The notes under the pieces were generated by a model. That model ran no database searches, was not told the origin of the DNA, and saw nothing but the letters and a program-made list of their open reading frames with translations. From Ancylomarina salipaludis (GTDB lineage: Bacteria; Bacteroidota; Bacteroidia; Bacteroidales; Marinifilaceae): a DNA stretch of 64,000 nucleotides. The position numbers were made by a program, and so were the translations under genes. Where the stretch lies: contig NZ_SAXA01000001.1 of assembly GCF_004122035.1 (NCBI RefSeq), forward strand, positions 482,998 to 546,997. Reading direction: 5' to 3'. Position 1 is the first letter of the stretch; each line of letters opens with the position of its first letter. Shown one piece after another: positions 1 through 64,000 of this stretch.

Positions 1-3000
1 ATGATGGGCATGCTCATCGCCCTATTTGCTCTCTCGATTGCTGCGGCAACATTTATAGAAAATGATTTTGGTACACAGGCTGCCAAAGCAATTGTTTATA
101 ATGCCACATGGTTCGAAATCCTGTTGTTTCTGATCACGGTAAACCTAGCTGCCAATATCTATCGATACAAACTCTACAAAAAAGAGAAATGGTCAATGGG
201 ACTTTTTCATGTTGCCTTTATCGTTATTTTGGTAGGATCAGGAATCACCCGATATGTTGGTTACGAAGGCAACATGCATATCAGAGAAGGGAAATCGACC
301 AACCAAATTACAAGTATTGACAGTTATGTAGATATTCTTGTCGAAAAAGATGGACAGCAGGCTTTAAAATCGAAGAAGCTCAATATAAATGCATTCAATT
401 CAGTCAATCTTAATGAAAAACTAAATCTGGATGGAAAATCGGTTCATGTTAAACTTAAGCATTACATTCCTCACGCAACTACAAATTTGATTGAAGAAGC
501 AGGCGGCATGCCCGTAATTAATTTTGTTGCCTCACAAGATAATCAGATGCAAGGCATGCAAAATTTCTATCTGGATTATGACAGTAACAAAACACTTGGA
601 AAAAACTTGCTTTCGTTTGGTCCAAGCGAAACTGAAAAAGCTACCAACTTCTCATATACCGATAGTTTAAGAATAAAAAGCCCCTACCCGATAAAAGAAT
701 TAAGTATGATGGGGAATGAATCAGCTGAAATGGAAAGTGGCAAGTGGCATACAATTGCCCCAAGAAAACTTTACCAATTTAATGGCATCCGATTAATCAT
801 CAAAAACTTCTACCCTTCTGCCAAATACAAATATGTCAACTCTCAGGATACCAAAGCTTCCAGCATTTTGGTATTTGATGTCAAGAGTGATAAGGAAGAA
901 AAAGAAGTTATTGTAAAAGGGCATCAAGACTATATAGGAGAACCTGAAAGTATCAATCTGAATGGCTTAGCTGTAACCCTGACTTATGGCTCAAAATATA
1001 TAAACCTTCCTTTTACCATTAAACTCAACGATTTTCAACTTGAACGCTATCCCGGATCTAAAAGTCCTTCTTCATTTGCAAGTGAAGTAACTCTTATCGA
1101 CAGCTTAAGTTCCATAAAAAAAGATTACCGTATTTATATGAACAACATCTTAAAACATCAAGGCTTTCGTTTTTATCAGTCATCATACGATAGCGACGAA
1201 GGTGGAACCATCCTCTCTGTAAATCACGATCAGTGGGGAATGATGGTAACCTATTTCGGATATTTTCTAATGATAGTTGGTATGATATGGTCTTTAATTG
1301 CTTCAGGAACACGTTTTAAATACCTAAGTCAACAAAAAAATAAGAGTCTTAAAACCCTTTTAGTCTTAATTCTTGTGCTTGGCGGAAGTGTATCGACCTA
1401 TGCACAAGCTGAAAAAGCTACAATTGTTCCGATGGAACAAGCCAAGAGTTTTGGAGAATTGGTCGTACAAGACAACAGTGGCCGATTCGAACCTGTTAAT
1501 ACTTTGGCTAGCGAAGTGATTCGTAAAATCAGCAAAAAGAGCCGCATTAATGGTTTAAATGCTGATCAGGTTTTCCTGAGCATGGTTGTTGATCCTCAAA
1601 ATTGGGAAGAAATGCCCATTATTAAAGTCAGTAATTCAGATCTCATTCGAGAAATTGGAGCCTCAGGCAAATATGCAAGTTTTGCCAACTTTTTAGATGA
1701 AAACGGACAATATAAACTATCTAAAAAAGTTCAGGATGCCTATTCCCGAAAACCAGCAGAACGATCAGCTTACGACAAAGAAATTATTTCTGTTGATGAA
1801 AGGGTTAACATCAGCTATATGATTTTCTCAGGTGAGTTCCTAAAATTGTTCCCTGATCCTAAGGATAAAAATGTAGCCTGGTATCACCCCAAAGCAAACA
1901 TCAAAGCTGAAGGTGAAGATTCATTATTCATCAAAAAATCAATTTTGATGTTGAGTCAGGCAATAATGTCCCGAGATTATGATTCTGCTGATATGTATAT
2001 CAATGGAATTAAAAAATACCAAAACGCCTATGGTAAAGACGTAATGCCATCGGAAACAAAGCTCAAAACAGAAGTTCTTTATAATAAGATCAATATTTTC
2101 AAAAAAATATTTCCTTACTATTTACTTATTGGTTTTATTTTGATTTTTGCTTTGGTCGCTCAAATCATTTCACCCAAAATGTCTGTAAAATGGCTGTTTC
2201 GAATTGCCTTCGTCATATTAAGTGTCGCCTTTTTGATGCACACCATCGGTTTAGGTGCACGCTGGTACATCTCAGGTCATGCGCCGTGGAGTAATGGTTT
2301 TGAATCGATGACCTATGTGGCCTGGGCTTGTCTCCTTGCAGGATTTTTATTCACTCGTAAGTCTAAATTTGCCTTGCCGGCAACATCCATTTTAGCAGGT
2401 TTAAGTTTATTTGTGGCACACCTCAGCTGGATGAATCCGGAAGTTACCAACCTGGTCCCTGTTTTGAAATCGTACTGGCTAACCATTCATGTTGCCATCA
2501 TTACAGGTAGCTATGGTTTTCTTGCCTTAGCTGCACTTCTGGGTATGATCAACCTTTTATTAATGGTTTTAAAAAACACAAAAAACGCTCTCAGAATTGA
2601 TTCAACCATCACAGAACTCAGTCGAATAAGCGAAATGACAATGATTATTGGACTATATAGTCTAACCATCGGAACAATACTGGGTGGTGTATGGGCCAAC
2701 GAATCATGGGGACGCTACTGGGGGTGGGATCCTAAAGAAACCTGGGCACTAGTCAGTATTTTAGTTTACAGCTTTGTGCTTCACATGCGCTACATTCCCG
2801 GTTTGAAGTCGACTTTTAATTTCAATCTGGCTTCAGTTTGGGCATACAGCTCAATTATCATGACTTACTTTGGTGTGAACTATTACCTTGCAGGGCTTCA
2901 CTCTTATGCCAAGGGTGATCCAATTCCAATTCCATCATGGGTTTATTATACAGTCGGAATATTAATTGTATTGAGTTCGCTTGCCTATTACAATTACAAA

Positions 3001-3021
3001 AAATACAAGCAAAAAGCCTAA
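1..3021 (+). CDS. ccsBA: ResB-CcsA fusion cytochrome c biogenesis protein (5' partial)
   Basis: System II cytochrome c maturation: the ResB and CcsA parts together carry haem across the inner membrane and attach it to apocytochrome CXXCH motifs. The ResB-like half fills about residues 1-435 (membrane segments near 1-20, 38-55, 68-84 and 410-430, with a large periplasmic part between). The CcsA-like half spans about 690-1006 and is strongly hydrophobic. Its tryptophan-rich WWD haem motif is visible at residues 903-915 (W903, W907, W909, D910, W915), with candidate haem-ligand histidines at 760, 830 and 928. The frame is open from base 1 and family members normally have some 10-20 residues before this first Met, so the true start probably lies upstream of the window. 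It converges on rlmB across a shared hairpin terminator. Confidence 0.9.
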   Translation: MMGMLIALFALSIAAATFIENDFGTQAAKAIVYNATWFEILLFLITVNLAANIYRYKLYKKEKWSMGLFHVAFIVILVGSGITRYVGYEGNMHIREGKSTNQITSIDSYVDILVEKDGQQALKSKKLNINAFNSVNLNEKLNLDGKSVHVKLKHYIPHATTNLIEEAGGMPVINFVASQDNQMQGMQNFYLDYDSNKTLGKNLLSFGPSETEKATNFSYTDSLRIKSPYPIKELSMMGNESAEMESGKWHTIAPRKLYQFNGIRLIIKNFYPSAKYKYVNSQDTKASSILVFDVKSDKEEKEVIVKGHQDYIGEPESINLNGLAVTLTYGSKYINLPFTIKLNDFQLERYPGSKSPSSFASEVTLIDSLSSIKKDYRIYMNNILKHQGFRFYQSSYDSDEGGTILSVNHDQWGMMVTYFGYFLMIVGMIWSLIASGTRFKYLSQQKNKSLKTLLVLILVLGGSVSTYAQAEKATIVPMEQAKSFGELVVQDNSGRFEPVNTLASEVIRKISKKSRINGLNADQVFLSMVVDPQNWEEMPIIKVSNSDLIREIGASGKYASFANFLDENGQYKLSKKVQDAYSRKPAERSAYDKEIISVDERVNISYMIFSGEFLKLFPDPKDKNVAWYHPKANIKAEGEDSLFIKKSILMLSQAIMSRDYDSADMYINGIKKYQNAYGKDVMPSETKLKTEVLYNKINIFKKIFPYYLLIGFILIFALVAQIISPKMSVKWLFRIAFVILSVAFLMHTIGLGARWYISGHAPWSNGFESMTYVAWACLLAGFLFTRKSKFALPATSILAGLSLFVAHLSWMNPEVTNLVPVLKSYWLTIHVAIITGSYGFLALAALLGMINLLLMVLKNTKNALRIDSTITELSRISEMTMIIGLYSLTIGTILGGVWANESWGRYWGWDPKETWALVSILVYSFVLHMRYIPGLKSTFNFNLASVWAYSSIIMTYFGVNYYLAGLHSYAKGDPIPIPSWVYYTVGILIVLSSLAYYNYKKYKQKA

Positions 3022-3049
3022 TACAGATTTTCTGATTTAGATATTAAAA

Positions 3050-3081
3050 AAAGCCATTCGAAACTGATTTCGAATGGCTTT
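3050..3081. terminator. Bidirectional hairpin terminator between ccsBA and rlmB
   Basis: A perfect 14-bp inverted repeat (3050-3063 with 3068-3081, loop CTGA) lies between two convergent genes. It has A residues on the left and T residues on the right, so it can serve both strands. Confidence 0.8.
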
Positions 3082-3120
3082 CTTGTTGGGTATATTCAAC
3101 TTAGTCGATGATCTAAGTGT

Positions 3121-3864
3121 TTATAAATTTCGCTGTCTTACAGCTTCGTAAATCATTAATGAAGCAGCAACCGATACATTTAAAGACTCGATAGCTCCAA
3201 GAATTGGAATCTTCACTTGCTCGTCAGCAAGACGCAAAAGTGCCTCATCAATACCAACATCCTCTGATCCCATAATAATGGCTGTTGCCAATGTGAAATC
3301 TGCTTCGGTATAAAGATTATCACCCTTTTCAGTAGCAGCAACAATACGAAGCCCCTCTTTCTTTAGATTACGTACCAATGTTTTCAAATTCTGAACACGA
3401 CAAACAGGTATGTTATACAAAGCTCCAGCCGATGTTTTAATTGCATCAGGTGTTACTTTTGCTGAATTTTTAAATGGAATAACAATGGCTTGAACTCCTG
3501 CACACTCAGCAGAACGAGCAATTGCACCAAAATTTCTAACATCAGTAATTTGATCCAAAACCAGAATCAAAGGATTTTTACCTTCAACAATAATTTGTGG
3601 TAATACATCCTCAATTTCCTGATATGCGATTGGAGCAATAAGCGCAACAACTCCTTGATTATTTCTTTGATCTAAAGCATTAATCTTTTCAGCCGGAACG
3701 AATTGATACTGCACATCCTTTTCGCGAATTAGGTCGAACAATTCATTATATAAAGGTCCGGTAAGGCCCTTACGAATCAAGACTTTCTCTATTTCTTTTC
3801 CGCTATTTATAGCTTCCATTGCTGCTCGAATTCCGAACAACATTTCTTGTCTTTGCTTTGCCAT
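3121..3864 (-). CDS. rlmB: 23S rRNA (guanosine-2'-O)-methyltransferase RlmB-like, TrmH/SpoU family
   Basis: SPOUT-fold methyltransferase expected to methylate the ribose of G2251 (E. coli numbering) in 23S rRNA with S-adenosylmethionine. At 247 aa it has the usual length, with an N-terminal substrate-binding domain (about 1-75) followed by the SpoU catalytic domain. The three knot motifs are readable: NFGAIARSAE (motif 1), IMGSEDVGI (motif 2) and ESLNVSVAAS (motif 3). The ATG start at 3864 has a good promoter match 34 bases upstream. RlmB and other TrmH enzymes are close paralogues, so the exact target is inferred from the N-terminal domain and length. Confidence 0.88.
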   Translation of the reverse strand: MAKQRQEMLFGIRAAMEAINSGKEIEKVLIRKGLTGPLYNELFDLIREKDVQYQFVPAEKINALDQRNNQGVVALIAPIAYQEIEDVLPQIIVEGKNPLILVLDQITDVRNFGAIARSAECAGVQAIVIPFKNSAKVTPDAIKTSAGALYNIPVCRVQNLKTLVRNLKKEGLRIVAATEKGDNLYTEADFTLATAIIMGSEDVGIDEALLRLADEQVKIPILGAIESLNVSVAASLMIYEAVRQRNL

Positions 3865-3897
3865 TTATCTGCTTATTATTCTATTTTTCTGAATGAG

Positions 3898-3928
3898 CAA
3901 AGGTAGCAGGTAAATCCCAATCATACAA
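3898..3928 (-). promoter_or_regulatory. Bacteroidota-type promoter for rlmB
   Basis: On the minus strand the -7 box TACCTTTG (3905 to 3898) matches TAnnTTTG exactly and is preceded by TTG (3928-3926) with a 20-bp spacer. The inferred transcription start is about 27 bases before the rlmB ATG. Confidence 0.6.
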
Positions 3929-4023
3929 CTAAGTAAAAGTATATCCTTAAAATCTATTTGCATCCGAATATAAATAGCCGAAAAGCCTATCCTCTTCTGT
4001 GATTATTTATCTCTTTATTTCAT

Positions 4024-4031
4024 TAAATTTG
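4024..4031 (+). promoter_or_regulatory. -7 promoter box for the 164-aa membrane protein gene
   Basis: Exact TAnnTTTG match (TAAATTTG). The implied transcription start near 4038 lies inside the longest open frame (GTG at 3999) and so favours the ATG at 4053. No good -33 element is seen. Confidence 0.45.
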
Positions 4032-4052
4032 CTCAAAATATTTTATAATTCT

Positions 4053-4547
4053 ATGCAAACTTCCTGGCTCAACAGTATCAATCAGAATATCGACAATCAA
4101 ATTGAGACATACATCTCTGTTAAGGATTATCGTTTTTATCAAATTGAAAAATTAAAGCGTATAGCGGCTTTACTTGACAGAGAAGAAAAATCCCATTGTC
4201 TAAACTGCAAACATGGGAAAATCGAACTTGAGAAAATCGTAAATGAACTTGATCGTTTAATCAATAAATCAGGCGTAAACAGAAGTGAATACGAAAAAAG
4301 AGTTGAAAAGCTGATTAAACATCTAAAAAACGACCATAACATTTATCAAGCCCATCATTTCACTTACACTTATTCTGGTATTTACACTCTGGTTGGTATT
4401 GCATTTGGTCTAACTTTGAGTTATGGTATTTTCTATTCTTTTAACCCCCACTTATTTTTTATGTGTGCAGGTATCGGGATGGTTATTGGAAATATTTTAG
4501 GCGCACGAAAAGACAGTTTTCAAAAACGATCCGGGAAACAGATTTAA
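4053..4547 (+). CDS. Small membrane protein of unknown function
   Basis: I do not recognise a family. The 164-aa product has a hydrophilic, lysine- and glutamate-rich, probably helical N-terminal part (about 1-95). A CLNCKHGK stretch there has two closely spaced cysteines that could bind metal. Two hydrophobic segments follow near the C-terminus (about 103-123 and 127-147), separated by a short turn, and a short basic tail ends the protein. The layout suggests an inner-membrane protein with a cytoplasmic coiled or helical head. The longer GTG-started frame (3999) is disfavoured because a -7 promoter box lies inside it. It stands alone between rlmB (divergent) and the prolyl oligopeptidase gene. 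Confidence 0.65.
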   Translation: MQTSWLNSINQNIDNQIETYISVKDYRFYQIEKLKRIAALLDREEKSHCLNCKHGKIELEKIVNELDRLINKSGVNRSEYEKRVEKLIKHLKNDHNIYQAHHFTYTYSGIYTLVGIAFGLTLSYGIFYSFNPHLFFMCAGIGMVIGNILGARKDSFQKRSGKQI

Positions 4548-4700
4548 ACCATTCACCCGGTATGAGCCTTTTCAAGGCTGATTTACACAACAAAACAATT
4601 CGATTTTAATTTATTAACTTTAGATTTTATGTTTTTTACACAAACAGTAAAAAGCAAAAATGGTTCAGTTTTTATCATTTCTAATTTATAAAATCGAAGC

Positions 4701-6818
4701 ATGAGAAAACTCATTTTACCATTACTCTGTTGTTCAGTAATGGTTTCCTGTTCAAATAAAAGAACAAAAATGCACTATCCTATTTCAAAAAAAGTAGACA
4801 CAAGCGATGTGTACTTCAATACCAAAGTTGCCGATCCTTACCGTTGGCTCGAAGATGATAATTCAGAAGAAACAAAAGCCTGGGTTATTGAACAAAACAA
4901 AGTGACGGATAATTATCTGAACGCGATTCATTTCAAAGAAAAAATCAAAAAACGTTTAACTGAAGTGTGGAATTACCCTAAAGTTGGCGTCCCATTCAAA
5001 AAAGGCGATCTGTATTTTCATTATCGAAATAATGGTTTACAAAACCAATCAGTCCTTTACGTTCAATCGAAACTCGAAGATGAAGCCCGGGTTTTACTCG
5101 ATCCCAATCAACTTTCAGATGATGGTACGGTAGCCCTTGCAGGCATTTCGGTTTCAAGCGATAGCAAATATTTAGCTTATCTTATCGCACGCTCAGGATC
5201 TGACTGGAACGAAGTGTATGTTAAGAATATTGCTACTGGTGAGGATATTAGTGATCATTTAATGTGGATTAAATTCTCGGGAATTTCGTGGTATAAAGAT
5301 GGTTTCTTTTACGGCGCATATGATGCTCCAAAAGCCGGGACAGAACTCTCAAACTCAAATGAGTACCATAAAATTTATTACCATAAACTTGGTAGTCAGC
5401 AATCAGAGGATCAGTTGATTTTTCAAGATTCTAAATTTCCAAAACGTTTATACGAAGCCTCAGTTACCGATGATGAAAAATACCTGATTCTATCGGCAAT
5501 GTCAGCGTCCCATGGTAATGCCCTCTATTTTAAAGAGCTTAACAAAAAGAATGCTGATTTCAAACGTATTACTGACGAAATGACCTTTGACCACAAAGTG
5601 GTTGACGATGTAAATGGAAAATTATTGATGTACACCAACAATGGTGCTCCAAAATATCGATTGGTTGAAGTTGACATCAATAAACCGGAAAAAGTAAACT
5701 GGACCGAGCTTATTCCTGAAAAGAAAAACGTATTAAATGATGTGAAACTCGCAGGCGGAAAAATTGTAGCATCCTACATGCAGGATGCCTATTCACAAAT
5801 CGAAATTCTGAATATGGATGGCAGTTTCGATTATGAATTTGATTTACCTGGAATTGGAACTGCGAGTAGTTTCTCTGGTAAAAAAAATGAAGACACAGCT
5901 TTCTATAGTTTCGAATCATTTACTTCACCTGAAATTGCTTACAAATATAATTTTGACAGCAAAAAATCAGAAATATTCTATCAGCCTAAAATTAACTTCA
6001 ATCCGGAAGATTTTATCACGGAGCAAAAATTTTATACCAGCAAAGATGGCACACAGGTTCCCATGTTTATCATCTATAAAAAAGGAACAAAACTGGATGG
6101 CAACAACCCTTGCCTACTTTACGGATACGGTGGGTTCAATATAAGTTTAACCCCATATTTCACTCCTCGCCGTTTAGTATGGTTAGAAAATGGGGGTGTT
6201 TATGTCGTTGCAAATCTTCGGGGTGGTGGTGAATACGGTGAAGACTGGCATCAGGCCGGAACTAAAATGAATAAGCAGAATGTATTCGACGACTGTATTT
6301 CAGCAGCCGAATATTTAATTCAAAACAAATTTACCAATCCAAATAAACTCGCACTTAAAGGCGGATCGAATGGCGGATTGCTGGTGGGGGCAGTAATCAA
6401 TCAACGTCCCGATTTATTTCAGGTTGCGATTCCCGAAGTTGGTGTTATGGACATGCTGCGTTATCACAAATTCACAATTGGTTGGGCTTGGGCCGGCGAT
6501 TATGGCACAAGTGCTGATAACGAAGAAATGTTTAAATATTTGTATAACTACTCGCCTGTTCATACAATTAAAGATCTGGATTACCCAGCTATAATGGTGA
6601 CAACGGCTGATCACGATGATCGTGTTGTACCTGCACATTCATTTAAATATATAGCCACACTTCAAGAGAAATATACAGGAGATAAACCGGTTATAATTCG
6701 AATTGAATCAAAAGCCGGACATGGAGCTGGCATGCCGACTTCAAAACAAATTGAAGAATATGCTGACATCTGGTCATTCATTTTTTACAATATGAATATC
6801 AGTCCGGATATTAAATAA
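4701..6818 (+). CDS. Prolyl oligopeptidase family serine peptidase (S9A), lipoprotein
   Basis: Cleaves short proline-containing peptides after Pro. The 705-aa protein has the family layout: a beta-propeller domain (about 70-430) gating a C-terminal alpha/beta hydrolase domain. The catalytic triad is readable: Ser556 in GGSNGG, Asp639 in DHDDRVVP (with the substrate-binding Arg641) and His674 in AGHGAG. The first residues form a lipoprotein-type signal (hydrophobic run ending VMVSC, Cys about 16), so the enzyme is probably membrane-anchored in the cell envelope. Most cytosolic prolyl oligopeptidases lack such a signal, but exported forms are common in Bacteroidota. The gene appears monocistronic. 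Confidence 0.93.
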   Translation: MRKLILPLLCCSVMVSCSNKRTKMHYPISKKVDTSDVYFNTKVADPYRWLEDDNSEETKAWVIEQNKVTDNYLNAIHFKEKIKKRLTEVWNYPKVGVPFKKGDLYFHYRNNGLQNQSVLYVQSKLEDEARVLLDPNQLSDDGTVALAGISVSSDSKYLAYLIARSGSDWNEVYVKNIATGEDISDHLMWIKFSGISWYKDGFFYGAYDAPKAGTELSNSNEYHKIYYHKLGSQQSEDQLIFQDSKFPKRLYEASVTDDEKYLILSAMSASHGNALYFKELNKKNADFKRITDEMTFDHKVVDDVNGKLLMYTNNGAPKYRLVEVDINKPEKVNWTELIPEKKNVLNDVKLAGGKIVASYMQDAYSQIEILNMDGSFDYEFDLPGIGTASSFSGKKNEDTAFYSFESFTSPEIAYKYNFDSKKSEIFYQPKINFNPEDFITEQKFYTSKDGTQVPMFIIYKKGTKLDGNNPCLLYGYGGFNISLTPYFTPRRLVWLENGGVYVVANLRGGGEYGEDWHQAGTKMNKQNVFDDCISAAEYLIQNKFTNPNKLALKGGSNGGLLVGAVINQRPDLFQVAIPEVGVMDMLRYHKFTIGWAWAGDYGTSADNEEMFKYLYNYSPVHTIKDLDYPAIMVTTADHDDRVVPAHSFKYIATLQEKYTGDKPVIIRIESKAGHGAGMPTSKQIEEYADIWSFIFYNMNISPDIK

Positions 6819-6958
6819 TTCAAAGAAAATTGAATTCAATTTCTGAGGGTAGTCATTTTGATTTTTTTATCAACAATGGCTACTCTTATTTTTAAAAAAG
6901 CCTATTATTTACGCTTCATTTTATATTTTTACGAATCCAAATCAGAAACACACATTTA

Positions 6959-7594
6959 ATGGATTATAATTTTATCGTCATCGAAGGAAATATAGGTGCC
7001 GGAAAAACATCTTTATCAAATAAAATTGCTTCAGAATTCAATGCAAAGCTTATCCTTGAGCAATTTGCAGAGAACCCTTTCCTACCTAAATTTTATAAGG
7101 AACCTGAGAAATACTCATTTCCTCTTGAAATGTCTTTCCTTGCTGATCGATATAATCAATTAAAAAATGAGTTAAGTGAACAGGATTTATTCAAGTCGTT
7201 CACCATTTCGGATTACTACTTCATGAAGTCTTTGATTTTTTCGAAACAAACACTTCAGGATGATGAATACAAATTATATAGCCAATTCTTTCATATTATT
7301 TACAATTCTTTACCCAAACCCGATCTTTACGTCTATTTACATTCGGATGTAGAAAAACTGCTGGAAAATATTAAAAAGAGGGGACGAAATTACGAGCAGG
7401 ATATCACTGCTGACTACCTTCTGAAAATTCAAAACAGTTATTTTTCTTTCTTCAAACAACAACAAGATCTCAATTTTCTGGTTATTGATACAAATCAGAT
7501 AGATTTTATCAACGATGAATCAGATTATTCCAAAATATGCGAAGTAATCTTTGACACCAAGTGTAAAAAAGGACTCAACAGAGTCATAATCTAA
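6959..7594 (+). CDS. Deoxynucleoside kinase (dAdo/dGuo kinase type)
   Basis: Phosphorylates deoxynucleosides to dNMPs in nucleotide salvage. The 211-aa protein has a P-loop GNIGAGKTS at residues 10-18, the base-binding acidic segment EQFAENPF, an ADRY motif in place of the usual DRS region, and an arginine-rich lid (KKRGRNYEQ) before the C-terminal helices. This matches the dNK/deoxyguanosine kinase family rather than thymidylate kinase. In many Bacteroidota the kinase is fused or adjacent to folK; here it stands alone. Substrate preference cannot be read from the sequence. A separate type II thymidine kinase gene lies at 52609. Confidence 0.85.
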   Translation: MDYNFIVIEGNIGAGKTSLSNKIASEFNAKLILEQFAENPFLPKFYKEPEKYSFPLEMSFLADRYNQLKNELSEQDLFKSFTISDYYFMKSLIFSKQTLQDDEYKLYSQFFHIIYNSLPKPDLYVYLHSDVEKLLENIKKRGRNYEQDITADYLLKIQNSYFSFFKQQQDLNFLVIDTNQIDFINDESDYSKICEVIFDTKCKKGLNRVII

Positions 7595-7648
7595 CATATA
7601 CTATTCAAATATAGTTAAGGGTATAACATTGGGCTTAATAAATTTTCT

Positions 7649-7656
7649 TAAATTTG
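7649..7656 (+). promoter_or_regulatory. -7 promoter box for the TPR lipoprotein gene
   Basis: Exact TAnnTTTG match (TAAATTTG) with a TTG 17 bases upstream (7629-7631), giving an untranslated leader of about 44 bases. Confidence 0.5.
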
Positions 7657-7706
7657 TTAACATGTCCGTTTTTAATTAATTACAACAACATATTTAAGTT
7701 ATTATC

Positions 7707-9431
7707 ATGAAAAAAATCAAGCTTAATCACGTAGCAGCTATGCTACTAGCAGGTGCCTTACTTTCTGGTTGTGCCGGAATGAGTAAGATGAAAAAAAATG
7801 CAAGTAACATTGATTACAATGTGACTCCTGAAATTCTTGAAGCTCACGCTCAAAAAGTTGATGTTGAGGTTAGCGTAAGAATACCAGCTAACTATTTCAA
7901 CAAGAATGTAACTTTAGTAGCAACTCCTGTATTAAAGTACGATGGTGGCGAAAAAGCGTTTGCTCCTCAAACACTTCAAGGTGAAAAGGTTCAGGGCAAT
8001 GCAACGGTAGTACCTTACGAAACAGGTAAAACCATTACATACAAGGGATCTATCGATTACGATAAAGCGATGCGTATTTCTGAGCTAGAAGTGAGAATGA
8101 CAGCTTCAAAAGGTGAGAAGTCATTAGATTTTGATCCTGTAAAAATTGCTGACGGTGTAAAAGCAACAGCAACTCTTGTACAAAACAATCCTGCTAATAT
8201 TATTGGTAAGGACGCTTTCCAAAGAATTATTGCTGAAACTAAAGAAGCTGATCTTCATTACCTAATCAATAGCGCTAAAGTTCGTTGGTCAGAAATGAAA
8301 AGCGAAGATATCCAAGCTTTAAGCGAATACTTCAAAGCTGTTGAAGCTAACGCAAACAAAGAATACAAAGGGATCGAGGTTTCTGCTTATGCATCACCTG
8401 ATGGAGCTGAAGATTTCAATGAGAAACTAGCTAATAACCGTGAGGTGTCTTCTTCGAAATATGTTAAAAAATCGATGAAGAAAGCAAAACTTTCTAATTA
8501 TGCTGACGAAGATTTCTTCAAATCTAAAGTAACTCCGGAAGACTGGGATGGTTTCAAAAAATTAATGCAGGCATCTAACATCAGAGATAAAGAATTAATT
8601 CTACGTGTTCTTTCTATGTACTCAGATCCTGAAGTACGTGAAAAAGAAATCAAGAATATTTCTGCTGCTTTTACAGAAGTTAAAAAAGAAATCCTTCCTA
8701 AATTGAGAAGAGCTAAATTTCTTGTAAACGTTGACAACATTGGTAAAACAGACGATCAAATTAAGGATTTGGCTAAAAACAATCCTGCTGAATTAAACGT
8801 GGAAGAATTGCTTTATGCTGCAACTCTTACTGATGTAGCTAGCGAGAAATTAGCAATCTACTCTACTGCTAAAAAACAATTTGCTGGTGATTGGAGAGCT
8901 CATAACGATGCTGGTATGATTTTATTCGGAATGGGTAAAATTGACGAAGCTAAAGCTAACTTTGATAAAGCGGACCAACTTTCAGCTAACAACCCTGTTG
9001 TGAAAAACAACTTAGGTGCTGTTGAGCTTGTAAAAGGTAATATTGCAGAAGCTGAAGTATTATTCGGAGCTGCAACTGGTGCAGGTAACGAAGTTAACTA
9101 CAACTTGGGTATCGTAGCTATTATGAAAGCTCAATACGACTTAGCTACTCAGCAGTTTGGTGAGTGTTATTCAGTAAACTCTGCTTTAGCTAATATCCTT
9201 GCTGGGAAATACACTGTTGCTCTTGAGAAATTGAACAAGAACACAAGTGATGACGCTATGGTTGATTACCTAAAAGCAATTGTTGGTGCAAGAACTAACA
9301 ACAACAACTTAATTTTCTCTAACTTGAAATCAGCTACGGCTAAGGATGCTTCATTGAAAGCTTTCGCTAAGTCAGATCTTGAATTCTACCCAGTTTTTGA
9401 AAACGAAGAATTTAAAGCAATTGTTGAGTAA
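7707..9431 (+). CDS. TPR-containing outer-membrane-type lipoprotein with OmpA-like segment
   Basis: The 574-aa protein starts with a clear lipoprotein signal (lipobox LLSGC, Cys about 22). A beta-rich N-terminal part follows (about 40-150). A segment near 225-265 (VSAYASPDG, then a run ending NREVSSSKYV) resembles the peptidoglycan-binding OmpA C-terminal fold. The C-terminal part (about 395-510) has TPR-like helical repeats (AKANFDKADQL, AEAEVLFGAA). It therefore probably links the outer membrane to peptidoglycan or scaffolds an envelope complex. Codon use is notably biased (frequent GCT, GTA and AAC) and the gene has its own promoter box and a strong terminator, which suggests high expression. 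The exact role is unknown to me. Confidence 0.75.
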   Translation: MKKIKLNHVAAMLLAGALLSGCAGMSKMKKNASNIDYNVTPEILEAHAQKVDVEVSVRIPANYFNKNVTLVATPVLKYDGGEKAFAPQTLQGEKVQGNATVVPYETGKTITYKGSIDYDKAMRISELEVRMTASKGEKSLDFDPVKIADGVKATATLVQNNPANIIGKDAFQRIIAETKEADLHYLINSAKVRWSEMKSEDIQALSEYFKAVEANANKEYKGIEVSAYASPDGAEDFNEKLANNREVSSSKYVKKSMKKAKLSNYADEDFFKSKVTPEDWDGFKKLMQASNIRDKELILRVLSMYSDPEVREKEIKNISAAFTEVKKEILPKLRRAKFLVNVDNIGKTDDQIKDLAKNNPAELNVEELLYAATLTDVASEKLAIYSTAKKQFAGDWRAHNDAGMILFGMGKIDEAKANFDKADQLSANNPVVKNNLGAVELVKGNIAEAEVLFGAATGAGNEVNYNLGIVAIMKAQYDLATQQFGECYSVNSALANILAGKYTVALEKLNKNTSDDAMVDYLKAIVGARTNNNNLIFSNLKSATAKDASLKAFAKSDLEFYPVFENEEFKAIVE

Positions 9432-9455
9432 TTAAACTCAAATAAAAATAGATTT

Positions 9456-9485
9456 AAACGGCTCTTAAAAGAGCCGTTTTTTTTT
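9456..9485 (+). terminator. Rho-independent terminator of the TPR lipoprotein gene
   Basis: Perfect 11-base arms (9456-9466 and 9469-9479), probably with a 4-6 base effective loop, followed by a run of about nine T. It is one of the strongest terminators in the window. Confidence 0.9.
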
Positions 9486-9707
9486 CGTTTATATTCAATT
9501 GATTCAAATTCATTCATCACCACTTAAACAAGTATCCATCTAAAATTAGCTAAAGCATATGCAGATCTGCGGGATATTTTATATCTTAGCCCCACTGAAA
9601 TTTCTCCATTTTGTAAACTATGATACTTTTGAAATAAAAGAGCTGGATAAATAAACTCTGGAAGAAGTATCGTCTTTTTTTAACATCGAAATCAAGCCAT
9701 CTGCAAT

Positions 9708-10514
9708 ATGGAAATCAACATCCCTAAAAAACTAACGAATAACTATCAGAGCTATCTATTCTTTACTGAATTACAAGCCTCTACAAAGCAGTTGATCAAA
9801 ACTGAAATTGTATTTAATTTTCAAGAAACAAAACTCATTGAATCCAATCTGTTTGCAGTTATAGGTAGTCTTATTATGGATCTTGAGAGACGCCGCAATA
9901 AAGTCCGTCTTATTAATTTTCAGGATTCCATCCTTAACCTTTTTTACACTAAAAAGATGATAAAAGGCGGGATGAAAAAGGATGTTTGGAAAAGTCTGAT
10001 CAAGTGCCAATTCTTCTTAAGTCCTGACGAAGAACAGTTGACAGATTACCTTGAAAATAAAATTTTTCCTGAACGACCTGCCGTTGCCCTTAACCCTCAA
10101 CTGAAGATGGCAATAGAACTGTGTGTGGCTGAAATATTCCGAAATGCTTTTGCACATAGCAATCGTAAAGAGGTTTTCATTTCGCATTACGTATCGGTTC
10201 ACAATAAAAAGCTAATCATCAGTATCGTAAACAAGGGTGCAAACATGCAGCAATTGGCAACTTCTGCACTAAAAAAAGCTCAAAATGGAATGGGTGCGAT
10301 TAAATGGGCTGTGGATTCAGGAACCACATCAAAACCATTTAAACACAATGGGATGGGCCTGTTCACAATCCGTCAGTTTATTGAGCAAAACGATGGTAAA
10401 ATCCAAATTATATCAGGCAATGGCGTGTGGAAACAAGTCAAGCATCGAAAATTTACGAAACTTACGCGTAAAGAATTCCCTGGTACCATTGTAACCTTAG
10501 AATTCAATGTATAA
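9708..10514 (+). CDS. STAS-like plus GHKL-type ATPase domain protein
   Basis: The 268-aa protein appears to have two parts. Residues about 1-110 have the alternating strand/helix pattern of a STAS or anti-anti-sigma-like domain (FNFQETKLIE, LRRRRN-like basic turn, VRLINF). Residues about 130-268 form a GHKL/HATPase_c domain with an N-box (AEIFRNAFAHS) and a G-box region (HNGMGLFTIRQFIE). There is no phosphoacceptor histidine and no membrane segment, so it resembles RsbW/SpoIIAB-type switch ATPases rather than a sensor kinase. It is cytosolic and monocistronic, with no sigma factor or receiver nearby. The N-terminal assignment is weaker than the C-terminal one. Confidence 0.65.
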   Translation: MEINIPKKLTNNYQSYLFFTELQASTKQLIKTEIVFNFQETKLIESNLFAVIGSLIMDLERRRNKVRLINFQDSILNLFYTKKMIKGGMKKDVWKSLIKCQFFLSPDEEQLTDYLENKIFPERPAVALNPQLKMAIELCVAEIFRNAFAHSNRKEVFISHYVSVHNKKLIISIVNKGANMQQLATSALKKAQNGMGAIKWAVDSGTTSKPFKHNGMGLFTIRQFIEQNDGKIQIISGNGVWKQVKHRKFTKLTRKEFPGTIVTLEFNV

Positions 10515-10520
10515 ACTGAA

Positions 10521-10549
10521 AGTCTGAACTGTAATTTTCAATTCAGACT
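10521..10549. terminator. Hairpin between convergent ATPase and SpoU genes
   Basis: Arms 10521-10528 and 10542-10549 are perfectly complementary, and two further inner pairs can form after a mismatch. There is no long T run, so it may be a weak bidirectional terminator. Confidence 0.5.
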
Positions 10550-10562
10550 CAGAGAAAATTAA

Positions 10563-11093
10563 TTAAAACCTCAACTTCGAGAATAAATCCCAAAGTACAA
10601 TACCACAGCTAACTGAGATATTGAACGAATGCTTGGTGCCAAACTGCGGAATTTCAATACAAGATTCTGAAGCATCAACAATAGCTTGTTGTACCCCTTT
10701 CACTTCGTTTCCAAAAACAAAGGCATACTTTTTATCCGAGTCAATCTGAAAATCAGGTAAGGATATTGAATTTTCGGCTTGTTCAATCGCATAAACATCA
10801 AAGCCTTTAGCCTTAAGATCAGCCACGGCATCTTCTGTTTTCTCGAAGTATTTCCAAGCCACAGAATCTTCAGCACCCAAAGCTGTTTTGTGCAAATCGC
10901 GATGCGGCGGTGTCGCCGTAATGCCACACAAATAAATCGCCTCAACCAAAAGGGCATCAGAAGTACGAAAGACCGAACCAATATTGTTTAAGCTGCGCAC
11001 ATTGTCCAACACAATAATAAAAGGTGTTTTCTCTGCCGTTTTAAACTCATCAATACTCTTGCGATTCAGCTCGCTGTTTTTCAACTTCCTCAT
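10563..11093 (-). CDS. TrmH/SpoU family RNA 2'-O-methyltransferase
   Basis: A short (176 aa) SPOUT methyltransferase. Motif 1 (NNIGSVFRTSD), motif 2 (FVFGNEVKGV) and motif 3 (HSFNISVSCG) are all present, so the SAM-binding knot should be intact. It lacks the N-terminal substrate-recognition domain of RlmB (compare 3121-3864), and its length is closest to tRNA-type SpoU enzymes such as TrmL and TrmH. The RNA target is unknown; a ribose 2'-O methyl in tRNA is the most likely product. It converges on the GHKL ATPase gene. Confidence 0.85.
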   Translation of the reverse strand: MRKLKNSELNRKSIDEFKTAEKTPFIIVLDNVRSLNNIGSVFRTSDALLVEAIYLCGITATPPHRDLHKTALGAEDSVAWKYFEKTEDAVADLKAKGFDVYAIEQAENSISLPDFQIDSDKKYAFVFGNEVKGVQQAIVDASESCIEIPQFGTKHSFNISVSCGIVLWDLFSKLRF

Positions 11094-11262
11094 CTTAATC
11101 TAATATATTTATTTGTGTGCGCGAATTTAATACTAAAAACCTGGAATAAAAATTAAAGCTTTACTCACATTACAAACCAATCTTTAAATAAACCTTCACC
11201 TAAGAAAAATTGAAGCAATAAACACACCCATAAAACTTATAAAAACCACTATAAAAGAAAAA

Positions 11263-11287
11263 CCTTGCAAATCACAGATCTGCAAGG
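11263..11287 (-). terminator. Terminator of the arginine deiminase gene
   Basis: On the minus strand a 7-bp stem (11287-11281 with 11269-11263, 11-base loop) is followed by a T-rich tract. It lies about 25 bases beyond the stop codon. Confidence 0.75.
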
Positions 11288-11312
11288 CTTCTTTTAAAAT
11301 ATATCGTTTGGC

Positions 11313-12602
11313 TTACCAGTTTACCGCTTTACGGCGGATAGGCATAGTCATACAACGTGCACCACCACCACCACGTGGCAGCTCTGATCCGTCAAGTGTA
11401 ATCACATACTTTTCGTAATCAGCCAGATTTATCTTATGGCTAATCACATCGTCAGCTGGAATAATTTCGAAACCATTTTTATTCATCTCTTCCATGGTGT
11501 AGATATTACGAGCATATCCAACCACCTTACCTGGTCCTACAGCAAAGAAGTTCGCACCTGAATGCCACTGCTCTCTTTCCTGATTCCAAGGCTCTTTGGT
11601 TCCACCACAATAAATAGGTTTCAATTCCATACCAAGCTTCTTAAGTGCTTGAAGTAAGTTGTTCTCATTCTTAATATTTACAACCTTACCATTCTGAATT
11701 GTAATATGAACCGTTTGATATTTGTTTGGACGAATAATCAATGGCTCGTAAACCATACACTTGTCCTTATCAAGTAGTGTAAACACCATATCAAGATGAA
11801 TAAACGATTCCGGATGTGCAGGTAACTCCTGAACCAAAATATGACGTTGCTTCTCCTCTTTTTGCGAAAGCAGTTGAGCCAAAATAAAGTCAATACCTTG
11901 AGTTGTCGTACGCGTTCCGTTACCAATGATCAGAATATCTTCACGAGCAATTAAAACATCTCCCCCTTCAATCATACAGTTAGGGTCCATGTTTGGATTA
12001 TCAATTGGGTTAACCGTTTTCGCCTTGAATCCTGGCGTATAATCGAAAATAGCCTGCATAATCAATGATTCACGATCGCGAACCGCATTGGCCATCTTAC
12101 CAATTAAAACCTCATCAACAACTGACATTGAAGCATCACGGGTAAAGAAAAAGTTATGAAGCGGACGCATAGCATAACGCTCTTTACTTAAAAATTTAGT
12201 CAGGTTGTCTCGGGTTAAAGTAACCCCTTCAATCAACAACGAAGCCAAATCTTCAGCTGTGTGATCCAGCAAAATATCTTTAATACAATAAGTGTTTCCC
12301 TTAACGGCAAGCTCAGGCTCAATCTTGCAAACCTTATCCACAATAATCTCTTTAACCTTATCGTCTTTTAGGATATTAGCCAATAATTCTTTTACCTGAT
12401 AAGTTTGAGTGATTTCATTCAATGATCCACTCAATTGCTTGTATTCTTTTTGTGCTACTGAAAGGTTAAGAATATCGCTATAGAGAGCTCGTTCAGCATT
12501 CTCAGGTGTCATATTCTCAACTTCCGATCCTGGTGTATGAAGGATCACGCCTTCCAGTTCTCCAATTTCTGATCGAACATCTAATTCTACGTACTTAGTC
12601 AT
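11313..12602 (-). CDS. arcA: Arginine deiminase
   Basis: Hydrolyses L-arginine to citrulline and ammonia, the first step of the arginine deiminase pathway. At 429 aa it is slightly longer than typical ADIs. Guanidino-modifying-enzyme residues are visible: FFTRD at 152-156, EGGDVL at 212-217, the catalytic His269 in HLDMVF, and the nucleophile Cys417 in GGARCMTMP. Neither arcB (ornithine carbamoyltransferase), arcC (carbamate kinase) nor an arginine/ornithine antiporter is adjacent, so ATP generation from citrulline cannot be inferred here. It is transcribed alone, with a 403-base upstream gap and a terminator downstream. Confidence 0.92.
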   Translation of the reverse strand: MTKYVELDVRSEIGELEGVILHTPGSEVENMTPENAERALYSDILNLSVAQKEYKQLSGSLNEITQTYQVKELLANILKDDKVKEIIVDKVCKIEPELAVKGNTYCIKDILLDHTAEDLASLLIEGVTLTRDNLTKFLSKERYAMRPLHNFFFTRDASMSVVDEVLIGKMANAVRDRESLIMQAIFDYTPGFKAKTVNPIDNPNMDPNCMIEGGDVLIAREDILIIGNGTRTTTQGIDFILAQLLSQKEEKQRHILVQELPAHPESFIHLDMVFTLLDKDKCMVYEPLIIRPNKYQTVHITIQNGKVVNIKNENNLLQALKKLGMELKPIYCGGTKEPWNQEREQWHSGANFFAVGPGKVVGYARNIYTMEEMNKNGFEIIPADDVISHKINLADYEKYVITLDGSELPRGGGGARCMTMPIRRKAVNW

Positions 12603-13005
12603 GCCCTATTATGTTTTAATTCTAGTCGTTAAACGACTGATGTTTGTTGTCGTACAATTCTATTAATAATTTGCAAATGAAAGAAAAATAAAGGGCATTG
12701 AAAAGGATTGCAGCAAAGATTTTTTTCTTCTCATGCTCATTTTCCTGCAAAGAGACCTTTTCACTCTAAGCTAAACACTTAGGACAAAATCAATAAGGCA
12801 AAATTACTGTTATATAGATTATTTTAGTCCTCTATGTAAAACAATATCCATCAGGCTTCAGATTGTTTTAAAAAGTTTCATAATCAATATTATTAACGCA
12901 CTATAAAATCTTTCTTCCAATTTTTGAATCCATTTCTTAAACTACAAAGCAATCTAATGCGTATTTTCGTAAAAAGACAAATTAAAATCCCAAGCCTTTA
13001 TTGCG
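12603..13005. other. 403-base spacer between divergent arginine deiminase and DUF4294 genes
   Basis: No open frame worth calling and no clear hairpin. The only signal I find is a minus-strand TAATTTTG box (12806 to 12799) matching TAnnTTTG. It would give arginine deiminase an unusually long leader of about 190 bases, and no good -33 element accompanies it. Confidence 0.4.
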
Positions 13006-13668
13006 ATGCACAAACAGGTTCACATATATTTCATACTTATCCTAAGCTTCATCTTTTGCGAACACACCAATTGCTTTGGACAACTTGTTCAGGACAAAAA
13101 GCAGAGGGCTGTTGTGGTTCAGGATTCTAATCTTCATATCAACCTTAAAGAGATTAAGATAAAAGGACACAGACGATCCAAAAGAAAACATTACCGATCT
13201 TCCCGCCGGTATTGGCGAACTGTGCGCAACCTTCAAATTGTTTATCCTTATGCCGAAATGGCTAATCAAACAATCAATCAACTCAATGAAGATTTAAAAC
13301 AAATTCACTCAAAAAGAGAAAGACGAAAACTAATTCGACAAGAATATAAGGGGCTAATGAAAGCCTATAAAAAGCCTCTGATGCAACTAAAGATTTCGCA
13401 AGGGAAACTCCTCATGAAACTTATTGACCGGGAAACCGGGAGCACATCCTACTACCACTTAAAAGAGTTGAAAGGGTCAACCACGGCTTTCTTCTGGCAA
13501 ACTATTGCCAGTATGTTTGGCACATCGCTTAAATCAGAATACGAACCCGAAGGCCAGGACTGGATGATTGAAGAAATTCTTGAAAGAATGAAAAAAGGAG
13601 AAATACCACCACCACGCAAGCTAAACCTCAAGCTTGAAACAGAAATATCAGGAAAAAACAAAAAATAA
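13006..13668 (+). CDS. DUF4294 domain protein, probably exported
   Basis: A 220-aa protein with an N-terminal hydrophobic segment (about 8-28) compatible with a Sec signal peptide. A very basic stretch follows (RRSKRKHYRSSRRY, about 58-72), then a helical domain of the Bacteroidota family DUF4294 (NLQIVYPYAEMA and later YYHLKELKGS, about 75-190). Function unknown. The gene ends 3 bases before the convergent membrane-protein gene. DUF4294 proteins are conserved in the phylum, often as single genes; I cannot say more about the role. Confidence 0.75.
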   Translation: MHKQVHIYFILILSFIFCEHTNCFGQLVQDKKQRAVVVQDSNLHINLKEIKIKGHRRSKRKHYRSSRRYWRTVRNLQIVYPYAEMANQTINQLNEDLKQIHSKRERRKLIRQEYKGLMKAYKKPLMQLKISQGKLLMKLIDRETGSTSYYHLKELKGSTTAFFWQTIASMFGTSLKSEYEPEGQDWMIEEILERMKKGEIPPPRKLNLKLETEISGKNKK

Positions 13669-13671
13669 TTA

Positions 13672-14241
13672 TCAATCTGTTCTGTGTTTACTGATGATAG
13701 CATCAACCTCAGAATCGAATAACCCAATTTTATCCAGATAATCAGAAGCCTCATCCATGTCCTTTCCTTTCAGAAAATCATAGAGAACCTGCCCATTTTC
13801 TTCTTTTTCATCCTGAATTGTCATTCTAAAACCAATTAACTTCTTTTCAAATGCCTTTTCCCATGAATAAGCTTTCATAATAAGGAATTGAATCAAAAGA
13901 GTTAAAAAGGCAAAGAATAAAATCAAAGTTCCAAAAGACTGGTTATCGGATAAAAACAACATCAAAAAACTAAAAATTACCGAAGAAATAAAAGCAGAAA
14001 GCATCCCCATCCCAATGGTCAGATCATTAAAATACTGAGAATGATGTTTTAATTTCTTTTTACCCGAAGCGTAATAAACAAGCCAGTTCAAAAATAAATT
14101 TAAACTCAATGAATAAAGAATCGCGCCAACCTGTGAAACTGAATTCAAGGAGAAAAAGACGCCTGCAAATAATGCTATATTCGAAAAAATAAAGGTGTAA
14201 ATATGATTTCCGCCTACATCTTTGGTATTTCTATTTTTCAT
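13672..14241 (-). CDS. Four-helix membrane protein of unknown function
   Basis: A 189-aa protein with about four hydrophobic segments: two in the first 60 residues, then two more near 75-97 and 102-122. A charged cytoplasmic tail follows that contains a DYLDKIGLFDSEVD stretch. No family recognised. I chose the ATG at 14241; the longest frame starts at a non-ATG codon at 14259. It lies downstream of elbB on the same strand but is separated from it by a hairpin-bearing gap, and it is convergent with the DUF4294 gene. Confidence 0.6.
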   Translation of the reverse strand: MKNRNTKDVGGNHIYTFIFSNIALFAGVFFSLNSVSQVGAILYSLSLNLFLNWLVYYASGKKKLKHHSQYFNDLTIGMGMLSAFISSVIFSFLMLFLSDNQSFGTLILFFAFLTLLIQFLIMKAYSWEKAFEKKLIGFRMTIQDEKEENGQVLYDFLKGKDMDEASDYLDKIGLFDSEVDAIISKHRTD

Positions 14242-14269
14242 CAATATTAAATTAAACAAATCTCAAATA

Positions 14270-14305
14270 GAACTCCCCACCGATACCTAATCAGATGGGG
14301 AGTTC
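14270..14305 (-). terminator. Hairpin downstream of the ElbB-like gene
   Basis: A 10-bp perfect stem (14270-14279 with 14296-14305) with a 16-base loop, 23 bases past the stop codon. It lacks a strong T tract, so termination may be partial. Confidence 0.5.
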
Positions 14306-14327
14306 ATCTTATTCTGTATAGGGTAAA

Positions 14328-14981
14328 TTACATTTCCATAATGGTTTTCACAACATTCTCAGCACCTTCTCCAATTTGAGCAATGGTAGCATCAAGCATA
14401 TAACAAGGCGTGGTCACAATTTTATTTTTGGCATCAACAACCACTTCGCCATGTCCGGCTTGTTTATGATGAGAACCCATCGCCTGAATTGCTCCTGCAG
14501 TTCCTTCGTCATGTCCTATGGTTACCTCTGCACCAGTAATAACTTTAGCAATTAAAGCCGGAGCAATGCAAAGAGCAGCAATTGGTTTTGATGCTGCGTG
14601 CATAGCTTTCAAAACCTTTTCAACACCTGAATTCACCTTACAATCAGCCCCATCGAAAGCCAATGAGCACAGATTTTTAGCCACTCCAAATCCACCAGGA
14701 AATAAAATCGCATCAAAATCCTTGGCATCAAATTCAGCTAAATCTTTTATCTTCCCTCGGGCAATTCTTGCCGATTCAACCAAAACATTTCGAGTCTCAG
14801 TCATCTCTTCACCGGTAATATGGTTCACTACATGATGCTGATTGATATTAGGAGCAAAAATTTGGTACTCTCCCCCATTCTTAGAAATTGCATACAATGA
14901 AAGTGTCGCTTCATGAATTTCAGATCCATCATACACACCTGAACCAGATAATACCACTGCAATTTTCTTATTTGTTTTCAT
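14328..14981 (-). CDS. elbB: ElbB-like DJ-1/PfpI superfamily glyoxalase
   Basis: A 217-aa protein of the class I glutamine-amidotransferase-like (DJ-1/PfpI) superfamily. The nucleophile-elbow cysteine is Cys138 in AALCIAPA, and the upstream FPGGFGVAKNLC segment is characteristic of ElbB. ElbB of E. coli has weak glyoxalase activity and was linked to isoprenoid synthesis, though its physiological role is unclear. The length and whole-protein pattern fit ElbB rather than PfpI proteases. The gene stands with its own spacer upstream and a hairpin downstream. Confidence 0.87.
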   Translation of the reverse strand: MKTNKKIAVVLSGSGVYDGSEIHEATLSLYAISKNGGEYQIFAPNINQHHVVNHITGEEMTETRNVLVESARIARGKIKDLAEFDAKDFDAILFPGGFGVAKNLCSLAFDGADCKVNSGVEKVLKAMHAASKPIAALCIAPALIAKVITGAEVTIGHDEGTAGAIQAMGSHHKQAGHGEVVVDAKNKIVTTPCYMLDATIAQIGEGAENVVKTIMEM

Positions 14982-15176
14982 ATGCTTAGATTTTGTTTTT
15001 TTTTATTTTGATTTCAGACTTTAAATCAATCTTTCTTTGATGTATCAGTAGCTATAAAGGTAAGCATAATAGCTATTTTTTACGAAATGAGGATGAGCTT
15101 ATTTAAAACCTAAATTCAATAAAAAGCCAAATATGAATAAAATCACATTCTCAATTCATGTAAAGTCAGATAATTC

Positions 15177-15208
15177 TTTTGCCGATTAAAGCTTTAAACT
15201 TAAATTTG
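15177..15208 (+). promoter_or_regulatory. Full-consensus Bacteroidota promoter for the MBL-fold hydrolase
   Basis: TTTTG (15177-15181), exactly 19 bases, then TAAATTTG (15201-15208). Both elements and the spacer match the TTTG-N19-TAnnTTTG consensus. The implied start near 15215 favours translation from the ATG at 15235. Confidence 0.75.
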
Positions 15209-15234
15209 AGACTTAAATGACTAAACTTATAAAT

Positions 15235-15879
15235 ATGATTACTATAGAAACTTTGGTGTTTAATCAATGGCAGGAAAACACCTACTTATTATACGATGAA
15301 ACAGGAGAAGCAGTACTTATTGACTGTGGTGTTTTTTATCAGGAAGAGGGCAAAAAACTAGTCGATATCATTGATAAAAAAGGACTTAAACTGGTTCATT
15401 TATTAAACACACATCTTCATATCGATCATGTTTTTGGAAACCAATTCATGAAAGATCAATTCGGTCTGATCACCAAAGCGCATAAAGCTGATGAATTTTT
15501 ATTGGCAGAAGCCCCCAACTACGGCGTTCGCTTAGGTCTTGAGAATGTTGTTGAACCACCAGCAATGGGCGATGCCATTGAAGAAGGTGATATTATCCGA
15601 TTCGGAAATTCTGAACTGAAAGTCCTTCACGTTCCAGGGCACTCACCGGGGCATGTTGTTTTCTATAACGAAGCTCAACAATTTGTAATTGCAGGGGATG
15701 TCTTGTTCCGCGAAAGTATTGGAAGAACCGATTTACCATATGGTAACTTCGAAGATCTTATCACCGGTATCAAAACCAAACTTCTGGTTATGGATGATGA
15801 TGTTAAAGTTTACCCCGGGCATGGTCCTTCAACCACCATCGGACACGAAAAAAAGCATAATGTATTTTTAAGAGGCTAA
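15235..15879 (+). CDS. Metallo-beta-lactamase fold hydrolase (glyoxalase II-like)
   Basis: A 214-aa zinc or iron hydrolase. The HxHxDH metal motif is at residues 60-65 (HLHIDH), with further ligands in HVPGHSPGH, the bridging Asp in GDVLF, and the final His in YPGHGP. The family includes hydroxyacylglutathione hydrolase and bacillithiol or persulfide enzymes; this short form lacks the C-terminal glutathione-binding domain of true GloB, so the thioester substrate is uncertain. I chose the ATG at 15235 over 15217 because of the promoter position. A terminator separates it from the EamA gene. Confidence 0.87.
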   Translation: MITIETLVFNQWQENTYLLYDETGEAVLIDCGVFYQEEGKKLVDIIDKKGLKLVHLLNTHLHIDHVFGNQFMKDQFGLITKAHKADEFLLAEAPNYGVRLGLENVVEPPAMGDAIEEGDIIRFGNSELKVLHVPGHSPGHVVFYNEAQQFVIAGDVLFRESIGRTDLPYGNFEDLITGIKTKLLVMDDDVKVYPGHGPSTTIGHEKKHNVFLRG

Positions 15880-15917
15880 ACGCTTCTGCATTCATTTTGA
15901 AAATACATCAAACAATT

Positions 15918-15943
15918 AATCCCTTCACACGAAGGGATTTTTT
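15918..15943 (+). terminator. Terminator of the MBL-fold hydrolase gene
   Basis: Perfect 9-bp stem (15918-15926 with 15931-15939), ACAC loop and a run of six T starting inside the right arm. Confidence 0.88.
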
Positions 15944-15966
15944 ATAGACCCAAATAAAGTTACCGA

Positions 15967-16875
15967 ATGAAAAAGTATCTTCTTTCAACCCCATTTTTAG
16001 CCATACTGGCTTGTCTGCTTTGGGCAACACCTTTCGCTGCTATAAAAATTGGATTGAAATACACAACACCTCTTAACTTTGCAGGGATTCGCTTCTTTAT
16101 TTCCGGTCTGTTAATCCTGCCTTTTATTCCTGAATTCCGAACAAAACTTCAAAGTTTAAGTTCCAAATCCTGGAAATTAATTGTACAAGTAGCTCTTCTT
16201 CAAACAACATTTCTCTACGGCTTGTTCTATACGGGTATCAATTACCTGCCGGGAGCTTTAGGAGCTATGCTTATTGGAGCACAACCTCTGTTTGCTGCGG
16301 TATTGGCTCATCTGATGATGAAAAACGATAAGATGACCCTATCAAAAATCTCATCAATTCTTCTGGGTATGCTGGGCGTTTGTATCATCAGTTTAGGTCG
16401 TGCTGATTTTGTACTAACCACCACAATTCCTCTGGGTGTTGGGATTTTGGTTCTCAACAACATTGTTGGTAGTATGGGAAATGTGATTGTTGCCCGTGAC
16501 ACACGAGATATTCCACCGCGAATCCTCGCTTCGTTTTCGATGATACTAGGTGGTTTCATGCTGATTTTAATTTCTGTTCCAATGGAACATCCAAAGTGGG
16601 AACTTCACCCAAGTGAGTACTATTACGCCTTAGGATGGTTAGCTATTGTATCCTCAATGGCAATTACCATTTGGTTTGGACTCTTAGGACGAGAGGGGGT
16701 GAAAGTCTCCAACCTAAACACATGGAAATTTATAATCCCGATATTTGGAGCCTGCATCAGCTGGTTGATTTTACCCAACGAGAACCCGGATCTGATTTCA
16801 ATTCTGGGAATGACGGTCATCGCTTTTAGCCTCTTGATGCTAAACTATTTTAACAAGAAAAAGACTAAAATTTAA
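15967..16875 (+). CDS. EamA/DMT family transporter
   Basis: A 302-aa inner-membrane protein with about ten hydrophobic segments arranged as two EamA repeats. It starts with the typical PFLAILACLLWATPFAAIK entry helix, and the second repeat begins near residue 155. Drug/metabolite transporters of this type usually export metabolites or amino acids. No substrate can be assigned. The start lies only 24 bases past the upstream terminator, so the promoter probably overlaps that region. Confidence 0.88.
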   Translation: MKKYLLSTPFLAILACLLWATPFAAIKIGLKYTTPLNFAGIRFFISGLLILPFIPEFRTKLQSLSSKSWKLIVQVALLQTTFLYGLFYTGINYLPGALGAMLIGAQPLFAAVLAHLMMKNDKMTLSKISSILLGMLGVCIISLGRADFVLTTTIPLGVGILVLNNIVGSMGNVIVARDTRDIPPRILASFSMILGGFMLILISVPMEHPKWELHPSEYYYALGWLAIVSSMAITIWFGLLGREGVKVSNLNTWKFIIPIFGACISWLILPNENPDLISILGMTVIAFSLLMLNYFNKKKTKI

Positions 16876-17021
16876 GCTTCATATTAAAATGTGACAATTA
16901 AGTCATCACGTATCGTCAATCATTTTTTTGATTTTATTTAACAAAGAAATCGTTTTCTCAAAACTGATAAATACTATCTTTAGATAAACTAAAAGTTCAA
17001 AAAAGAACAAATATCTAATTT

Positions 17022-18689
17022 ATGGGAAAACTTATAAGCATATACATAGAGGATCTGGACGAAAAAAGATTTTATCCCTTAGGAACTAGTTTGCAGACCA
17101 TCTTAGATGACGTTTCGTCACAACTAAAAATGACCGTTTTAGGGGCAATCGTCAATAATAAACTCAAAGAACTCACCTACGAAATATATAAACCCAAAAA
17201 CGTTAAGTTTATCGACTATAAGCATCCTGCCGGAAAAAGGATGTATTTGCGTTCTCTCACTTTCATTCTATATAAAGCAATTCAGGACGTATTACCCAAT
17301 GCTGGTTTTATAGTTGAACATTCTATTTCAAATGGTTTGTATTGCAGAATTAAAGACAAAAATACAATACTGACTCAGGAAAGTATTGCCAAAATAAAAC
17401 TCAGAATGCTTGAGATTATAAAGGCTGACCTCCCTTTTGAAAGACAGGAAATGGAAACCGAAAAAGCCATTGAATTGTTTGAGTCACAAGGCTTGCATGA
17501 GAAAACAAATCTGCTTCAAACCCGGGGAAACATCTACACATCAGTTTACAAACTTGGCACAACAGTTGATTATTTCTACGGATTCTTAGTCCCACATACC
17601 GGGCTATTAGACGTCTTTGATCTGCAGCATTATTACAACGGCATGTTACTTTTGCCTCCTGACCAAAAGAACCCATCAGAAGCCAAACAAATTCTGCAGC
17701 AAGAAAAAATGTTACAAATTTTTAGTGAGTATAAGCGTTGGGGGAAAATTCTAAAAATCTCAAATGTTGGCGATTTAAATCGAAGTGTAGAAGAAAAAAA
17801 GATCTCAGAACTGATTAAGATTTATGAAGCCATGCATGAGAAAAAAATCTCTCAAATTGCAGATCGTATCCGCAAGAAATGGAAAAAAATTAAAATTATT
17901 TTAATTGCAGGTCCTTCATCTTCAGGAAAAACAACCTTTGGAAAAAGATTAGCCATTCAGCTAAAAGTTGCCGGAATTGAACCGATCAACCTCTCCCTGG
18001 ATAATTATTTTGTAGACCGGGAGTACACGCCTCTGGATGAAAATGGGGAATACGATTTTGAATCGATTGAAGCACTGGACGTCAAACTATTCAATCAGAA
18101 TCTACAGGAACTCCTTGATGGTAAAGAAATTCAACTCCCAAAATTCTCATTCGAAAAAGGGAAACGAACATACAATGGAGATAAACTAAAGATTAATGGA
18201 AAAAACGTATTGGTCATTGAAGGTATTCATGCCTTGAATCCCAAACTAACGTCTTTAATCTCTGATGAAGTCAAATTTAAAATTTATATTTCAGCGCTGA
18301 CATCTATCTCAATTGATGGGCACAACCGTATCCACTCAACTGATAACCGACTGATTCGCAGAATTATTCGCGATTACCGTTATCGAAGTTACTCTGCTCT
18401 AAATACGATCAAACGCTGGCCAAGTGTAAGAAATGGAGAAGAGCGAAATATCTTTCCATATCAGGAAAACGCTGATGTGATGTTTAATTCAGCCTTACCC
18501 TATGAACTCGGGGTGCTTAAAAGCCATGCCGAACCCATATTAAGACAAGTACAACCCAATCAGCCCGAATACTCCGAAGCCAATAGATTATTGAAATTCT
18601 TCAGTTATTTCATTCCTATTGCTGACAATGAAATCCCTAAAAATTCACTCATGAGGGAATTCTTAGGTGGGAGTACTTTTGAATACTAA
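17022..18689 (+). CDS. Nucleoside kinase with N-terminal TGS/threonyl-tRNA synthetase-like region
   Basis: A 555-aa fusion. The N-terminal ~60 residues resemble a TGS domain. Residues ~65-260 resemble the N2/editing-like region found in threonyl-tRNA synthetases and AlaX proteins. The C-terminal part is a uridine-kinase-like P-loop kinase with Walker A GPSSSGKTTFGK near residues 297-308 and a later RIIRDYRYRS lid. Such proteins are annotated as nucleoside kinases in Bacteroidota and Firmicutes; the nucleoside substrate and the purpose of the tRNA-synthetase-like head are not known to me. A terminator follows. Confidence 0.85.
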   Translation: MGKLISIYIEDLDEKRFYPLGTSLQTILDDVSSQLKMTVLGAIVNNKLKELTYEIYKPKNVKFIDYKHPAGKRMYLRSLTFILYKAIQDVLPNAGFIVEHSISNGLYCRIKDKNTILTQESIAKIKLRMLEIIKADLPFERQEMETEKAIELFESQGLHEKTNLLQTRGNIYTSVYKLGTTVDYFYGFLVPHTGLLDVFDLQHYYNGMLLLPPDQKNPSEAKQILQQEKMLQIFSEYKRWGKILKISNVGDLNRSVEEKKISELIKIYEAMHEKKISQIADRIRKKWKKIKIILIAGPSSSGKTTFGKRLAIQLKVAGIEPINLSLDNYFVDREYTPLDENGEYDFESIEALDVKLFNQNLQELLDGKEIQLPKFSFEKGKRTYNGDKLKINGKNVLVIEGIHALNPKLTSLISDEVKFKIYISALTSISIDGHNRIHSTDNRLIRRIIRDYRYRSYSALNTIKRWPSVRNGEERNIFPYQENADVMFNSALPYELGVLKSHAEPILRQVQPNQPEYSEANRLLKFFSYFIPIADNEIPKNSLMREFLGGSTFEY

Positions 18690-18710
18690 AACTGCATTTA
18701 AATAATAATT

Positions 18711-18750
18711 TGCGACTATAAATTAACCTTTATGGTCGCATTTTTATTTT
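18711..18750 (+). terminator. Terminator of the TGS-nucleoside kinase gene
   Basis: 12-bp stem with one T-G wobble (18711-18722 with 18729-18740), 6-base loop, then a T-rich tract to 18750. It bounds the candidate origin region on its left. Confidence 0.85.
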
Positions 18751-18890
18751 TCAGAAAGCCATTCCTAAAGTAAATCCCCAACCCTTCATTAAAGATATTT
18801 TTATCTAATAAATAATTTAATCAATAAGCACAACCTCCATATTGAAAACACATCCGCATACTAATGAGATACTTACGTAAAACAATAAGA

Positions 18891-19121
18891 TAATCAACAC
18901 ATTATTTTCATACAACAAGTTAACCTGAATAAACTCAATCCTATTCTAAATTAGAAATGTTGATAAGTTTTTGAACCGTTGATAAGTAGGCTTGCTAGAA
19001 TTGTTAATAAGTCTTACAATGCAAAACGTTTATTTGAGTTATCAACAGATTGAAGCTAGTAAAATAGGGGTGTTCGAAAGTTATTAACAAATTATCAACA
19101 TTGTTGATATCTTGTTAATAT
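18891..19121. other. Candidate replication origin: cluster of DnaA-box-like 9-mers
   Basis: This gene-free segment carries about nine copies of a TTATCAACA-like 9-mer in both orientations. Forward: 18891-18899 (one change), 19039-19047 (exact), 19081-19089 (TTATTAACA), 19092-19100 (exact). Reverse: 18958-18966 (exact TGTTGATAA), 18977-18985 (CGTTGATAA), 19002-19010 (TGTTAATAA), 19102-19110 and 19113-19121 (one or two changes). The E. coli DnaA consensus is TTATCCACA, which differs at one base. An AT-rich stretch (18794-18830) lies to the left as a possible unwinding element, and terminators face inward from both sides. Origin function is inferred. Confidence 0.55.
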
Positions 19122-19175
19122 CCAGTCTGTAAGTCAATTTTTATTTTGCTTGACTTTTACTAAATTATTGGAGAT

Positions 19176-19205
19176 GAAAAATCCCGCTTCCTGGCGAAAA
19201 CGGGA
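19176..19205 (-). terminator. Terminator of smpB
   Basis: On the minus strand a stem of about nine pairs (19205-19197 with 19190-19182, two G-T pairs) precedes TTTTTC. It lies about 80 bases past the smpB stop codon and bounds the origin candidate on the right. Confidence 0.65.
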
Positions 19206-19284
19206 CTGCAAATATAGACTAATTCGTTTAAAAACCGACTCGCAAGCACCCATTTTTTCAATAAAAACGGGCCATACAGGCTAA

Positions 19285-19731
19285 CTACCTCTTCATCAAC
19301 CGATCAATATCGCGTTTATGATCCTTTTGTTTCAAACTTTCACGCTTATCGTAGTTCTTTTTACCACGACACAAGGCAATTTCAAGCTTTGCAAAGCCTT
19401 TTTGAGTAATAAATAAGCTTACAGGAACGATAGAAAGACCAGATTCTTTCGTTTTTCTTTCCAACTTATCGAGCTCTTTTCGATTAAGCAGGAGTTTACG
19501 TTCACGTTTTTCTTCATGATTATAATAACTGCCAAATCGATATTCGGCAATATGCATTTCTTTCACATACAATTCACTATTCGTGAAATAACAATACGAA
19601 TCAACCAAACTGGCTTTCCCTGCACGAATCGATTTTATTTCTGTTCCAAACAACTGAATGCCGGCCACGAATTTCTCAATGAATTCATATTCAAAACTGG
19701 CACGCTTATTTCTTATATTAATTTTTTGCAT
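19285..19731 (-). CDS. smpB: SsrA-binding protein SmpB
   Basis: Binds tmRNA and delivers it to stalled ribosomes for trans-translation. At 148 aa it has normal length. Family features are clear: the beta-barrel start with [24 protein letters not shown], the later [11 protein letters not shown] segment, and the basic C-terminal tail ([18 protein letters not shown]) that enters the decoding site. The tmRNA gene itself was not found in this window. A -7 promoter box lies about 90 bases upstream. Confidence 0.97.
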
Positions 19732-19817
19732 CTTCTATTCTATTTAAACTCCATCCCAATACCAATTGAGGAATGCTCTATCATTTCGATAAACGACAAG
19801 CTGTATTTTGCTTCCGG

Positions 19818-19825
19818 CAAAGTTA
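19818..19825 (-). promoter_or_regulatory. -7 promoter box for smpB
   Basis: Minus-strand TAACTTTG (19825 to 19818) matches TAnnTTTG exactly. No good TTG at the expected -33 position. Confidence 0.4.
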
Positions 19826-19936
19826 GTATTAATTAACGAACAGTTATTGCCTTAAATTCAACGCAAGTTGCCCCTCCTATTCTTATATGGAAAATCAAAA
19901 ATAAACAATGATTTTTATTATTCTGAAAACTTAGAG

Positions 19937-19944
19937 TAATTTTG
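19937..19944 (+). promoter_or_regulatory. -7 promoter box for miaA
   Basis: TAATTTTG matches TAnnTTTG, 27 bases before the miaA ATG. The -33 region is T-rich but not a clear TTG. Confidence 0.45.
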
Positions 19945-19971
19945 TAGCGATCCAACTACAAAGTAAATCTT

Positions 19972-20886
19972 ATGCAATACAATCTATTAGTCGTATTAGG
20001 CGCCACTGCAACCGGCAAAACAACTCTGGCTGTCAACCTGGCAAAGTCCTTAAACGGTGAAATCATTAGTGCTGATTCCAGACAAATCTATCGTGGCATG
20101 GACCTCGGTACGGGTAAGGATATCGAAGAATATACGATTGACGGACAAAAAATCCCTCACCATCTGATTGATATTGCTGATGCCGGATACAAATACAATG
20201 TGTATGAGTTCCAGCGAGACTTTGTAGAAGCTTTTGAAGCCATTCAGAAACGGAATAAGCTCCCTCTTGTTTGCGGAGGCACAGGCATGTACCTCGAAGC
20301 CTGCCTTAAAGGTTATAAATTAATTTCGGTTCCTAAAGATCAGGAATTTCGCGATACACTTCTTGATAAGAGTCTTGATGAACTTGGAGAAATTCTCCGT
20401 TCGTACAAAACAGTTCACAACAATTCTGATCTGGAAACAAAAAAACGTGCCATAAGAGCCATTGAGATTGAGCGCTATTACGCATCGCATCCCGAAATTG
20501 AAATGAAACATCCTGAGCTAAAACCATTGCTTATTGGAATCAAATTTGACAGAGAAGACAGACGCAATCGCATTTCTCTTCGTTTGAAAGAGCGACTCGA
20601 ATCAGGAATGATAGAAGAAGTTGAAGGGCTAATCAAATCAGGAGTTAGTCCTGAAGATCTGATTTACTACGGATTGGAATATAAATTTCTAACCAAATAT
20701 GTGATTGGAGAATTGACTTACGAAGAAATGTTCTCTCAATTGGAAATTGCCATTCATCAGTTTGCCAAACGCCAGATGACCTGGTTTCGAAAAATGGAGC
20801 GCAGCGGATTCGAAATCCATTGGTTGGATGGTTTTATGCCATTGGAGAAAAAAATCGAAAAGGTTAAAGAGCTTTGGAATGCTTAA
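19972..20886 (+). CDS. miaA: tRNA dimethylallyltransferase MiaA
   Basis: Transfers dimethylallyl from DMAPP to A37 of tRNAs reading UNN codons. The 304-aa protein has the P-loop GATATGKTT at residues 9-17 and the DSRQIYRGMDLGTGK segment (about 37-51) carrying the catalytic Asp. It also has the central domain that clamps the anticodon and a QFAKRQMTWFRK segment typical of MiaA near the C-terminus. Length is normal. It is divergent from smpB and convergent with the cysteine hydrolase. Confidence 0.96.
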   Translation: MQYNLLVVLGATATGKTTLAVNLAKSLNGEIISADSRQIYRGMDLGTGKDIEEYTIDGQKIPHHLIDIADAGYKYNVYEFQRDFVEAFEAIQKRNKLPLVCGGTGMYLEACLKGYKLISVPKDQEFRDTLLDKSLDELGEILRSYKTVHNNSDLETKKRAIRAIEIERYYASHPEIEMKHPELKPLLIGIKFDREDRRNRISLRLKERLESGMIEEVEGLIKSGVSPEDLIYYGLEYKFLTKYVIGELTYEEMFSQLEIAIHQFAKRQMTWFRKMERSGFEIHWLDGFMPLEKKIEKVKELWNA

Positions 20887-20909
20887 TATTCCAAAACTCC
20901 CATCAAGCC

Positions 20910-21539
20910 CTACATATAATTTATAATATCAGCATATTTGATACGCTTAACACCTAAGCCATCCCATTTGTCGAAAGGAAGTGGAATATTAGGAAGTTCT
21001 TTTATAGCATCTTCAATAACGAAAACCTGAATATTCTGCCTAGCTAATCCACAAACAGCACAATCCACGCATACATTGGTTGTTACCCCATAAACAAAAA
21101 CTTTTTGGGGTGCCAGTGTCTTCACTAGTTTTTGCGTATTGGGATTCCCCTCAAACACATCAAACACATCTTTCAATACGACAAGATTTCTGTAAGATCT
21201 TAAATCTTCAATTTCTTCGTTAGAATAAATCTTATCCCATTGAATTACCTGAGGTTCCTCTGGTTGAGTTTCATCCATATAGTTAGCACCGGGCGTATCA
21301 GACATGCAATGCGGTGGAAAAGTGTTTATAAAATCAGGTGAATCCGACAATTCTTTTGCATCCGGGAAATGATGATCAGCCGTGTTCACAACCTGAATAT
21401 TATGCTCTTTTGCCAATAAGGTTAAATGCTCCAATACTGGCAAAATCTTCTCGGAACCCGGCACATACAATTTCCCCGCAGCGTTCATAAAATCGAACTG
21501 GGTATCCACATTCCAAAACAAAAGCTCTTTCTTAAACAT
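20910..21539 (-). CDS. Isochorismatase/nicotinamidase-like cysteine hydrolase
   Basis: A 209-aa hydrolase with the family's Asp-Lys-Cys triad in recognisable context: Asp near residue 12-16 in NVDTQFDF, Lys in VLKDVFDVF, and Cys in GVTTNVCVD. A TADHHFPDA and FPPHC arrangement resembles the metal-binding part of nicotinamidases (PncA), which convert nicotinamide to nicotinate. The rest is divergent, so I call it nicotinamidase-like rather than pncA. It is a single gene convergent with miaA. nadE lies far away at 41576. Confidence 0.82.
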   Translation of the reverse strand: MFKKELLFWNVDTQFDFMNAAGKLYVPGSEKILPVLEHLTLLAKEHNIQVVNTADHHFPDAKELSDSPDFINTFPPHCMSDTPGANYMDETQPEEPQVIQWDKIYSNEEIEDLRSYRNLVVLKDVFDVFEGNPNTQKLVKTLAPQKVFVYGVTTNVCVDCAVCGLARQNIQVFVIEDAIKELPNIPLPFDKWDGLGVKRIKYADIINYM

Positions 21540-21661
21540 ATCAATTGATTAATTAGATTCTAACGAAGCTACTAAAAATCGAACAAAACAAACTGATCTA
21601 AAGCCATAATCAATCTTATTTAGACAATTGTTTTATATACTGCATATTGTTTTTTATTTTC

Positions 21662-22750
21662 ATGCAGCAATTTGAAATATTCTATATGACAACTCCAATA
21701 TTAATGACCCGAAGCAAAAACATTTACCATATTACTTTTTGGTTTGTTTCGGTTTTTATCTGGCTATTCACCATGTTTGTGGCGAGTGATTTTAAAAATG
21801 TACTCACATTCAAAACCATTACTGTAACAATAGCCTTCAATCTTTGTTTCGCATTGGCCGTATACACCAACTTAAGATTCTTATTACCTGTCTTTTTCAA
21901 AAAAAAATCCTTTTTCCTATTTTTCACATTTCTCTTTATTTCGGCAGGACTTTCAGCGTTCTTAATACAGTTTTTACTCATTTACCCTCTAAACAGTTTT
22001 GTATTAGAAGAGGACGGTTTCAAATCATTTCTTTTTTCAGAATGGTTTGGCTTTTTTATTTTTTCACTCGTTTATGTCGGGATTACCAGCATATTTTCTT
22101 TGACAAGAGAATGGTTTATTCTGCAAAAAATATCAAGCCAGTTAAAAGATATTGAGAAGGAAAAACTTGAAGCTGAACTTAAAGTGCTAAAAACACAAAT
22201 CAAACCCCATTTTTTATTTAACTCTCTAAACAATATCTACTCTCTAGCTCTTGATAAATCAGATGATACAGCTACTGTCGTCCTGCAACTATCCGATTTA
22301 ATGCGCTACATCCTTTACGATTGTAATGAAAAGCTAGTCGATATTAACAAAGAACTTGACTTTACCCGAAACTACATTAGCCTGCATAAGATTAGATTGG
22401 ATGAAACCACCCCAATTAATTTTATCGTTAATGGTCATTTTGACGGACACAAAATAGCACCACTTCTTTTCGAACCATTCATAGAAAATGCCTTTAAACA
22501 TGGATTATACGGAAAGGAGCTAGATAGTTTCATAAACATCACTTTCAACTTCGATGAAAATGATCAGATGGAACTTGTTATTGAAAACAGCTACGACCCC
22601 AACTGGGATCACTCTAAAAAAAAGAATGGCGGAATTGGAATTCAGAATGTTATCAGGCGTCTTGAACTCATCTATCCTAATAAACATAAATTATCGATTG
22701 ACAAGGATGAAAAAACATTCAAAGTCAGTCTAAACATTGAACTCTCCTGA
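21662..22750 (+). CDS. LytS-type sensor histidine kinase
   Basis: Four hydrophobic segments in the first ~150 residues are followed by a helical linker and a His_kinase (LytS/YehU-type) domain. The phosphoacceptor box is KPHFLFNSLNNIYSLA (His about residue 183), and the GHKL ATP-binding part includes PLLFEPFIENAFKHG and KKNGGIGIQNV. The longest frame starts at a TTG near 21647. ATG codons at 21662, 21686 and 21704 are all possible; the one at 21704 would place the first helix closest to the start, as in most relatives. It forms a pair with the LytTR regulator 84 bases downstream. The signal sensed is unknown. Confidence 0.88.
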   Translation: MQQFEIFYMTTPILMTRSKNIYHITFWFVSVFIWLFTMFVASDFKNVLTFKTITVTIAFNLCFALAVYTNLRFLLPVFFKKKSFFLFFTFLFISAGLSAFLIQFLLIYPLNSFVLEEDGFKSFLFSEWFGFFIFSLVYVGITSIFSLTREWFILQKISSQLKDIEKEKLEAELKVLKTQIKPHFLFNSLNNIYSLALDKSDDTATVVLQLSDLMRYILYDCNEKLVDINKELDFTRNYISLHKIRLDETTPINFIVNGHFDGHKIAPLLFEPFIENAFKHGLYGKELDSFINITFNFDENDQMELVIENSYDPNWDHSKKKNGGIGIQNVIRRLELIYPNKHKLSIDKDEKTFKVSLNIELS

Positions 22751-22834
22751 TTGTTCAAAAAAATGACTAATTTGGTGAGCTATTCCCATCACATCAGACT
22801 AACCACTAAGTCTTAGATAGAAAAAGATATTGAC

Positions 22835-23536
22835 ATGAAACTAAAATGCTTAATAATTGATGATGAACCCTTAGCACAACGCGTGTTAGAAAAATACATT
22901 GCTGAACTTTCAGGATTGGAATTGATTGGCAAGTGCAGTGATGCTCTTGAAGCAATGGATGTTCTAAAAAAAGAAGAAATCGATTTAATCTTTTTAGATA
23001 TCAATATGCCTAGATTGAACGGGATCAATTTTCTTAAAACATACAAAAATCCGCCGCTAACCATCATCACAAGTGCCTATACCGAATATGCAGTAGAAAG
23101 CTACGAACTTAATGTGCTCGACTATCTGAAAAAACCATTTGCTTTTCAACGTTTCCTTCAAGCCATTCAGAAAGCTGAAGAGAGAATAAAACTAACAGAA
23201 CAGCAAGAAGAAGTCAGAGGGGATATGGAATACATTTTTGTAAAGGCCAATAAAAAAACAATAAATGTCAGCTTGGATCGTATTCAATACATCGAAGCCC
23301 TTGGTGATTACGTTAAAATCTATACCGATTCAGAACATATTGTCACCTATCAGTCTTTAAAAGGCATTGAAAAATTGTTGCCAATTCAAAAATTTTATCG
23401 TGTACACAAATCCTATATTGTTGCTTTAGCAAAAATAAAATCAATCGAAGGTAATATGGTTCATATGAGTAATAACAGCTTGCCGATTGGGAATAACTAC
23501 AAACAAGGTTTCCTTCAAAAAATTCACATGAGCTAA
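22835..23536 (+). CDS. LytTR-family response regulator
   Basis: A 233-aa regulator with a receiver domain (about 1-120; acidic pocket DDE at 9-11, phospho-acceptor Asp55 in FLDINMP, Lys in LKKPF) and a C-terminal LytTR DNA-binding domain (about 135-233; IQYIEALGDYVKIYT, FYRVHKSYIV). It is the partner of the preceding LytS-type kinase and is probably co-transcribed with it. Target promoters are not evident nearby; the following lipoprotein gene is a plausible candidate by position only. Confidence 0.93.
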   Translation: MKLKCLIIDDEPLAQRVLEKYIAELSGLELIGKCSDALEAMDVLKKEEIDLIFLDINMPRLNGINFLKTYKNPPLTIITSAYTEYAVESYELNVLDYLKKPFAFQRFLQAIQKAEERIKLTEQQEEVRGDMEYIFVKANKKTINVSLDRIQYIEALGDYVKIYTDSEHIVTYQSLKGIEKLLPIQKFYRVHKSYIVALAKIKSIEGNMVHMSNNSLPIGNNYKQGFLQKIHMS

Positions 23537-23719
23537 ATTGATGTTTTGGAAATCATCCTAACAAAACATAAAAAAAAACGAACGATAAATCTTTAAATCG
23601 ACTTAAGACAGCCAATAGCCATCAAAAAAATATAATTCAAATTCAGTTCGTATTTACAGGCTTTTTGCTAAATTTAGACAGAAAACTTGAAAATATATTG
23701 ATCTATAAAATTGTAACAA

Positions 23720-24553
23720 ATGAAACGACTAACAACATCTCCTTATAGCCTAATAATCTTAGGATTAATATTTGCAGTTAATATCACAGGATGTAAACCT
23801 GTAGACAAAAAAGCCGCTAAAGAAACTCAAACAGAGAAACCTTTGCTTAAAAAAGCGATTGCAAAAGAAGTAGAAGATGTGGTTTATCCTCTTCCAACAA
23901 CTTTTGAATTAACTTCGATGTTGAATAGAATTGGAGCAGATTACATTCTTGGTATTTCAAATTCTACAGAAAATGCAGACAAATATTTCACTGAAAAATC
24001 AAGAGCTTTAAATCTTGGTATTTATAGCGCTGACTTAAGTTACGCAAGTACTTACCACAGAAAACAAGAAACCATGTTGTTTCTAAAAGCATCTAAAAAA
24101 ATAATTGATAATCTGGAAATCACTTCTGCATACAACGAGACTTTAGTTAGCGATGTTGAGAAAAATCTGGATAAGAAAGAAGAGTTGATAAAAATTATTA
24201 CAAACTCGTTTTACGACACTTATGCTTTCTTAAACAAGAATGGCAAAGCCAACTTATCACTATTTGTTGTAAGTGGTAGTTTTATTGAAGGCTTGTATAT
24301 TGCAACTCACATTTCTGACAATACATTTTCAAATCCTGAAATTGTAAAAGTAATTTACGATCAAAAAGATTCATTGGAGCGCTTACTAAAAGTTCTTCAG
24401 CCAGAGGCTCAGGATCCTAATATTGCTTCTTTAATCAATGATTTCAATGGTTTAAAAGCTAGTTACGATAAAATTGAAGGAAGCATGACAAAACCTCAGC
24501 TTGACGAGATTACAGCAAGTATTCTTAAACTAAGAGAAGCTATCGTAAAATAA
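23720..24553 (+). CDS. Lipoprotein of unknown function
   Basis: A 277-aa protein with a lipoprotein signal peptide (hydrophobic segment followed by ITGC, Cys about 25), a short charged linker, then an almost entirely helical mature part (for example DKYFTEKSRALNLGIYSADL and AYNETLVSDVEKNL). I do not recognise the family beyond a conserved helical envelope lipoprotein. It has its own strong terminator and sits just after a two-component system. Confidence 0.6.
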   Translation: MKRLTTSPYSLIILGLIFAVNITGCKPVDKKAAKETQTEKPLLKKAIAKEVEDVVYPLPTTFELTSMLNRIGADYILGISNSTENADKYFTEKSRALNLGIYSADLSYASTYHRKQETMLFLKASKKIIDNLEITSAYNETLVSDVEKNLDKKEELIKIITNSFYDTYAFLNKNGKANLSLFVVSGSFIEGLYIATHISDNTFSNPEIVKVIYDQKDSLERLLKVLQPEAQDPNIASLINDFNGLKASYDKIEGSMTKPQLDEITASILKLREAIVK

Positions 24554-24588
24554 GCGATTTCGATTTAAAATCTTCACAATAAATTCAA

Positions 24589-24619
24589 AACTGCAATTCA
24601 AACGAATTGCAGTTTTTTT
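24589..24619 (+). terminator. Terminator of the 277-aa lipoprotein gene
   Basis: Perfect 11-bp stem (24589-24599 with 24604-24614), AAAC loop and a seven-T run. Confidence 0.9.
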
Positions 24620-24741
24620 ATGCTTTGTTTTTGCATGCCTTTAAAAATTTCTGACAAATAAATTGTATTTTTAAATCTGTGCGGAAATCACAGTTTAAAT
24701 CTTTTTGCTCTAAAATCTAATCTAAAAAAGTAACGCTTAAA

Positions 24742-27700
24742 ATGGGAGAATCTATCTTAAATGCATTGATGCACCTTTTTGCCATAGTAGCCAATGCCAA
24801 AGAAGAAGGTGTTTCCACCAAAGGGAAAGATATCGTTGATAACTTCCTGAAGCGTTATGTGAGTGCACAAGATGAGGAAGAGTATATGAATTTATTCCTA
24901 AACTACTATGAATTTTACCATAGAGAAATGGAATATCAGGCTAGTGTACATGAAAAAACGGTCAATATAATTTCCTTGTCCGAGGCGGCCAATGTTTGTA
25001 TCAAAATTCGATCCGAACTCATTCAGGAAGAACGCCTTATCGTCTTAATCCGTCTACTGGAATTTATCTACGAAGATGGAATTGTAAGTGAAGGCGAATT
25101 TGAGTTTATTAGTATTGTTGCCGAAAATTTCAAGATTAAACGAAATGAATTTCTGAATGCAATTGTCTTTATTATCGGAGAAGATTTTCTGGATGATTAT
25201 GACAAAAGCAAGTTTCTGATTATTAACAATCAGATTACAGAATGGTCGGAGAATCTTTCATGGTTCATGAAAAAAGATCAGAAAACCAATCATGATCAGA
25301 CCAAACATTTATACTGTGAAAATCTCTATGGAAAATTAATTAGTCTATATTTTCCATCTGCCAATCTTATCGTATTCCGATATTTGGGCGAATTAAATCT
25401 CTATCTTGAAGGAAACAAAATTGTAAAAGGTCAAAGCTACAGGTTAAAACATGGTTCAATCATTAAAGGACCCAACATCAATTCGATCTATTATTCCGAT
25501 TTGGCCAGCATCTTCCTAAAAGAAGACAATCAGGAAAATATAGTTTTCACTGTGAAAGATGTCATCTTCCGATTTAGAAACTCGAACAATGGTATTCACA
25601 ATTTCAATATATCCGAGAAAAGTGGACAGCTCATTGGAATCATGGGTGGTAGTGGCGTCGGAAAATCAACACTTTTAAATGTTCTTAATGGCAATCTTCC
25701 ACTAAACAGAGGTGAGATTTTCATTAACGATTTTGAGATACACCGAAACAAATCAGCCATTCAGGGACTTATTGGTTTTGTGCCACAAGACGATCTTTTG
25801 ATCGAAGAATTAACCGTATTACAGAACCTTTATTATAACGCCAAACTGTGTTTCAAAGACTATACTCAACGTCAAATTCTGAAAACCGTTCATAGCCTTC
25901 TACACGATTTGGCACTTTACGAAGCTCGGCATCTGAAGGTAGGTAACCCTCTGAATAAATTCATCAGTGGAGGCCAGCGTAAACGACTGAATATTGGTTT
26001 GGAACTGATGCGTGAACCGACGATTCTTTTAGTTGACGAACCCACTTCGGGATTGTCATCAACTGATTCTGAGATGATCATGAATTTGCTTAAACAGCAG
26101 ACGCTTAAGGGGAAACTGGTTATAGCCAACATCCACCAACCCTCATCCGAGATTTTTAAGATGTTTGATAAACTCTGGATCATGGATAAGGGAGGTTATC
26201 CTATTTACACAGGAAACCCAATTGATTCCATCGTTTATTTTAAAACACAAAATTCTCAGGTTAACGCTTCTGAAAGTGAATGTGTAACTTGTGGGAACGT
26301 CAATCCGGAACAGATTCTTCAAATTGTAGAAACTCGTAAGATTGATGAAAACGGAAAACCTACACGCGAAAGGAGAACAAGTCCAAAACAATGGAACGAG
26401 AAGTACCGACAAAATATTGCAACACCTGTTGAACCAGTCAAATCAGAAAACAGCTTACCCAAAAGTGATTTTAAGATTCCTAATCAGTTTAAACAGTTCT
26501 TAATCTTTTGGATCAGAAACTTTCTTTCTAAACTGACCAATAAGCAATATTTGATCATCAATCTGTTTGAAGCTCCGCTTTTGGCTTTTATTTTAGGTTA
26601 TTTCACCAAATACACCTCTGCTTCAGGTTATGTATTTGGCGACAATAAAAACTACCCTGTTTTTTTGTTTATGGCCGTTGTCGTTTCAATGTTTATTGGT
26701 CTAAGTGTGAGTGCCGAAGAAATCATTCGCGACAAGAAAATCCTGCAGAGAGAAAAATTTCTAAACTTATCCAGAAATGCCTATCTCTTTTCAAAAATTA
26801 CATTCCTTTTTCTTCTCTCAGCCATACAAACCATCAGTTTTGTTCTGTTGGGAAACTACGTCCTCGAGGTTCAGGGTATGACTCTCACTTTTTGGCTTGT
26901 TTTATTTACAACATCCTGTTTTTCAAATATGGTAGGACTGAATATCTCTTCAGGCCTAAATTCTGTTATTACGATATATATTCTTATCCCTCTGATTCTG
27001 GTGCCTCAGTTGCTTTTAGGGGGTGCTATGATTAAATTCGATGATTTACACAGTGGTATCACCAATAAGGTATATGTTCCAATTATTGGGGATTTGATGA
27101 CAACCCGATGGGCTTACGAAGCCATGGCAGTCACTCAGTTTAAGGATAATCAATTTGAAAAACATTTCTTTGATTTTGAAAAAGGCATGAGTGATGCTGC
27201 TTTCAAAAGCTCATTTCTGATCCCCAAAATTGAATCAATTTTAATTGAGTGTGAAAGAAATATCGAATTCGATAAAAATTCAAAGGAAACTAAAAAACAT
27301 TTCCAACTGCTCAGACACGAAATATCTCAATTATCCGAAGAGGCTGGCTTCGACGCATTTTCAAGTTTGCATAAGCTGAACATTGAGGATTTCAATCTGG
27401 ATATACTTGAAAAAACGAAACAATATCTTGATGGTATTAAGCTTCATTTCATAGGACTTAACAGTGAATCGAGTTACAAAAAAGATTTCCAATATTCACA
27501 TCTTGTAGACTCGTTAGGACGAAACGGGGTTTACGATTTCAAACAAAGATTTTACAATCAAGCTTTAGCCGATTTGGTTTTAAACAGAACCGAAGTCAAT
27601 AAAATGATTGAAGTTGATGAAAGTCTCGTTCAAAAGAAAGACCCAATTTTCATGTATCCGGATTCACGATTTGGACGAGCTCATTTTTATGCACCCGTTA

Positions 27701-27867
27701 AAAGAATTGGAAACTTTTATATTGACACCTATTGGTTTAATCTCCTTGTTATTTGGATTGGGACTGTCCTTCTTTTCCTCACTCTTTGGGCTGATTTACT
27801 TAGAAAACTGGTTGACTTTTTCGAAAGTTTCAGGTTGGTACAAAAAGAAAAAAAGATTAAGCCGTAA
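24742..27867 (+). CDS. ABCG-type ABC transporter half-protein with TerB-like N-terminal domain
   Basis: A 1041-aa protein. Residues ~1-150 are a helical acidic region resembling TerB/tellurite-resistance-like domains (LIRLLEFIYEDGIVSEGEFEF). Residues ~185-270 form a beta-rich, possibly FHA-like segment. An ABC ATPase follows, with Walker A GGSGVGKST (about 304-312), signature SGGQRKRLNIG (about 407-417) and Walker B ILLVDEPTSG (about 429-438). The order ATPase then permease is ABCG-like. The permease part has about six hydrophobic segments (first near 600, last near 1000) with a large soluble loop between the fifth and sixth. The substrate is unknown. Similar large proteins are common in Bacteroidota. 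Confidence 0.82.
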   Translation: MGESILNALMHLFAIVANAKEEGVSTKGKDIVDNFLKRYVSAQDEEEYMNLFLNYYEFYHREMEYQASVHEKTVNIISLSEAANVCIKIRSELIQEERLIVLIRLLEFIYEDGIVSEGEFEFISIVAENFKIKRNEFLNAIVFIIGEDFLDDYDKSKFLIINNQITEWSENLSWFMKKDQKTNHDQTKHLYCENLYGKLISLYFPSANLIVFRYLGELNLYLEGNKIVKGQSYRLKHGSIIKGPNINSIYYSDLASIFLKEDNQENIVFTVKDVIFRFRNSNNGIHNFNISEKSGQLIGIMGGSGVGKSTLLNVLNGNLPLNRGEIFINDFEIHRNKSAIQGLIGFVPQDDLLIEELTVLQNLYYNAKLCFKDYTQRQILKTVHSLLHDLALYEARHLKVGNPLNKFISGGQRKRLNIGLELMREPTILLVDEPTSGLSSTDSEMIMNLLKQQTLKGKLVIANIHQPSSEIFKMFDKLWIMDKGGYPIYTGNPIDSIVYFKTQNSQVNASESECVTCGNVNPEQILQIVETRKIDENGKPTRERRTSPKQWNEKYRQNIATPVEPVKSENSLPKSDFKIPNQFKQFLIFWIRNFLSKLTNKQYLIINLFEAPLLAFILGYFTKYTSASGYVFGDNKNYPVFLFMAVVVSMFIGLSVSAEEIIRDKKILQREKFLNLSRNAYLFSKITFLFLLSAIQTISFVLLGNYVLEVQGMTLTFWLVLFTTSCFSNMVGLNISSGLNSVITIYILIPLILVPQLLLGGAMIKFDDLHSGITNKVYVPIIGDLMTTRWAYEAMAVTQFKDNQFEKHFFDFEKGMSDAAFKSSFLIPKIESILIECERNIEFDKNSKETKKHFQLLRHEISQLSEEAGFDAFSSLHKLNIEDFNLDILEKTKQYLDGIKLHFIGLNSESSYKKDFQYSHLVDSLGRNGVYDFKQRFYNQALADLVLNRTEVNKMIEVDESLVQKKDPIFMYPDSRFGRAHFYAPVKRIGNFYIDTYWFNLLVIWIGTVLLFLTLWADLLRKLVDFFESFRLVQKEKKIKP

Positions 27868-27960
27868 AACTAAACCGTATTTTTATCAAAAACGAAAAAG
27901 CATTTACAATTACTGTTCTCAAATAGGAAATCAATGTAGCCTAAAATCCCATACTTTTCT

Positions 27961-27968
27961 TATGTTTG
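27961..27968 (+). promoter_or_regulatory. -7 promoter box for the C1B aminopeptidase gene
   Basis: TATGTTTG matches TAnnTTTG, 36 bases before the ATG. The -33 region is weak. Confidence 0.45.
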
Positions 27969-28004
27969 TGCTCATTAGTAATGACAAACTAAAAAACACA
28001 ACAC

Positions 28005-29396
28005 ATGAATTTTAAATTTTTAATGCTTCCTGTTTTAGCTTTTGCTTTTGCAGGTTCGGGTATGGCACAAACACAAGGTGCTATCGACAGCAAAACGCTT
28101 AACGAAATACGTAGCAGTTTCAATCCTGATGCTTCAACTCAAGCTTTGCAAAATGCAATAACAAACTGTAAGAGTATTCGTGATCTGGCACTTAATCGTT
28201 CAAAAATTGGTAAAACAGACCATTTCTTTAAATACAGAGTAGACGTTAAAGGTATCACCGACCAAAAAAGTTCTGGTCGTTGCTGGATGTTTACATCAAT
28301 GAATACCATTCGCCCAAATGTTATTAAAGATCTTAATCTAAGCTCATTTGACTTTTCGCATAACTACAACTATTTCTGGGATCTCTTCGAAAAATCGAAC
28401 TTGTTCTTAGAAAATATTATCGCCACTGCCGATAAGGATATGGGGGATCGTGAAGTTGTTCAATACTTCAAAAGCCCTGTTGACGATGGTGGTGTTTGGA
28501 ATTCTTTTTTCAATGTAGCTAAAAAATATGGCGTTGTTCCAACTGAAATTATGCCTGAAACAACAATTTCCAATAACACAGGTCAATTAAACCGTATCCT
28601 AAAAGAAAAACTAAGAGGCGAAGCCTACAAAATTCGTCAATTAGCAGTAAAAAAAGGAAACTCTAAAAAAGTTCAGGCTGCTAAAGTCGAGGTTCTAAAA
28701 GACGTTTATCGAATTTTAGCTCTTTCTCTAGGTCAACCTCCGGTAGATTTCACCTGGAGATATAAAGATGCAGATGGAAAAGTAAGTGAGGCTAAAAAAT
28801 ACACACCTCTTGAGTTTATGAATTTGGTAGCACCAGATTTCGCTAAAAACGAAATGGTAATGATTATGAACGATCCAACTCGTGAATACTATAAAGTTTA
28901 CGAAATTAAGAACTACCGTAATCTTACTGAAGGTGTAAACTGGACATACCTAAACTTGCCAAATGATGATATCAAAGCATTTGCAATGGCTTCTATCAAA
29001 AACAATCAGGCTATGTATGCTTCATGTGATGTGGGAAAACAGCATAATCGCAATGCAGGTGTGATGGATATGAATACTTACGATTACTCATCTTTATTCG
29101 GAGTTAAATTCGATATGGATAAAAAAGCGCGTGTCCTGACACGTCAATCGGGTTCATCGCATGCAATGACTCTTGTAGGCGTTGATGTTGATGAAAACGA
29201 AGTACCTGTAAAATGGGAATTCGAAAACTCATGGGGAACAAGCTCAGGTCACAATGGCTACATCAGTTTTACTGATGAATGGTTTAGTGAATACATGTTC
29301 CGTGTGGTTATCAACAAAAAATACTTGAACGAAAAGGCAATCAAAGCTCTTGACAGCAAGCCTATTCAACTACCAGTATGGGATTACATGTTCTAA
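28005..29396 (+). CDS. Exported C1B cysteine aminopeptidase (bleomycin hydrolase/PepC-like)
   Basis: A papain-superfamily peptidase of 463 aa. The active site is complete: Gln87 (DQKSSGRC), Cys93 (CWMF), His386 (SSHAMTLVG) and Asn408 (ENSWG). Family C1B enzymes form hexameric barrels and act as aminopeptidases. This one has a cleavable-looking signal peptide (hydrophobic residues 4-18, then SGMAQTQ), so it works in the periplasm or outside, unlike cytosolic PepC. It has its own promoter box and terminator. Confidence 0.92.
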   Translation: MNFKFLMLPVLAFAFAGSGMAQTQGAIDSKTLNEIRSSFNPDASTQALQNAITNCKSIRDLALNRSKIGKTDHFFKYRVDVKGITDQKSSGRCWMFTSMNTIRPNVIKDLNLSSFDFSHNYNYFWDLFEKSNLFLENIIATADKDMGDREVVQYFKSPVDDGGVWNSFFNVAKKYGVVPTEIMPETTISNNTGQLNRILKEKLRGEAYKIRQLAVKKGNSKKVQAAKVEVLKDVYRILALSLGQPPVDFTWRYKDADGKVSEAKKYTPLEFMNLVAPDFAKNEMVMIMNDPTREYYKVYEIKNYRNLTEGVNWTYLNLPNDDIKAFAMASIKNNQAMYASCDVGKQHNRNAGVMDMNTYDYSSLFGVKFDMDKKARVLTRQSGSSHAMTLVGVDVDENEVPVKWEFENSWGTSSGHNGYISFTDEWFSEYMFRVVINKKYLNEKAIKALDSKPIQLPVWDYMF

Positions 29397-29445
29397 TAAA
29401 ATGATTTGATCGTTCGTATTAGAATCACAACATACAATTTATCCT

Positions 29446-29476
29446 GCGCCTCAAAACAATGTTTTGGGGCGCTTTT
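29446..29476 (+). terminator. Terminator of the C1B peptidase gene
   Basis: 12-bp stem with one T-G pair (29446-29457 with 29461-29472), 3-base loop, then TTTT. Confidence 0.85.
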
Positions 29477-29589
29477 CGTTCTAAACCTATAGAGGATTAA
29501 CTCATCAAAAACAAAGATCAGAACATCAAATTATTCATTTTGATTGACTAAAATACCTAGGATCTCATGATCAGACTCACAGATATTCT

Positions 29590-29597
29590 TATCTTTG
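29590..29597 (+). promoter_or_regulatory. -7 promoter box for the aminotransferase gene
   Basis: TATCTTTG matches TAnnTTTG, about 50 bases before the ATG. Only TG is present in the -33 region. Confidence 0.45.
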
Positions 29598-29648
29598 AAT
29601 AAATCTAAATAAGCCTTAAAAAGAGAACCTATATACACAAATAAAATC

Positions 29649-30752
29649 ATGCAAATACGTAAGAGCGGAGCAAAATATTCGGCCATAGTTGGCATTGGAG
29701 AGAAGATTAAAACGAAGAGTATTGAGACAGGGAAAGAATATTTACTACTCAACCGTGGTGTAAATGCCGTTTGCAATATCGATTTAAAGTCTGTTGTTGA
29801 AGATATGGACTTTAATAGCACAGACATGCAGGTTTATCCACCTGCTCAGGGCCGATTGGAATTGCGTGAAGCAATCAATCAGCACTATTTTAACAACAAA
29901 AGCCAGCTTTCGAATATCAACATTAGCGGTGGAGGCATGTCAGCTCTCGATCTCACTTTCCAGACACTTCAGCTTGATCAAATCCTCTTACCCGAGTATT
30001 ATTGGGGCTCTTACTTTCAAGTAATGACTATTCGCGACATACAGGCTGGAAGTTATAGCGATTTTAACGACTTAGAAAATCGCTTAACCCAAATTAAAAA
30101 TTCCGCCGTCATTATCTGCGATCCCAACAATCCAATTGGGAATAAAATTGATGATTCTGAGCTGATTCGAATCATCAAAATTCTTAATGATAATGGAACA
30201 ACTGTTATTATCGATTGTCCTTACCGAAGAATTTTCTGTGATCAGGAAGACAAATTCTATCAGGAATTACTCGCCTTTAAAAATGTCATTATTGTTGAGA
30301 GTTTTAGTAAATCTTTAGGTCTGAGTGGTCAGCGATTAGGTTTTATTCATTCTATAAATCCGGAATTTAATACTGAACTTGGCATTCGTTTAATGTACGC
30401 AACGAATGGAATCAATGCCTTTTCACAACTATTGGTCGCTAGTTTATTAACATCCGAAAAAGGTAAACTGGCTAGCAACAATTTTAAAAAAATCACGGTT
30501 GACGGCATTCGTCAGAATATTGATTATTTAAAAGAAAAAGGACTCCTCGCATCTGAATTTTATACCGAAAACGAGGCAATTGGCATCTTTGTCATTCTAA
30601 ACAAATCAGAAGAAGAACTCTTAGAAAAAAGAATTGGATCGGTATCTCTAAGTTATTTTACGAGGTGCAATAAGGAAAAGGCTGCCCAATACGCCCGAAT
30701 TTGCGTATCGGTAGATCCTGATAAATTCAAACAGTATTTCGATCAATTCTAA
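29649..30752 (+). CDS. Class I/II pyridoxal-phosphate aminotransferase
   Basis: A 367-aa fold-type I PLP enzyme. The PLP lysine is Lys221 in SFSKSLGLSGQRLGF, with the cofactor-binding CDPNNPIGN and IDCPYRR segments upstream and an arginine near the C-terminus (YARICVSVD) for the substrate carboxylate. It belongs with aspartate/aromatic-type aminotransferases; the amino-acid substrate cannot be read. The lytic transglycosylase gene follows within 50 bases and may be co-transcribed. Confidence 0.88.
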   Translation: MQIRKSGAKYSAIVGIGEKIKTKSIETGKEYLLLNRGVNAVCNIDLKSVVEDMDFNSTDMQVYPPAQGRLELREAINQHYFNNKSQLSNINISGGGMSALDLTFQTLQLDQILLPEYYWGSYFQVMTIRDIQAGSYSDFNDLENRLTQIKNSAVIICDPNNPIGNKIDDSELIRIIKILNDNGTTVIIDCPYRRIFCDQEDKFYQELLAFKNVIIVESFSKSLGLSGQRLGFIHSINPEFNTELGIRLMYATNGINAFSQLLVASLLTSEKGKLASNNFKKITVDGIRQNIDYLKEKGLLASEFYTENEAIGIFVILNKSEEELLEKRIGSVSLSYFTRCNKEKAAQYARICVSVDPDKFKQYFDQF

Positions 30753-30800
30753 AAAAAATTACAAGCCGATTTGTTGACAAGCACGCTAAAAAAACAACCC

Positions 30801-31787
30801 ATGTTCAAAAATAGTATCACCAAAAATATTTTACTTACTCTGGCCCTGATTGTCTGTGGCTATATCGTTGCTCAGTTGTTTAATTATTCTATATTATCAA
30901 ACCAAGATAACGAACACAATGGTACAGAGTATATGGATAAATACAATGTCTATGCCATCCAGATTCCCAGTCAACTTCAGTTTGCTGAGGAAGACATTCC
31001 TCTTGAACGTTGGGATGTAAAAGAATCTCTTGATAGAGAATTACTCATAAATACCTATTGGCAATCGCAAACCTTGCTCTTTTTTAAACGAGCTAATCGC
31101 TATTTTCCAATTATCGAACCTATTCTTAAACAAGAAAATGTTCCGGACGATTTCAAATATTTAGCCTTAATAGAAAGTGGTTTGGTGCCTACGGTTGTAT
31201 CTCCTGCTGGTGCAGTAGGTGTTTGGCAATTTATGGTGCCTACCGCAAAAGACTATAATCTGGAAATAAATAAAGAAATTGACGAACGTTACAATGTTGA
31301 AAAATCGACCTATGCTGCTTGTAAGTATTTGAAAGATTCTTACGCAAAATTCGGTTCATGGTCTTTGGTTGCTGCCTCCTATAATGCGGGTCGCACTCAC
31401 ATATTAACACAAATGAAACTTCAGGATGCAGGGAGTTATTACGATTTATTGCTTGGTGAAGAATCTGCACGTTATCTGTTCCGGATTGTAGCTGCAAAAC
31501 TCATTATGGAAAATCCGCAGAATTTTGGCTTCAAGTTTCGCGACTGTGACCTATACCCTAATATTCCAACTCGCAAGCTTAAAATCAAAACCGGCATTAA
31601 AGATTTTGCTCTCTTTGCTAAAGAAAACGGGGTCAATTACAAAATTTTAAAATTCTTTAATCCCTGGCTTAGAAAGTCCTATCTCACAAATAAATATAAA
31701 AAAGAGTACGAAATTACACTTCCTGCCAAAGGATATATTAATTTTGCATTTTCTGAATACAAAGCGTCTCAAGAAAAAAAAGAATAG
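30801..31787 (+). CDS. Membrane-anchored lytic transglycosylase (SLT domain)
   Basis: Cleaves peptidoglycan glycan strands with formation of 1,6-anhydroMurNAc. The 328-aa protein has an N-terminal membrane segment (about 9-30) and a goose-lysozyme-like SLT domain with the catalytic Glu125 in LALIESGL, followed by SPAGAVGVWQFM and AASYNAGRTH. The C-terminal part (about 240-328) is LysM-like in spacing but not clearly so. I chose the ATG at 30801; the longer frame begins with a TTG at 30771. It resembles MltD-type enzymes. Confidence 0.88.
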   Translation: MFKNSITKNILLTLALIVCGYIVAQLFNYSILSNQDNEHNGTEYMDKYNVYAIQIPSQLQFAEEDIPLERWDVKESLDRELLINTYWQSQTLLFFKRANRYFPIIEPILKQENVPDDFKYLALIESGLVPTVVSPAGAVGVWQFMVPTAKDYNLEINKEIDERYNVEKSTYAACKYLKDSYAKFGSWSLVAASYNAGRTHILTQMKLQDAGSYYDLLLGEESARYLFRIVAAKLIMENPQNFGFKFRDCDLYPNIPTRKLKIKTGIKDFALFAKENGVNYKILKFFNPWLRKSYLTNKYKKEYEITLPAKGYINFAFSEYKASQEKKE

Positions 31788-31852
31788 AGAACTGGCTTAT
31801 GAGACTAAATAATGCTTAACAAGCCTTCAGAAAATTGAGAGTATAAAAGCAC

Positions 31853-31858
31853 AAGGAG
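31853..31858 (+). promoter_or_regulatory. Shine-Dalgarno site supporting the TTG start of uvrA
   Basis: AAGGAG ends 8 bases before the TTG at 31867. Strong Shine-Dalgarno sites are rare in Bacteroidota, and this one decides the start. Confidence 0.6.
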
Positions 31859-31866
31859 ATTGTAGA

Positions 31867-34725
31867 TTGAAAGATATAGCTAAACAAACCGTTTCAAATG
31901 AAATCCTGGAAACTGAGAACATCGATGTTCTGGGTGCCCGAGTTCATAATCTTAAAAATATAGATGTTAGCATTCCACGTAACCAATTGTCGGTAATTAC
32001 CGGCTTAAGTGGTAGTGGAAAATCATCATTGGCTTTCGATACAATTTATGCCGAAGGCCAACGTCGCTACATCGAAACGTTCTCTGCATATGCACGTCAA
32101 TTCCTTGGAGGGATGGAACGCCCCGATGTGGATAAAATCACAGGGCTGAGTCCGGTAATTGCCATAGAGCAAAAAACAACGAACAAAAACCCACGATCAA
32201 CAGTCGGTACTATTACGGAGCTTTACGACTTTCTTCGATTACTTTTTGCCAGAGCCAGTGTCGCCTATTCGTATGAGACAGGCGAAAAAATGGTGAAGTA
32301 TACCGATGAGCAAATCATCGACCTGATCTACAATAAATTCAACGAAAAGCGTATTTATATACTAGCCCCGGTTGTTAAGGGACGAAAAGGTCACTACAAA
32401 GAACTGTTCGAACAAATTAGAAAGAAAGGCTTTCTCTACGCTCGTGTCGATGGCGAAATTGTGGAACTCCTTCATGGATTTAAGGTAGATCGCTATAAAA
32501 GCCACACCATTGAAATTCTTATCGACAAATTAGTCGTGGATGAAGTTGGAGACAAACGTCTGAAAGAATCAATTCAGACGGCTATGAAACATGGCAAAGG
32601 CATCACCATGATTATGGACAAGGATAGTGGAGAGGTAAAATATTACAGTCGCTTGCTGATGTGTCCAAGCACAGGGCTTTCCTACAACACGCCTGCACCA
32701 CACAGTTTTTCTTTTAATTCACCACATGGAGCTTGCCCAAAATGTAAAGGACTGGGACAAATTAGTGCCATCGATATTGAAAAAATTATTCCCGATGACA
32801 GTATCAGTATCCACTCAGGAGGTATTGTTCCATTAGGGAAATATAAGAATAGCCTGATATTTTGGCAAATTGAAGCCATTGCCCGCAAGTACAATTTCGA
32901 TTTAAAAACTGCAATCAAAGATATTCCGGAAGAAGCTTTAAGCATTATTCTGGATGGTTCGAGCGAAACTTTCAAACTTGAGAATACACCTTTAGGAAGT
33001 TCTTCAAACTACTTTTTAAGTTTTGACGGGGTTCTGAAATATATCTCAAATCAGGAAAACAGCACCACTTCGAAAAAAGCAAAAAAGTGGGCCGAACAAT
33101 TCATAAAGACGACACTTTGTCCAACTTGTGAAGGGCAGCGTTTAAAAAAAGAATCGCTTTATTTCAGAATACACGATAAAAATATTACAGATCTAGCTCA
33201 AATGGATCTTAGTCTTTTAAGCGAATGGTTTTCAGAAGTAGAAGCCCACTTAAGCGACAAACAACTAAAGATAGCAACTGAGGTTTTAAAAGAAATCCGC
33301 GATCGACTGGAATTCCTTCTTGATGTCGGCTTGGAGTATTTATCATTAAACAGAAGTTCGGTAAGCCTTTCAGGTGGCGAATCACAACGTATCCGACTGG
33401 CAACACAAATCGGTTCGCAACTGGTTAATGTCCTTTATATACTCGATGAACCCAGTATTGGTTTACACCAAAGAGACAATCAAAAATTGATTCATTCCCT
33501 ACGCCAACTTCGCGATTCGGGTAATTCGGTTGTCGTTGTTGAGCACGATAAGGATATGATTCAATCCGCTGACTACGTTGTGGATATGGGGCCATTTGCC
33601 GGAAAACATGGAGGAGAAGTTGTTTTTGCAGGGACTCCGGATAAAATGCTTAAGGGGAATAGCCTAACCTCGCAATACATCAACGGGGAAAAAGAAATTC
33701 AAGTTCCGGCTGAGCGTAGGAAAGGAAATGGTAAAACCATTGAATTGACGGGTTGTAAAGGAAACAACTTAAAAAATGTGGATATTAGTTTTCCTCTTGG
33801 GCAATTCATTTGCGTTACCGGCGTTTCGGGAAGCGGCAAATCAAGTTTGATTAATGGCACACTGCAACCTATCCTTTCTCAACATTTTTACCGATCAGTT
33901 AAAGATCCTTTAAGCTACGATAAGCTTACAGGTATAGAGCATATCGACAAAGTTGTGGAGGTGAATCAAGCACCATTGGGGAAAACCCCACGTTCAAACC
34001 CGGCAACCTACACCAATGTTTTTGGTGATATCCGTAAACTTTTCGAAAAACTACCTGAATCCCTAATCCGGGGCTATAAGGCAGGTCGATTTTCGTTTAA
34101 CGTGAAAGGTGGACGTTGCGAAACCTGCCAGGGAGCAGGCGTTCGTGCCATCGAAATGAATTTTCTTCCTGATGTTTACGTGCATTGCGATGAATGTAAC
34201 GGGAAACGCTACAATCGCGAAACCCTTGAGGTCAGATATAAGGGAAAATCAATTGGCGATGTCTTGGATATGACCATCAATCAGGCTGTTAAATTTTTCG
34301 AAAATATTCCAAGCATTCTGCCTAAACTAAAAGTTTTGCAGGACGTTGGTTTGGGGTATATCACACTGGGACAACCCTCAACTACCCTATCCGGTGGTGA
34401 ATCTCAGCGCGTTAAACTGGCCACTGAACTTGCCAAACGCGATACAGGTCAAACCCTTTATATTCTGGATGAACCCACAACGGGTTTACATTTTGAAGAT
34501 ATCCGCGTATTGCTTGAAGTCCTTGATCGTCTGGTAAACAAAGGCAATACGGTAATCGTCATTGAGCACAACATGGATGTAATTAAGGTAGCAGATCATA
34601 TTATTGATATTGGACCTGAAGGTGGTCGAAATGGAGGCCGGATTTTGTATTCAGGAACTCCGGAAGAGCTTGTGAAATGTAAAGAATCCTTCACAGCAAA
34701 ATTTCTTAAGGAAGAGTTGCTTTAA
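31867..34725 (+). CDS. uvrA: Excinuclease ABC subunit A
   Basis: DNA-damage recognition ATPase of nucleotide excision repair (UvrABC). The 952-aa protein has two ABC modules: Walker A SGSGKSS in both halves and signatures [11 protein letters not shown] and [11 protein letters not shown]. Zinc-binding cysteine pairs are at CPKCKG, CPTCEG and CETCQG, with CDECNG closing the C-terminal zinc module. It appears to start at a TTG at 31867: no ATG occurs in frame before the Walker A region, and an AAGGAG Shine-Dalgarno (31853-31858) sits 8 bases upstream, which is unusual for this genome. Length and motifs are standard. Confidence 0.96.
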
Positions 34726-34738
34726 TTGGGTTCTGAGA

Positions 34739-34768
34739 TTGCTAATTGAGTAAAATATTTTACATTTG
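34739..34768 (+). promoter_or_regulatory. Full-consensus Bacteroidota promoter for the Zn/Mn importer genes
   Basis: TTG (34739-34741), exactly 19 bases, then TACATTTG (34761-34768), 38 bases before the substrate-binding-protein ATG. No Zur-like palindrome was recognised nearby. Confidence 0.7.
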
Positions 34769-34806
34769 TTATTTGAAACTATTCTAAATTAAAGAATCAA
34801 AATCAA

Positions 34807-35676
34807 ATGAATAAAATCACTCTACTAATACTATGCCTGGGAATTTCGTTGGGATTTCAAGCATGTAATTCGAAACAAAACAAAGTTGATAATAAACTGA
34901 TTTCGGTCAGTATTCTACCTCAAAAATACTTTATCGAACGTATTGCCGGTAATGATTTTAAAGTGAACGTGCTTATTCCACCAGGGGCAAGCCCAGCCAG
35001 CTACGAGCCAACGCCAAGACAGATGCAGGAAATGTCTCAATCATCCTTGTATCTAAAAATCGGTCATATCCCATTCGAAAAAGCTTGGTTAGGAAAACTG
35101 TTGAATGGCAAATCTAAAATCAAAAGCATCGATATTTCTGAAGGAATTGAATTTATTAAGGGGCCCGAATTTCGTCATGGCGATCATGTTCACGAAGGAG
35201 GAATCGATCCGCATGTTTGGTCATCACCTAAAACGGCAAAACAATTGGTTGCCAACACATTTAAGGTTTTAGTTGAATTGGCACCTGAAAAAAAACAGGA
35301 ATACACGATGAATTATATGAAGTTGATGACGGATATCAACATCATGGATAAAGGTGCAGAAGCTATTTTTGACCAAATGCCCTCAAAAGCATTCATGATT
35401 TATCATCCGGCACTTTCATATATTGCCCGTGACTATGGTTTGACTCAAATATCAATTGAACACGATGGTAAAGCCCCATCGCCGGCTCATATGAAAGAGA
35501 TGCTTGATCTTGCTAAGAAGAATAATATCAAAATCGTCTTCCTGCAGAAACAATTTAATATTGAAAATGCAAAAACCATAGCGGCAGAAATTGATGCCGA
35601 ATTGATTCAAATAGATCCTTTAAGTGAAAATTGGTTAACCGAAATGAATCGAATATTAAGCTATCTAAAACGATAA
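34807..35676 (+). CDS. Metal ABC transporter substrate-binding lipoprotein (ZnuA/MntA-like)
   Basis: Cluster A-I solute-binding protein of 289 aa for Zn2+ or Mn2+. It has a lipobox ending QAC (Cys about 20). Metal ligands are visible: GHIPFEK, HGDHVHEGG with GIDPHVW, YHPALSYIARDY and EHDGKAPSP. The short His/Asp-rich loop before DPHVW is typical of zinc-binding members. It heads the three-gene cluster binding protein-ATPase-permease. Zinc is more likely than manganese, but this is inference. Confidence 0.9.
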   Translation: MNKITLLILCLGISLGFQACNSKQNKVDNKLISVSILPQKYFIERIAGNDFKVNVLIPPGASPASYEPTPRQMQEMSQSSLYLKIGHIPFEKAWLGKLLNGKSKIKSIDISEGIEFIKGPEFRHGDHVHEGGIDPHVWSSPKTAKQLVANTFKVLVELAPEKKQEYTMNYMKLMTDINIMDKGAEAIFDQMPSKAFMIYHPALSYIARDYGLTQISIEHDGKAPSPAHMKEMLDLAKKNNIKIVFLQKQFNIENAKTIAAEIDAELIQIDPLSENWLTEMNRILSYLKR

Positions 35677-35795
35677 TTAGCTTCGTATTGATTCGTAAAA
35701 ACACTTGTTTAAATCCAAAATCATATTTTCTGAGAATTACTTCGTATTTTGTATAAACTCAGAATATTAGTTGATCTCAAAATAACAAGACTAAA

Positions 35796-36533
35796 ATGAC
35801 CAAACTACTTGAATTGAAGTCCGTTTATGCTGGTTACGACAACAAAATCGTTTTAAGGGATGTTGATCTCATTGTTAAGAAAAATGATTTCATAGGTATT
35901 ATTGGCCCCAATGGTGGTGGAAAAACAACCCTGCTAAAGGTGATATTAGGCTTGATAAAACCCATTGAAGGAAGCATAAAATTCAATAACATCGATGACA
36001 ATCTGATTGGTTATCTGCCACAGATTAATACCATCGATCGAAAATTTCCAATTTCTGTCCGCGAAGTCATTTTATCGGGACTAATGTCACACAAAAAGTT
36101 ATTTGGCAGATATCAATCCGAAGATAAAAGGAAAGCAAAAGAATTAATGGAGCAAATGGGTATTCTTCATCTTAAGAATAAGAATATCGGAGAGCTTTCC
36201 GGGGGTCAGTTACAACGGGTATTTCTTTGTCGGGCCATCATCTCCAATCCTCAAATCCTCATTCTTGATGAACCTGACACCTATGTCGACAGCCATTTTG
36301 AGATGGAATTGTACGGGGTGTTAGATAAGCTTAACGAACACATGGCCATCATTCTGGTTTCCCATGATATCGGAACCATAAGTTCACATGTTAAAACCAT
36401 TGCATGTGTCAACGGAAGTTTGTGTTATCACGATTCAAACATTATCAACCAGGAACAACTCAAAACATACAACTGTCCCATCGATTTAATTACCCATGGC
36501 GATGTCCCTCATCGCGTTTTGAAAAAACATTAA
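35796..36533 (+). CDS. Metal ABC transporter ATP-binding protein (ZnuC-like)
   Basis: A 245-aa ABC ATPase with Walker A GPNGGGKTT (about 39-47), signature LSGGQLQRVFL, Walker B ILILDEPDTYVD and switch His in SHDIG. The DEPDT and YVDSHFEMELY pattern is characteristic of ZnuC/MntB-type ATPases. It powers import with the flanking binding protein and permease; 28 bases separate it from the permease gene. Confidence 0.92.
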   Translation: MTKLLELKSVYAGYDNKIVLRDVDLIVKKNDFIGIIGPNGGGKTTLLKVILGLIKPIEGSIKFNNIDDNLIGYLPQINTIDRKFPISVREVILSGLMSHKKLFGRYQSEDKRKAKELMEQMGILHLKNKNIGELSGGQLQRVFLCRAIISNPQILILDEPDTYVDSHFEMELYGVLDKLNEHMAIILVSHDIGTISSHVKTIACVNGSLCYHDSNIINQEQLKTYNCPIDLITHGDVPHRVLKKH

Positions 36534-36561
36534 ATCACAGACCAACTGAAATCAAAGATTC

Positions 36562-37398
36562 ATGAACGAAATCATTGACATTTTAAGCTATAATTTCTTC
36601 CAAAATGCCATTGGTGCAGCTATTCTGGCCAGCATCTCCTGTGGAATTATTGGAACATATATCGTTGCCCGACGCATTGTATTCATCAGTGGAGGAATCA
36701 CTCATGCCTCATTTGGAGGCATTGGCATTGCCTGGTTTCTTGGACTCAATCCCATACTGGGAGCGGCCATCTTTGGTGTTTTTTCGGCATTGGGAATCGA
36801 GTGGGTTTCGAAGAAAACAGATGTGCGACAGGACTCTGTCATAGGTATCCTTTGGGCATTGGGAATGGCATTGGGAATTATTTTTATTTATATGACCCCG
36901 GGTTATGCCCCAAATCTCATGAGTTTCTTATTTGGTAGTATTCTAACGGTATCGAGTCTCGACCTGTACCTGCTTTCAGCCTTAAGTGTTCTAACCATTT
37001 CTGTTTTTGCCCTAATGATGCGCCCTATTGTTTATGTGGCCTTTGACGAGACCTATGCACAAACACATAAAGCACCCGTTCAATTTCTCAACTACCTGAT
37101 GATTGCCCTGGTCGCTTTAGCCATTGTTTTAAACATCAAAGTGGTGGGAATCATACTGGTCATTTCATTTTTAACCATTCCACAAACCATTGCCAATATG
37201 TTTACGCAAGATTTTGGTAAAATGATTATCGGAGCAATAACTTTTGGCATAATTGGCTCACTTTTAGGTTTGTTTATGGCTTACAAACTTAATGTCCCAT
37301 CGGGTGCTACCATTATATTCTCATTCGTCATTTTGTTTATCATTGCAAAAATAGTTCAATTAAGTCTTTTAAAACTAAGTAGAAAAGTAGACGAATAG
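36562..37398 (+). CDS. Metal ABC transporter permease (ZnuB-like)
   Basis: A 278-aa ABC-3 family permease with about eight hydrophobic segments, including the SGGITHASFGGIGI stretch (about 39-52) shared by ZnuB/MntC-type permeases and a loop following VGIILVISFLTIPQ. It completes the metal importer with the two upstream genes. No terminator with a T tract is evident before lpdA. Confidence 0.92.
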   Translation: MNEIIDILSYNFFQNAIGAAILASISCGIIGTYIVARRIVFISGGITHASFGGIGIAWFLGLNPILGAAIFGVFSALGIEWVSKKTDVRQDSVIGILWALGMALGIIFIYMTPGYAPNLMSFLFGSILTVSSLDLYLLSALSVLTISVFALMMRPIVYVAFDETYAQTHKAPVQFLNYLMIALVALAIVLNIKVVGIILVISFLTIPQTIANMFTQDFGKMIIGAITFGIIGSLLGLFMAYKLNVPSGATIIFSFVILFIIAKIVQLSLLKLSRKVDE

Positions 37399-37526
37399 GC
37401 GTTATTTAGAATTAGAATTAATAAATTAGCATCGAATTTAAAAAAGATCGGGATTCTATAATTACAGAATCATAAACAGATCGAAAAACGTAATATGTAT
37501 TAATAAACTAAACAACAATAATAAAA

Positions 37527-38921
37527 ATGACTTACGATTTAATAGTAGTAGGAAGTGGACCCGGAGGCTATGTAGCCGCCATCAGAGGTGCACAATTGGG
37601 TATGAACGTTGCCGTAGTTGAACGTGCCGAACTTGGTGGTATCTGTTTAAACTGGGGATGTATCCCAACCAAATCATTATTAAAATCAGCTCAGGTATTC
37701 GATTATATGAAGCATTCTGCTGATTATGGTATCGCTGTAGAAGGTGAAATCAAGCCTGATTTTGAAAAAATTGTGGCTCGTAGCCGTGGCGTTGCCGACA
37801 AAATGAGTGCAGGTATTCAATATTTATTGAAAAAGAACAAGGTTACTGTTATCAATGGTTTTGGTAAACTAACTGCTGATAAGAAACTGGAAGTTTTGGC
37901 TGAAGATGGTAGCAAAACCAACTACGAAGCGAAACATATCATTTTAGCAACAGGTGCTCGCTCCCGCGAATTACCAAACTTGCCTCAGGATGGTAAAACT
38001 ATTATTGGTTATCGTAAAGCTCTAACTCTTGAGAAATTACCTAAATCGATGATTGTTGTTGGTTCTGGTGCAATTGGATCTGAGTTTGCTTACTTCTACT
38101 CAAGCCTTGGAACTCAGGTTACTTTGGTTGAGTTTATGCCAAACATTCTTCCTATTGAGGACGAAGAAGTTTCAAAACAAATGGGACGTTCGTTCAAAAA
38201 GAATAAAATTAAGGTGATGGTTAACTCATCGGTTGAGTCTGTTGAAGGAACCGAAGGAGATCTAAAAGTAAACATCAAAAATAAAAAAGGTGAGATCGAA
38301 GTTCACGAGTGTGAAATCGTTCTTTCAGCTGTAGGTATTACACCTAATACTGAAAATATTGGTCTTGAAGAGGCTGGTGTTGCAACCGAAAACGGACGTG
38401 TAGTTGTTGACGAGTATTTCCGTACAAATGTTGAGGGCGTTTATGCGATTGGTGATATCGTAGCAGGCCCTGCATTAGCTCACGTGGCTTCTGCTGAAGG
38501 TATCTGTTGTGTAGAGAAAATCGCAGGTATGCATGTTGAGCCTATCGACTACACGACTATCCCTGGTTGTACATACACCACTCCCGAAGTTGCTTCAATG
38601 GGATTGACTGAAAAGGCTGCACAGGAAGCTGGTCACGAAATTAAAGTGGGTAAATTCCCATTCTCTGCTTCAGGTAAAGCAAGTGCTGCCGGTGCCAACG
38701 AAGGTTTTGTAAAATTGATTTTCGATGCGAAATATGGTGAGCTTTTAGGAGCCCATATGGTGGGTGCTAATGTCACCGAGATGATTGCTGAATTAGTCGT
38801 AGCCCGTAAACTTGAAACCACAGGTCACGAGTTAATCAAAGCTATCCATCCTCATCCAACCATGAGTGAAGCGATAATGGAAGCAGCTGCTGCTGCCTAT
38901 GATGAAGTGATTCATATTTAA
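37527..38921 (+). CDS. lpdA: Dihydrolipoyl dehydrogenase
   Basis: E3 flavoprotein of 2-oxo acid dehydrogenase complexes and/or the glycine cleavage system. The 464-aa protein has the FAD-binding GSGPGGYVAAI (9-19), redox-active Cys40 and Cys45 in GGICLNWGCIPTKS, the NAD-binding GSGAIGSEFA, and the catalytic His in HPHPTMSEA near residue 446. Length is normal. No E1 or E2 gene is adjacent, so which complex it serves is open. A strong hairpin follows. Confidence 0.96.
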   Translation: MTYDLIVVGSGPGGYVAAIRGAQLGMNVAVVERAELGGICLNWGCIPTKSLLKSAQVFDYMKHSADYGIAVEGEIKPDFEKIVARSRGVADKMSAGIQYLLKKNKVTVINGFGKLTADKKLEVLAEDGSKTNYEAKHIILATGARSRELPNLPQDGKTIIGYRKALTLEKLPKSMIVVGSGAIGSEFAYFYSSLGTQVTLVEFMPNILPIEDEEVSKQMGRSFKKNKIKVMVNSSVESVEGTEGDLKVNIKNKKGEIEVHECEIVLSAVGITPNTENIGLEEAGVATENGRVVVDEYFRTNVEGVYAIGDIVAGPALAHVASAEGICCVEKIAGMHVEPIDYTTIPGCTYTTPEVASMGLTEKAAQEAGHEIKVGKFPFSASGKASAAGANEGFVKLIFDAKYGELLGAHMVGANVTEMIAELVVARKLETTGHELIKAIHPHPTMSEAIMEAAAAAYDEVIHI

Positions 38922-38941
38922 ACATTATATCATATAACAAA

Positions 38942-38979
38942 AAGAGGCCGTCTCAAACTTAGATTTGAGACGGCCTCTT
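38942..38979. terminator. Strong hairpin downstream of lpdA
   Basis: Perfect 16-bp stem (38942-38957 with 38964-38979), 6-base loop. The T tract is weak on the plus strand and better on the minus strand, so it probably insulates both directions. It separates lpdA from the CATG array. Confidence 0.85.
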
Positions 38980-39066
38980 GATTTATGCAAACAAATTCTA
39001 TTAGAAGAGTAAACCAAACCAGATAAATCCAGCTTTCGTATTTATAACTGACAATGCCAAAGTTAT

Positions 39067-39299
39067 TATGTCGTTTTATATTACGTCATGCCAGAATTTA
39101 TCGTCCTATGTTCATTATTATTATCTCATGTCGTTTTTTTCATGACCATGTTATTATTATTCTTTCCATGTTGATATTTTGCCCGTCATGTTAATTATTT
39201 GGGCTCCATGTTCAACATGACGAGTAAAAAACCAACATGATGCTAATTTTTCCGACATGGTAAGGTAAAAACTAACATGAGACCCTATTTAGCAACATG
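39067..39299. repeat. CATG-headed 20-bp periodic array, inverted at its centre
   Basis: Eight plus-strand units start at 39067, 39087, 39107, 39127, 39147, 39167, 39187 and 39207, each with C or T then ATG, mostly followed by T. From 39216 the same signature runs on the minus strand: CATG occupies 39216-39219, 39236-39239, 39256-39259, 39276-39279 and 39296-39299. The two halves are mirror images about 39213. Only about six bases at the head of each unit are conserved (CATGTT). The following bases vary but tend to contain a T tract around unit positions 8-14. The region has no open frame. It is neither a CRISPR array nor an ordinary tandem repeat. Function is unknown; a protein-binding array or a long imperfect RNA hairpin are the obvious possibilities. 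Confidence 0.85.
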
Positions 39300-39520
39300 A
39301 CAACGTATATTAATAAAAACTCTCACGATGTTTAGACATACAAGAAATTGAAAGAGATATATTAAGTCAATTATCTCACTTAGACTAGTCATAATTAGCC
39401 TGAAAAGAATTTAAACCCATAATATTTTAAAAATATGATAATGCCTGTATAAGAGACATTATCAATAATTTTAAATTCTTCAGCTTCGAAAAAATATAGG
39501 TTGACTCTTTCAAGCAAAAT
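39300..39520. other. AT-rich spacer right of the CATG array
   Basis: Non-coding. An 8-bp inverted repeat (TGATAATG/CATTATCA near 39436-39465) is visible. I see nothing else. Confidence 0.4.
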
Positions 39521-39538
39521 TGGAGATTGAAGTCTCCA
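39521..39538 (-). terminator. Putative terminator of the 5-formyltetrahydrofolate cyclo-ligase gene
   Basis: 6-bp stem (39521-39526 with 39533-39538), 6-base loop. On the minus strand it is followed by ATTTTG, 19 bases past the stop codon. Confidence 0.5.
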
Positions 39539-39556
39539 TATTGGCTTATTTTAAAG

Positions 39557-40096
39557 CTATTCCGAAACAATCCAATCCATCTTAATATCGTGCTCATCGG
39601 TAGGAACCGACTGCAAAAGCTGGAAATCAAAACAAACCCCCAGTTTATAGGCATTAAGACTCGAAAGCAGTTTGTCGTAATAGGCTTTCCCTCTTCCCAT
39701 ACGGTTGTTATCCACATCGAAAGCGACCCCTGGAACCAAAATCAAATCAATTTCAGTATAATCCAAAAAGAGTTCGCCTGAGGGTTCAGGAATACCAAAG
39801 TTCTCACCCGCAACTAAATCTTCTTCACCTCTAAACACTCGCAAATCGAGATCGTTACCATTCACGCAAGGCAATATCACACGCTTGCTCGCTGCCCACT
39901 TCACTACAAAATCAGAGGTTTGAACCTCATCCTCCATAGCCCAATAAAGCATCACTGTTTTGGCAGCAATAAATTCGGGTAATTGCTCAACTTTATCCAA
40001 AATAAGCTTCGATCGGCGAATTTTATCTTCCAGGCTTATCGCATTTTTTAGTTGACGAATCTCACGACGGATCCGTTTTTTTTCTTCATCTATCAT
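39557..40096 (-). CDS. 5-formyltetrahydrofolate cyclo-ligase
   Basis: Converts 5-formyl-THF to 5,10-methenyl-THF with ATP in the cytosol. The 179-aa protein has the N-terminal basic helix (KKRIRREIRQL), the PCVNGNDLDLR region, and the signature DVDNNRMGRGKAYYDKLL with the ATP/Mg-binding glycine-rich turn. Length is normal for the family (YgfA/MTHFS). It lies downstream of gldB on the same strand, but a 211-base spacer with an inverted repeat separates them. Confidence 0.92.
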   Translation of the reverse strand: MIDEEKKRIRREIRQLKNAISLEDKIRRSKLILDKVEQLPEFIAAKTVMLYWAMEDEVQTSDFVVKWAASKRVILPCVNGNDLDLRVFRGEEDLVAGENFGIPEPSGELFLDYTEIDLILVPGVAFDVDNNRMGRGKAYYDKLLSSLNAYKLGVCFDFQLLQSVPTDEHDIKMDWIVSE

Positions 40097-40166
40097 TTCA
40101 AAAAATAACTCTTCTTAATTTTAAGTAATACTTAAAATATAATGACGCATAGGTTTCAATTACTGT

Positions 40167-40267
40167 CCACAAATTTCACAGATTTTCTCAAATTAAAGTG
40201 AGCAATAACAGTTTACTGTAAAAGACTAGCACCAAAAATAATTTGTGATAATTTGAGAAATTTGTGG
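40167..40267. repeat. Imperfect inverted repeat between gldB and the cyclo-ligase gene
   Basis: The left arm (from 40167, CCACAAATTTC then CTCAAATTA) is complementary to the right arm (40241-40267, ending TTTGTGG) apart from a bulge. The arms resemble the scattered palindromic intergenic repeats seen in many bacterial genomes. Whether copies exist elsewhere in this genome cannot be seen from this window. Confidence 0.55.
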
Positions 40268-40307
40268 CTTAATTTCTGGTATCTAAAATACCACAAGTAA
40301 ACTACAA

Positions 40308-41306
40308 TCAAGGCTGATAAGCCGACTCCCTGAGTATGGCTGCATAATCATTATTCGCCATCAAATCCTGTAAACTTATTTCGAGATGCTTGGTCATATA
40401 CGACTTCACAATCTGCAATCCAATCCATGTTCCAATACGTCCGGGAGATTCTTGTGGCATACCCGTGGTAAACGGCGCATCGTGAATGTAATTACGAAGC
40501 ATACTGCTTTCTGTGCTAAACAAGTGCTTTTGTTCAATCAGGAAGGCCCAAACCAGAGTTTCATTATTCACACACCATTGCAAATCCTCAGGACTATACT
40601 TCATAATATCATACTCTGCCTTTTCAGGCATTAAAGCCTGCAAGAAATACAAAATTTTGCCCTGATAAATCATCTGCTCCATCAGATTCTGAGCCTTGGC
40701 CTTAAAAGGAAATTCAGTCAAACCATAAGCCAACAAAATATCCTGAGCAATCCGATCGGGCGACATGTTTTCACGCAAATAAACGGGTCGACTCAAAAAA
40801 GCATAAAAATCACAATCTTTCCCTAAATACTTATCCAGACTCACCCCAATCAGCCCTTCATCTACAACAATAGATTGGTTAAAACCCGAAAGCTGTGAAA
40901 AAAGTTTAGGTATCGTTTTATTGGGATAATAGTATTTTAGATGCTTGAAACCTTCAGTCAATTCTTTCTCCTGAGAATCAAGATTGGGAAAAACAGAATC
41001 AATTCTGTCAGCCACAAGATTCATAGTTGAGTCGTTGAGAAACTTGTTCAGATATAAGGGGAAATTTGGATCTTCAAGCTGGCCCAAACCAATAACCTTC
41101 TCAGAATAAAGTTTTAGCACTTTAGGATATTTCTCTTTCAGTTCATTGAATGATCCATCCTTTTTTAAGGCAAACAAGTCCTTTTCAAATCGATCAATTT
41201 TTATATCTAATTCGATATTAGACACATCAACTTTCAGTTTATTCGATTGGCAAGCAACAAAAACACAGGCCAATCCTAAAAGCATGCACAATGCTAATCT
41301 TCTCAT
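40308..41306 (-). CDS. gldB: Gliding motility lipoprotein GldB
   Basis: A 332-aa lipoprotein (lipobox VFVAC, Cys about 19) with the GldB pattern: an N-terminal IDRFEKDLF segment, SGFNQSIVVDEGLIGVSLDKYLG in the middle, and a C-terminal PGRIGTWIGLQIVKSYM. GldB is required for gliding in Flavobacterium johnsoniae but is also widespread in non-gliding Bacteroidota, where its role is unclear. It is divergent from nadE. The T9SS-type locus at 55-64 kb makes surface motility or adhesion plausible for this organism. Confidence 0.87.
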   Translation of the reverse strand: MRRLALCMLLGLACVFVACQSNKLKVDVSNIELDIKIDRFEKDLFALKKDGSFNELKEKYPKVLKLYSEKVIGLGQLEDPNFPLYLNKFLNDSTMNLVADRIDSVFPNLDSQEKELTEGFKHLKYYYPNKTIPKLFSQLSGFNQSIVVDEGLIGVSLDKYLGKDCDFYAFLSRPVYLRENMSPDRIAQDILLAYGLTEFPFKAKAQNLMEQMIYQGKILYFLQALMPEKAEYDIMKYSPEDLQWCVNNETLVWAFLIEQKHLFSTESSMLRNYIHDAPFTTGMPQESPGRIGTWIGLQIVKSYMTKHLEISLQDLMANNDYAAILRESAYQP

Positions 41307-41515
41307 TTTATTTCAATTAAATTTATGTCTGAACTTATAAACAAGCAAAGCCATTGCGACTTATATAAAAGAATATGTTTTGTCTTATTGGAAAATAAGT
41401 TCCATTCAAAATTACCAAAATACAGGAGGCTTCAAAGTTAAAAACCCATATTTCTGGCTCTAAAATTTGTCTATTCATTAGGGCATTGAGCTTTAAAAGA
41501 TTAATGATTTATCAT

Positions 41516-41523
41516 TAACTTTG
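41516..41523 (+). promoter_or_regulatory. -7 promoter box for nadE
   Basis: TAACTTTG matches TAnnTTTG, 52 bases before the ATG. No convincing -33 element. Confidence 0.45.
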
Positions 41524-41575
41524 CCCATCACCCAACAAGGGGATTAAATCAAATTATCGTACAAATCATACAGAA

Positions 41576-43222
41576 ATGAAGATTGTTTTAGCACAACTTA
41601 ACTATCATATAGGAAATTTCGAACTTAATACGGATAAAATCATTACGGCTATCAATAAAGCCAAGACTGAGAAGGCAGATCTTGTCGTTTTTTCTGAGCT
41701 GGCAATTTGTGGATACCCGCCTAAAGATTTATTGGAACGAAAAGATTTTATTGAAAAAACACAGGTTGCCATGAATCAGGTAGCCACTCATTGTACCGAT
41801 ATTGCAGCCATTGTTGGTGGCCCTTCAATCAATCCTCATACCAAGGGTAAAAAATTATACAATTCGGCCTTTTTCATCACTGATGGAAAAATTCAAAGTA
41901 TACACAACAAAACCCTTTTACCCACTTACGATATTTTTGATGAATACCGCTACTTCGAGCCAAATACCGAGTACCGTTTGGTTAAATACAAAGGGAAGAA
42001 AATAGCCATAACGATCTGTGAAGATTTATGGGAGCAACAGCCCGTTGACAATAATTTTGCAAAAGAAGCTCTGTATACCATCTCACCTATGGAACAGTTA
42101 AGCCCTCTTAAACCTGATTTTGTTGTCAATATTGCAGCGTCTCCTTTTTCACACAATCAACGACACATTCGAACCGAAATTCTTCATTCGGTCTCAAAAA
42201 AATACCAATTGCCTCTCATCTATGTAAATCAGATAGGTGCCAATACCGAGTTAATTTTCGATGGTGATTCCATGGTGATTAACTCAAAAGGAGATGTGGC
42301 TTGTCGACTCAACTATTTTCAGGAAGATTATGCCCTTATCAATCTCGATGAAATTGAAAACTTAAAAGTTGAAGAAAAAGAGATCGATTATATCGAAAAA
42401 ATACACGATGCTCTGGTTTTAGGATTGAAAGACTATTTTCAGAAAATGGGATTCAAAAAGGCAACACTGGGCTTATCAGGAGGAATTGATTCAGCCGTAA
42501 CAGTTGTCTTAGCCGAAAGAGCCCTTGGAAAAGAAAATGTTCGTGTTTTACTCATGCCTTCTGAATTTTCTTCGGATCATTCGGTAAAAGATGCTATCGA
42601 TTTGGCCAACAACCTGGGTATCCAGTACGAAATTGTTCCTATTCAGGATATTTTTAAATCATTTGAAACCAGCCTTGCTCCTATTTTTGGCGACTTGCCT
42701 TTTAATGTTGCAGAAGAAAATATCCAGGCACGAATCAGAGGAACCCTGATGATGGGCCTATCCAATAAATTTGGCCATATCCTTCTCAACACCTCCAATA
42801 AAAGTGAATCCGCAGTTGGCTACGGCACACTTTATGGCGATATGAACGGCGGGCTTGCCGTATTGGGCGATGTATACAAAACCGATGTCTTTAAACTGGC
42901 CTACTTTATGAATAAGGACAAAGAAGTCATCCCTCTTAATAGTATCGTTAAACCACCTTCAGCTGAATTACGACCTGACCAAAAAGACTCAGATTCCTTA
43001 CCAGACTACGACATTCTGGATAAAATTCTTTTTTTATATATCGAAAAGAATATGCCCGTAAATGAAATCATCGAACAAGGTTTTGTTAAAGAGGTGGTTG
43101 ATAAGATTATTCGTCTTGTGAATATGAATGAGTACAAAAGATTTCAAACAGCACCTGTTTTACGCGTTTCATCAAAGGCTTTTGGCTATGGCAGGAAGAT
43201 TCCTTTGGTTGCAAAACATTAA
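41576..43222 (+). CDS. nadE: Glutamine-hydrolysing NAD+ synthase
   Basis: Amidates nicotinate adenine dinucleotide to NAD+ using glutamine. The 548-aa protein is a fusion typical of the glutamine-dependent form. The N-terminal nitrilase-type amidase has its Glu in FSELAICGYPP, Lys in NKTLLPTYD and Cys in AITICEDLWE. The C-terminal NAD synthetase has the PP-loop LGLSGGIDSAVT near residues 300-311 and the later TSNKSESAVGYGTLYGD. It is divergent from gldB, an arrangement reminiscent of nadE/gldB neighbourhoods in other Bacteroidota. Confidence 0.95.
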   Translation: MKIVLAQLNYHIGNFELNTDKIITAINKAKTEKADLVVFSELAICGYPPKDLLERKDFIEKTQVAMNQVATHCTDIAAIVGGPSINPHTKGKKLYNSAFFITDGKIQSIHNKTLLPTYDIFDEYRYFEPNTEYRLVKYKGKKIAITICEDLWEQQPVDNNFAKEALYTISPMEQLSPLKPDFVVNIAASPFSHNQRHIRTEILHSVSKKYQLPLIYVNQIGANTELIFDGDSMVINSKGDVACRLNYFQEDYALINLDEIENLKVEEKEIDYIEKIHDALVLGLKDYFQKMGFKKATLGLSGGIDSAVTVVLAERALGKENVRVLLMPSEFSSDHSVKDAIDLANNLGIQYEIVPIQDIFKSFETSLAPIFGDLPFNVAEENIQARIRGTLMMGLSNKFGHILLNTSNKSESAVGYGTLYGDMNGGLAVLGDVYKTDVFKLAYFMNKDKEVIPLNSIVKPPSAELRPDQKDSDSLPDYDILDKILFLYIEKNMPVNEIIEQGFVKEVVDKIIRLVNMNEYKRFQTAPVLRVSSKAFGYGRKIPLVAKH

Positions 43223-43294
43223 GAACTAATCAAAACGCCTGAATGTCTGATAATTATACAACATAAAATGATTGAAGATTAATTTCTTTATTCC

Positions 43295-43326
43295 TTTTGC
43301 CATTTAATTTGATTTTCATACATTTG
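43295..43326 (+). promoter_or_regulatory. Full-consensus Bacteroidota promoter for the Crp/Fnr regulator gene
   Basis: TTTTG (43295-43299), exactly 19 bases, then TACATTTG (43319-43326). The longest open frame would start inside the -33 element, so the ATG at 43378 is the likely start. Confidence 0.75.
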
Positions 43327-43377
43327 GAATGTTTTATAACATATCCGATTTCTAAAATTCATACACCAGATCCGATC

Positions 43378-44094
43378 ATGATTGAGAGTGATAAAAAGAT
43401 TAGAGAACAAATCTGCATTGAGGTAATTAACCATCCCAATTCAGTTTATAATGTGCTTTCTCCAGAAGAAAAAGAGAATTTACAGCAAAATATGAGTTGT
43501 AGCTTTTTTAAAAAAGGTGAATATATTTACAAAGAAGGTGAAAAACCGATTGGACTTATCTCATTGAAAGAAGGTAAAGTTAAAATATTCAAGGAGGGTG
43601 TTGGCGGCCGTGAACAAATAGTACGTATGGCTAAACCAATTGGTTTTATTGGTTACAGGGCTCTTTTTGCAGAAGAAAATAATATTGCATCTGCCGTTGC
43701 TATTGAAGATTCAGTGACTTGTACCGTAAGTTATGACATGATTCTAAAACTGATCAAAACGAATTCTGAACTTTCATTAAGTATCATTCGTTCATTTGCA
43801 ACCGAATTGGGATTTTCGAATAACAGAACTGTTACCTTAACTCAAAAACATATTCGGGGACGTTTGGCAGAATCACTACTATTCCTTCGCGATACTTACG
43901 GTTTTGAAGAAGATGGAGTTACCATCAAAGTCTACCTGTCAAGAGAAGATATTGCGAACTTATCCAACATGACCACTTCAAATGCAATTCGAACGCTATC
44001 AACTTTTGCCGGCGAAGGTGTGATTGCTATTGATGGTAGAAAGATTAAAATTTTAGATAAGGTTAAGCTAGATAGAATAAGCAAACTAGGCTAA
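43378..44094 (+). CDS. Crp/Fnr family transcriptional regulator
   Basis: A 238-aa regulator with a cyclic-nucleotide-type sensor domain (about 35-150; KEGEKPIGLISLKEGKVK) and a C-terminal winged helix (about 165-238; LSREDIANLSNMTTSNAIRTL as the helix-turn-helix). There is no Fnr-type cysteine cluster at the N-terminus, so direct oxygen sensing by a [4Fe-4S] cluster is unlikely. The start at 43378 rests on the promoter position. It may respond to cAMP or another ligand; the targets are unknown. Confidence 0.9.
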   Translation: MIESDKKIREQICIEVINHPNSVYNVLSPEEKENLQQNMSCSFFKKGEYIYKEGEKPIGLISLKEGKVKIFKEGVGGREQIVRMAKPIGFIGYRALFAEENNIASAVAIEDSVTCTVSYDMILKLIKTNSELSLSIIRSFATELGFSNNRTVTLTQKHIRGRLAESLLFLRDTYGFEEDGVTIKVYLSREDIANLSNMTTSNAIRTLSTFAGEGVIAIDGRKIKILDKVKLDRISKLG

Positions 44095-44111
44095 TACTAA
44101 CAATAGATATT

Positions 44112-44147
44112 AAAAAGGGAATCATTATATGGATTCCCTTTTTTATG
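44112..44147 (+). terminator. Terminator of the Crp/Fnr regulator gene
   Basis: 12-bp perfect stem (44112-44123 with 44132-44143), 8-base loop and a T run. Confidence 0.9.
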
Positions 44148-44162
44148 GCATTAAATGGCATA

Positions 44163-44198
44163 AAAAAGCCTGAGAGACTCACTGTCACTCAGGCTTTT
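44163..44198. terminator. Second hairpin between convergent crp-like and TlpA-like genes
   Basis: 11-bp perfect stem (44164-44174 with 44188-44198), extendable past a mismatch, with A and T tracts on either side. It probably serves the minus-strand gene. Confidence 0.85.
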
Positions 44199-44229
44199 CT
44201 TGTGAGAAGTTTCCTTCTGTAAATCTTGA

Positions 44230-45327
44230 CTACTTCAACAGTTTCTCAAGCTCAGCCTTTAGCTCGTCACCAAATACTTTATTGGCAACAATAACACCAT
44301 TCTGATCAATAACTACAGTAGCAGGAATAGAATTAATTCCATAAAGTTTAGCTGCAGCAGAATTCCAATACTCAAGATCAGAAACGTGATTCCAAATTAA
44401 GCCATCTTTTTCAATAGCTTTTACCCAATCCTCTTTTTTCTTATCTAAAGAAACGCCTAAAAACTCAACACCTTTGTCATGCAATTCATTGTAGATTTCA
44501 ACCATATGAGGATTTTCTCTACGGCAAGGACCACACCATGATGCCCAGAAATCCATAACAACAACCTTACCTTTAAGACTTGAAAGGCTAAAAGGTGTAC
44601 CTTCTGGTGTATTTAAAGTAAAGTCAGGAGCAGGTTGACCAACAGCAACTTTATTTAGCAACTCGATTCTTTCTTTAATGGCAATAGCGCTTCGTGTTGC
44701 TTTAACATCTTCAGCAAACGTATTATACAACTCCTCAACCTCGTTAACTTTCAACTGGTTAAGCAGGTTGTTTTTAGTTACAATAGCAATGGCAGCTGAA
44801 TTGCTGTTCGCTTTAACAAATGTCTTGATACTTTCCATTTTTTCTGCATCAATAGCGTCATACTCAGCAATCGCTTTTTTAACAGCTTCTTCATCCTTTT
44901 CAGCATTTGCTTTTCTGTAAGCTGCTACAATAGGCTCTTGTTTAGCCTTGTATTCCATCATAGAATCCACAAACCCCTTATAAAGATCCTGTGAAGCTGA
45001 TCCTGTAATTTTTGCGTCACGCAAAGCCTCAACATTTGCTTCAACTTTAATCGGAGCATTCTCTAAAAATACAGGAATTGCGCCTCTTTTATCTCCTATT
45101 TGTAAATAATACATATCAGGAACAGCTACACTACCTTCAATTTTAAATTCACCATTAACAATATCAGCTGAATCAATCTTAACCAGCTGTCTGTCTTTTT
45201 CGATATTCAGAAATATTTTTCCATCTGTTTGTCCTTCAATCTTACCTGAAAGCTCGTATTTTTTTTGAGTATTGCATGCTGCAAATAAAACTGAAACTGC
45301 AACTACCCCGAAAAGTAACTTTTTCAT
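44230..45327 (-). CDS. TlpA-like thioredoxin-fold lipoprotein with DUF4369 domain
   Basis: A 365-aa envelope protein with a lipobox ending FAAC (Cys about 18), an N-terminal DUF4369 beta-rich domain (about 22-120), a helical linker, and a C-terminal AhpC/TSA-like thioredoxin domain with the redox motif WCGPC ([13 protein letters not shown], about 265-278) and a cis-Pro in NSIPATVV. It probably keeps exported proteins or cytochrome c cysteines reduced, as TlpA and ResA do. It is relevant to the ccsBA gene at the window start by function, not by linkage. Confidence 0.92.
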
Positions 45328-45464
45328 AAAATGTATTTTAAAATTTTAAGTTTAGAATCTGCTAAAACTAATTATTTAATTTGAGTCCGGAAAGTTATTT
45401 CGATAAGTATACCATATTCACCATTAAAGTTGGTTTTAATAAGATATTCCATATTTAGAAATAA

Positions 45465-46592
45465 TTATTCCCCTTTTTTAACCCCATCATAATAGGTATT
45501 CAATAATTTATAAGCTGCTATAAAGGAACTCATTTCATCATTCAAAACCTTTGATTCAAAATCAGGAATCATCCCTTTGATTTTGTTATCGTGATAAAAA
45601 TTATCTCTTAATTGTTCATGAATTGTTTCATACATCCAATATTTTGCTTGCTCTCGTCTACGGTTATCAAAGTAATTATTCTCACGAGTATGCTGACAAT
45701 AATCCATAATGGTATCCCAAATTTCATTTATTCCTGTACGCTCAAGAGATGAACAACTCAACACCTTAGGTGACCATTTTGAAGGTGACAGAGGAAATAA
45801 ATGCAGAGCATTCGCAAATTGTACGCGTGCTAATTTTGCTTTAGTGACATTGCTTCCGTCACACTTATTAATCGCAATTGCGTCGGCCATTTCCATAATC
45901 CCCCGCTTGATACCTTGTAATTCATCACCGGCACCTGCAATTTGAATCAATAGAAAAAAATCGACCATTGAATGAACTGCCGTTTCAGATTGTCCCACAC
46001 CTACAGTTTCAATTAAAATCGTATCAAATCCGGCAGCCTCGCATAATATAAGACTTTCGCGAGTTTTACGAGCAACACCTCCTAATGAACCTGCAGACGG
46101 TGAAGGCCGTATATAAGCATGAGGATCAACAGCCAGTTCTTCCATTCGTGTTTTATCACCCAAAATACTTCCTTTGGTTCTCTCACTACTTGGATCGATA
46201 GCCAAAACAGCCAACTTATGCCCCATACCTGTCACATGCTTTCCAAAAGCTTCGATAAAGGTACTTTTTCCAGCTCCTGGCACACCCGTAATTCCTATTC
46301 GGGTTGATTTACCTGAGTAAGGTAAACAGCGTTCAATAATTTCCTGAGCCGTTTTCTGATGTTCAAACTTTGAACTCTCAACCAGAGTAATAGCCTGGCT
46401 TAAGATTGCCATATTGCCATCCAAAATTCCTTTAACATACTGTTCAACAGTATATTTTTTTCTCTTCCTATTTTTAAGGCGTTCCGCAATTTTAGGGTTT
46501 ATTGAAGGCGGTTGACTTATCCCGGAATTAACAGACAAGCCCTTGAATGAAGGATCGTTTTCAATATGAACTTTATTTTTTTTATCTACCAT
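45465..46592 (-). CDS. meaB: Methylmalonyl-CoA mutase-associated GTPase MeaB
   Basis: G3E-family P-loop GTPase that loads and protects adenosylcobalamin in methylmalonyl-CoA mutase. The 375-aa product has Walker A GVPGAGKST, the IDPSSERTKGSILGD switch region, ETVGVGQSE and NKCDGSN (base specificity). It also has the C-terminal dimerisation helices with an EQLRDNFYH segment. I chose the ATG at 46592; the track of the frame to 46643 begins with a weak start. The mutase subunits are not adjacent in this window. Confidence 0.92.
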   Translation of the reverse strand: MVDKKNKVHIENDPSFKGLSVNSGISQPPSINPKIAERLKNRKRKKYTVEQYVKGILDGNMAILSQAITLVESSKFEHQKTAQEIIERCLPYSGKSTRIGITGVPGAGKSTFIEAFGKHVTGMGHKLAVLAIDPSSERTKGSILGDKTRMEELAVDPHAYIRPSPSAGSLGGVARKTRESLILCEAAGFDTILIETVGVGQSETAVHSMVDFFLLIQIAGAGDELQGIKRGIMEMADAIAINKCDGSNVTKAKLARVQFANALHLFPLSPSKWSPKVLSCSSLERTGINEIWDTIMDYCQHTRENNYFDNRRREQAKYWMYETIHEQLRDNFYHDNKIKGMIPDFESKVLNDEMSSFIAAYKLLNTYYDGVKKGE

Positions 46593-46767
46593 GATTGTAT
46601 TTTTTAGCTTAAGGGCAATTATTACTGCCCTATTCTTATACATCTAAAGTTGTAAAGAAATTTTATCACATTCAAAATCTCAAGATTACAAATGCTTATG
46701 CGAAGTTAAAAAAAAACGAACTCAAGTACATGTAAACTGTCCCTAAAGCATCGCATTTCACAATAAA

Positions 46768-46802
46768 AAAAGGTTGTTGAAATGACGTTCCAACAACCTT
46801 TT
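46768..46802 (-). terminator. Terminator of the DUF1573 protein gene
   Basis: 12-bp perfect stem (46768-46779 with 46791-46802), 11-base loop, then a T run on the minus strand. Confidence 0.9.
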
Positions 46803-46854
46803 AAAACTCTATACTTTCAACAATAAAATAATATTGTTGTTTTTAATTCTGAAT

Positions 46855-47949
46855 CTAGTTCGCATTTGGCATAACCACATTCCCCATCACTCTCAAATCA
46901 ACAGATGAAGAGGTTGGTGCATTGGTTATAACGGTAATGCGTTTATTTTGACGCCCGCGTTTCCCTCTGGAGTTAAAGACAACTTTCAATTCTGTAGATT
47001 CTCCTGCTTTAATAATTTTAGATTGAGGAGAAATAGCTGTACAACCACAAGACGTTTTTGTCTTTCGAATTAAAAGATCAGATTTACCAGTGTTTTTCAT
47101 TAAAAATGTATGCTCAGCTTTTTCGCCTTGCTGTAATTCACCAAAGTTAAAAACGCGTTCTTCGAATTCTAATTTTGGCGCTTTTGCTAACTCTTCTTTT
47201 GACAACTGTCCAAAATCTTCAATAATATCTGCACTAATTGTAAACCGATTTCTTGGTTCAAATTTTCCATTTACAAGAACATCCAAATAATCGGTAACAA
47301 ATCCCCAATCATTCTTTTTAGATGCATCGTATACCACGACAACCTTAGCTCTTTTCTTAGGTGCAATTTTTTCTGGTACCAGCTTAATCGCTAAATGTGC
47401 AGGAACTCGTCTAAAAGACACAGTCATAACACTATCCGTATCGTTGTATACTTCAAGCGAAGCTTCCTTTATTTCAGTACTCTTCACCTTTGTCATTGGA
47501 AAATGATTATTAGGCATTCTAAGACCTGACATCATACGAGGGAAAGAATCCAGAACTGTTTTAACACGTGGAGCCACTGTACCTGTAATATGAAGAATCG
47601 AAATAGCAGGATCAGAATTTGACGTTACTGTTATTGATTTATTGAATGAACCTGGGCGATTTTTAGGATCAAAAGTAGTTTTAACAAAACCTTTCTGACC
47701 AGGTGCAACTGGTGCCTTACTCCAATCTGGGGTGGTACATCCACAGGACGATCGCACATTTTTAATAATAATCGGAGAAGTCCCCTTATTCACAAATTCA
47801 AAAGAATAAACCTGTTTTCCATTTTCCTCTTTTAGAGTTCCAAAATCGTGAGTCTTCGATTTAAATTCTATCAAAGGTTTTACATTCTGAGCAATCGCTC
47901 CAAAACTTGACAGCATCAATCCAATCAATAATACATGAAAAATTCTCAT
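46855..47949 (-). CDS. Exported protein with two DUF1573 domains
   Basis: A 364-aa protein with a Sec signal peptide (about 1-20, ending AIAQ). It has two Ig-like DUF1573 repeats. The first (about 28-125) carries SCGCTTPDWSK and the second (about 255-355) carries SCGCTAISPQSK. The SCGCT cysteine pair is the family hallmark and may bind metal or be redox active. The middle region (about 130-245) is beta-rich and less clear. Function unknown; such proteins are very common in Bacteroidota envelopes. Confidence 0.85.
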   Translation of the reverse strand: MRIFHVLLIGLMLSSFGAIAQNVKPLIEFKSKTHDFGTLKEENGKQVYSFEFVNKGTSPIIIKNVRSSCGCTTPDWSKAPVAPGQKGFVKTTFDPKNRPGSFNKSITVTSNSDPAISILHITGTVAPRVKTVLDSFPRMMSGLRMPNNHFPMTKVKSTEIKEASLEVYNDTDSVMTVSFRRVPAHLAIKLVPEKIAPKKRAKVVVVYDASKKNDWGFVTDYLDVLVNGKFEPRNRFTISADIIEDFGQLSKEELAKAPKLEFEERVFNFGELQQGEKAEHTFLMKNTGKSDLLIRKTKTSCGCTAISPQSKIIKAGESTELKVVFNSRGKRGRQNKRITVITNAPTSSSVDLRVMGNVVMPNAN

Positions 47950-48464
47950 AAAATATTGTATTTAAATATTTCAATCAGCTATATATTCTGTTTGAAATAA
48001 AGTTGTAAAAAAGTCGAACTCATAATTTCCAAAGAAATCATTCATACAAAAATAATTAAAATCAGATAAAGCTACTCATTATATCGTTAAATACTTATAA
48101 ATGATTAGGCATTGCAATTTATAAAATTTCTTAAATGTAAAATCTCATTCAAATTAAATTTATCATATACTATTAAATTTTAATCCATAAATTGACAGTA
48201 AGATTAAAATTGATTCTTAAGTTGAATTTTCTAATTTTACTTTCTGTACCTATACATATTAAATATTCAGATTTCATATATAATATTACTCATTCTGATT
48301 GGGTTAAGTCCCGGACTGTTTGGAGGTCGTTCGGGTCGTTGGTATCAATCCAGCTTCCTGCAAAAACACTGAAAAAGAGGTTTGGATTTTTCATCCTTTT
48401 TGTCACAATTTAAAATGATTGCCGGCAAATAAAAAATGAAGACTAATAATTTAGAAAGAAACTC
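47950..48464. other. 515-base non-coding spacer with a GC-rich island
   Basis: Mostly very AT-rich, except for about 60 bases (48300-48360) that look over 50% GC and contain short complementary segments (for example GTTGG with CCAGC near 48336-48354). A weak open frame (48192-48413) crosses it but has no recognisable motif, so I do not call it a gene. No promoter box was found for the peptidase gene to the right. Confidence 0.45.
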
Positions 48465-49652
48465 ATGGAACAAATCATCAATAAAATAAAAGAACTTAGT
48501 CATAGTTATCTTGAAGAGATTAAGGACATCAGAGCTCATCTGCACCAATACCCTGAACTTTCATTTGAAGAATTCAAAACATCAGCATTTATTCAAGAAA
48601 AACTTGATGAATATGGAATTTCCTATAAATCTGGCTTTGTAAAAACAGGTATTGTTGGGACTATTGAAGGGAAGAATCCGAATAAAAAAGTATTGGCCCT
48701 TCGAGCAGATATGGATGCCTTACCTGTCACAGAAAATGATTCTCACTCAATTTGCTCAAAAAATACTGGCGTGATGCATGCCTGTGGTCATGACATGCAC
48801 ATGGCGAGCCTGCTTGGAACAGCAAAAATTCTTCAGGAACTAAAAAATGAGTGGGAAGGTACCGTCTTAATCATTTTCCAGCCCGGCGAAGAATTGCTTC
48901 CTGGCGGCGCTAGAATGATGATGGAAGAAGGAGCGCTTACCCCCCAACCCGATTTAATTATGGCTCAACATGTCTTACCCGATATGGAGTCAGGACATGT
49001 CGGATTCCGCGAAGGAATGTATATGGCTTCGGGGGATGAAATTTATTTGAAAATTAAAGGTAAAGGCGGACATGGCGCTATGCCTCACCGCTGTGATGAT
49101 ACTGTTTTAATTGCATCTCACATAGTGGTTGCCCTACAACAAATTGTTAGCAGACGTGCTGACATACGAATACCCACTGTCCTTTCATTTGGCCGAATGA
49201 TAGCCGAAGGTGCAACCAATATTATTCCGCAAGAGGTTAATATTGCAGGTACTTTCAGAACAATGGATGAAAAATGGCGTGCGGAAGCCAAACGCCTAAT
49301 TACAGAAATAGCGCAAAATACAGCAAAAGGAATGGGAGCCGTATGCGAAGTAGACATCAAGCATGGTTACCCCTATTTGGTAAATCACATCGGTCATACC
49401 CGATCAGCAAAAAGTGCGGCCACAGCCTATTTAACTTCTGAAAAGGTTGAAGATATGGATATCAGAATGACTACCGAAGATTTTGGATTTTATTCCCAAA
49501 AGTATCCAGCATGTTTTTATCGATTTGGTGTAAAGAAAGACAAATCAGGAGGTCTGCATACCTCTAATTTCGAAGCTGAAGATCAAAGTTTAGAAACATC
49601 AATGGGAACAATGGCTTATTTAGCAATGGATTTCTTAAATAAATCAGAATAA
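48465..49652 (+). CDS. M20-family amidohydrolase (N-acyl-amino-acid/hippurate hydrolase type)
   Basis: A 395-aa di-metal M20D peptidase. Metal ligands are visible: the HACGHDMHMA motif (about 104-113), EE in FQPGEELLPGG, and the late His in GGLHTSNFEAED. A lid domain with KIKGKGGHGAMP lies between. Members hydrolyse N-acyl amino acids, hippurate or indole conjugates; the substrate here is unknown. The enzyme lacks a signal peptide and is cytosolic. Confidence 0.92.
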   Translation: MEQIINKIKELSHSYLEEIKDIRAHLHQYPELSFEEFKTSAFIQEKLDEYGISYKSGFVKTGIVGTIEGKNPNKKVLALRADMDALPVTENDSHSICSKNTGVMHACGHDMHMASLLGTAKILQELKNEWEGTVLIIFQPGEELLPGGARMMMEEGALTPQPDLIMAQHVLPDMESGHVGFREGMYMASGDEIYLKIKGKGGHGAMPHRCDDTVLIASHIVVALQQIVSRRADIRIPTVLSFGRMIAEGATNIIPQEVNIAGTFRTMDEKWRAEAKRLITEIAQNTAKGMGAVCEVDIKHGYPYLVNHIGHTRSAKSAATAYLTSEKVEDMDIRMTTEDFGFYSQKYPACFYRFGVKKDKSGGLHTSNFEAEDQSLETSMGTMAYLAMDFLNKSE

Positions 49653-49809
49653 GATTATTGTAAAGAATCTTATCTTTCAAGACTCAAAAGTCTTTATTTA
49701 CTGGCTATTAAGGCAAAGCATCAAATAACAAGGCTTTGGTTCACTATTTAATCTCTTTTAAAATAAAGGAATTCTAGTCAATTTTCTTTTTGAGTTTAAA
49801 ATATGATAT

Positions 49810-49817
49810 TACATTTG
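49810..49817 (+). promoter_or_regulatory. -7 promoter box for the ferredoxin gene
   Basis: TACATTTG matches TAnnTTTG, 31 bases before the ATG, with TTTTTG about 17 bases upstream. Confidence 0.55.
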
Positions 49818-49848
49818 CAATAGTATTAACACTAAAAAATAAAACACA

Positions 49849-50019
49849 ATGGCTTACGTAATTAACGACGATTGTATTTCTTGCGGTTCTTGCGAAGGAG
49901 AATGTCCAGTTGAAGCAATCTCTATGGGAGATGAACGTTATGTTATCGATGCAGATTTATGTACTGACTGTGGTACTTGCGTTGATGCTTGTCCTGTAGA
50001 AGCTATTCATCCTGAATAA
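49849..50019 (+). CDS. 2[4Fe-4S] ferredoxin
   Basis: A 56-aa clostridial-type ferredoxin, an electron carrier for low-potential reactions. Both CxxCxxCxxxCP clusters are complete: Cys9, 12, 15 and 19 (CISCGSCEGECP), and Cys38, 41, 44 and 48 (CTDCGTCVDACP). The two halves are duplicates, each ending in PVEAI. It is monocistronic with a promoter box and a strong terminator, suggesting substantial expression. It points to an anaerobic or facultatively anaerobic lifestyle. Confidence 0.96.
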   Translation: MAYVINDDCISCGSCEGECPVEAISMGDERYVIDADLCTDCGTCVDACPVEAIHPE

Positions 50020-50040
50020 CCGTATCGTTACAGATATTAA

Positions 50041-50072
50041 AAAAACCGATGATCAGATCATCGGTTTTTTTT
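50041..50072 (+). terminator. Terminator of the ferredoxin gene
   Basis: Perfect 13-bp stem (50041-50053 with 50057-50069), 3-base loop, with an eight-T run ending the arm. It may also help terminate the minus-strand murF-alr gene. Confidence 0.92.
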
Positions 50073-50096
50073 GTACCTATATTTTCATATATCTTC

Positions 50097-52565
50097 TTAC
50101 TCTTGAAAATAGATGCGTTTAACCCGACGGGATACTGTTGTGAGTATTTCATAAGGAATTGTACCTAACTGCTCTGCCATTTGACTCAACGAATAGTCAT
50201 CACCAAAAATCGTAACCGTATCACCTTCCTTTGCTTCAATATCGGTTAAATCTATTATACACATATCCATACAGATATTTCCAACAACAGCTGCCATTTT
50301 TCCATTCACCAACACTTGCCCTACTCCATTGCTCAGCTTTCGATTGAACCCGTCAGCATAACCAATTGGAATAATACCGATACGGCTTTTTTTGTTCAGT
50401 TTTCCTTTACGACTATAGCCAACTGTTTGGCCTTTGTCAACCCATTTTATTTGTGAAATTGTCGTTTTCAGACTACTAACATTCATCAACTTATTCTGAT
50501 TGGTCGCACTAACACCATAAAGGCCAATACCTAAACGAACCATCTCAAACTGAGCTTGTGGAAATCGCTCGATTCCGGATGTATTCAGAATATGTCTGTC
50601 AATCTGATATGGGAATACAGCACGAATCTTATTAGTCCAGATTTCGAATTTCTTAATTTGAGATTCGGTATAATCATCGTGAACTTCTTCATCCGAACCT
50701 GCCAAATGAGAGAATACTGATCGAATATAAAAATGAGGATTATCTTTTAAATAACTGATTAATTCATCCAGTTCTGAATCGGTAAATCCCATACGATACA
50801 TGCCTGTATCCAATTTCAAATGGATAGGATAATTCTTCATCCCGGATTTCTTAATAACAGCTTCAAAATTTTTTAATACACTTAAACTGTATATTTCTGG
50901 TTCCAAATTATAATCAATCATGGTTTCGAAGCTATGCAACTCCGGATTCATGACAACAATTGGCGTGCTGATTCCTTCAGTTCTCAATTCAACACCTTCA
51001 TCCGCTATGGCAACGGCTAAATAATCTACCCGGTGGTATTGAAGAAGATTCGCAATCTCACTTGATCCGCTTCCATAAGAAAAGGCTTTTACCATAACCA
51101 TCAACTTGGTTTTGGCATCCAATAAAGACCTAAAATAATTTAAATTGTGTACCATCGCCGTTAAATTAACCTCGAGTATGGTACGATGTGCTTTATACTG
51201 AAGAGCACTTGAAATTCGTTCGAAACGAAAATTTCTTGCTCCCCGAATTAATATAATTTCGTTTTTAAAAACTTTTGTATCTATTGTTTTGAGAAAGGTC
51301 TCCGTATTGGAATAAAAATACGACTCACACTTAAAAAGATCTGACTGTGACGAAATATGATCGCCAATTCCGACAAGCTTTTCAATTTTATTTAAATCAA
51401 TCAGTTCGGCAATTTGGGTATATAATTTTTCTTTATTGAGCCCTGTTTGAAGGATATCCGAAAGAATCAGTGTTTTCTTTCTCCCTTGTGCGTATTGATT
51501 CAGCATATCAAGGGTTATCGATAAAGAACCTAAATCAGAATTATAAAAATCGTTTATCAACAAACAATTGTTCTGCCCTTCCTTTAGTTCCATTCGCATA
51601 GCAACAGCCTGCAAATCGAGAAACCCTTTACGAATATTATCATCCGACAAACCTAAATGCAAAAATGTCAACCAGCAATGCATGGCATTTTCAATGGATG
51701 CTGCATCCGAAAAAGGAAGCCTTATCGTTTTCTCGTCCCCCTTATAAAGGGCTATTATTTGTGTATATCTATCAATATGTTCTTCTGAAAGTATCTGTAA
51801 GCTTGCTTCTTTAGTTTTAGACCAACTTAACAACTCGGTGTCTTCTTCGTAGTGAACAACCATTTCCTGATCGACCAATGCATTATCGCTGCAATAGACA
51901 ATCCAATCACAAGATTTAAAAAGTTTTAATTTCTCAAGAAGTAATGATCCGGAATCCTTAAAATTCTCTTGATGAGCCGAACCTAAATGCGTAAAAATTC
52001 CACCTGTTGGCTGAATAATTGCTTGTAAATTTTCCATTTCTGAAGGCTGAGAGATTCCCGCTTCAAAAATGCCCAGTTCGTCTTCTTTCTCCATTTGCCA
52101 AACCGACATGGGAACCCCCACCTGAGAGTTATATGATTTTGGACTCCTGACAATTCGAAAATAGGGGTTTAAAATCTGATACAGCCACTCTTTTACAATC
52201 GTTTTGCCATTACTCCCTGTGATGGCTACAACCGGATATGAGAAATTTTTTCGATGATATGAGCTAAGTTGTTGAAGAGCTTTTAATGTGTTTTTAACAA
52301 TTATAAAATTGCAATCTTCAAAATGATCTTTTACAATGGGTTTCCTGACAACAAATGCTCTCACTCCCTTATCATACAAATCCTGAATGTAATCATGACC
52401 ATTGTGTCTGTCACCTTCCAAAGCAAAAAACAGGGTTCTCGATGCCAAAACTAAAGTCCGACTGTCTATAGATAAACGATCGACTTCAAAATCATCTTTA
52501 CCAACCAAATTCCCCTCAATAATTTGAGCGATTTGATTCAACTGATATGTTTTGGATGAACTCAA
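50097..52565 (-). CDS. murF-alr: Bifunctional MurF-alanine racemase fusion
   Basis: Two cell-wall enzymes in one 822-aa chain. The N-terminal half (about 1-450) is UDP-MurNAc-tripeptide:D-Ala-D-Ala ligase, with GSNGKTIVKEWL (P-loop) and a HLGSAHQENFKD segment. The C-terminal half (about 455-822) is alanine racemase, with the PLP lysine in MVKAFSYGSG and the catalytic tyrosine in VGYSRKGKL. The fusion supplies D-alanine and uses its dipeptide product, and it is a known Bacteroidota arrangement. D-Ala-D-Ala ligase (ddl) is not adjacent. The gene lies 43 bases after tdk. Confidence 0.95.
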   Translation of the reverse strand: MSSSKTYQLNQIAQIIEGNLVGKDDFEVDRLSIDSRTLVLASRTLFFALEGDRHNGHDYIQDLYDKGVRAFVVRKPIVKDHFEDCNFIIVKNTLKALQQLSSYHRKNFSYPVVAITGSNGKTIVKEWLYQILNPYFRIVRSPKSYNSQVGVPMSVWQMEKEDELGIFEAGISQPSEMENLQAIIQPTGGIFTHLGSAHQENFKDSGSLLLEKLKLFKSCDWIVYCSDNALVDQEMVVHYEEDTELLSWSKTKEASLQILSEEHIDRYTQIIALYKGDEKTIRLPFSDAASIENAMHCWLTFLHLGLSDDNIRKGFLDLQAVAMRMELKEGQNNCLLINDFYNSDLGSLSITLDMLNQYAQGRKKTLILSDILQTGLNKEKLYTQIAELIDLNKIEKLVGIGDHISSQSDLFKCESYFYSNTETFLKTIDTKVFKNEIILIRGARNFRFERISSALQYKAHRTILEVNLTAMVHNLNYFRSLLDAKTKLMVMVKAFSYGSGSSEIANLLQYHRVDYLAVAIADEGVELRTEGISTPIVVMNPELHSFETMIDYNLEPEIYSLSVLKNFEAVIKKSGMKNYPIHLKLDTGMYRMGFTDSELDELISYLKDNPHFYIRSVFSHLAGSDEEVHDDYTESQIKKFEIWTNKIRAVFPYQIDRHILNTSGIERFPQAQFEMVRLGIGLYGVSATNQNKLMNVSSLKTTISQIKWVDKGQTVGYSRKGKLNKKSRIGIIPIGYADGFNRKLSNGVGQVLVNGKMAAVVGNICMDMCIIDLTDIEAKEGDTVTIFGDDYSLSQMAEQLGTIPYEILTTVSRRVKRIYFQE

Positions 52566-52608
52566 AATCGGATATTAAATAAATGGAACTAAACTGTAAT
52601 ATAAGAAT

Positions 52609-53187
52609 TTAATTGCTTTTAGCTTTACGATAACAAACCCGGCATAAGGGTTCATAAGCGTCTTTTTCACCCAAAAGAACCAGTTTTTCTGTATCTGAAA
52701 GACGGTGTGAATATTGAGCCAGATTACCACATTGCATACACACAGCATGCACTTTGGTTACATATTCCGCTGTTGCCATTAAGCCAGGGATAGGTCCAAA
52801 GGGCTTGCCCTGAAAATCCATATCCAAGCCTGCTACTATGACACGAATCCCCTGATTCGCAAGTTCATTACAAACTTCAGCGAGACCATCGTCAAAGAAT
52901 TGTGCCTCATCAATGCCAACAACATCAACATCACTCGACAATAGTAAAATATTTGCAGCAGTTTCGACAGGCGTTGAACGAATGGCATTGGAATTATGTG
53001 ACACAACCTCATCCTCAGAATAACGTGTATCTACTTTAGGTTTAAAAATTTCAACCTTTTGTCTGGCAATTTTTGCTCGGTTCAAACGTCGGATTAACTC
53101 CTCTGTTTTTCCGGAAAACATTGAACCTGCAACAACTTCAATCCATCCTCGACTTCCTGCACTACTAATATCGTTTTCAAGAAACAT
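52609..53187 (-). CDS. tdk: Thymidine kinase (type II)
   Basis: Phosphorylates thymidine to dTMP. The 192-aa protein has P-loop [10 protein letters not shown] (about 22-31), the DEAQFF Walker B, the YSHRLS lasso region, and a zinc-binding C-terminus with CMQCGN and CRVCYRK. Length is normal. It is probably co-transcribed with murF-alr downstream. Confidence 0.96.
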
Positions 53188-53220
53188 ATTTATTTTCTTT
53201 AATCATTTTACATCGTCACA

Positions 53221-53228
53221 CAAAAATA
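53221..53228 (-). promoter_or_regulatory. -7 promoter box for tdk/murF-alr
   Basis: Minus-strand TATTTTTG (53228 to 53221) matches TAnnTTTG, 34 bases before the tdk ATG. The -33 region is unclear. Confidence 0.4.
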
Positions 53229-53520
53229 AGAAAAGCTCTAAATTTATTTAGTAATTTGCGATATATTATCACAAAACACTACCAAGCTGTTAATCAGCGA
53301 ATTTGACAATTCTATTGATTCGAGCAGCTTGTGGTCAAACAAATAAAGCTTGCCTATTTACAAGCTTTTACAGATCCTTTGAAATAGATATTTCAGGTTT
53401 TATATCTTATTTTGAAAGAATACGTATTAATCATTTTTATTAATAAACAGGCTTATTTTCATTTCTAATCTTTCAAGCTGACTGCCATTAAAAATCATCT
53501 TGAAACAACACAAAGATTCA
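53229..53520. other. Spacer between divergent tdk and the 222-aa protein gene
   Basis: Non-coding and AT-rich. A perfect 8-bp inverted repeat (53345-53352 with 53361-53368, 8-base loop) may be an operator or a structured leader. I found no consensus promoter for the rightward gene. Confidence 0.4.
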
Positions 53521-54189
53521 ATGAACAATAAATTAATCATACAACTTATTAAAAATAATATTGAGGAAATCCAAAACTTAATCAACCATTTTCAGCATGA
53601 AGAAAATGACTTAAAAGATGGCTTTCCTTTATTGGAATCCCGTCTATTAAGTTTGAATAATGATATTAACATCCTCAAATTAAATATCAATAATCATTCG
53701 ACCCCGAATCCTGATACGATCAGCGAAGAAGCCATTTCAACAGATGAACTTCAAACTATTCTCAAAGAAGACAATTTAATTAATGAAGAATCTAATGATC
53801 AAATCAACGAAAAAGATATAGCTACAATCTCTTCAACTCCGGGTCAAAAAGAAATGGAAATCTTGGCTCCTATTGAAGAAAAATTTGAAATAAATGTTTC
53901 AACCCTAAATGACAAACTTCAGGCTGAAAGAGGTGGGAATCTGCAAGAAAAAATCCAGAGATCTAAATTAGTTGATATTCAAACTGCGATTGGAATTAAC
54001 GATCAGTTTTTGTTTATACGTGAACTTTTTAACAACAAGCCTGAAGACTACAAATCAGCAATCCAATATATTAATAATCAAGCTGACTACGATAAAATCG
54101 TCACACATTTTAATCAAACTAGGAAATGGGATAAAGATGACAACAGCGTTATTCAATTCTTTGATCTCATCAAAAGAAAGTTTGAATAA
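53521..54189 (+). CDS. Cytosolic protein of unknown function with a conserved Bacteroidota C-terminal domain
   Basis: A 222-aa acidic protein. The N-terminal ~60 residues are helical; the middle (about 65-135) is low-complexity and rich in Glu, Asn and Ser, so probably a linker. The C-terminal ~75 residues contain the stretch DIQTAIGINDQFLFIRELF and a WDKDD...FFDLIKRKF end. I believe this domain recurs in Bacteroidota proteins, but its role is not known to me. The start at 53521 (ATG) is preferred over a TTG at 53500. It lies upstream of rsmI. Confidence 0.65.
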   Translation: MNNKLIIQLIKNNIEEIQNLINHFQHEENDLKDGFPLLESRLLSLNNDINILKLNINNHSTPNPDTISEEAISTDELQTILKEDNLINEESNDQINEKDIATISSTPGQKEMEILAPIEEKFEINVSTLNDKLQAERGGNLQEKIQRSKLVDIQTAIGINDQFLFIRELFNNKPEDYKSAIQYINNQADYDKIVTHFNQTRKWDKDDNSVIQFFDLIKRKFE

Positions 54190-54238
54190 ATTTGACTCGG
54201 AAATATCATTTTTACAGCAGTAATCATCACATTCTCCT

Positions 54239-54246
54239 TATCTTTG
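54239..54246 (+). promoter_or_regulatory. -7 promoter box for rsmI
   Basis: TATCTTTG matches TAnnTTTG, 32 bases before the ATG. No TTG at -33. Confidence 0.45.
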
Positions 54247-54277
54247 ACCGATAATTAAAAATCGCAAAACGTCTTTC

Positions 54278-54991
54278 ATGTCGAAACTATTTTTAGTCCC
54301 AACACCAATTGGCAACCTCGAAGATATTACCATTCGAGCCATTAATGTTTTAAAATCGGTTGATGTTATTCTTGCCGAAGATACGCGTACTTCAGGTTTT
54401 TTACTGAAACGATATGAAATTAGCAAACCCTTAATTTCTCATCATAAATTTAACGAGCATAAGAGTTCTCAACAAATTGTTGATCGCATAAAAGCCGGAC
54501 AAACCATAGCTTTAATATCGGATGCCGGAACCCCGGCAATTTCAGATCCCGGATACTTTCTTGTTAAGCACTGTTTAGATAGTGATATCGAAGTAGAATG
54601 TCTGCCTGGTGCCACCGCTTTTGTGCCTGCATTGGTAAACTCCGGACTCCCCAACGAACGTTTCTGTTTCGAAGGGTTTTTACCTCAAAAAAAAGGGCGC
54701 CAAAACAAGCTGAACGAACTGGCTGAAGAACAAAGAACCATGATTTTTTACGAATCGCCACACCGACTGGTAAAAACCTTAACCCAATTTGCTGAAATTT
54801 TTGGTGAAGACCGGAAAGCATCTGTCTCACGTGAAATTACCAAACTACACGAAGAAAATGCAAGAGGCACATTGTCCGAACTTATTGCTCATTTTTCAGC
54901 AAAAACTGTAAAAGGTGAGATTGTAATTGTTATTGGAGGAAAAACTCTCGAGAAAAAGAAAAAAGAATATATCAAAAAAGACCGAATTTAA
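54278..54991 (+). CDS. rsmI: 16S rRNA (cytidine(1402)-2'-O)-methyltransferase
   Basis: SAM-dependent ribose methyltransferase acting at C1402 in the ribosomal P-site. The 237-aa protein has the tetrapyrrole-methylase fold with PTPIGNLEDITIRA (about 8-21), LAEDTRTSGFLL, SDAGTPAISDPG and LPGATAFVPALV, all diagnostic. It ends in a lysine-rich tail and is slightly shorter than E. coli RsmI. It is convergent with the PorP-like gene. Confidence 0.95.
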   Translation: MSKLFLVPTPIGNLEDITIRAINVLKSVDVILAEDTRTSGFLLKRYEISKPLISHHKFNEHKSSQQIVDRIKAGQTIALISDAGTPAISDPGYFLVKHCLDSDIEVECLPGATAFVPALVNSGLPNERFCFEGFLPQKKGRQNKLNELAEEQRTMIFYESPHRLVKTLTQFAEIFGEDRKASVSREITKLHEENARGTLSELIAHFSAKTVKGEIVIVIGGKTLEKKKKEYIKKDRI

Positions 54992-55046
54992 ACTGACAAG
55001 CATTTCCCCTTTTCTAACAGAACAGGTTTTTTTTTTATTCTAATGA

Positions 55047-56108
55047 TTAATCCTCATTGGTAAACTTAGGACATGAAATAGCCTTGTCACCTAACTTCTT
55101 AGCTTTTCGTTTTCTAACTAATCGCGTCACGCTTCTTGGATTGGAATAATTATAATTATAATTTAAAGATATCTCTACCCCCCCCTTATTAGCTGAAGTT
55201 AACTGTAAAGCTGACACATCTATATCGTAAGAAATCAGGAATTTAAATCTATTTTTCTGAAAGCCAATAGTTGGAATAATATCTTCTTTATTTCGATACC
55301 AGACACCATAATGCAAAATAATGCCTTTATCGCCTGTAGCCATTATAAAATTAGCCCCAATTACAACTTCAGATGTTAAGTACTCATTCTTATACATAAA
55401 CTCAGGCCTGATATATAATCGAGAACTTAATTTGGTTTCGATTCCTCCATGAAAATTATAACTCCGTTTCAAGTTATTGGTAATTTCATAAAATGATTCA
55501 TTTGGCTGATTAAGATGAGAGGCCGACATTCCCCAAAAGTATCGGGTTCTGCCCTTAAAATAAGTAAATGCAACACCCAAAGAAAAATCAAGATAAAACA
55601 AGGATTGTGTCTTGGGTAACTCCTCGGTAGGTTTGCCTTGGCTAAAAATAGTTCCGTCCCATTGATCTCCAAAGATAAGTTTATTGTAATCAACCGACTT
55701 ATTAACCAATTCAATACCTAATCCCCCGTGAATGAACAAGGTATTAGCCCTATTTAGACTTTTATTGAGTGAGCTGGTTAACATTAATTGGTTGGTTTTC
55801 AAACCCCCTTTACCCGCCTTATCAGTGAAAAAGACGCCACCAATACCTAACCATGAAGCTCCAAAATATGGAAAAGACATTTTTCCATCAATAAAAGCCG
55901 ATTCGGAAACAAAAGGTGTAGTTACAGAATTCCATTGATTTCTATAGTTGACTCCCGTTCTTATATTGTAATCAGAGTTCCCTGTTAGGGCGGGATTTAA
56001 ATACACAGGCATCGAGTAGAACTGAGAAGAATAGACCTGCTGTGCAGAAACATGCTTCAATCCTAAAAAGATAATAAATACAATAAATAGTATTTTATAT
56101 TTATTCAT
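55047..56108 (-). CDS. PorP/SprF family type IX secretion membrane protein
   Basis: A 353-aa protein with a signal peptide (about 1-22, ending VSAQ) and the PorP/SprF start pattern QVYSSQFYSMPVYLNPALTG. Alternating amphipathic strands follow, as expected for an outer-membrane beta-barrel (14 or so strands). In Flavobacterium johnsoniae SprF is needed to export or attach the adhesin SprB, which carries a type B sorting domain. Here the gene is the last of the minus-strand surface locus and has its own promoter box and an upstream hairpin. Confidence 0.9.
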   Translation of the reverse strand: MNKYKILFIVFIIFLGLKHVSAQQVYSSQFYSMPVYLNPALTGNSDYNIRTGVNYRNQWNSVTTPFVSESAFIDGKMSFPYFGASWLGIGGVFFTDKAGKGGLKTNQLMLTSSLNKSLNRANTLFIHGGLGIELVNKSVDYNKLIFGDQWDGTIFSQGKPTEELPKTQSLFYLDFSLGVAFTYFKGRTRYFWGMSASHLNQPNESFYEITNNLKRSYNFHGGIETKLSSRLYIRPEFMYKNEYLTSEVVIGANFIMATGDKGIILHYGVWYRNKEDIIPTIGFQKNRFKFLISYDIDVSALQLTSANKGGVEISLNYNYNYSNPRSVTRLVRKRKAKKLGDKAISCPKFTNED

Positions 56109-56173
56109 ACTCGAACAATAGTATAGCCTACAGACATTAAATTCAGTTGACTCAATTATAAAACCAGCCGTAT

Positions 56174-56181
56174 CAAACTTA
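56174..56181 (-). promoter_or_regulatory. -7 promoter box for the PorP/SprF-like gene
   Basis: Minus-strand TAAGTTTG (56181 to 56174) matches TAnnTTTG, 66 bases before the ATG and just downstream of the hairpin at 56191-56215. Confidence 0.4.
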
Positions 56182-56190
56182 TCAAAATAA

Positions 56191-56215
56191 AGGGGTAATA
56201 AAGTTTATTACCCCT
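56191..56215 (-). terminator. Hairpin between the sorting-domain protein gene and the PorP-like gene
   Basis: 12-base arms (56191-56202 with 56204-56215) form a near-palindrome, followed on the minus strand by TTATTTTG. It may reduce read-through into the PorP-like gene. Confidence 0.65.
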
Positions 56216-56349
56216 AAAAACATAGTGCGTTAAATTACAAATATTTTTTAACCGAAGCTTAAACTTTCTCTAACTATTCATTACATAGAATTTATGTTCT
56301 ATCAAAAATGAAATTTCATGAACATTAAAAATGAACCATTCGTCATCGT

Positions 56350-58896
56350 TTAGTTAAGTAAGGTAACTTCTCCTCTTTGAATTTCCGTACTATTATCATC
56401 CAAAGTCACCTTCAAGAAATACACATAAGTATCCATTCTTTGCAATTCTCCTTTATAAGTACCATCCCAACCAATATCAACTCTATTCGATTGAAATATT
56501 TTCCGCCCTCCTCGGTTGTAAATAATAAAAGTTACATTCTTAATATCTGCACCTTTCACCTTAAGCACATCATTGTTACCATCGCCATTAGGCGAAAATC
56601 CCGAAGGAAGAAACCTTCTGCCTTTTGATTGTATATTTACAGCATCGCTGCCATTACAACCTTTTGAATTGGTAACAATAACCGAATATTCACCAGTTGT
56701 ACTGACCTCAATCGTTGAAGTCGTTTCATTTGTCGACCAGAGATAAGCAATTCCATCATTACCGGCATCCAGAACTGCCGTCTCTCCCACTTCAAGGCTC
56801 CTATCAATTCCCAAATCTACTTTAGGCGAAGGATTTATAAGTACATCTACACAAGCCGTTTCTTTATTACCAAAGGCATCAGAAACTTCAACACAATATT
56901 TCCCTTTTTTATCGACATAAATACCTTTATCTGTTGCTTCGCCCGGAATCCACTTATAAGTAGGATCAATATCTCTATCAATAGTTGGCTCAATAAAAGC
57001 GCTGTCACCTTCGCAAATTTCAATCTCATCGCCTAAATCAACGGTGAATTTCTGACCTTTATTCTCGATCACCTTCACTTCGTCAGTATTAGAACACCCA
57101 TTACTATTCGTAACGGTAACACTATAAATCCCGGCATTGGTAATTTCAATAGTTTGTGTTGTCTCTCCAGTACTCCACAAATAAGTTGCACCTGTACCTG
57201 CATTTCCAGCGTCAAGCGTCAAACTTTCATCTTCGTAAATATTACGATCAGCCCCCAGATCGACAATTGGCAAAGCATTAAACACGACTGTAACTTCGTC
57301 GCGCTTTACATTACCGGCATCATCCGTTACAACAACTGAATAGGTTTTAGATTCATTGACACTAATGGTTTGTGTTTCTTCCCCAGTACTCCATTTGAAT
57401 TTATAATTCTGAGTAATGCTTGGATTTGGATTAAGAACCACAGCATCATTTACACAAGCTACAATATCGTCTCCCAATTCAATTGCAAAAACATCATTCA
57501 CACTTGTGATATTAATCTCATCTGTTGCCTGACAACCATTAACTCCGGTTACAGTAACAAAATACAAGCCACTTCTATCAACATCTATTGTCTTAGTGGT
57601 TTCACCATTAGACCATAGATAAGTCCCTTCTGCACCGGCATCCAATGTTTTCACCTCACCATCAGCGAGTTCATAATCATCTCCTAAATCAACCACTGGC
57701 AGGTCTAGTAGATTGACTTTAACACTAGCCACTGACGTTTTATTAAGATTTGTTTCGGTAACTGTTAATGTATACGTTCCGGCTGTACTAACTTGAATCG
57801 ACTCTGTTGTTTCACCTGTAGACCATAAATATTTGAAATTACCCTCCATATCTATACTTGGAGTTAAGGTAATTTCATCTCCCTTACATACATTTTTATC
57901 AGCACCCAAATCAACCATGAAAGTTTCAATCACATTGATATTGGCATAGATGGTATCTCCATAACAATTGAATGCATTCTTCTCAATTAACTTGATCTGC
58001 TTAGGTCCAAGTTCTTCTCCCCACTGAATATCGAAGCTCAATTCGGAATGAAGTTCATCAGCCAACAGTCTGGTACTTTCATTCAAAACTGTGGCTCCAT
58101 CCGGAACAAGAATTTCGTATCGTTTACTACTCGCAGGAGACGAAGGTGTAATATCCGGATCGTGTCTCAGTATATTTGCTTTATACGAATATAATGTTCC
58201 CGCCATTACACTTGGCTCATAATCAGTAAACTTGGTATCAGGCAAACCCAATACATCTATCTCAACTCTGTGAGCATCAATATTTTCAACGACTTCTAAA
58301 CCTGAAAGACTTTTTGCCTCAACAATCATAATTTCAGAACGAGACTTTAATCCTGACTCATTTCTAATAGTGACAACAAAATCAAAACTTGAAGTCCAAA
58401 TTTCATCAGCACCTGGTGGTAAAACAGCAGGTTCTCTATCTACAGAATACTTAAAAGTCCATGGAAGAGGTCCCTTATAGTTCACTGTACAACTAATCTC
58501 TGCTCTGGGGTTAACACCATTATTTGCCGAACAAACGTAAGGCGTAGACAAGTCGTCAAAAGTAATTGTTGGCGGATCTCCGTTAACTGTAACAGGTAGA
58601 GTTAATGGTTCACCCAAACAACGGCTTATTCTATCCACAGGATAAACCCTCACTTCAAAATTACCAGCAATATTAAAGGTGTATTCCTCTGAAATATGTG
58701 TATTAGAAGTCAAATTAGCTGTTGTCCCCGCATCTACATTATAAATAACCCAACGATAATCCACTGTCGGATTGTCGTCCACCTTAAAGCTGAGAGCAGT
58801 TCCCTTTACTACATTTTGCTGCGCCACAACAGCCCATCCTCCTAGAAGGATGGCTATTGCGGTTAGCAGTGTTTTATGTAGTAAAGTTCTTAGCAT
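56350..58896 (-). CDS. Large surface protein with Ig-like super-repeats and T9SS type B sorting domain
   Basis: An 848-aa secreted protein with a signal peptide (about 1-25). The N-terminal ~250 residues carry the module shared with the neighbouring small proteins (a Cys after the first domain, then PLPWTFKYS). From about 327 to 757 there are six Ig/PKD-like repeats, each starting near VDLG and containing LWSTGETT or a close variant. They alternate between two types (with and without a CxGD-like strand), giving three ~145-aa super-repeats. The C-terminus (about 757-848) is a gliding-motility-associated type B sorting domain with SGFSPNGDGNND. It should be exported by the T9SS and handled by PorP/SprF. 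It is the only protein of the locus inside the window with such a domain. Confidence 0.9.
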   Translation of the reverse strand: MLRTLLHKTLLTAIAILLGGWAVVAQQNVVKGTALSFKVDDNPTVDYRWVIYNVDAGTTANLTSNTHISEEYTFNIAGNFEVRVYPVDRISRCLGEPLTLPVTVNGDPPTITFDDLSTPYVCSANNGVNPRAEISCTVNYKGPLPWTFKYSVDREPAVLPPGADEIWTSSFDFVVTIRNESGLKSRSEIMIVEAKSLSGLEVVENIDAHRVEIDVLGLPDTKFTDYEPSVMAGTLYSYKANILRHDPDITPSSPASSKRYEILVPDGATVLNESTRLLADELHSELSFDIQWGEELGPKQIKLIEKNAFNCYGDTIYANINVIETFMVDLGADKNVCKGDEITLTPSIDMEGNFKYLWSTGETTESIQVSTAGTYTLTVTETNLNKTSVASVKVNLLDLPVVDLGDDYELADGEVKTLDAGAEGTYLWSNGETTKTIDVDRSGLYFVTVTGVNGCQATDEINITSVNDVFAIELGDDIVACVNDAVVLNPNPSITQNYKFKWSTGEETQTISVNESKTYSVVVTDDAGNVKRDEVTVVFNALPIVDLGADRNIYEDESLTLDAGNAGTGATYLWSTGETTQTIEITNAGIYSVTVTNSNGCSNTDEVKVIENKGQKFTVDLGDEIEICEGDSAFIEPTIDRDIDPTYKWIPGEATDKGIYVDKKGKYCVEVSDAFGNKETACVDVLINPSPKVDLGIDRSLEVGETAVLDAGNDGIAYLWSTNETTSTIEVSTTGEYSVIVTNSKGCNGSDAVNIQSKGRRFLPSGFSPNGDGNNDVLKVKGADIKNVTFIIYNRGGRKIFQSNRVDIGWDGTYKGELQRMDTYVYFLKVTLDDNSTEIQRGEVTLLN

Positions 58897-58911
58897 TTAT
58901 TTAATTCGATA

Positions 58912-59598
58912 TTAGTTTAAAGTAAGATTTGTGATAACTGGCATAGGATATACTACGATATTTTTATCATTATCTGTGGCATTCACAACTACATCATCAG
59001 CTGATTTTGCAGAGTTAATAACAACTTTCCAGTTTTGAACAGTTGCTTCGTTATTAACAAAAGTATGAGCGACATCAATTGTATAATCACCATTCAAGTT
59101 TGCCACTTCAACATTATTAAACCCATCAACAACAACATCATTATTATCCAAAATCGAATAAGTTAATGTCCATGGTTGTGCTCCTGTGTAATGAACAACA
59201 ATAGGAGTACTACCATTATCGGCAATTGTTGTTGCTGAAGAACAAACTCCAGTTACATCGCCTGCATCTGCAAACTCAACTGTTGGCTCTCCCAGAACTT
59301 GCACCTTTTTAGTAAACGGCTCACTTTTACACCCATTGATATCTGTAGTAATTACAGTAATCGTATAAGTATCAGCAACAGTTGGCCAAGTGAAAGTAAC
59401 CGCACTTGTAGTTTCTGAAATAGTCACGGTCGTTCCTGTATTATCACCAACTACTGTCCATGCAAATGTACTTCCAAACGTATGAACTGCCGTCAAAGTT
59501 TGTGATGTACCTCCTGTAACTTGATCTTGAGCAAAAACTCCATACCCTAAGCAAATAAATGCTAGCGTAAAAAGTGATTTTTTTAGTAAGTTTTTCAT
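58912..59598 (-). CDS. Small secreted protein of the T9SS-linked locus (module paralogue)
   Basis: A 228-aa protein with a signal peptide (about 1-23, ending VFAQ). It has two beta-rich domains: an N-terminal one (TFAWTVVGDN ... INGCKSEPF) and a C-terminal one containing VCSSAT and QPWTLTYSI. It ends in the shared tail MPVITNLTLN. Its arrangement closely parallels the N-terminus of the adjacent 848-aa sorting-domain protein (GEPTVEF versus GDPPTITF; QPWTLTYS versus LPWTFKYS). No sorting domain of its own. It starts 15 bases upstream of the 848-aa gene and is probably in the same transcript. Confidence 0.75.
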   Translation of the reverse strand: MKNLLKKSLFTLAFICLGYGVFAQDQVTGGTSQTLTAVHTFGSTFAWTVVGDNTGTTVTISETTSAVTFTWPTVADTYTITVITTDINGCKSEPFTKKVQVLGEPTVEFADAGDVTGVCSSATTIADNGSTPIVVHYTGAQPWTLTYSILDNNDVVVDGFNNVEVANLNGDYTIDVAHTFVNNEATVQNWKVVINSAKSADDVVVNATDNDKNIVVYPMPVITNLTLN

Positions 59599-59631
59599 TC
59601 CGATTCTATTTAGTATGTTTAGTTGTGTTTT

Positions 59632-60342
59632 TTAATTCAATTCAATAGCCGTTATAACAGGCTTCTTGAAAATTGTTCTTGTATGTATATCTTGTCCGGC
59701 AACCACGTTAAGCTTTCCTCCGTATTTGTTTCTTGCGTTTACTATAGTTATCCGGTTTGTTGTTTCATTGTTGATATCTTCTATTATACCTTCGATATGA
59801 AGCAATTTATCTGCAAAATTGACATTTGCAGTTCTATCCTCTGTTTCTCCTGCAATTCGATAGTTTACAGTGAGAGGGTAATTGTTTTCCGATAAATCAT
59901 TATCGACATCGAATTTCGCTACCAATACAGTAGCAAAACTGCTGTCCTCATCAGGACAATCTTCTGATGTTAACTGCTCAAAAGCAATAGTTGGTGTAGA
60001 AACTACTTTGTACTTCCACGCCTTTTTATTGCTACAACCATTTGTTCCAGTTGCGTATAATGTGAGATAATATTCACCATCAGCAAGCCATTCAACAGAA
60101 ATAGAATTGGGCTCCCCTGATACAGGTGTTAAAACACATTCAGAAGCAGTGGCTTCTACAGTTAATAAATTATTGGAATAAACTTTCCACTCATAAGTTT
60201 GGACTTCGGCATTATCCGTAACTCCATATTTAATTTTTGAATTTCCCACAACAGTATATACATCCTGCCCGCTTGCCGAAGCAAGCGAGAGGATAAATAT
60301 GGCCAAAGCCATAAGTGTTTTATATACTGTGTTTATTTTCAT
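59632..60342 (-). CDS. Small secreted protein of the T9SS-linked locus (module paralogue)
   Basis: A 236-aa protein with a signal peptide (about 1-25, ending ASGQ). The first domain contains QTYEWKVYSN and ends GTNGCSNKKAW; the second contains EDCPDEDSS and PLTVNYRIAG; the tail is KKPVITAIELN. It shares the two-domain layout, cysteine positions and tail type with its neighbours but is more diverged in the second domain. No type IX sorting domain is present. Function unknown; it is inferred to be one subunit of a multi-protein surface structure. Confidence 0.72.
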   Translation of the reverse strand: MKINTVYKTLMALAIFILSLASASGQDVYTVVGNSKIKYGVTDNAEVQTYEWKVYSNNLLTVEATASECVLTPVSGEPNSISVEWLADGEYYLTLYATGTNGCSNKKAWKYKVVSTPTIAFEQLTSEDCPDEDSSFATVLVAKFDVDNDLSENNYPLTVNYRIAGETEDRTANVNFADKLLHIEGIIEDINNETTNRITIVNARNKYGGKLNVVAGQDIHTRTIFKKPVITAIELN

Positions 60343-60345
60343 TTA

Positions 60346-61269
60346 TTAATTTAAATCTACCATATTACCAATAGTAGGAATAGCCTTAATTGTATAAGTC
60401 GTTGCATTGTCTGTTGGATCATTAGCAGGTGTACTTCCTTGATCCGTTGTTGATGTCACAAGATCTTTGGTATTTACTGCATCAACAGTTAAGGTAACGT
60501 CTTGAGTGGCGTCCTGAACATTTGGAACTGTAACATATACCAATACGTAGTCATTAGCTGCTAATACGTCATATTCATTTGTAGCGGTTTCAGTGATTTC
60601 ATTATTATCCTGACCATAAACATATTTAACTGTACCAACGCTTAATCCAAACTTCAGATGCCAGTTGTTCATTGAAAATTCACGTTTAACTCTAAAAACA
60701 ACTTCTGTTGTACCCAAGCTATAAGCTCCACCATTAGCAATTGGATTTATCGTTGATTCGTCAGGACAGTCGGTTGCCACAATGGATCCGTCATTAACTA
60801 CACCTCTTTGAGCATTATCATCAACCGTTCCTCCAGTAACATTCTCAGCAATTGCATTAAATGCGCCAGAAACAACATCAACTCTAAAACCTTTCACGTT
60901 AAAACACTGTGTTTCACTACCATCAAACACCTTTAAGTAAACATAGTAGATTCCTGTCGCAGCTCCATCCCAATCAATTTTAACTTGAGATATTCCTTGA
61001 CCTGTTAATACACCTCCTGTTACAGAAGCTCCGGTACCATCAATTGCTGAAATTGTAAAATCACCTGTTGGGTCAGCAATTTCAATAGCATTTACATTAG
61101 CATCTCTAGATACATACCACTTCGTGGTATTCCCGGCCTCCATTGCTCCAAAGCTGTATTTAAAACTTGATCCAGGCCAAGGTGTCTGATAAGTTCCTTG
61201 TGCCTTAGTAAGCTCGGTTAAGTTTACTAAAACAACTAGTGCGATTAATAATTTATAGATATTTTTCAT
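60346..61269 (-). CDS. Small secreted protein of the T9SS-linked locus (module paralogue)
   Basis: A 307-aa protein with a signal peptide (about 1-23, ending TKAQ). The first domain begins FKYSFGAMEAGNTTKWYV and contains YYVYLKVFDG with a Cys. The second begins with TDCPDESTINPIA and continues VVFRVKREFSMNNWHLKFG. The tail is IKAIPTIGNMVDLN. Only 3 bases separate it from the next gene, so co-transcription is nearly certain. It resembles the 287- and 289-aa proteins more than the two shorter ones. Confidence 0.75.
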   Translation of the reverse strand: MKNIYKLLIALVVLVNLTELTKAQGTYQTPWPGSSFKYSFGAMEAGNTTKWYVSRDANVNAIEIADPTGDFTISAIDGTGASVTGGVLTGQGISQVKIDWDGAATGIYYVYLKVFDGSETQCFNVKGFRVDVVSGAFNAIAENVTGGTVDDNAQRGVVNDGSIVATDCPDESTINPIANGGAYSLGTTEVVFRVKREFSMNNWHLKFGLSVGTVKYVYGQDNNEITETATNEYDVLAANDYVLVYVTVPNVQDATQDVTLTVDAVNTKDLVTSTTDQGSTPANDPTDNATTYTIKAIPTIGNMVDLN

Positions 61270-61284
61270 GTCTTATATTTTTTA

Positions 61285-62148
61285 CTATTCAGCAATAAAG
61301 TTTCCAATTTTTGGCATCAAGTTGAATGTTTGACTATCAGACTCAAGAGATTGATCTGTTAATCCTGTTACATCATCCGAAGCACTCGTCATTGTAAGAG
61401 TAAAAGTTGGATTTGCCCCTGGTGTATTAATCATTTCTACAGTTACAACAACATCTTTATTGGACTCATTTGTGATAGTTCCTGACTTATCTCCTGTTGT
61501 TGCAGCATCTGTATTAATCGTAAATGGTACTGTACCATCGGAACAAGATACTGTGTATGCTCCACTCCAATCATTCGTTGAATTCTCACGTGTTAACGTA
61601 AATGTGAATGAAGTTTTTCCTGGATCATATTCATCTGTTGCAGTTGCTACAGTTTTATTGATAATTGGCTGAATTCCTGTAATATCATTACAGTCTGGAT
61701 CTGTTGCTGGACCTACCACAGCAACATTGAAATCATTCGGTACCGCATCAATATAGATTCCTTTGTAGTTTCCTACACCACAAGTACTACCTTGTGCTGT
61801 GACTTTCAGAAATAAGTACACTCCATCAGGGTAAGTAGTTGATAAAGTTTCAGACCATTTAATTTTAATTGATGCATTACCTGGTACAGCTCCAATAGTT
61901 CCTTTTCCATCAGTTAAAGGATCTCCAGCTGCATCCACAAATTGTCCAAAATCTGTTATTACAGTTCCTAAGTGATTATCAGACGCAACCACATAAAATT
62001 CATACGATGCATTTGCTTCAACATCTGCAAAACCATAAGTGTGAGTTGCTCCATCAAATGGATTAATCTGAGTACTCTGTGCAAAAGACTTTGTAGAAAA
62101 TCCCACAAACCCAATACAAAGCATCGTTAATATTGCTATTCTTTTCAT
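61285..62148 (-). CDS. Small secreted protein of the T9SS-linked locus (module paralogue)
   Basis: A 287-aa protein from the ATG at 62148; the longer frame to 62208 would overlap the preceding gene and delay the signal peptide (about 1-24, ending SFAQ). The first domain has DGATHTYGFADVEANASYEF and a Cys in GSTCGVGNY. The second has DCNDITGIQPI and ENSTNDWSGAYTV. The tail is LMPKIGNFIAE. It shares both domains with the 289-aa protein upstream (DGATHTYGF versus NGATYDYTF). No sorting domain. Confidence 0.75.
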   Translation of the reverse strand: MKRIAILTMLCIGFVGFSTKSFAQSTQINPFDGATHTYGFADVEANASYEFYVVASDNHLGTVITDFGQFVDAAGDPLTDGKGTIGAVPGNASIKIKWSETLSTTYPDGVYLFLKVTAQGSTCGVGNYKGIYIDAVPNDFNVAVVGPATDPDCNDITGIQPIINKTVATATDEYDPGKTSFTFTLTRENSTNDWSGAYTVSCSDGTVPFTINTDAATTGDKSGTITNESNKDVVVTVEMINTPGANPTFTLTMTSASDDVTGLTDQSLESDSQTFNLMPKIGNFIAE

Positions 62149-62191
62149 GTCTATATATTTTTTGCGTTTATCTAAAATTAAATGCTTGGTT

Positions 62192-63061
62192 TTATTCGAA
62201 TGAACCAATAACTGGCATAATTTTCACTGTTTCAACCACATTCGCATTTGGTGTTTTTGCACTCACCGAAGTAACAGCATCAGTAGCACTAGTTACGGTA
62301 ATTGTAAACTCAGGTCTTTCTCCCGGAACATTATCCAACACAATTTGAAGAGTTTGTGCATCTCCTGATACTAAAGCACTTGGGATATTTGTAGTATTAT
62401 CATTTACAGTAATCTCAACAGGAGTACCGCCATTAAAACTATAAGTATAATTACCCGTACCTACTTGACCTATGCTATATGCCAAATTCCAATTATTAGT
62501 GGAACCGGAACGATTAAATGTAAAATTCATTGTAGTTGTTCCAGCTTCGTAGCCAGGGGTAGGAGCAACAACAGCTTTCAATCCAGAAATATCAGGACAA
62601 ACATCACTTGTGGTTGCATCACCTGTTTTATCGTTGGTTACGAGCACATCAAAGTTATTTGCAATAGGCTGAATAAATACAGCATTGTAGTTATGACATA
62701 TCGTTGACTCATCAGCATCCTTTACATGAACGAATAACCACAATCCTGTTGCATAAGTTCCTGCAGCATTAGAAGGCCACTCAACACTTACCGTTGCTTT
62801 ATTATCAGATCCAACAGTTCCTGTAGCTCCAGTCATACTAGAAGCCATCGCTGCAATTTCTCCAACTTTATTTATTCCATCTGCAGAATTACTAAAGTAA
62901 AATTCATATAACAGTCCTTGTTGTATCCCATTAAAAGTATAGTCATAAGTTGCACCATTATAAGGTTGTAATTTTTCACCAGGATTATTCTGGGCAAAAG
63001 TCTGTGTAGAAATCATGATGATTCCCAGACAAATAAAGAGTGAGAGTAAAAGCTTTTTCAT
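62192..63061 (-). CDS. Small secreted protein of the T9SS-linked locus (module paralogue)
   Basis: A 289-aa protein with a signal peptide (about 1-23, ending TFAQ). First domain: PYNGATYDYTFNGIQQG, then YEFYFSN and TICHNYNAVFIQP. Second domain: VCPDISGLKAVVAPTPGYEAGT and SGSTNNWNLAYSIG. The tail is KIMPVIGSFE. Its second domain is very similar to the C-terminal domain of the HYR-repeat adhesin just upstream (CPDLNGLQAVVAPTPGY), which is the clearest evidence that the adhesin and the small proteins share this module. Confidence 0.77.
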   Translation of the reverse strand: MKKLLLSLFICLGIIMISTQTFAQNNPGEKLQPYNGATYDYTFNGIQQGLLYEFYFSNSADGINKVGEIAAMASSMTGATGTVGSDNKATVSVEWPSNAAGTYATGLWLFVHVKDADESTICHNYNAVFIQPIANNFDVLVTNDKTGDATTSDVCPDISGLKAVVAPTPGYEAGTTTMNFTFNRSGSTNNWNLAYSIGQVGTGNYTYSFNGGTPVEITVNDNTTNIPSALVSGDAQTLQIVLDNVPGERPEFTITVTSATDAVTSVSAKTPNANVVETVKIMPVIGSFE

Positions 63062-63099
63062 AGCAGTTTAATTTAGATATTGTGAGTTAATTTTATTTA

Positions 63100-64000
63100 T
63101 TATTGAAAGCCACCAATTAGTGGGATTATTTTCAAGTTGTGTTGTATTGTAATTTCATCTTTTATTGCACTTTCTGTTCCTCCATCTGAAATTTTAAAGT
63201 CAATTGGTAATACTGTGTTTACCTCATTTTCCACGTCAATTGTGAAAAGCACATAATTTGTTTCAGATGGCAAACTAATTACATTAGAAGCGTTTATTGG
63301 TGTTCCTGCATCTGTTATCAGAACTAATTTATCAACATTAGCTCCATTAATCTGATAGGCAAAAGACCAGGCTCCTGTATTACATAAACGATCGACTCTA
63401 AACTGTACTCGTGATGTACCAGCTGAATATGTATATCCTGGTGTTGGAGCAACCACTGCTTGTAATCCATTCAAATCAGGACAGTGAGATCCATTTACAA
63501 TTCCTCCATCTGTCTCAGGATCTGATGTTCCTGTTACGTCAACAACTGCAATATTATTATCTTTTGTTACTGTTACTATTTGAGTAGAGGTATTGGTGTT
63601 TCCTGAGTCATCTGTTACCGTCCAGGTTACCGTATTTGCTCCAGAAACTAAACTTGCTGGACTTGCTACAACGCTTGCAACATTACAATTATCTGATGTT
63701 GTCGGTGCGGTCAATTGGGAACTGGCATAGGTACAAACCCCAGCATCAGAATTTACATCAATTGGTCCTAAAGTCGCTATCGTTGGATTCTCGGCATCCA
63801 ATACTGTTACTATTTGAGTAGAGGTATTGGTGTTTCCTGCGTCATCCGTTACTGTCCAGGTTACCGTATTTGATCCAGAAACTAAACTTGCTGGACTTGC
63901 TACAACGCTTGCAACATTACAATTATCTGATGTTGTCGGTGCGGTCAATTGGGAACTGGCATAGGTACAAACCCCAGCATCAGAATTTACATCAATTGGG
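63100..64000 (-). CDS. HYR-repeat adhesin, C-terminal part only (gene runs past the window end)
   Basis: The open frame continues beyond 64000, so only the last ~299 residues are visible. It contains HYR-type Ig-like repeats (NTVTWTVTDDAGN; TSTQIVTV) with a 78-aa unit, then a C-terminal module (about the last 130 residues) with CPDLNGLQAVVAPTPGY, RVDRLCNTGAWSFAYQI and the tail KIIPLIGGFQ. HYR domains are typical of adhesive extracellular proteins. There is no type IX sorting domain at this C-terminus. It is the first gene of the locus seen here; the promoter and signal peptide lie outside the window. Confidence 0.85.
   Translation of the reverse strand, partial: PIDVNSDAGVCTYASSQLTAPTTSDNCNVASVVASPASLVSGSNTVTWTVTDDAGNTNTSTQIVTVLDAENPTIATLGPIDVNSDAGVCTYASSQLTAPTTSDNCNVASVVASPASLVSGANTVTWTVTDDSGNTNTSTQIVTVTKDNNIAVVDVTGTSDPETDGGIVNGSHCPDLNGLQAVVAPTPGYTYSAGTSRVQFRVDRLCNTGAWSFAYQINGANVDKLVLITDAGTPINASNVISLPSETNYVLFTIDVENEVNTVLPIDFKISDGGTESAIKDEITIQHNLKIIPLIGGFQ
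63569..64000. repeat. Near-identical 234-bp tandem repeats in the adhesin gene
   Basis: Matching landmarks lie 234 bases apart (for example TACAACGCTT at 63667 and 63901). The copies differ at only a few bases and encode the 78-aa HYR unit. At least 1.8 units are visible, and more probably lie beyond the window. Confidence 0.88.

What the first reader, a model, noticed from the sequence alone, without database searches (positions are those of the whole stretch)
39067..39299. Mirror-symmetric array of 20-bp units headed by CATGTT
Eight units in exact 20-bp register run rightward and five run leftward; the halves are mirror images about 39213 (39207 pairs with 39219, 39187 with 39239, 39167 with 39259, 39147 with 39279). 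Only the unit head is conserved, but a T tract tends to follow at about one helical turn. Twenty bases is close to two helical turns, so the heads lie on one DNA face. It could be a protein-binding or bending array, a partition or silencing site, or an RNA whose two halves pair at each head. I know of no described element of this form.
Basis: seen in the sequence. Interest (0 to 1): 0.82.

Follow-up and report, generated by a model that had tools for sequence, protein, structure and literature searches.

The report
Two-armed phased CATGTT repeat array
Between two genes of a bacterium likely of the genus Ancylomarina lie 13 copies of a short signal close to CATGTT at exact 20-base steps, in two arms that face each other; related species carry similar arrays, as do a few genomes from other bacterial phyla, and the array is likely a docking strip for a DNA-binding protein not yet identified.

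Summary
At 39067-39299 eight heads run right and five run left in exact 20-bp register about 39213. A 13-head mirror chain compares with at most 3 in 100 simulated 64-kb sequences.

It is one copy of a dispersed element. The same genome has two more, and all four same-genus genomes searched, a Labilibaculum MAG and two Prolixibacteraceae MAGs hold relatives. Copies at different loci keep the same unit order outward from the centre. At one locus compared in three species, heads are conserved while spacers change faster than the flanks. In Microbacterium sp. HD4P20, 17 of 18 fetched arrays are also two-armed, with heads meeting across a 12-15 bp centre. The CATGT head of the distant genomes was selected by the query; the mirror layout was not.

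The RNA-hairpin idea is not supported: mirror-partner spacers are no more alike than others, and reordering one arm does not weaken folding. IS21 terminal repeats measured here have a 23-24 bp step, so it is no ordinary IS21 end. The closest relative searched lacks the array at the lpdA locus.

Best reading: a non-autonomous, dispersed DNA element whose arms are phased protein-binding sites. The protein is unknown.

The parts
39067..39206 (+). left arm: seven 20-bp units, heads at 39067, 39087, 39107, 39127, 39147, 39167, 39187, all pointing right; spacers T-type
39207..39219 (.). centre: palindrome CATGTTCAACATG made of the innermost left head (39207-39212), one base, and the innermost right head (39214-39219)
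   Evidence: same centre sequence at the G000 C23, L201, G004 and Labilibaculum OB13 arrays
39214..39299 (-). right arm: five heads on the - strand ending at 39219, 39239, 39259, 39279, 39299; spacers alternate T-type and A-type from the centre outward
38942..38979 (.). terminator-like hairpin with 16-bp perfect arms between lpdA and the array
37527..38921 (+). left neighbour, lpdA (dihydrolipoyl dehydrogenase)
39557..40096 (-). right neighbour, 5-formyltetrahydrofolate cyclo-ligase, convergent with lpdA
   Evidence: Pfam PF01812

Best explanation
The window holds one copy of a dispersed two-armed DNA element whose 20-bp phased CATGTY heads are likely binding sites for a sequence-specific DNA-binding protein that would fill both arms from outside towards the palindromic centre. 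Shown: exact phase, mirror layout, several copies per genome, common unit order between loci, heads conserved while spacers change. Inferred: each head is read in the major groove and the A/T block about one turn further on in the minor groove, so that sites two turns apart lie on one face and the bound protein forms two polar, converging filaments. Inferred: the element does not encode its protein and was copied between loci by a factor acting in trans. Not known: the protein, and whether the host gains anything.
For: Phase: 60 of 65 head-to-head steps in eight Ancylomarina/Labilibaculum arrays are exactly 20 bp; the others are 21, 21, 21, 40 and 41 (the script allowed steps of 19-21 and 39-41 only; one further 41-bp step to a stray TATGTC at 39340 was dropped as outside the array). 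Copies: arrays at C1 (window), C23 and C54 of the same genome and in all four other genomes of the genus searched plus one other family member (7 of 115 genomes match, one of them, G094, an ordinary tandem repeat; reversed pattern 0 in the six others). Constraint: in orthologous arrays of one locus heads are 77/84 and 75/84 identical, spacers 126/168 and 99/158, flanks 126/138 and 90/120 (head versus spacer P = 0.0013 and 5.6e-6). Common descent: spacers at the same distance from the centre are 0.503 identical between different loci, against 0.427 when order is permuted (P = 0.0005, 102 pairs). Same layout elsewhere: in Microbacterium HD4P20, 17 of 18 fetched arrays have two facing arms with a 12-15 bp centre, whatever the orientation of the flanking genes (2 convergent, 5 divergent, 10 tandem of 17 scored by a crude ORF call), so the mirror form belongs to the element and not to its site.
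Against: No binding protein was identified. The constraint test rests on one locus in three species; head versus flank differs only in one of the two comparisons (P = 1 and 0.011). One arm of this locus has changed more than the other between G000 and G002 (left-arm spacers 43/70, right-arm 71/84 identical), so exchange between arrays may be at work and might keep heads alike without selection. Copies decay: at queE G001 keeps only left-arm units and G003 only right-arm units. Head conservation among the distant genomes is ascertainment, since the query asked for CATGTY.
Confidence: 0.5

Rival explanations
1. The array is a miniature transposon: the two arms are transposase-binding end arrays brought together when the body was lost, and the element moves with a transposase in trans.
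For: Dispersed copies and presence/absence at lpdA; two inverted arms like two transposon ends; IS21 elements carry arrays of 3-5 terminal repeats, and a structural paper describes repeated elements L1, L2 / R1, R2 at IS21 ends bound by IstA (PMC11208146, passages seen). Each unit can be read as TG...CA. IS200-like Y1 transposase genes lie within about 1-2.5 kb of three arrays: G002, G000 C23 (shortened) and Prolixibacteraceae L115, although the L058 and L115 proteins do not find each other at E 1e-3.
Against: IS21 repeats measured here have a 23-24 bp step in 13 of 25 loci (12 distinct elements) and no 20-bp step among the chains printed. No IstA/IstB-like ORF in 33 array or array-like loci, of which only L201 is of the Ancylomarina group; no IS21 transposase hit in G000-G003, a weak one in G004; one broken IstB-type fragment in G003, on another contig than its array. 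Centres of 12-15 bp in 17 of 18 HD4P20 arrays are not what random internal deletions would give. Heads stay conserved in place. Target-site duplications were not searched for systematically.
Confidence: 0.25
2. The array acts as RNA or as a cruciform: the two halves pair at the heads into a long hairpin.
For: Window array folds better than shuffles on both strands (z -4.66 and -5.42); heads pair at mirror positions. In three of six arrays (window, G004, OB13) the spacers fold better than spacers shuffled with heads kept (z -2.28, -2.42, -3.20).
Against: Mirror-partner spacers 0.342 identical against 0.387 for non-partners. Permuting right-arm units does not clearly weaken folding in any of six arrays (z between -0.29 and +1.36). 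Left arm all T-type, right arm alternating, so many partners clash. No Rfam match in the window at gathering scores.
Confidence: 0.07
3. Each arm was made by templated addition of 20-nt repeats to the 3' end of a DNA break, as a telomerase-like reverse transcriptase would do, and the two ends were then joined head to head at the self-complementary CATG.
For: Both arms run 5' to 3' towards the join and stop at nearly the same place in the unit in 17 of 18 HD4P20 arrays; several centres are perfect palindromes such as CATGTCGACATG. One-armed arrays in Lentibacillus would be one-end events.
Against: Units differ between arrays of one genome, which one RNA template would not give. The Ancylomarina copies share unit order between loci, which fits copying of a whole array.
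Confidence: 0.06
4. An old tandem duplication that decayed, with no function.
For: Tandem repeats with a 20-bp step are common in the pattern scan: many of the hits in the visible part of the list are near-exact repeats. Some copies of the array do decay.
Against: Heads are conserved and spacers are not, in orthologous copies; adjacent spacers in the window arms are only 0.47 (left) and 0.32 (right) identical; tandem duplication does not give two inverted arms.
Confidence: 0.07

Closest known systems
STAR elements of Staphylococcus (interspersed intergenic direct repeats)
   Same: Dispersed in intergenic DNA, a short conserved motif with variable spacers, number of motifs varies, function and spreading mechanism unknown (PMC3532100, passages seen).
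   Different: 14-bp GC-rich motif with at least 40 bp between copies; the passages seen mention no facing arms and no 20-bp phase.
Multiple terminal repeats of IS21-family insertion sequences
   Same: Arrays of 3-5 repeats with a conserved head at element ends, bound by a transposase (PMC11208146, passages seen).
   Different: Step 23-24 bp, other heads (for example TGACCA), istA/istB beside the repeats.
BIME/REP arrays of enterobacteria (recalled, not tested by a call on them)
   Same: Intergenic, dispersed mosaics of short units in both orientations.
   Different: REP units are hairpin-forming palindromes of about 35 bp tied to RAYT transposases; here units are 20 bp with a 6-bp conserved head.
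20-bp tandem-repeat centromere of plasmid pSK41 bound by ParR (recalled)
   Same: 20-bp step, proposed polymer of protein along one face.
   Different: Plasmid centromere next to parMR; here chromosomal, several copies, two facing arms; no such genes were noticed beside the arrays, but ParR was not searched for.

Membership tests
IS21 terminal repeat array | istA and istB beside the repeats | tested here: not met
   No IstA/IstB-like ORF (phmmer, E 1e-5, seeds from seven IS21 loci) in 33 array or array-like loci, only L201 of them from the Ancylomarina group. For G000-G004 and G054: no NF033546 hit in G000-G003, weak (3e-4) in G004; PF01695 hits are one full-length ORF per genome (my reading: DnaA) plus fragments or weak hits, all on other contigs than the arrays or at least 45 kb from them
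IS21 terminal repeat array | repeat step | tested here: not met
   23-24 bp in 13 of 25 IS21 loci (17 of the 25 viral-contig loci and 8 loci of relatives; L079 and L322 are the same element); the other 12 gave no such chain; no 20-bp step among the chains printed
MITE | terminal inverted repeats with target-site duplication and a matching transposase | tested here: inconclusive
   Arms are inverted; no systematic search for target duplications was made, and the G002 site without array is too diverged to place the ends; Y1 transposase genes lie near three arrays but no transposase is tied to most
Structured RNA / hairpin | pairing of the two halves kept in evolution | tested here: not met
   no Rfam match at gathering scores
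STAR element | 14-bp motif with at least 40 bp between copies | tested here: not met
   6-bp head, 14-bp spacer against the definition in PMC3532100
CRISPR array | exact repeats of about 23-47 bp with unique spacers of similar length (recalled definition) | tested here: not met
   Conserved part is 6 bp, two orientations in one array
ParR-type centromere | parM/parR operon beside the repeats | not tested
   ORFs near arrays were only read by eye; ParR and ParM were not searched for
REP/BIME with RAYT | Y1 (RAYT-type) transposase gene tied to the repeat | tested here: inconclusive
   Y1 genes near three arrays: L058 11931-12491 (about 2.2 kb away), a shortened copy at L055 9784-10215, and L115 5458-5892 (about 1 kb away). 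With these two as phmmer queries no other ORF within 2.5 kb of the arrays in the set matched at E 1e-3, apart from a second L055 fragment

The most novel reading that the evidence does not exclude
A previously undescribed class of chromosomal element: two convergent arms of exactly 20-bp phased CATGT sites meeting head to head across a 12-15 bp centre, found in Bacteroidota (Ancylomarina, Labilibaculum, Prolixibacteraceae) and Actinomycetota (Microbacterium), with one-armed forms in Bacillota, each recognised by one widespread but patchy, still unknown protein family that builds converging filaments on DNA.
Probability: 0.35. Interest if true: 0.8.

Novelty: new variant of a known kind. Interest (0 to 1): 0.6.

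Why it matters
Short intergenic repeats are common in bacteria, but few have a layout that points to a defined protein assembly. Here phase, polarity and a shared centre give a clear, testable prediction: one protein, sites two turns apart, two converging arms. If a single protein family explains the arrays of Ancylomarina, Microbacterium and Lentibacillus, it would be a new DNA-organising or mobile system. Microbacterium sp. HD4P20, with at least 18 arrays, stands alone among 198 sampled genomes of its genus: 196 have no match to four exact heads and one has a plain tandem repeat. That makes it a good comparison set for finding the protein.

Tried and rejected
Chance: rejected. Ordinary tandem repeat: rejected for this array, though many of the visible hits of the 107-stretch scan are near-exact tandem repeats (the output was cut). 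IS21 ends: looked for intact IS21 in relatives and array-bearing genomes and measured their terminal repeats; step and neighbours do not fit. RNA hairpin: tested and disfavoured. Transcription terminator between convergent genes: rejected, gene orientation is mixed. Plasmid or phage origin: blastn found nothing in plasmids with three array queries or in phages with one; pattern scans of viral contigs gave tandem repeats and one chance-like locus (L389). Recurrent neighbour gene: the clusters that join loci of different genera are few, among them short-chain dehydrogenases at three Microbacterium and one Lentibacillus loci; not every cluster was annotated, so a shared protein could have been missed. 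General 20-bp arrays with other heads in 20 other Microbacterium stretches, 361 kb: none, too little sequence to be strong. Literature: searches listed no paper describing such an array; only open-licence PMC papers are held. Of the papers, passages of PMC11208146 and PMC3532100 were seen; the rest were seen as search listings only.

Full report
Observation. Reading the sequence confirms the finding: eight heads at 20-bp steps from 39067 to 39207 pointing right, five ending at 39219 to 39299 pointing left, mirror axis 39213. A three-unit pattern with one mismatch gives 9 matches in the window against 0.04 expected. A two-armed chain statistic gives 13 heads in the window, 2 in the reversed window and at most 3 in 100 simulated sequences.

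Where it lies. The array sits in a 635-bp gap between lpdA and the 5-formyltetrahydrofolate cyclo-ligase gene, which converge, behind a terminator-like hairpin with 16-bp arms. In the closest relative searched, G002, whose LpdA is 98% identical, about 90 bp separate the same two genes and there is no array; the 900 bp printed downstream of lpdA for G001 and G004 show none either. So this copy is specific to the window's genome among those examined.

It is one of a family. The same genome carries arrays on contigs C23 and C54; two further single hits with one mismatch, on C2 and C12, are at the level of the reversed-pattern control. In 115 relatives, 7 match: G000, four same-genus genomes, G054, and G094, which is an ordinary tandem repeat. 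In 393 genomes of the order drawn evenly, 3 match; besides G000, the hits in G094 and G152 are near-exact tandem repeats. G004 appears to be Ancylomarina euxinus and G054 Labilibaculum sp. OB13, because contigs of identical length carry the array at the same place in named records; the genus of the window is inferred from that.

Three loci. Alignments show (a) an array upstream of queE in G001, G003, G004 and OB13, with its flank also next to the C54 array of G000; (b) an array after the same 267-aa gene in G000 C23, G002 and L201; (c) the window copy. Six other genomes of the genus that holds G054 have no array within 900 bp upstream of queE, and neither do G002 or G000 directly at queE. Some copies are reduced: G001 keeps four left-arm units and G003 five right-arm units.

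Anatomy. Over the 87 units that the script collected from nine arrays the consensus is CATGTT, then a purine-leaning base, then an A/T block at positions 9-14 with 97% A/T at 11-12. Of 65 head-to-head steps in eight arrays 60 are 20 bp. In the right arm neighbouring spacers are unlike (0.29) while second neighbours are alike (0.53), so two unit types alternate with a 40-bp super-step; the left arm shows no alternation (0.41, 0.42). The order of units from the centre is shared between loci: collinear identity 0.503 against 0.427 permuted, P = 0.0005. The copies therefore most likely descend from one ancestral two-armed array.

Constraint. Comparing array (b) of G000 with G002 and with L201, heads are 77/84 and 75/84 identical, spacers 126/168 and 99/158, flanks 126/138 and 90/120. 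Heads differ from spacers at P = 0.0013 and 5.6e-6; spacers change faster than the flanks (P = 0.00025 and 0.038); heads are more conserved than the flanks in one comparison only (P = 1 and 0.011). Between G000 and G002 the left-arm spacers are 43/70 and the right-arm spacers 71/84 identical, which suggests exchange between arrays in addition to point change; this weakens, but does not remove, the argument for selection on heads.

Not an RNA. The window array folds better than dinucleotide shuffles (z -4.66 and -5.42), and in three of six arrays the spacers fold better than shuffled spacers with heads kept. But spacers at mirror positions are not more alike than others (0.342, n = 29, against 0.387, n = 114), and permuting the right-arm units changes the predicted energy little in all six arrays (z -0.29 to +1.36). 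The good fold follows from facing heads and shared unit types, not from a kept pairing register.

Distant relatives or look-alikes. A scan of the genome-contig collection for four CATGTY heads at 20-bp steps gave 107 stretches. In the visible part of the sorted list many are near-exact tandem repeats; spacers are truly different in Ancylomarina, Labilibaculum, three Prolixibacteraceae loci from two MAGs (L115; L136 and L141) and L201, whose title was not shown. Lentibacillus and Microbacterium sp. HD4P20 carry many dispersed arrays with partly different spacers: 68, 84 and 137 three-unit hits in G116, G117 and G115 against 1, 1 and 0 for the reversed pattern (in Lentibacillus some heads count on both strands, because AACATGTT is read both ways). 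Of 18 HD4P20 arrays fetched, taken from a listing that was cut off, 17 are two-armed with the heads meeting across 12-15 bp; that test allowed variant bases in the heads (for example CTTG in the left arm of L335), and the right arm of L341 has two heads only. L327 failed it. Twenty random stretches from other Microbacterium genomes reach at most a chain of 3, tested with a different head set. Only 2 of 198 Microbacterium genomes match four exact heads, and the second (G482) is a plain tandem repeat. In Prolixibacteraceae, L115 and L136 end in a facing centre (CATGTTAAACATG, CATGTTCAACAGG) followed by a short, degenerate right arm, and L141 is one-armed. The query selected the head and the step, so their agreement across phyla is expected; the facing arms and short centre were not selected and are the real evidence for a shared design. 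In the 12 loci titled Lentibacillus that I looked at the arrays read as one-armed; four of them were also tested for a facing centre and none was found.

Gene context. The HD4P20 arrays lie between tandem (10), divergent (5) and convergent (2) genes, one not scored, by a crude GC3-based ORF call (it counts L327 too). The mirror form is therefore a property of the element and not of convergent transcription. Arrays gave no blastn match in plasmids or phages. Neighbour genes that recur between genera are few and include ordinary short-chain dehydrogenases. IS200-like Y1 transposase genes lie near three Bacteroidota arrays: G002, G000 C23 (shortened) and L115; no ORF of another locus in the neighbour set matched them. 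This is a weak point in favour of the transposon rival.

Comparison with IS21. Because IS21 ends carry repeated IstA sites (PMC11208146, passages seen), I measured IS21 ends in 25 loci: 13 show chains of at least three repeats with a 23-24 bp step and other heads; no 20-bp step appears among the chains printed. None of 33 array or array-like loci encodes IstA or IstB. The array works like a set of transposase end sites in layout, but it fails two tests for being an IS21 end.

Conclusion. The array is real, multi-copy and probably old, and it is shaped by something that cares about a CATGTY head every 20 bp in two facing arms. The most economical reading is a dispersed element made of phased sites for a DNA-binding protein in trans; a transposase of an undescribed short element is the main rival. 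The protein is not known, and no experiment has been done.

Noticed in passing
L059 17885-18775 (G003, beside queE): A second, unrelated repeat family: long direct repeats about 63% alike over 743 bp with motifs such as AAGACGAGGAATTTGCATCACAGATGAGTCGTC; similar-looking text lies upstream of queE in G002 (L378), where the CATGTT array is missing.
   Followed up: no
L058 11931-12491, L055 9784-10215 and L115 5458-5892: IS200-like Y1 transposase genes within about 2.5 kb of arrays; the L058 one carries the peptide DRDAINRV, repeated near the shortened L055 copy.
   Followed up: partly
L056 about 9550-9640 and queE at G000:C54:130452: The flank that elsewhere joins the array to queE is split in the window's genome, with about 11 kb between array and queE, suggesting an insertion or rearrangement.
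   Followed up: no
L061 13892-14155: An AbiH-family abortive-infection gene (Pfam PF14253) starts directly after the Labilibaculum OB13 array.
   Followed up: no
L325-L342: In several Microbacterium HD4P20 arrays (for example L330, L332, L333, L338, L339) one arm has mostly C and the other mostly G at unit position 6, so the arms are distinguishable; unit sequences also differ between arrays of the same genome.
   Followed up: partly
L124 2919-3404; L128 3500-3800; L143 5380-5590: Paenibacillus ihumii, Nocardia macrotermitis and a Tannerella MAG hold 20-bp arrays with ACATG-type heads; alternating unit types are visible in the Paenibacillus and Tannerella ones.
   Followed up: no
window 39436-39464: Terminator-like AT-rich hairpin between the array and the cyclo-ligase gene (minus strand, followed by T-rich DNA).
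   Followed up: no
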